Assembly: GCA_001805205.1 (NCBI GenBank) | Contig: MHER01000068.1 | Span: forward strand, 1 to 17,510 | Direction of reading: 5' to 3' | From: Nitrospirae bacterium RIFCSPLOW2_12_42_9 | Lineage (GTDB): Bacteria > Nitrospirota > 9FT-COMBO-42-15 > HDB-SIOI813 | Length of the DNA stretch: 17,510 nucleotides | Part shown: piece by piece, positions 1-17,510 of the stretch | Layout: every line of letters begins with the position of its first letter | How positions within the stretch are numbered: the first letter of the stretch is position 1 | Program-made: the position numbers and the translations under genes | The notes under the pieces: generated by a model | The model's input: only the letters and a program-made list of their open reading frames with translations | What the model was told of the DNA's origin: nothing | The model's database searches: none

Positions 1-1
1 C

Positions 2-523
2 CTCAAAAAGAATCTATCTTTTCTGGAAAGATTGGCGCTAAGTACACCAGGGATTAAACATGAACACTTTCTTGATATAATGGCCAATGCAAGACGCCGT
101 GCTGATATAGAGAATAAATACGATGATGCTGCTGCCAGGCTCTATCGTGCAGTGGAGGCTTATGCCCAGATCAAGTTGGCAGGAGGCGGCATAAACACAT
201 CAGATGTAAAGATAGATTCATTGCCTCAGGAAATACGCACAGAATTCTCGAACAAATATAAAGATGAGATTGATAACAGGATCAAGCTCCCCCTCTACGG
301 CTCTTACAAAGTACTTGAGCTTTTAAAAGACCCTGCAGGCCAGCTCTTCTTTGAGCAGTGGCCGCAGATGAAACTTCTCCTTGACTTAAGGAATAAGTCT
401 ATCCTTGCACATGGATTTGAACCTGTTAAACGTGAGAGATATGAAGACTTATTTAATCTCGTGTGCAAGATCAGCGGAATAAATGAAGGATCCCTTCCAG
501 ACTTCCCTAATATCATGCTGTAA
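2..523 (+). CDS. CRISPR-associated TIGR02710-type protein, C-terminal part (5' end outside window)
   Basis: The reading frame is open from base 2 to the TAA at 521-523, so the gene starts upstream of the window. The TTG at 32 is only an internal codon. The visible ~173 residues look like the C-terminal effector half of CRISPR-associated TIGR02710 (Cas02710) proteins, which pair a CARF sensor with a HEPN ribonuclease domain. Supporting motifs are a helix with YDDAAARLYRAVEAYAQ (codons about 122-172) and LRNKSILAHGF near the C-terminus. In the latter, R (389-391) and H (410-412) form the R-x6-H catalytic signature of HEPN RNases. Known relatives such as Csm6/Csx1 are activated by cyclic oligoadenylate from type III CRISPR complexes. 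The CARF domain, if present, lies outside the window, and no CRISPR repeats or other cas genes are visible here. The family call rests on remembered motifs, not a search. Confidence 0.72.
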   Translation, partial: LKKNLSFLERLALSTPGIKHEHFLDIMANARRRADIENKYDDAAARLYRAVEAYAQIKLAGGGINTSDVKIDSLPQEIRTEFSNKYKDEIDNRIKLPLYGSYKVLELLKDPAGQLFFEQWPQMKLLLDLRNKSILAHGFEPVKRERYEDLFNLVCKISGINEGSLPDFPNIML

Positions 524-538
524 TCTATTGGAAGAGAA

Positions 539-765
539 ATGAATGTTAAAAAGAGATCAAAAGAACCTTCTGTACCTGCTTACAGAAAAGAGACTATCCG
601 CCAGAAGATTATGTCAATCCTCGAAGGGCGTATACTTTCAGCCAGGGATATCTCTGGTGAGGTCGGGGTCTCCGAGAAAGGCTTAATAAACCTGGCAAGT
701 GTCCTGCATGTCACGGTGAAGCAATAAAAGAGGCCCTTTTCTCCATTCAAGATTTCGGGTATTAG
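539..765 (+). pseudogene. HTH plus zinc-ribbon regulator (COG3357-like), central part deleted and out of frame
   Basis: An ATG at 539 with a GAAGAG ribosome binding site opens a frame encoding VPAYRKETIRQKIMSILEG and LSARDISGEVGVSEK. This is the winged-helix half of small COG3357-type predicted regulators. In-frame it ends after 62 codons with an unrelated tail. From about 673, frame 1 reads RERLNKPGKCPACHGEAIKE and then ALFSIQD up to TAG at 763-765. That is the C-terminal half of the same family, with the second CPxC zinc knuckle. Intact members are roughly 105-115 residues and carry a DHLEHI-like helix and a first CxxC knuckle between the two halves. Here about 35 codons are missing and the frame has changed near 674-681. 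A simple frameshift would not remove the middle, so this is a deletion derivative and probably not a functional regulator. The first 45 codons could still yield a truncated HTH peptide. Confidence 0.72.
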
Positions 766-954
766 ATCTTTTGTAGTATTACACCCATGCTTTATATGAG
801 TTGACAATAACGGCATATAAAGGCATTTACAGCCAAATTAATGCGGAAATCGCCCTCTTTAATTCTTGCATTTATCATGTTTATCTGTTAATTTAAACCT
901 GTAAATTATCATCTATACGAACATAAAAAAAATATTGTAAGGTGTAACGAAATT

Positions 955-2559
955 TTGATTAATTTAACCAAGACCGAAAAAATGCTTGTCGAAGCAAAAG
1001 GAAAAATCGCCAATCCGAGCAACCTTCCTTTTCTACAGGCCCAAATCTTGCAAAAAATCTACTTTGACTTATTTGAACAAAAACAAACAACCATTGAAAA
1101 TTTATCTGAATTAACCGATTATCCAAAAGATAGTAAAATTCTTGGTGACGCCATTGAAGCACTTATTGAAAAAGGATTTTTAGATGGACACTTGTTAGGT
1201 GGCTTCAAAGTTCCAGAGCATTGCTTGGACCTATTTTCTAAAATAGTGAAAAGGAATGACTACAAGCATAAAACATATTCAACAAATATTCTTCAGTTTA
1301 CTACGCCAGATAACATCTTCCCACGCCTTTTTGAAGAAGAACAAACCATTAGTGAACTTAATAAATATGGCGTTGTTCACAGATGGTATGATTATTTAGA
1401 AGATTTTCCCTACTCTCTTATTGAAGACAGAATAAAAGAATACAACATTAAGGCAAATTCATTGGTTGTTGAACCATTTGCAGGGAGTGGTACAACTTGC
1501 GTTGCATCCAATTTTTTTAAATGTAATTCCATTGGTTTTGACGCAAATCCACTGATGACATTTATTTCAGAAGTCAAAACAACTTGGGATATTGATTTAG
1601 TCATTTACAAAAAACAAGCTATTAAAGTTGCCCGTCAGTTTTTAGAAAAAATTCACGTCTATGATTCTCTTTCACTAAAGAAAGGTTTTTTGGAGCATAT
1701 GCCCAAAAAGGAGCTTAATCAATGGTTAAGTCCCTCTCTGCAAAAAGAAGTAAACCTCTTGAAAAATTTAATTGACGAAGTTACTGATAACAAGATAAAA
1801 AATCTTTTATTGCTTGCTTTATCCAAATCCTGCTTGGATGCCTCTTATGTTTCATTTTGTCCTGGGACAACCTTTTATCCGTTTAGAGAGAAAGAGGAAT
1901 TTTGGGATTTGTTTACAAAAAAGGCGATTCAGATATATGAAGATTTAGAGAAAGTTCAAAAGCACAACCACTATGGAAAATCCACCTTGATAAATGATAC
2001 CTGTCTGAATGCCCAAAAATACATTAAGCCCAAATCTATTGATTTCATTGTTACCTCACCACCCTATCCTAATGATTTGGAATACACCAGACAAACACGG
2101 CTTGAAATGTATTTACTGGACTTTGTAAAAAGCATGGATGAAGTCCAGCAAGTAAAGAAAAAGATGGTTAAGGGGAGCACAAAATTAATTTTCAAAGAAA
2201 GCAACTCAGAATCTTTTGCCTTAAAATTTAACGATGTTAAGATTGTTTCAGATAAAATTTACGAGCAGACCAAAGACAAAAATTGGGGTTTTGATTATCC
2301 GAGAATGGTAAGAGAATATTTTGGCGATATGTATTTATGCTTGAAAGAAATTCATCCTTTGATGAAGAAAAATTCTCATTTTCTTCTGGTAGTCGGTGAC
2401 CAAACAGTGAAAGGTGTTTATATTCCAGTTTGCGACATACTAATTAAAATGGCCCAAGAAATTGGCTACCAAAAATGCCGAAAAGAATTGTTCAGAATGA
2501 GAAGAAGCACGGGACATAATGTTTTATTACCAGAAGAGATTGTAATTATTGAAAAATGA
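955..2559 (+). CDS. Site-specific DNA methyltransferase (N4-cytosine/N6-adenine type), R-M system 1
   Basis: The protein has 534 residues. SAM-binding motif I reads EPFAGSGTT (residues 173-181) and catalytic motif IV reads TSPPYP (367-372). The SPPY form is typical of amino-methyltransferases, often N4-cytosine. Motif I precedes motif IV with about 185 residues between, room for an inserted recognition region. Residues about 25-90 resemble a winged-helix fold (helix-rich, ending IEALIEKGFLDG), which is unusual for a methyltransferase and could mean autoregulation; this is inference. The TTG start at 955 is preceded by AAGGTG at 939-944. The stop overlaps the downstream endonuclease start (ATGA), so the two are translationally coupled and form a type II R-M pair. 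The gene is clearly more A+T rich than the rho/murA block, consistent with recent transfer. It should protect the host against the partner nuclease. Confidence 0.85.
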   Translation: MINLTKTEKMLVEAKGKIANPSNLPFLQAQILQKIYFDLFEQKQTTIENLSELTDYPKDSKILGDAIEALIEKGFLDGHLLGGFKVPEHCLDLFSKIVKRNDYKHKTYSTNILQFTTPDNIFPRLFEEEQTISELNKYGVVHRWYDYLEDFPYSLIEDRIKEYNIKANSLVVEPFAGSGTTCVASNFFKCNSIGFDANPLMTFISEVKTTWDIDLVIYKKQAIKVARQFLEKIHVYDSLSLKKGFLEHMPKKELNQWLSPSLQKEVNLLKNLIDEVTDNKIKNLLLLALSKSCLDASYVSFCPGTTFYPFREKEEFWDLFTKKAIQIYEDLEKVQKHNHYGKSTLINDTCLNAQKYIKPKSIDFIVTSPPYPNDLEYTRQTRLEMYLLDFVKSMDEVQQVKKKMVKGSTKLIFKESNSESFALKFNDVKIVSDKIYEQTKDKNWGFDYPRMVREYFGDMYLCLKEIHPLMKKNSHFLLVVGDQTVKGVYIPVCDILIKMAQEIGYQKCRKELFRMRRSTGHNVLLPEEIVIIEK

Positions 2560-3371
2560 ATCCCAACGAAATATTTTCTTATCCTATTGAGGATAAATCA
2601 GAGGAAGCAAGAAAAGCAGTAAGGGAATACTATTGCAGATTTTTAGAAGGCAAATGTGATAAGCAAAGTAGAACAATCAATTATCCAATGGGTGTTTGTT
2701 CTGTCAATCACAGTAGAACAAAACCAATCATTTGTCCCCACCGTTTCTTAGAAAACAATTTGGTCTTTAAAAATGCTTGCGATTCTGTTTTTGGAACCAT
2801 AAATAATGTTTTGCTGTTTTCTGAGGTAAAACTTTCAAATGTCGGTAGTTTCGATTTTGTGCTGGTAAAACACAAGCCGATTAGTAATAAAGTAGAGGAT
2901 TTTTGCATTGTTGAATTTCAGTCCGACTCTACCACAGGGACAGGCAATTTAGTTAAAGCACTAAAAGATTTCATGAGTGGTATTGATGTTTTGCAAAATA
3001 GATACCAATTTGGAATGAACACATATAACACCATTAAGTTATCGTATATTCAAATGCTTATAAAAGGGCAAGTAATGGAGAAGTGGGGGAAAAATATTTT
3101 TTGGGTAATGCAAAAATATGTTTTTGACAATATGGTTAATCGTTTCGGTTTAAATGATTTAGATTACAACCCAAGGCATAAAACACAATACCATATTTAC
3201 AATCTGGTTGCAGACAGTAACATTTACAAACTTAAATTGGCTGATAAAAAATCAACGACTATCGCAAATTTATTGAAAGCATTTACTCACCAATCTATAC
3301 CAAGTTTGGATACATTTGTGGAAGTTTTGGAGCGTAAAATAAAATTGAAGTTAGGATTAATAATAGAATAA
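2556..3371 (+). CDS. NotI-family type II restriction endonuclease, R-M system 1
   Basis: The 271-residue protein starts at an ATG overlapping the methyltransferase stop by 4 bp. Features shared with NotI and its relatives are GVCSVN followed by IICPHRFLENNLVF (residues 46-71). A set of cysteines (C27, C34, C48, C60) could form a metal-binding knot like the iron-binding Cys4 site of NotI. There is also a PD-(D/E)xK core written as FDFVLV (D100) and VEFQ (E120, Q122), the E-x-Q variant seen in NotI. It is shorter than NotI (383 residues), as many environmental family members are. Function: cleavage of unmodified DNA at a site that cannot be deduced from sequence. The frame is complete with no internal stop. 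An attC-like site lies 60 bp downstream, so the pair has the layout of an integron cassette. Confidence 0.72.
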   Translation: MNPNEIFSYPIEDKSEEARKAVREYYCRFLEGKCDKQSRTINYPMGVCSVNHSRTKPIICPHRFLENNLVFKNACDSVFGTINNVLLFSEVKLSNVGSFDFVLVKHKPISNKVEDFCIVEFQSDSTTGTGNLVKALKDFMSGIDVLQNRYQFGMNTYNTIKLSYIQMLIKGQVMEKWGKNIFWVMQKYVFDNMVNRFGLNDLDYNPRHKTQYHIYNLVADSNIYKLKLADKKSTTIANLLKAFTHQSIPSLDTFVEVLERKIKLKLGLIIE

Positions 3372-3431
3372 AAACAGCCCATAAAAATCTAAAACATATA
3401 AAGAGATCGGTATCCGTTAAAGACAAAAAAC

Positions 3432-3494
3432 GTGTAACAAATCGCTCAAGCAGATGCGGATAAAGCCCCGCACTGCTTAGCTCAGGCGTTGAAT
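3432..3494 (+). other. attC-like integron recombination site 1
   Basis: An imperfect palindrome of 63 bp begins with an inverse core GTGTAAC (3432-3438; consensus RYYYAAC, one mismatch) and ends with a core GTTGAAT (3488-3494) that fits GTTRRRY. The left arm GCTCAAGCAG(A)TGCGG (about 3444-3459) pairs with the right arm CCGCACTGCTTAGC (about 3468-3481), leaving extrahelical bases in the left arm. Such unpaired bases are used by integron integrases to choose the recombining strand. The layout and several blocks (TAACAA, TCAAGC, GGCGTT) resemble aadA-type attC sites. It sits just 3' of the R-M pair in the same orientation, as expected for a gene cassette. No integrase gene or attI is visible. 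Confidence 0.68.
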
Positions 3495-3871
3495 CTGTAG
3501 AAAAAGTCTTGAAATCCTGATAGGAACGCCATATGATTACATCGAGGAAGGCACTACACAGGTAATAAAAAACAATATCAGCAAGCGCCTCTGATAGGGA
3601 ATTACGAAAAAATTGATTTACAATACACTTGAAGAAAAGGCATTATTTAAAAATGGCTTTTTCTACAGGCTCGTTATGTGAGAAAATTTATACCTGCATA
3701 GCATAAGAATAAATAAAGCTATGCGTAACAACTCCTCCATTTGACAGAGCAAAAATATATTTGGCAGTAACGATTTTATAATGTTAAAATATGTCTATAA
3801 GTGGAAAATTATCTAAGAAGTTGGGAAATACCTAAGAGTAATTCTTTTAGAGGACGGAGAAACCGTTCATA
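3495..3871 (+). other. Gene-poor spacer with a possible decayed reading frame
   Basis: There is no intact gene in these 377 bp. One frame is open from 3496 to 3591 and reads SLEILIGTPYDYIEEG and QVIKNNISKRL. It hits TGA-TAG (3592-3597) and then continues open in the same frame from 3598 to 3678 (NTLEEKALFKNGFFYRLVM). The amino-acid composition looks protein-like and there is no start codon, so it may be the remnant of a cassette gene whose family I cannot name. Further right is A+T-rich sequence with a perfect -10 hexamer TATAAT (3777-3782) but no good -35. This could be a weak promoter for the methyltransferase remnant at 3872. Confidence 0.3.
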
Positions 3872-4524
3872 TTGAGGCAATATAATCAAACCCTTTTTAG
3901 TAAAGACATAGAGATAGCAGAACGGTTCGCGTTGTCGGAATCGGTCGTTCTCTATAGTGGCGAATGCCTTGATCTGCTAAAGACCATTCCGGATGAATCG
4001 CTACAACTCATTGTCACATCACCTCCTTACAACATCGGTAAAGAATATGAGAAGAAACTTCATCTTGATGTGTACATCCAGCAGCAAGCACTTGTTATCG
4101 CCGAGTGTGTACGCGCATTGTCACCGAAAGGTAGTATTTGCTGGCAGGTAGGCAATTACGTTGACAGGGGGGCGAGCATCCCTGTCAGTTTCCAGTCGAA
4201 CTGATTGAACGATTAGTGCTTTCTCTTACAAACGAGGAAGATTGGGTGTTAGACCCATTCCTTGGAACAGGCACGTCGATCATCGCCGCAATTCGCCATA
4301 GGCGCAGAGGAGTTGGATCGGAGATAAATCCTGAATACGTTAAGCTTGCACAGCAGAGAATTCAGCATGAAATAAAAGGCACATTGCAAACCCGTCCTAT
4401 GGACAGGCCGGTTTATGATCCTGTTGAAGCGTGTAATAGTCTAAACAAGTCTCCATGGAAAAACGCTGAGCAGAATACACTGTTTGAGATAAGCCATACA
4501 AACGGAAATAAGACAAACCGATGA
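3872..4524 (+). pseudogene. Beta-class DNA methyltransferase of R-M system 2, recognition domain deleted
   Basis: The N-terminal piece runs from TTG 3872 to about 4170 (purine-rich GAGGACGGAGA upstream). It carries motif IV TSPPYNIGKEYE (residues 49-60) and ends near WQVGNYVD. The C-terminal piece is in a different frame from about 4174: EHPCQFPVELIERLV, then motif I as LDPFLGTGTS and GSEINPEYVKLAQQR, to TGA 4522-4524. The order IV then I is that of beta-class amino-methyltransferases, such as partners of BglII-type enzymes. Intact members are about 290-300 residues and hold the target recognition region between the two parts. Here about 70-90 codons, including that region, are gone and the frame is shifted at about 4166-4174. 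Both remaining ends are well preserved, so the event looks recent. Loss of methylation is expected. A GTG at 4216 could start a fragment, but it would lack the catalytic motif. Confidence 0.8.
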
Positions 4525-4885
4525 AGATTGTCGAAACATACTCGCACTTAAACGGTCTTGAGTTCCTTATAGTTCACAAGCCATCCCTTTGGAAGGGCGA
4601 GACGCCGTCTTCAGCTACAACCAGACAGATTTTGTTAAGGATCGCGTAGCCGTAGAGGTGCAGTTCGGCAAGTATGCGTTCGTTGCTTATGATCTCTTCG
4701 TCAAGCACCTCGCCTTCTACGTGGGCGATCGTATTGATGTGGTAGTAGAAATTCTCCCGATGAAATCGCTTCAGAGCCAAATGAGTTCAGGTGTCGCCTA
4801 TTATGAAGGTGAATTTTACAATGTTGTTCGTCAAGGCCGAGGCGTTCCGGCGGTCCCGCTTGTGCTTATTGGTATCGAACCATGA
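4521..4885 (+). pseudogene. BglII-family restriction endonuclease of R-M system 2, central part deleted
   Basis: ATG 4521 overlaps the methyltransferase stop (ATGA). The first frame gives MKIVETYSHLNGLEFLIV and KPSLWK, matching the N-terminus of BglII-type enzymes (a conserved LWKE block). It then runs into foreign frame and stops at about 4650. A second frame from about 4592 gives FSYNQTDFVKDRVAVEVQFG and continues to ASP-free end IGIEP at TGA 4883-4885. In that piece D14, E23 and Q25 (counted from 4589) reproduce the D-x8-E-x-Q spacing of BglII catalytic residues D84, E93 and Q95. Intact relatives are about 200-220 residues; about 80-100 residues between the two parts are missing and the frame is changed at about 4592-4605. 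The nuclease should be inactive, as its methyltransferase partner also is. Confidence 0.78.
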
Positions 4886-4895
4886 GAACGTCAAG

Positions 4896-4970
4896 ACCTA
4901 ACAGCAGGTTGCAGCTGACGTTGCTCCGCTGCGTTCCGCACCGAGGCTGAACCCAAAATCCCGATTAGGT
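4896..4970 (+). other. attC-like integron recombination site 2 (degenerate right end)
   Basis: The left end is a perfect inverse core ACCTAAC (4896-4902, RYYYAAC). It is followed by GTTGCAGC (4908-4915), a common L'' box of environmental attC sites. The mirror box GCTGAAC lies at 4946-4952 and pairs with it except for an extra G in the left arm, the usual extrahelical base. The right core would be ATTAGGT (4964-4970), one base from GTTRRRY. The L'-to-core spacing (11 nt) is longer than the 5 nt on the left, so the right end has decayed or was formed at a secondary site. It lies 10 bp after the endonuclease remnant, in the orientation expected of a cassette, and overlaps the stop codon of the convergent reductase gene. 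Confidence 0.6.
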
Positions 4971-6263
4971 CCCGAATCTCTTATCTATCCGGACGCCAAG
5001 TTTGTTCAGGAATTCGTTTGGTAATTCTCCCCCGGCAAATATGTAGGCATAGTGATTTGGAATTTCAATAATATTCTCAGTGGTTGCAATCTTGATATAT
5101 TTTTCTCCAATCTCTTTGACATTTGATTTGAATATGGCATTTAATGCTTTTTTACTGACTTTTTCATCAAGCCGTTCTTTGTTGGCAGGCTTGATACGGC
5201 TGAATGCCTCACCCCTGTATGACAGGGCCACCCTGTTTTTTGGCTGATCTGAAAGGGCTATTGCTGCTTCAACAGCACTATCACCTCCGCCTACCACAAG
5301 GATATCCTGGTTTTGATGCTGCTCAGGCTCTAATAGCCTGTAAGAGACTTTAGGAAGGTTTTCTCCCGGCACCCCGAGTTTTCTCGGTGTACCGCGGCGG
5401 CCAATGGCCAGGACAATATTCTTTGTAAGATAATCACCTTTAGAAGTAAATACCTTAAAACATCCATCATCCATTTTTATATCCAGCAACTTTTCTTTTG
5501 TCTGTATCTTTAATCCGGTCTTGTTTATTACCTGCATCCATAAGTCGAGGAGCCCCTCTTTTGTAGTCTCCTTTAATCTTACCTTTCCGTACATTGGTAA
5601 TTCCATTGGAGATGTCATTACTATCTTGTGCCTGGGATATTGAAGGACAGTCCCTCCTATATCATCCTGTTCAACTGTCACAAAATTCATTTTATATTTA
5701 ACTGCAGCAAGCGATGCCGATATACCTGCTGGTCCAGCACCTACTATCAGGACATCGCAAATATTGGTATTTTGTGCATCTGAATGACGGATGGAGCAGT
5801 TTATATACTCAATAACTTCACGTCCCTGTGTTACGGCATTTTTTATAAGACCCATACCACCCAATTCCCCAACGATATATATTCCCTTAATATTGGTCTC
5901 GAAGTTCGGCGTGAGGGAAGGGATATCAACACCTCTCGTTTCTGTACCAAAAACTAATTTTATTGCTCCTACAGGACATGCAATGGCACAGGCCCCATGG
6001 CCTATACATCTTGATGCATTAATCAGACTTGCCTTTCCATTTACAAGACCAATAATATCATGCTCGGGACATGACTTTACACAGGCCCCGCTTCCGATGC
6101 ATGTTGACGGATCAACAAATGGATGGATATGAACAGGTTCATGAAGTCCATATTCCTTGGCCTTATTTATCTTCTGGATATTCCTGCGGCTCTTTTTTTT
6201 CTGAAGTACATTATAAATGCCAACAACTGTTGCTATGATTACGATTGAGATGAATATTGTCAT
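4965..6263 (-). CDS. Membrane-anchored Fe-S / FAD / NAD(P) oxidoreductase
   Basis: The protein has 432 residues. A hydrophobic anchor spans residues 2-20, followed by a basic stretch (KKKSRR) that places the rest in the cytoplasm. A two-cluster ferredoxin domain reads CIGSGACVKSCP (C55, C61, C65) and CIGHGACAIACP (C86, C92, C96). In both, the usual second cysteine is replaced (S58 and H89). A thioredoxin-reductase-like flavoprotein follows, with an FAD fingerprint GAGPAG (175-180) and an NAD(P) fingerprint GGGDSA (325-330). A block GELGGMGLIKNAVTQG (132-147) links the domains. No CxxC dithiol of true thioredoxin reductase is present. Likely role: move electrons between NAD(P)H and the membrane cytochrome b of the same operon; direction unknown. 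It is the last gene of the minus-strand unit, 24 bp after the beta-barrel gene. Its stop TAA (4967-4965) lies within attC-like site 2. Confidence 0.8.
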   Translation of the reverse strand: MTIFISIVIIATVVGIYNVLQKKKSRRNIQKINKAKEYGLHEPVHIHPFVDPSTCIGSGACVKSCPEHDIIGLVNGKASLINASRCIGHGACAIACPVGAIKLVFGTETRGVDIPSLTPNFETNIKGIYIVGELGGMGLIKNAVTQGREVIEYINCSIRHSDAQNTNICDVLIVGAGPAGISASLAAVKYKMNFVTVEQDDIGGTVLQYPRHKIVMTSPMELPMYGKVRLKETTKEGLLDLWMQVINKTGLKIQTKEKLLDIKMDDGCFKVFTSKGDYLTKNIVLAIGRRGTPRKLGVPGENLPKVSYRLLEPEQHQNQDILVVGGGDSAVEAAIALSDQPKNRVALSYRGEAFSRIKPANKERLDEKVSKKALNAIFKSNVKEIGEKYIKIATTENIIEIPNHYAYIFAGGELPNEFLNKLGVRIDKRFGT

Positions 6264-6287
6264 TATTTAATACTCCCTGTTATTTTA

Positions 6288-7535
6288 TTAAAACCTGTAA
6301 GATATCCTGGTAAAAATTGAACTTGTGTCATATTCCTCTGCGTGTCTCCCCTCTATCGATAGCGAGAAATTCCACCACCTGTTCATAGTATAATATCCTG
6401 ATATATCATAACCTGTGATTTTATCAGTGTAGCCGGTGAGTTCATAATTATTTTCCATATAAGAACCATTTACATTCAGTTGGAAGACCTCATTAAAGAT
6501 CCGGCTCATCTGTAAGTTGTATGTTATGTAATTTGAACTATAGCTATCTACAAAGGTGGTGTTTATATCAAGACTAATTTTTTGATTCAATAGATTGTTT
6601 TCTCTAATACCTATCTGATAAGTATCGGAGTCTCTTAATTCTTCCTCAATGAGCTTATAGTATAGAGTCTGAAGTTCATATCTCCCGTATATTGAATATC
6701 TGTCAAGGAATTGATAATCTCCCCTTACATAGTATTGTTGCTGTTGACTCTTTTCTATCTCAAAGTCCATAGAGCTGTATAGTTGAAATGACCTGAACTG
6801 GTTATATCCAAAACTTACTCCCTTTCTGTTATCAGGTCTGTACGAAAGGTCTATCATCAAATTAGTAAGGTCTAAATTATCAGTTGATTGATTAATGTCC
6901 GCGGTAATTGAGCCATAAACATTTATCTTTTCTGAAGGAGAATATGTTAATTGAGTATACATATATTGTCTGTCTGTATCGCCTTTATATTCATTTTGTG
7001 TGATGGCAAGATTGGCAGAGAGGTTTACTTTATGATAATAGATATAACCGCCCATCGAAGTAAAGTTTGAGTTAAATTCTTCAGTGTATGGATCAGGTTT
7101 TGCGCCGCCGAATATACCAACACCAGAGTTGTTTTGATTTAATAATATATTTATTCCATCAACCCTTTCTGTGGGTAACTCTTTTGGCCACAGGCGTCCA
7201 GCACTTAAATTAAATCTACCTTTTCCTGAATATTCAATGTTCATAGTATCAATACGCGTATTTTTTGTCCTGCTGCTGTAATCCTGTGAGGTGAAATTAT
7301 TTTTTTCCCTGCCGTCAAAATGGAAAGAAAGACCTTCTATCTCTTTTAATTTATTCACATCCATACGCATACGTGTGGTTAATATGTTGAAATCATAGGC
7401 AGAACTGGAATCATTGGAGTAGTAGTCATCCATATATATATAACCACGGTATTCAGCCCCGTAGAGATTGGCTGATGATACAAGGAAAATTAATATAAAA
7501 CAAATGATGCAAATCTCAAAAGATGTCCTGGTCAT
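6288..7535 (-). CDS. Outer-membrane beta-barrel protein of the multiheme operon
   Basis: The 415-residue protein has an N-terminal hydrophobic signal (about residues 8-26, ending NLYGAEY with probable cleavage near YGA). The mature part is made of alternating, aromatic- and polar-rich segments such as VNLSANLAITQNEY, VYGSITADIN and RYSIYGRYEL. It ends in IFTRISYRF, a terminal phenylalanine signature recognised by the outer-membrane assembly machinery. It has no heme motif. It begins 3 bp after the 40-heme cytochrome stop and is probably translationally coupled. By analogy with porin-cytochrome conduits (for example MtrB with MtrA), it may be the sheath that lets the cytochrome pass electrons across the outer membrane. 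The sequence itself shows only a barrel, so a specific porin family is not claimed. GRLWPKELPTERVDG (about 118-132) resembles porin-like metal-reduction barrels, weakly. Confidence 0.72.
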   Translation of the reverse strand: MTRTSFEICIICFILIFLVSSANLYGAEYRGYIYMDDYYSNDSSSAYDFNILTTRMRMDVNKLKEIEGLSFHFDGREKNNFTSQDYSSRTKNTRIDTMNIEYSGKGRFNLSAGRLWPKELPTERVDGINILLNQNNSGVGIFGGAKPDPYTEEFNSNFTSMGGYIYYHKVNLSANLAITQNEYKGDTDRQYMYTQLTYSPSEKINVYGSITADINQSTDNLDLTNLMIDLSYRPDNRKGVSFGYNQFRSFQLYSSMDFEIEKSQQQQYYVRGDYQFLDRYSIYGRYELQTLYYKLIEEELRDSDTYQIGIRENNLLNQKISLDINTTFVDSYSSNYITYNLQMSRIFNEVFQLNVNGSYMENNYELTGYTDKITGYDISGYYTMNRWWNFSLSIEGRHAEEYDTSSIFTRISYRF

Positions 7536-7538
7536 CTA

Positions 7539-10322
7539 TTATTCTTTGCCTGTGGGATGACAGTTGAGACACTGTGAATTCGTGTATCCTTTTTTATGTT
7601 TATCCCCATGGCAGCTTGTACAACCTCCTTTATTCCCATAATTCTGATTGGAATGACAATCTGAACACTTTGAAGCCCCTTTGTGATTAGTGGGGAATGC
7701 TGTGAATGTATGGCTGAAAGTCGCTGTTGACCAGGAAGGGTATTTATGACAATTCTCACAGGTTGTTGAGAAACGCGTACTGTATGTATTATGAGCTGTG
7801 GGATATTTACTCAGATGGCAATTAGAGCAACCAGAGGTTAGTGTTGTATGACTGAACGTCCATGTTGGATATTTATGGCAGTTTTCACATGTCGTAGTAT
7901 ATTTGGTTGTGTCACTCGTATGACTTGACGGCCTGTCACTGAGATGACAGTCAGAGCATCCTGTTGATATAGTTGAATGATCTATTGTCCATATTGCAGT
8001 GGATTTATGGCAGTTTTCGCAGGTATTCGGGTATTTCTGTGGATTATTCACATGAGAGGCTGGTTTGTCATTAACATGGCAACTTGAGCACCCTGTTGTT
8101 ACTGAAGGATGGGAAACTGGTATCCATGCAGAGGTAGTCTTATGACAGTCTTCGCAAGTCATTGAATATTTCAGTGTATCATTTGTATGAGAGGCCGGCC
8201 TGTCGTTCAGATGACAACTCGAACACCCCGTGGTTACAGTGCCATGACTGAACGTCCAGGCTGTGGTTGACTTATGGCAATTTTCACATGTGGTAGAATA
8301 TTTCTGCGTATCATTAATATGAGAAGCTGGTCTGCTACTAAGGTGGCAGTTTGAACACCCTGTTTTCTCTTTATGTGCAAATGCCCAGGAGCCGGTGTTT
8401 GAAGGATGACATTTAACACAGTTCTGACTATATCCCCCTGATACATGGTTAGGTGCAGAATTATACTTATTCAGATGGCATCCTATACATGCTGATTTCG
8501 TATTCCTGTAAGTCCTGTTTTTATGACAGTCCTGACATTCTGCCCGGCGGTGTTGTCCAACGAGTGGATAACCTGTCTTACTGTGGTCAAACTGAGTAGG
8601 GCTCCAGGTTCTTTCATTATGGCACTGTGAACAGTTAATAGCCCCGAACTGGTTGAAATGCGGGTCAACATGACACTGGTTACAATAGCGGTTAGCTCCT
8701 TTATATTCATCCTTTGTTTTATGACAACTTGAACAGAGTATATCATTGTGTACACCCCTTAATTCATATCCTGTCTTATTCTTATGGTCAAATTTTCTGG
8801 GGAACCAGTCGGTCTGGGTATGACATGAACTGCATTCTTCCTTGAACTGGCCTTTATGAATATCCTTGTGACAATCTATGCACTTCTCTGCTTTAGTCTT
8901 ATACCTATTTTTCTCATGGCACTTATCACACCTGGTATCCTTGTGCTTTCCTATTAACGGGAATTTTGTCTGTTTATTATGGTCAAGTGTATACTTTTCC
9001 CACTCTGATGTGTTATGGCACTTTTCACAGTTCTTTCCAAGCTCCTTTTTGTGGGTATCATCTTTCTCATGACAATCAAAGCAATTTGACGAAACAGGTT
9101 TATATTTACCGGATATGTGACATTTAGCACAATCTACCCTTAAATGCTTTCCATCAAGTTTATATCCCTTATACTCTGCTGCATTGTGTTCAAAGAGGGA
9201 AGGGCTCCACCCCTTTACTGTATGACATTTCTCACAGGTCTGATCTTTGAACTGGCCTTTATGAATATCATTATGGCAATCAGAGGTATTACAACTTTTA
9301 GTGTTCAATGGTTTATAACGCCCCTTGACATGGCATTTATCGCATGCGACCTTTGAATGTTTTCCTTCTAACTTGTATCCCGGGTATTTTGGCGAGTCAT
9401 GATCAAAGAGTGATGGCTTCCACTCCTTTGTTGTATGGCATATCTCACAGGTCTTGTCTGTGAACTGTTTCTTATGCGGGTCATCATGGCAGGCCGAGTT
9501 GTTGCAGGTTTTATAGGGGATACCCTTGAGCTGACCCTTCTGATGGCACTTATCACAACTTACATCTGTGTGCTTACCAGTGAGCGGATACTTTGTTTTA
9601 TCATGATCGATCTTTACCTTTTTCCAACTATCAGTGGTATGGCACTCTTTACATTTAGGTTTATCCTTATGCGGATCTTTATGACAGGTGAGGCATTCCT
9701 CAAACTTTTGAATCTTATACCTGTTTTTTACATGACATTCACTGCACTTTACTTCAACGTGTTTACCTGTTAATGTATATTTTGAGTCTCTGTCATGATT
9801 AAACTTTTCAATACTCTCCCAACCTTTAATATTATGACAACGAATACAATCCTTCCCCAATTCATTTTTGTGCGGGTCTTTATGACAGGATGTACAATCC
9901 TGAGATAATCCTGTGTAAATACCACTCTTCTTATGGCATTTATTGCAGTCTACAACCGAGTGTTTATCTTCAAGCGGGTATCCGGAATCATCATGATCAA
10001 ATTCCTTTTCATCTAATTCAGTGATCTTAAAACCTCTCCCCTTATGATCAGTGTGGCATTTTATGCAGGGGTCAGTGAATTTGGCATGAACGCCTTCTTT
10101 TTTAACTATTCTTGCTGCGAGTTTGTCGTGACAATCAAGGCATTTGCTGTCAGGAATACCGCCCCCAAGGGCATGGCATTGTGTACAGTTCCTTAATCCC
10201 TCATAATCAGCATGAGGGGATGTCAGTTTCCCCGGGCTTATAAGGGAACCTATCCCCTCCTGTGCATGAGCATTTGAATATGGGAATAGAAGTATCAGTA
10301 TAAAAAATATTCTAATAATCAT
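7539..10322 (-). CDS. Secreted 40-heme c-type cytochrome
   Basis: The protein has 927 residues. The signal peptide MIIRIFFILILLFPYSNAHA is probably cleaved after residue 20. I count 38 CXXCH motifs plus two CX4CH motifs (CNNSACH 273-279 and CNTSDCH 344-350), giving 40 probable covalent heme sites. Residues about 46-620 contain repeats of the type FDHD..YPLxGKHxxVxCxxCHxKxRYK, in which extra histidines can act as sixth ligands. Residues about 656-860 contain a different tandem repeat of about 44 residues with two hemes each. There is no second membrane segment, so the mature protein is periplasmic or outer-membrane associated. Maturation needs a cytochrome c maturation system encoded elsewhere. 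Role: a long heme wire between the cytochrome b upstream and the beta-barrel downstream in the operon. Lysine-rich composition suggests a basic protein. Whether it serves extracellular electron export, metal reduction or electron uptake cannot be read from sequence. Confidence 0.93.
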   Translation of the reverse strand: MIIRIFFILILLFPYSNAHAQEGIGSLISPGKLTSPHADYEGLRNCTQCHALGGGIPDSKCLDCHDKLAARIVKKEGVHAKFTDPCIKCHTDHKGRGFKITELDEKEFDHDDSGYPLEDKHSVVDCNKCHKKSGIYTGLSQDCTSCHKDPHKNELGKDCIRCHNIKGWESIEKFNHDRDSKYTLTGKHVEVKCSECHVKNRYKIQKFEECLTCHKDPHKDKPKCKECHTTDSWKKVKIDHDKTKYPLTGKHTDVSCDKCHQKGQLKGIPYKTCNNSACHDDPHKKQFTDKTCEICHTTKEWKPSLFDHDSPKYPGYKLEGKHSKVACDKCHVKGRYKPLNTKSCNTSDCHNDIHKGQFKDQTCEKCHTVKGWSPSLFEHNAAEYKGYKLDGKHLRVDCAKCHISGKYKPVSSNCFDCHEKDDTHKKELGKNCEKCHNTSEWEKYTLDHNKQTKFPLIGKHKDTRCDKCHEKNRYKTKAEKCIDCHKDIHKGQFKEECSSCHTQTDWFPRKFDHKNKTGYELRGVHNDILCSSCHKTKDEYKGANRYCNQCHVDPHFNQFGAINCSQCHNERTWSPTQFDHSKTGYPLVGQHRRAECQDCHKNRTYRNTKSACIGCHLNKYNSAPNHVSGGYSQNCVKCHPSNTGSWAFAHKEKTGCSNCHLSSRPASHINDTQKYSTTCENCHKSTTAWTFSHGTVTTGCSSCHLNDRPASHTNDTLKYSMTCEDCHKTTSAWIPVSHPSVTTGCSSCHVNDKPASHVNNPQKYPNTCENCHKSTAIWTIDHSTISTGCSDCHLSDRPSSHTSDTTKYTTTCENCHKYPTWTFSHTTLTSGCSNCHLSKYPTAHNTYSTRFSTTCENCHKYPSWSTATFSHTFTAFPTNHKGASKCSDCHSNQNYGNKGGCTSCHGDKHKKGYTNSQCLNCHPTGKE
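7745..8360 (-). repeat. Tandem ~44-residue diheme repeats in the cytochrome C-terminal domain
   Basis: Five units of 43-45 codons (about 130-135 bp) run through cytochrome residues about 656-860. Each holds a TTCENCHK(S/Y) motif (CENCH/CEDCH at residues 679, 723, 768, 812 and 855) and a TGCSSCHLNDRPASH-type motif. The regular period and near-identical residues point to internal duplication. Confidence 0.85.
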
Positions 10323-10333
10323 ATCTGTAAATA

Positions 10334-11236
10334 TTATGCATGAGTTGGTCTGAACAGGTAATAAACAAATATATGCAATATCATTATTAAAAACATCACA
10401 ATGGCCAATGGTATATGCACGATATGCCAGTAGTGGAGGAGCCTGTGTGATGTATTAAGCAGGTTTTTTCTTCTAATCAGGGCACCTTTCTTCTTTAGAA
10501 GAAAATCAATCTTCCTTCTCACATTCCATGGAAGACTATATTCCTTTTTTAGTATCTTGTTTACCTGATATATTTTAAAAGAGATTGCAATGTCTGTTTT
10601 AAACATATAGAAGAGGGCCTTAATTAAACCAATATCATTATTTGGTTTATATACTGAATCCAATATCTTGCTCAATCCTGTAATATTTACACTGCCTGAG
10701 TACTCACCCAGACGGCTATCTATAGTCTGGATAATACGCTCTATATCCTGTACCTTAAACTCAGCTCCAGCTATACTTCTCGGGATTTGTACATATATAT
10801 ACCTCCCTAATATCCCGAAGATCATTGTGGCTATCATAGACCAGTAACTTGTGGCTATAATCCCGCTGAATTTGAATGTGGTGTGAAATGTAACGAATAT
10901 AGGTCCCATTATTCCAAGAAACATATGCACTGTGAGCCAGCGTCTTAATGAACCAAGGGAACTGAAAACAGATATCCTCTTTCTAAGGCTGTAAAGCATC
11001 ATTATAATCATCATACCGGACCCAATCCACCCCATAGGATGCCAGATTCCCTTGCTCGGTTCATATATCACAGGATATTCTTTTAAATAACCATAGTTGT
11101 GGAGAAGGCTTAAGATGCTATAATCCGGGACATACTTCTGGGTATAGCTTTCATAACTGCCCAAAAGTAATGTAATAATGATTATTGATATGAGTATCCA
11201 GACAAAGACAGGTCTTTCTCTTTGGTCTCTTTTCAT
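10334..11236 (-). CDS. Inner-membrane b-type cytochrome of the multiheme operon
   Basis: The preferred start is the ATG at 11236 (300 residues), which follows the terminator T-run. An in-frame ATG at 11284 also exists but lies inside the conserved riboswitch aptamer, so it is unlikely to be used. About five hydrophobic segments are visible: residues 10-26, 65-83, 100-120, 130-149 and 268-294. Histidines sit where b-heme ligands would be expected: H66 (WHPMGW), H104 and H118 (TVHMF..TFHTT), and H264-H288 (HRLLHYWHIVHIP..ILHIF). A soluble loop covers about 155-255. The shape resembles cytochrome b561/iron-reductase-like quinone or ferredoxin oxidoreductase subunits; I do not assign a named family. 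As first gene of the operon, directly under riboswitch control and 11 bp before the 40-heme cytochrome, it likely passes electrons between the reductase or quinone pool and periplasmic hemes. Confidence 0.75.
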   Translation of the reverse strand: MKRDQRERPVFVWILISIIIITLLLGSYESYTQKYVPDYSILSLLHNYGYLKEYPVIYEPSKGIWHPMGWIGSGMMIIMMLYSLRKRISVFSSLGSLRRWLTVHMFLGIMGPIFVTFHTTFKFSGIIATSYWSMIATMIFGILGRYIYVQIPRSIAGAEFKVQDIERIIQTIDSRLGEYSGSVNITGLSKILDSVYKPNNDIGLIKALFYMFKTDIAISFKIYQVNKILKKEYSLPWNVRRKIDFLLKKKGALIRRKNLLNTSHRLLHYWHIVHIPLAIVMFLIMILHIFVYYLFRPTHA

Positions 11237-11273
11237 AAAAAAACCGCCAAGGGCAGTAAACACCTTTGGCGGT
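11237..11273 (-). terminator. Intrinsic terminator acting as riboswitch expression platform
   Basis: On the minus strand ACCGCCAAAGG (11273-11263) pairs with CCTTGGCGGT (11252-11243), with one bulged A, and is followed by a 7-T run (11243-11237). The start codon of the cytochrome b gene follows immediately. The GGCGG of the 3' arm (11248-11244) is also the only plausible ribosome binding site for ATG 11236, so the hairpin could block both transcription and translation. Its 5' arm contains CAAAGG, which is complementary to the aptamer's 5' P1 strand. Confidence 0.88.
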
Positions 11274-11375
11274 TCGGCTGACATAGGTATTTTGGGGGCA
11301 TAATAACTCCCCTAAATACCATTAGTCCCGTTACTCTGCGTCTCCGTCTTTCAACGGGTTTGCTCTGAGCAAAGG
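11263..11375 (-). promoter_or_regulatory. GEMM-I riboswitch aptamer (c-di-GMP-I family, A20 variant)
   Basis: The minus-strand RNA shows the GEMM-I hallmarks in order. CAGAGCAAACC (about 11367-11357) leads into a P2 stem capped by a GAAA tetraloop (11352-11349). GACGCAGAG and the tetraloop-receptor GGGACUAA follow. A long P3 stem pairs GGTATTT (11320-11314) with AAATACC (11292-11286), with an inner GGGG/CCCC extension. The 3' end is AUGUCAGCCGA. Aligned to the V. cholerae Vc2 aptamer, the base equivalent to G20 is A (11364), while A47 is kept. A20 is the variant linked to cyclic AMP-GMP recognition in Geobacter GEMM-Ib switches. P1 can form between CCTTTG (11375-11370) and CAAAGG (11268-11263). 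That pairing takes the terminator's 5' arm, so ligand binding should permit transcription of the cytochrome operon. Ligand and ON direction are inference; the aptamer fold is direct. Confidence 0.9.
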
Positions 11376-11396
11376 ATTTATTATATTCGGTTATTT

Positions 11397-11425
11397 ACTA
11401 TAGAAAAAAATATAATTCTTGTCAA
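11397..11425 (-). promoter_or_regulatory. Sigma-70 type promoter of the cytochrome operon
   Basis: On the minus strand a perfect -35 TTGACA (11425-11420) is followed after exactly 17 bp by TATAGT (11402-11397), five of six matches to the -10 consensus. Transcription would begin near 11390, about 15 nt before the riboswitch aptamer, which fits well. Confidence 0.75.
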
Positions 11426-11471
11426 TTGGTCAATATTTTAAACTTTCCATAATATTTCATAGCATTAAGTA

Positions 11472-11500
11472 TTGACAAACCTTTTTAATTTATATAGTAT
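11472..11500 (+). promoter_or_regulatory. Promoter of the rho transcription unit
   Basis: TTGACA (11472-11477) is followed by overlapping -10 candidates: TATAGT (11493-11498, 15 bp spacing) and TAGTAT (11495-11500, 17 bp spacing). It diverges from the cytochrome promoter, whose -35 is 46 bp away. The predicted transcript has a leader of about 200 nt before rho. Confidence 0.55.
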
Positions 11501-11705
11501 AGTTATACATATCACAATGAGCTATCTTTATTCAACCCATAAAGGTAATATTTATTTAAGGAGAAAAAGTCTGCTATTAGAATTATCCCGATAGCAACCT
11601 CGCCATTGGAAGATAATAATCCTGTGTTACACTAATAATATTTAATTTTTGGGCCGATCAGGTATATAACTTTAACAACTATAAATATATTTACAGGAGT
11701 CTAAG
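11501..11705 (+). other. Long A+T-rich leader of rho
   Basis: About 200 nt of probable untranslated leader. It contains a Shine-Dalgarno-like AAGGAG (11558-11563) with no ATG, GTG or TTG in the next 15 nt. It also has a short inverted repeat TGCTAT (11572-11577) / ATAGCA (11591-11596) without a T-run. I recognise no known riboswitch. Long leaders of rho in other bacteria take part in autoregulation by Rho, so a similar role is possible here but not shown by sequence. Confidence 0.35.
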
Positions 11706-12953
11706 ATGAATCTTACAGAATTAAAAGAAAAGAGCATAGGTGAGCTTACGTCTTTGGCCAAAGAGATGGACATCGAAGGTGCTGCAGGGTTGCGCAGACA
11801 GGATCTCATCTTTGCGATCCTTCAGACCCAGGCAGAAAAAAATGGATTTATATATGGGTCGGGTGTTCTTGAAACCCTCCCTGATGGTTTTGGTTTCCTC
11901 AGGGCGCCTGATTACAATTATCTCCCTGGTCCTGATGACATCTATGTCTCACCTTCTCAGATAAGACGTTTTAATTTACGGACAGGTGATACTGTTTCCG
12001 GTCAGATACGGCCGCCCAAGGAATCTGAAAGATACTTTGCACTCCTGAAAGTAGAGTCTGTAAATTATGAAGACCCTGAGATAGCCCGGGATAAGATACT
12101 ATTTGATAACCTTACTCCAATATTCCCCACAGATAAGATTAAGCTTGAATATCACGCAGAGGACTTTTCAACAAGGGTTATGGAGCTAATAACCCCAATA
12201 GGAAAAGGTCAGAGAGGTCTTATTGTTGCACCACCCAGAACAGGTAAGACAATGCTGTTACAATCAATTGCAAAGGCAATAGCCACTAACCATCCGGAAA
12301 TAATCCTTATAGTCCTTCTGATAGACGAAAGGCCGGAAGAAGTCACAGATATGCAGCGCCAGGTTAAGGGTGAGGTGGTCAGCTCCACCTTTGATGAACC
12401 ACTCCAGCGCCATGTACAGGTTGCAGATATGGTAATAGAAAAGGCAAAACGGCTTGTTGAGCATAAGAAAGACGTGGTTATCCTCCTCGATAGTATTACA
12501 AGGCTTGCGAGGGCGTATAACGCTGTAATTCCACCAAGCGGCAAGGTTCTTTCAGGCGGTCTTGACTCAAATGCACTTCAGAGGCCAAAGAGGTTCTTTG
12601 GTGGTGCACGTAATATAGAATACGGGGGAAGCCTCACGATAATAGCAACAGCCCTTGTCGATACTGGCAGCAGGATGGATGATGTGATATTTGAAGAGTT
12701 TAAAGGAACAGGCAACATGGAGCTCCATCTTGACAGAAAGCTGGTTGACAGGAGAATATTCCCTGCAATTGATATTAATGCCTCCGGGACACGTAAGGAA
12801 GAGCTCCTTGTCAGCAGGGAAGATTTGAACAGGATGTGGATACTGAGAAAGGTACTGAATCCACTCAGTACTGTTGAGAGTATGGAATTTCTGTTAGACA
12901 AGCTGAAAGGGACAAAGAGTAACAGAGAATTTCTTGACTCCATGAACAGATAG
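11706..12953 (+). CDS. rho: Transcription termination factor Rho
   Basis: The 415-residue protein is a hexameric RNA-dependent ATPase that terminates transcription. The N-terminal helical domain ([20 protein letters not shown]) and the cold-shock-like RNA-binding domain ([20 protein letters not shown], residues about 60-80) precede the ATPase core. The Walker A is APPRTGKT (175-182), followed by [13 protein letters not shown] and the Walker B-type [17 protein letters not shown], with SGG(L)D and the arginine-finger region downstream. Length is typical (E. coli 419). ATG 11706 is preceded by AGGAG (11695-11699). It is the first gene of the block, 49 bp upstream of rpmE. Neighbouring rpmE and prfA is a conserved order in several Gram-negative phyla. 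Confidence 0.97.
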
Positions 12954-13002
12954 AATTAGAATACTCATATTAAATGATAACATAAGGAGGAGAATAGATA
13001 AC

Positions 13003-13209
13003 ATGAAATCAGGTGTTCATCCGGAGTATGAAGAGACAACGATCACATGTGCCTGCGGAGAGGTGATACATACCCGCTCTACAGTTAAAAACTTAAAGGT
13101 AGAGGTATGTTCTAAATGTCACCCTTTTTATACAGGTACGCAGAAGATTATGGATACAGAGGGAAGGGTAGAGAGATTCAGGAAAAAATACAGTACTAAG
13201 AAACAGTAA
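13003..13209 (+). CDS. rpmE: 50S ribosomal protein L31 (zinc-binding form)
   Basis: The 68-residue protein starts at ATG 13003 behind an excellent ribosome binding site, AAGGAGGAG (12984-12992). It has the C+ form zinc ligands C16, C18, C36 and C39 (TCACGE and [14 protein letters not shown]). The zinc-free paralogue usually induced in zinc starvation lacks these. The N-terminus MKSGVHPEY and the HPFYTG block are typical of L31. An intrinsic terminator follows 24 bp after the stop, so much of the rho-rpmE transcript should end here. Confidence 0.96.
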
Positions 13210-13233
13210 AGAAAAACATAAAGAACAACCCAT

Positions 13234-13264
13234 GAAACCTGCCTATGGCAGGTTTCTCTTTTTT
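13234..13264 (+). terminator. Intrinsic terminator between rpmE and prfA
   Basis: A perfect 10-bp stem GAAACCTGCC (13234-13243) / GGCAGGTTTC (13247-13256) with a 3-nt TAT loop is followed by TCTTTTTT (13257-13264). An in-frame ATG of the prfA frame (13245-13247) falls in the loop and is probably not used. With no clear promoter before prfA, read-through past this hairpin is the likely source of prfA-murA-his mRNA. Confidence 0.88.
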
Positions 13265-13274
13265 AGAGAAGAAA

Positions 13275-14366
13275 ATGGCAATCATCCTTGAAGAAGAGGT
13301 ATTTCATCATCTCGATGAGATACTAAAAAAATACAATGAAATGGGGCACCTCCTTGGTGACCCCAAGGTTATATCCAACAGAGGAGAATTCCAGCGCGTC
13401 GCCAAAGAGCAGGCTGAACTTGTCCCGATAGTCGAAAAATATGATTATTACAAAAAGATATTGAAAAGGATTAATGAGGCAGAAGAGATTATCAGTGATA
13501 GTTCCTCAGATTCGGATATCAGGGAACTTGCAGAAGAAGAAAAGAACTCCCTTGAAAAGGAGCTTGAGGATTTAGAGAAAGAGATCAAGCTCCTGCTTTT
13601 ACCAAAGGACCCGAGAGATAAAAAGAATATAATAATGGAGATCCGGGCTGGTGCAGGTGGTGATGAGGCCTGCCTTTTTGCAGCAGAGTTGTTCAGGATG
13701 TATGCCAGGTATGCTGAGAAAAACCGATGGAAAGTAGACATACTAAACTCAAATTTTACTGGACTTGGAGGGTTAAAAGAGATTATATTTTCTTTAGAGG
13801 GAAAGGGCATATACAGTAAATTGAAGTTTGAGAGTGGTGTTCACAGGGTACAGAGGGTGCCTGCAACAGAGGCATCAGGGAGGATACATACCTCAACCGT
13901 CACGGTGGCAGTCCTGCCGGAGGCAGAGGAGGTAGATATAAGTATTGATCCAAAAGAGATAAGGATAGACACATTCTGTGCTTCTGGTCCCGGAGGTCAG
14001 GGTGTTAATACGACCTACTCGGCAGTGAGAATAATACACATTCCAACCGGCATGATTGTATCATGTCAGGATGAGAGATCTCAGATAAAAAATAAGGACA
14101 AAGCTATGCGTGTATTGAGAACCCGGTTACTTGAAAAGAAAGAGGAGGAAGAGAGGGCCAAAAGGGCACAGGAAAGGCGAGGCCAGGTAGGTTCAGGGGA
14201 TAGGAGCGAGAAGATCAGGACGTACAACTTCCCCCAAAATCGTGTAACAGATCACCGGATCGGTCTTACACTTCACAGGTTAGAAAGTGTTTTGGAAGGA
14301 GATATGGATGAACTATTTGATACCCTTGTTACAGCGGATAATGCGGAACGTTTAAAGGGATTGTGA
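13275..14366 (+). CDS. prfA: Peptide chain release factor 1
   Basis: Recognises UAA and UAG stop codons and triggers peptide release. The start chosen is ATG 13275 ([17 protein letters not shown], 363 residues; E. coli 360). An upstream in-frame ATG at 13245 would put the first codons in a terminator loop. A purine-rich AGAGAAG (13265-13271) is the only ribosome binding site. Key motifs are the codon-recognition tripeptide P196-A197-T198 ([16 protein letters not shown]) and the catalytic G240-G241-Q242 ([11 protein letters not shown]). The PxT tripeptide separates RF1 from RF2. The GGQ glutamine is normally methylated by PrmC, whose gene often follows prfA but is absent here. The stop TGA abuts the murA GTG, so the two are coupled. 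Confidence 0.96.
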
Positions 14367-15617
14367 GTGGACAAGATTTTAATAAAAGGGGGTAAGAAGC
14401 TAAAAGGCGAGGTTGAAATAAGCGGTGCAAAAAATTCTGCACTTCCAATCATAGCATCATCCATCCTTTCTACAGAGGAATGTGTTCTCACCAATGTCCC
14501 GCTATTAAAAGATATTCAAACTATAAAACTTGTTCTTGAATCTATGGGTGCACGCGTCAGGAGAGATGGATATACATTTGCTATAGATGCAAAGGATCTC
14601 AAGAGTTGTGAGGCGCCGTATGAATTAGTAAAGACAATGCGTGCCTCAGTTCTGGTATTAGGGCCTCTTGTCGCGAGGTTTGGTGAGGCAAGGGTCTCCC
14701 TTCCAGGCGGTTGTGCTATTGGGACAAGACCTGTAAATCTGCATATTGCAGGGCTCCAGAAGATGGGTGCAGAAGTAGAAATAAAGCATGGTTATGTGGA
14801 GGTCAGGGCTAAGAGATTAAAAGGGGCAAATATATCTTTTGATATATCTACTGTTACAGGCACTGAAAATATCATGATGGCAGCAGTCCTTGCAGAGGGT
14901 GAAACTGTAATTGGAAATGCAGCCTGTGAACCGGAGGTTGTTGACCTTGCCAATTTTCTGATAAAGCGTGGAGCAAAGATTAAAGGGGCAGGGACAGATA
15001 CTATCATTATAGAAGGTGTTTTAAGACTCAGTGGAGGGACTTATGAGATAATGCCGGACAGGATAGAGACCGGCACATATCTTATATCCGGTGCAATTAC
15101 AGGCGGCGATGTAACTGTGAGGAGGTGCGTCCCGTCCCATATAGAAGCTGTCTTAAGTAAACTTAGCGTGGTTGGTGTAAAAACAGAGGTCTTTTCTGAC
15201 AGTATAAGGGTTGTTGCAGATAGAGGGATATCAGCAGTTGATGTAAGGACAATGCCATATCCTGGTTTTCCAACTGATATGCAGGCACAGATAATGGCGC
15301 TCATGACGATTAGCAACGGGCTCAGCGTGATTACAGAGACTGTGTTTGAGAACAGGTTTATTCATGTACCTGAGTTAAGGAGAATGGGGGCTAAGATAAA
15401 GCTCCAGGAGAATTATGCTGTTGTTGAGGGTGTTAAATCTCTCAGCGGGGCACCTGTGATGGCTACTGACCTCAGGGCAAGTGCCTCGCTCGTATTAGCC
15501 GGACTTGTTGCAGAAGGACAGACAGAAGTGCATCGCGTATATCACCTTGACCGTGGATATGAATCAATGGAAAGGAAGCTCTCAGGATTAGGCGCTGACA
15601 TTGTACGGGTTAAATAG
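14367..15617 (+). CDS. murA: UDP-N-acetylglucosamine 1-carboxyvinyltransferase
   Basis: The 416-residue enzyme catalyses the first committed step of peptidoglycan synthesis: transfer of enolpyruvate from PEP to UDP-GlcNAc in the cytoplasm. K22-N23 ([10 protein letters not shown]) bind substrate. C116 in [13 protein letters not shown] is the active-site cysteine targeted by fosfomycin. The family pattern FPTDMQAQ appears late in the chain ([16 protein letters not shown]). GTG 14367 directly follows the prfA stop and has AAAGGGA (14354-14360) as ribosome binding site. [16 protein letters not shown] is the usual N-terminus. Eight bp separate its stop from hisG. Confidence 0.97.
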
Positions 15618-15625
15618 GTTTTGAT

Positions 15626-16267
15626 ATGATACCGATTACTATAGCCCTGCCCAAAGGAAAACTCCTTGAACCTTCTATAAAGGTCTTTGATGCCCTCGGC
15701 CTTATGACAGAAGAGGTCAAAGACGCCGGCCGCAAACTCATCTTTGAATCAAAGAAAAATTCCTTAACCTATATGGTAGTGCGGCCATCCGATGTTCCGA
15801 CTTACGTGGAATATGGGGCTGCTGATATAGGAATAGTTGGAAAAGATATGCTGCTTGAGCAGGAAAAGGATCTGTATGAACTACTTGATCTTAAGTTTGG
15901 GTATTGCAGGGTAGTGGTGGCAGGTCCAAAGGACTCTGTTGAGCCTTACAGAAGTGGTAAGCTGGTTAAGATAAGAGTTGCTACAAAGTATCCACGTATT
16001 ACTGAAAGGTTCTTCGGGAACAAGGGTGTACATGCAGAGATAATAAAACTTTACGGATCAATGGAGCTTGCACCACTCGCAGGGTTGTCTCATATTATTG
16101 TGGACTTGATTTCTACTGGCAGGACATTGAAGGAGAACAATCTCGAGGAAATCGAGACAATTACAGACTCCACTGCAAGGCTGATAGCAAACAGGGCAAG
16201 CCTTAAACTGAAGTATAACAGGATAACCGGCATTGTTGATGCACTGAAAAATGTAATTTCCAAATGA
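15626..16267 (+). CDS. hisG: ATP phosphoribosyltransferase, short form
   Basis: First step of histidine synthesis: joins ATP and PRPP. The 213-residue length is that of the short HisG_S form, which lacks the C-terminal regulatory domain and works with a separate HisZ subunit; none is in this window. Motifs include TIALPKGKLLEPS at the N-terminus, RPSDVPTYVEYGAADIGIVG, and the PRPP-binding DLISTGRTLKENNL near residues 155-170. ATG 15626 follows the murA stop by 8 bp, with a weak AGG upstream, so it probably relies on coupling. hisD follows after a 91-bp gap containing two palindromes. Confidence 0.96.
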   Translation: MIPITIALPKGKLLEPSIKVFDALGLMTEEVKDAGRKLIFESKKNSLTYMVVRPSDVPTYVEYGAADIGIVGKDMLLEQEKDLYELLDLKFGYCRVVVAGPKDSVEPYRSGKLVKIRVATKYPRITERFFGNKGVHAEIIKLYGSMELAPLAGLSHIIVDLISTGRTLKENNLEEIETITDSTARLIANRASLKLKYNRITGIVDALKNVISK

Positions 16268-16275
16268 AACATTCA

Positions 16276-16290
16276 TGCCCCTTCGGGGCA
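16276..16290 (+). repeat. Perfect short palindrome TGCCCC-TTC-GGGGCA
   Basis: Six-base-pair stem with a TTC loop, 8 bp after the hisG stop and without a T-run, so not a standard terminator. Thirteen bases of it (CCCCTTCGGGGCA) recur at 17167-17179 inside hisD. Confidence 0.6.
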
Positions 16291-16314
16291 CAAAGAAGGA
16301 TAAAAACACCCCCA

Positions 16315-16350
16315 CCCTCCCCTCTTGAGGGGGAGGGATAGGGAGGGGGG
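16315..16350 (+). promoter_or_regulatory. C/G-rich palindrome with G-quadruplex potential over the hisD ribosome binding site
   Basis: CCCTCCCCTC (16315-16324) and GAGGGGGAGGG (16327-16337) form a stem with one bulged G and a TT turn. The G strand continues as GGGATAGGGAGGGGGG, giving four G-runs (16329-16333, 16335-16337, 16341-16343, 16345-16350) with loops of 1, 3 and 1 nt, a strong quadruplex pattern. The last runs double as the Shine-Dalgarno of hisD, 8 nt before its ATG. Similar C/G palindromes occur as dispersed intergenic elements in many genomes, so it may be a mobile or repeated element rather than a dedicated control site. Confidence 0.6.
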
Positions 16351-16358
16351 ATTTTCAG

Positions 16359-17510
16359 ATGAAAGTCATTAAAACAGATAGTCCAGAATTTGCTCCCGTG
16401 AGGGATAAACTCCTTAACAGGGGAGTTACCTATGGCAAATCAATAGAGTCCTCTGTAAAAACCATTATAGAAAGTGTACGCAAAAATGGAGATAAGGCAT
16501 TAATCAAATATACTAAAAAGTTTGATGGTATACAGTTGACCCCTTCTACCATACGTATAAGCAAGGAAACAATTAAAAAGGCATATTCAAAGGTAGAAGG
16601 AAGTGATATTAAGAAACTTGAATATGCTGCCAAAAGGATAAATGAGTTTCATAAACATCAAAAGATATCAGGCTGGAAATATACAGACAATGGAGTGTTG
16701 CTGGGACAAAAAGTAACTCCGATTGAGAGGGTTGGTGTCTATGTCCCTGGTGGGAAGGCCATCTATCCATCGTCTGTTTTAATGAGCGTTATACCAACAA
16801 AGATTGCCGGGGTTGAAAAGGTTATTATCTGTACCCCAACTCCGCAGGGTGAGATAAGCCCGTATATTCTTATTGCTGCTGATATCGCAGGAGTGGATGA
16901 GGTGTATACAGCAGGCGGCGCCCAGGCGATTGCTGCTATGGCCTTTGGTACTGAAACAATACCACGTGTTGATAAGATAGTCGGGCCTGGAAATATCTAT
17001 GTTGCAATTGCCAAAAAACTCTTATATGGACATGTTGATATAGATATGATTGCAGGGCCGAGTGAGATATTGATAATTGCTGATGATACAGCAGACCCTT
17101 CTTTTGTTTCCATGGATATGCTCTCACAGGCAGAACATGACGAGGAGGCCGTTGCTATTCTTATTACCCCTTCGGGGCAATTTGCAGAGAGGGTATTACA
17201 ATGCATAAAATCAGATATAAAAAGACAACCCAGAAAGAAGGTTATTGAAAATTCCCTCAGAAGACATGGCCTTATTATTGTAACAAGGGATATGATAGAG
17301 GCCCTCGATATCACCAATGATATTGCACCTGAACACCTTTCTATCCAGGTTACAAATCCTATGGAGTCATTGAAAAGGATAAAGAATGCCGGTGCGATAT
17401 TTCTTGGCAGCTATACCCCTCAGACAATGGGAGATTATGTGGCAGGTCCAAACCATACGTTGCCAACAGGAGGGACAGCGAGATTCTTCTCCCCCCTTTC
17501 TGTGGATGAC
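16359..17510 (+). CDS. hisD: Histidinol dehydrogenase (3' end outside window)
   Basis: Catalyses the last two steps of histidine synthesis: NAD+-dependent oxidation of histidinol to histidine. The frame is open from ATG 16359 to the window end (384 codons), so about 45-50 residues are missing compared with the usual ~430. Visible family motifs are RVGVYVPGGKAIYPSSVLM, AGGAQAIAAMAFGT, KIVGPGNIYVAIAK, the zinc/active-site block DMIAGPSEILIIADD, LSQAEHDEEA, DIAPEHLS, and NHTLPTGGTARFFSPLSV at the end. A GGAGGGGGG ribosome binding site lies 8 nt upstream, inside the G-rich element. It is co-directional with hisG, 91 bp downstream. Confidence 0.96.
   Translation, partial: MKVIKTDSPEFAPVRDKLLNRGVTYGKSIESSVKTIIESVRKNGDKALIKYTKKFDGIQLTPSTIRISKETIKKAYSKVEGSDIKKLEYAAKRINEFHKHQKISGWKYTDNGVLLGQKVTPIERVGVYVPGGKAIYPSSVLMSVIPTKIAGVEKVIICTPTPQGEISPYILIAADIAGVDEVYTAGGAQAIAAMAFGTETIPRVDKIVGPGNIYVAIAKKLLYGHVDIDMIAGPSEILIIADDTADPSFVSMDMLSQAEHDEEAVAILITPSGQFAERVLQCIKSDIKRQPRKKVIENSLRRHGLIIVTRDMIEALDITNDIAPEHLSIQVTNPMESLKRIKNAGAIFLGSYTPQTMGDYVAGPNHTLPTGGTARFFSPLSVDD

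Follow-up and report, generated by a model that had tools for sequence, protein, structure and literature searches.

The window, by which we mean the whole stretch of 17,510 nt analysed here (positions 1 to 17,510 of contig MHER01000068.1 from Nitrospirae bacterium RIFCSPLOW2_12_42_9), almost certainly carries a GEMM-I ON switch ahead of an operon with a 40-haem cytochrome. We consider the explanation as a whole, a transcriptional ON switch of the GEMM-Ib type supplied with cAMP-GMP by the genome's own GacA-like enzyme, to be correct with a probability of roughly 75%. In the proposed mechanism RNA polymerase would transcribe the leader, and 3′,3′-cyclic AMP-GMP, which a GacA-like GAF-GGDEF protein with the Hypr serine would synthesise in the same cell, would bind the A20 aptamer and lock the P1 helix (CCUUUG/CAAAGG). 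With P1 locked the terminator would be unable to form and the four-gene operon would be transcribed; without ligand, the shared strand and the downstream arm would pair and transcription would stop just upstream of the start codon. Leader and operon lie on the reverse strand, and their coordinates below are window positions.

Architecture of the leader

The covariance-model scan returned RF01051 (GEMM-I, c-di-GMP-I) as the sole Rfam match in the window at gathering scores, at 11265..11374 with 56.0 bits (E 8e-9) against a gathering score of 35. The initial annotation had proposed a GEMM-I aptamer with a GAAA loop on P2 and a P3 helix, and had named the Rfam model as a check; the scan supports the assignment, and the RF01051 alignment contains both the GAAA loop and P3. 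The hallmarks of the class were all found: the leader has P1, a GNRA loop on P2, P3, and an expression platform in competition with P1. A consensus scan located a sigma-70-like promoter, TTGACA-17-TATAGT, at 11397..11425, with TTGACA at 11425-11420, a spacer of 17 nt and TATAGT at 11402-11397. The promoter had been called consensus and is near-consensus (11 of 12 matches), and promoter-like sites as a class showed no enrichment (6 found versus 4.0 in shuffles). Transcription would start near 11390.

The 5′ strand of P1, CCUUUG (11370..11375), pairs with CAAAGG at 11268-11263. Counting both pairings on the sequence, we found that the strand ACCGCCAAAGG (11263..11273) comprises the 3′ end of the aptamer, the 3′ strand of P1 and the 5′ arm of the terminator. 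The remainder of the terminator occupies 11237..11253, with the 3′ arm at 11253-11243 and U's to 11237, so that the GC-rich hairpin ends in seven U's. P1 and the terminator are mutually exclusive, because the terminator takes the 3′ strand of P1 together with the preceding C; the earlier claim that aptamer folding and termination exclude each other thus holds through the strand common to both. Unconstrained folding gave the terminator form at −55.0 kcal/mol and folding with P1 enforced gave −43.5 kcal/mol, a cost of 11.5 kcal/mol in a calculation that leaves ligand and tertiary contacts outside.

Passages of PMC9262584 describe Geobacter pilM as an ON switch in which the ligand prevents a terminator that sequesters the ligand-pairing C, and by analogy with this pilM-like layout the direction of control in the window would be ON. 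The leader resembles the Geobacter GEMM-Ib riboswitches (pilM, pgcA, Gs1761) in its GEMM-I fold, the A at the selectivity base, the competition between P1 and terminator and the ON layout, and cytochrome genes are among the targets in both. Unlike those riboswitches, it lies in Nitrospirota, it precedes an operon of gene 1, a 40-haem cytochrome, a barrel and an FAD/Fe-S protein, and its terminator abuts the start codon.

The selectivity base and the probable ligand

RF01051 position 11, at window position 11364, is an A immediately 5′ of the first P2 pair. We take RF01051 position 11, A14 of the cGAMP riboswitch and G20 of Vc2 to be one site, at which the A reported by the initial annotation was found again; Vc2 (GEMM-Ia, c-di-GMP-I) belongs to the same covariance family and has G20 where the window has A. 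This mapping of Vc2 G20 to 11364 is our own reading and is consistent with passages of PMC6274999, where J1/2 of the cGAMP riboswitch is A9-A14, P2 begins at C15 and A14 touches the ligand, and of PMC9262584, where the site equivalent to Vc2 G20 is a selectivity factor and no hard filter. In the part of PMC10333796 that bears on this point, G20 and other bases set the preference for c-di-GMP.

Three GEMM-I aptamers were found in the genome to which the window belongs (G000; 2.05 Mb, 85% complete), two of the A20 type (in the window and on contig C17) and one of the G20 type on contig C55. That cAMP-GMP is the ligand of the window's aptamer is our best reading and a well-supported, quite probable prediction. 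The main rival is that the switch, likewise a GEMM-I ON switch, has c-di-GMP as its natural ligand, or responds to either dinucleotide, and merely tolerates the A20. The Desulfobacca A variant, in passages of the published account, had improved c-AMP-GMP binding with a perhaps slight loss of c-di-GMP binding, which favours this rival, and A20 by itself is no proof or guarantee of a cAMP-GMP ligand. The genome is also rich in ordinary GGDEF proteins, and c-di-GMP is probably present in the cell as well, because at least 13 of them are of the Asp type. Against this stands the separate G20 aptamer that the genome keeps, a hint that the cell distinguishes two signals, and the joint occurrence of A20 aptamers and the Hypr serine throughout the family, described below. 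We regard c-di-GMP as an unlikely natural ligand and cAMP-GMP as the preferred one.

A candidate cAMP-GMP synthase

The initial annotation had suggested a search of the genome for Hypr-type GGDEF or DncV-like synthases. The first part was positive: among 17 GGDEF matches in G000, 13 have Asp at the PleD D344 site, two are degenerate, one was unread and one, which groups with GacA, the proven cAMP-GMP synthase of Geobacter, has Ser with an intact GGDEF. The second part, a search for AGS_C (PF18134) that covers some of the CD-NTases, gave no match in G000. The Ser-type protein, a GAF-GGDEF protein at G000:C53:3373-4509, is a candidate cAMP-GMP synthase on the strength of its sequence.

According to passages of PMC6456294, Hypr enzymes have Ser (or Thr) at the site of PleD D344 and GacA S348 and a cross-dimer residue other than Arg, and these passages and those of PMC10333796 add Asp, not Glu, in the third place of GGDEF. 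The candidate has Ser at the S348 site, within GHLHGS, and keeps GGDEF with Asp in the third place. At the cross-dimer site, GacA Tyr304, Leu is found in all 10 aligned family members; most cyclases have Arg there, and Leu is absent from the tested cross-dimer residues named in the passages of PMC6456294 that we cite. The top PDB sequence match of the candidate was GacA, the Hypr GGDEF of G. metallireducens, at 154.9 bits, followed by the next at 113.1 bits. We built a tree from 70 selected GGDEF domains, 44 of them Ser-type, and 43 of the 44, among them GacA and the candidate, were placed together on the same side of a branch supported at 100/95. The Ser label needs three changes on this tree, versus a mean of 21 when shuffled; a single origin of the label, which would need one change, was rejected. 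In common with GacA (GSU1658 / Gmet_1914) the candidate thus has the serine of S348, the Asp of GGDEF, a non-Arg cross-dimer residue, a GAF domain and a place on the same side of one well-supported branch; it differs from GacA in that no receiver domain was found and in the Leu at the Y304 site. These features suggest that its product would be cAMP-GMP.

Several other GGDEF domains were observed in the course of this comparison. An Asp-type domain from Nitrospinota (L187, G298) is nested in the Ser-type group, as though it had gone back to making c-di-GMP. A Ser-type domain with GGEEF (L269, G161) lies outside the GacA group and should, by the published rule, be inactive as a cAMP-GMP synthase. 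Three cassette-bearing Deltaproteobacteria-type MAGs (G299, G301 and G300) each encode two Ser-type GGDEFs, one that falls with GacA (L197, L199 and L206, respectively) and one that is nested among those of Nitrospirota.

Co-occurrence of A20 aptamers and Ser-type enzymes

The Ser-type orthologue was found in all 10 genomes of the window's family, and each of these has at least one A20 aptamer. RF01051 gave 32 matches in the family (2 below the gathering score), and the 30 that were aligned comprised 20 of the A20 and 10 of the G20 type. Rho proteins share 94-95% identity within the family. As a marker of the phylum Rho identity was rejected, with values of 75-80% to 4 other phylum genomes and 76-80% to the matching Deltaproteobacteria-type MAGs.

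We extended the comparison to a phylum sample of 295 genomes, in which RF01051 matches occurred in 131. A strict A20 pattern was present in 51 of the 295 genomes and its reversed control in none. A Hypr-type orthologue was scored, with a cut of 270 bits, in 102 of the 295, about a third of the genomes sampled; the specificity residue was read in 65 of these 102 and was Ser in every case, the remaining 37 being assigned by score. Scores of Ser-type proteins reached down to 272 bits and those of Asp paralogues up to 292 bits, an overlap that leaves the assignment of G038 and G234, both unread, uncertain. The phylum searches scored a small number of candidates in each genome, which makes absences weak. 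Over the 295 genomes, an A20 aptamer and a Ser-type enzyme occurred together in 38, an A20 aptamer only in 13, a Ser-type enzyme only in 64 and neither in 180. The corresponding numbers for the 131 genomes with GEMM-I were 38, 13, 37 and 43, and when the window's own family was removed they were 28, 13, 37 and 43 (p 0.03 in a Fisher test that ignores relatedness).

The 13 genomes with A20 and no scored orthologue count in favour of c-di-GMP as the ligand. Nine of them belong to one family, f6 (G005, G015, G024, G041, G048, G053, G058, G063 and G079), and the others are G034, G124, G232 and G251. We read 30 of their 196 GGDEF matches, the best per genome, and all were of the Asp type, with one line a regex artefact. 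These genomes may have another source of the messenger, another ligand or an enzyme that was missed. The A20 base as a clean marker of genomes with a Hypr enzyme was rejected, 38 of the 51 A20 genomes having a scored orthologue and 13 having none; it is an imperfect marker of the pathway because the 13 exceptions showed no Hypr enzyme in the loci read.

The four-gene operon and its relatives

The operon consists of four genes separated by 11, 3 and 24 nt. Gene 1 (10334..11236) encodes a membrane protein of 300 aa, possibly a b-type dihaem cytochrome. Its start was placed at 11236 because alignment A1 has its invariant initial Met there; the upstream ATG at 11284 was rejected, since it is inside the aptamer. 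The protein contains HX13H twice (His 104/118 and 274/288), a motif pair present in 18 of 18 alignment rows. This spacing is that of cytochrome b of the bc1 complex. The gene 1 family had no Pfam match, in a search made with the longer frame, and no NCBIfam match. The AlphaFold model of gene 1 (mean pLDDT 70.2, pTM 0.49) is uninformative as to fold because of these scores and because no PDB match was obtained at E <= 0.001.

Gene 2 (7539..10322) encodes a probably secreted multihaem c cytochrome of 927 aa. The initial annotation had spoken of a 40-heme cytochrome operon, and the motifs yield the same number, 38 CXXCH and 2 CX4CH giving 40 potential haem sites. Gene 3 (6288..7535) encodes a probable outer-membrane barrel of 415 aa, which matches Porin_4 below the Pfam cut-off and recurs in the cassette of relatives. 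Gene 4 (4965..6263) encodes an oxidoreductase of 432 aa with FAD/NAD(P) and two [4Fe-4S] sites, indicated by Pyr_redox_3 and Fer4 domains, and a hydrophobic N-terminus. As in porin-cytochrome conduits of extracellular electron transfer, the multihaem cytochrome adjoins a predicted outer-membrane barrel; unlike those conduits, the cassette also includes an FAD/Fe-S partner and the HX13H membrane protein, whose family has no name. The operon probably serves extracellular electron transfer.

We found 181 homologues of gene 1 at E <= 0.001. Many of the 41 gene 1 loci in named genomes have a cytochrome, a barrel or an oxidoreductase close by, and the cytochromes of relatives have up to 57 CXXCH motifs at the named loci and up to 68 in the window's family. 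Our own GEMM-I model, which recovers 30 of 30 family aptamers (5 of these being in its training set), detected a riboswitch at 3 of the 41 named loci. All three are A20 aptamers in Deltaproteobacteria MAGs, and all were first spotted by regex and are also in the training set of the model. Gene 1 is present in 6 of the 10 family genomes, and an A20 aptamer lies ahead of it in 3 of the 6; this fraction and the 3 of 41 named loci count against the proposed explanation. A20 leaders of one type thus precede gene 1 in the window, in 2 further family genomes and in the 3 Deltaproteobacteria MAGs. Other A20 leaders of the window's type precede probably secreted proteins in the family.

A second type of A20 GEMM-I was represented by 8 aptamers in 8 family genomes (L001, which is the copy on G000:C17, and L027, L048, L098, L099, L105, L106 and L109). 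At 7 of the 8, the frame listed downstream is that of a small membrane protein bearing an HEYGH motif; the window genome's own copy of this protein (G000:C17) had no Pfam match. The G20 aptamer of G000 (C55, L003) lies ahead of a gene for a large FG-GAP repeat protein that is probably secreted. In five GEMM-I variants (L030, L037, L045, L046 and L050) GGUAAAC and GGCACAAAG replace GGCAAAC and GACGCAAAG, with a matched change at the base of the P2 helix.

Conservation of the leader helices and the level of control

We aligned 11 leaders of the same type, namely that of the window, 7 from the family and 3 from Deltaproteobacteria MAGs, and compared them with shuffles that leave the relatedness among leaders in place. 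Both P1 and the terminator can be formed in each of the 11 leaders. P1 and P2 together were paired in 95.5% of cells (74.2% in shuffles) with a covariation of 0.711 (0.263 in shuffles). Seven pairs of these helices changed on both sides, 6 in P2 and 1 in P1, so that the covariation of P1 is weak, a point against the proposed explanation. The terminator was paired in 95.0% of cells (91.1% in shuffles) with a covariation of 0.276 (0.185 in shuffles), and its 8 doubly changed cells were matched by none of 500 shuffles; the number of changed pairs (3 versus 2.0) and of pair types (7 versus 7.0) did not exceed the shuffles. When the partners were displaced by 1-3 columns, the pairing of P1+P2 and of the terminator fell to 32-61%.

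The position of the hairpin bears on the level at which control is exerted. The ATG of gene 1 at 11236 follows directly on the U tract, and the only SD-like stretch that we discerned ahead of the start is GGCGG, located in the 3′ arm of the terminator 7 nt before the AUG, which may act as the SD. Control could then be mainly or also translational, the hairpin hiding GGCGG and the ligand freeing the ribosome site. However, seven U's after a GC-rich hairpin are the classic signature of an intrinsic terminator. In the other family leaders the probable start is situated farther along the transcript; in L104 an ATG also adjoins the U tract, and a start with a clear SD comes after it. We consider this explanation very improbable beside transcriptional control, and the two can act together. 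That the aptamer is a relic without function is hardly credible, since neither the core nor P1 nor the terminator is damaged, all three are conserved in relatives, and the promoter is near consensus.

Possible cAMP-GMP signalling beyond Geobacter

The family of the window bears the name 'Nitrospirae' at NCBI and is not Geobacter, which agrees with the suggestion of the initial annotation that the lineage may be one in which such signalling is undescribed. We take the phylum to be Nitrospirota from these names and from the grouping of the genomes used here. Nelson 2015 reportedly speaks of Deltaproteobacteria, and the Hypr enzyme Cabther_A1065 is presumably acidobacterial. We found no report of cAMP-GMP signalling in Nitrospirota among the titles and opening lines of abstracts listed, and an earlier mention in Kellenberger 2015, Nelson 2015 or Hallberg 2016 is possible. 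The passages of PMC6456294 (eLife 2019) that we cite place Hypr enzymes and cAMP-GMP in Geobacter, Myxobacteria and others, with Cabther_A1065 among the enzymes tested. The parts described here are of known kinds, and it appears that the lineage and the breadth are the new point.

In the family, A20 riboswitches lie ahead of the probable electron-transfer operon, of genes for proteins that are probably secreted and of the HEYGH gene. In groundwater Deltaproteobacteria with the cytochrome cassette, a Hypr-type enzyme falls within the Nitrospirota branches, and some of these bacteria have another one closer to GacA, so that the signal and the cassette may have been transferred between the lineages. 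A broader proposition, which we hold to be evenly balanced, is that cAMP-GMP signalling of the GacA/GEMM-Ib type is a broad Nitrospirota system and no speciality of Geobacter, with GacA as one branch of the Hypr group and with possible movement of signal and cassette. If the explanation is true, the cAMP-GMP pathway of Geobacter extends to a second phylum, where a single genome combines the sensor, the operon that it controls and a candidate synthase. It would provide RNAs open to testing and one candidate enzyme in bacteria represented here by MAGs alone, and would suggest that some Nitrospirota RNAs annotated as 'c-di-GMP-I' respond to a different messenger.

Other features of the window

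Three further loci were observed in the window. An N4/N6 methylase adjoins a NotI-type endonuclease at 955-3371. The segment 3872-4885 holds a methylase split over two short frames, beside a fragment of a BglII-type endonuclease, and looks decayed. The segment 2-523 encodes the C-terminal part of a CARF-HEPN protein (Csx1/Csm6-like), cut by the left end of the window, which is the first base of the contig.
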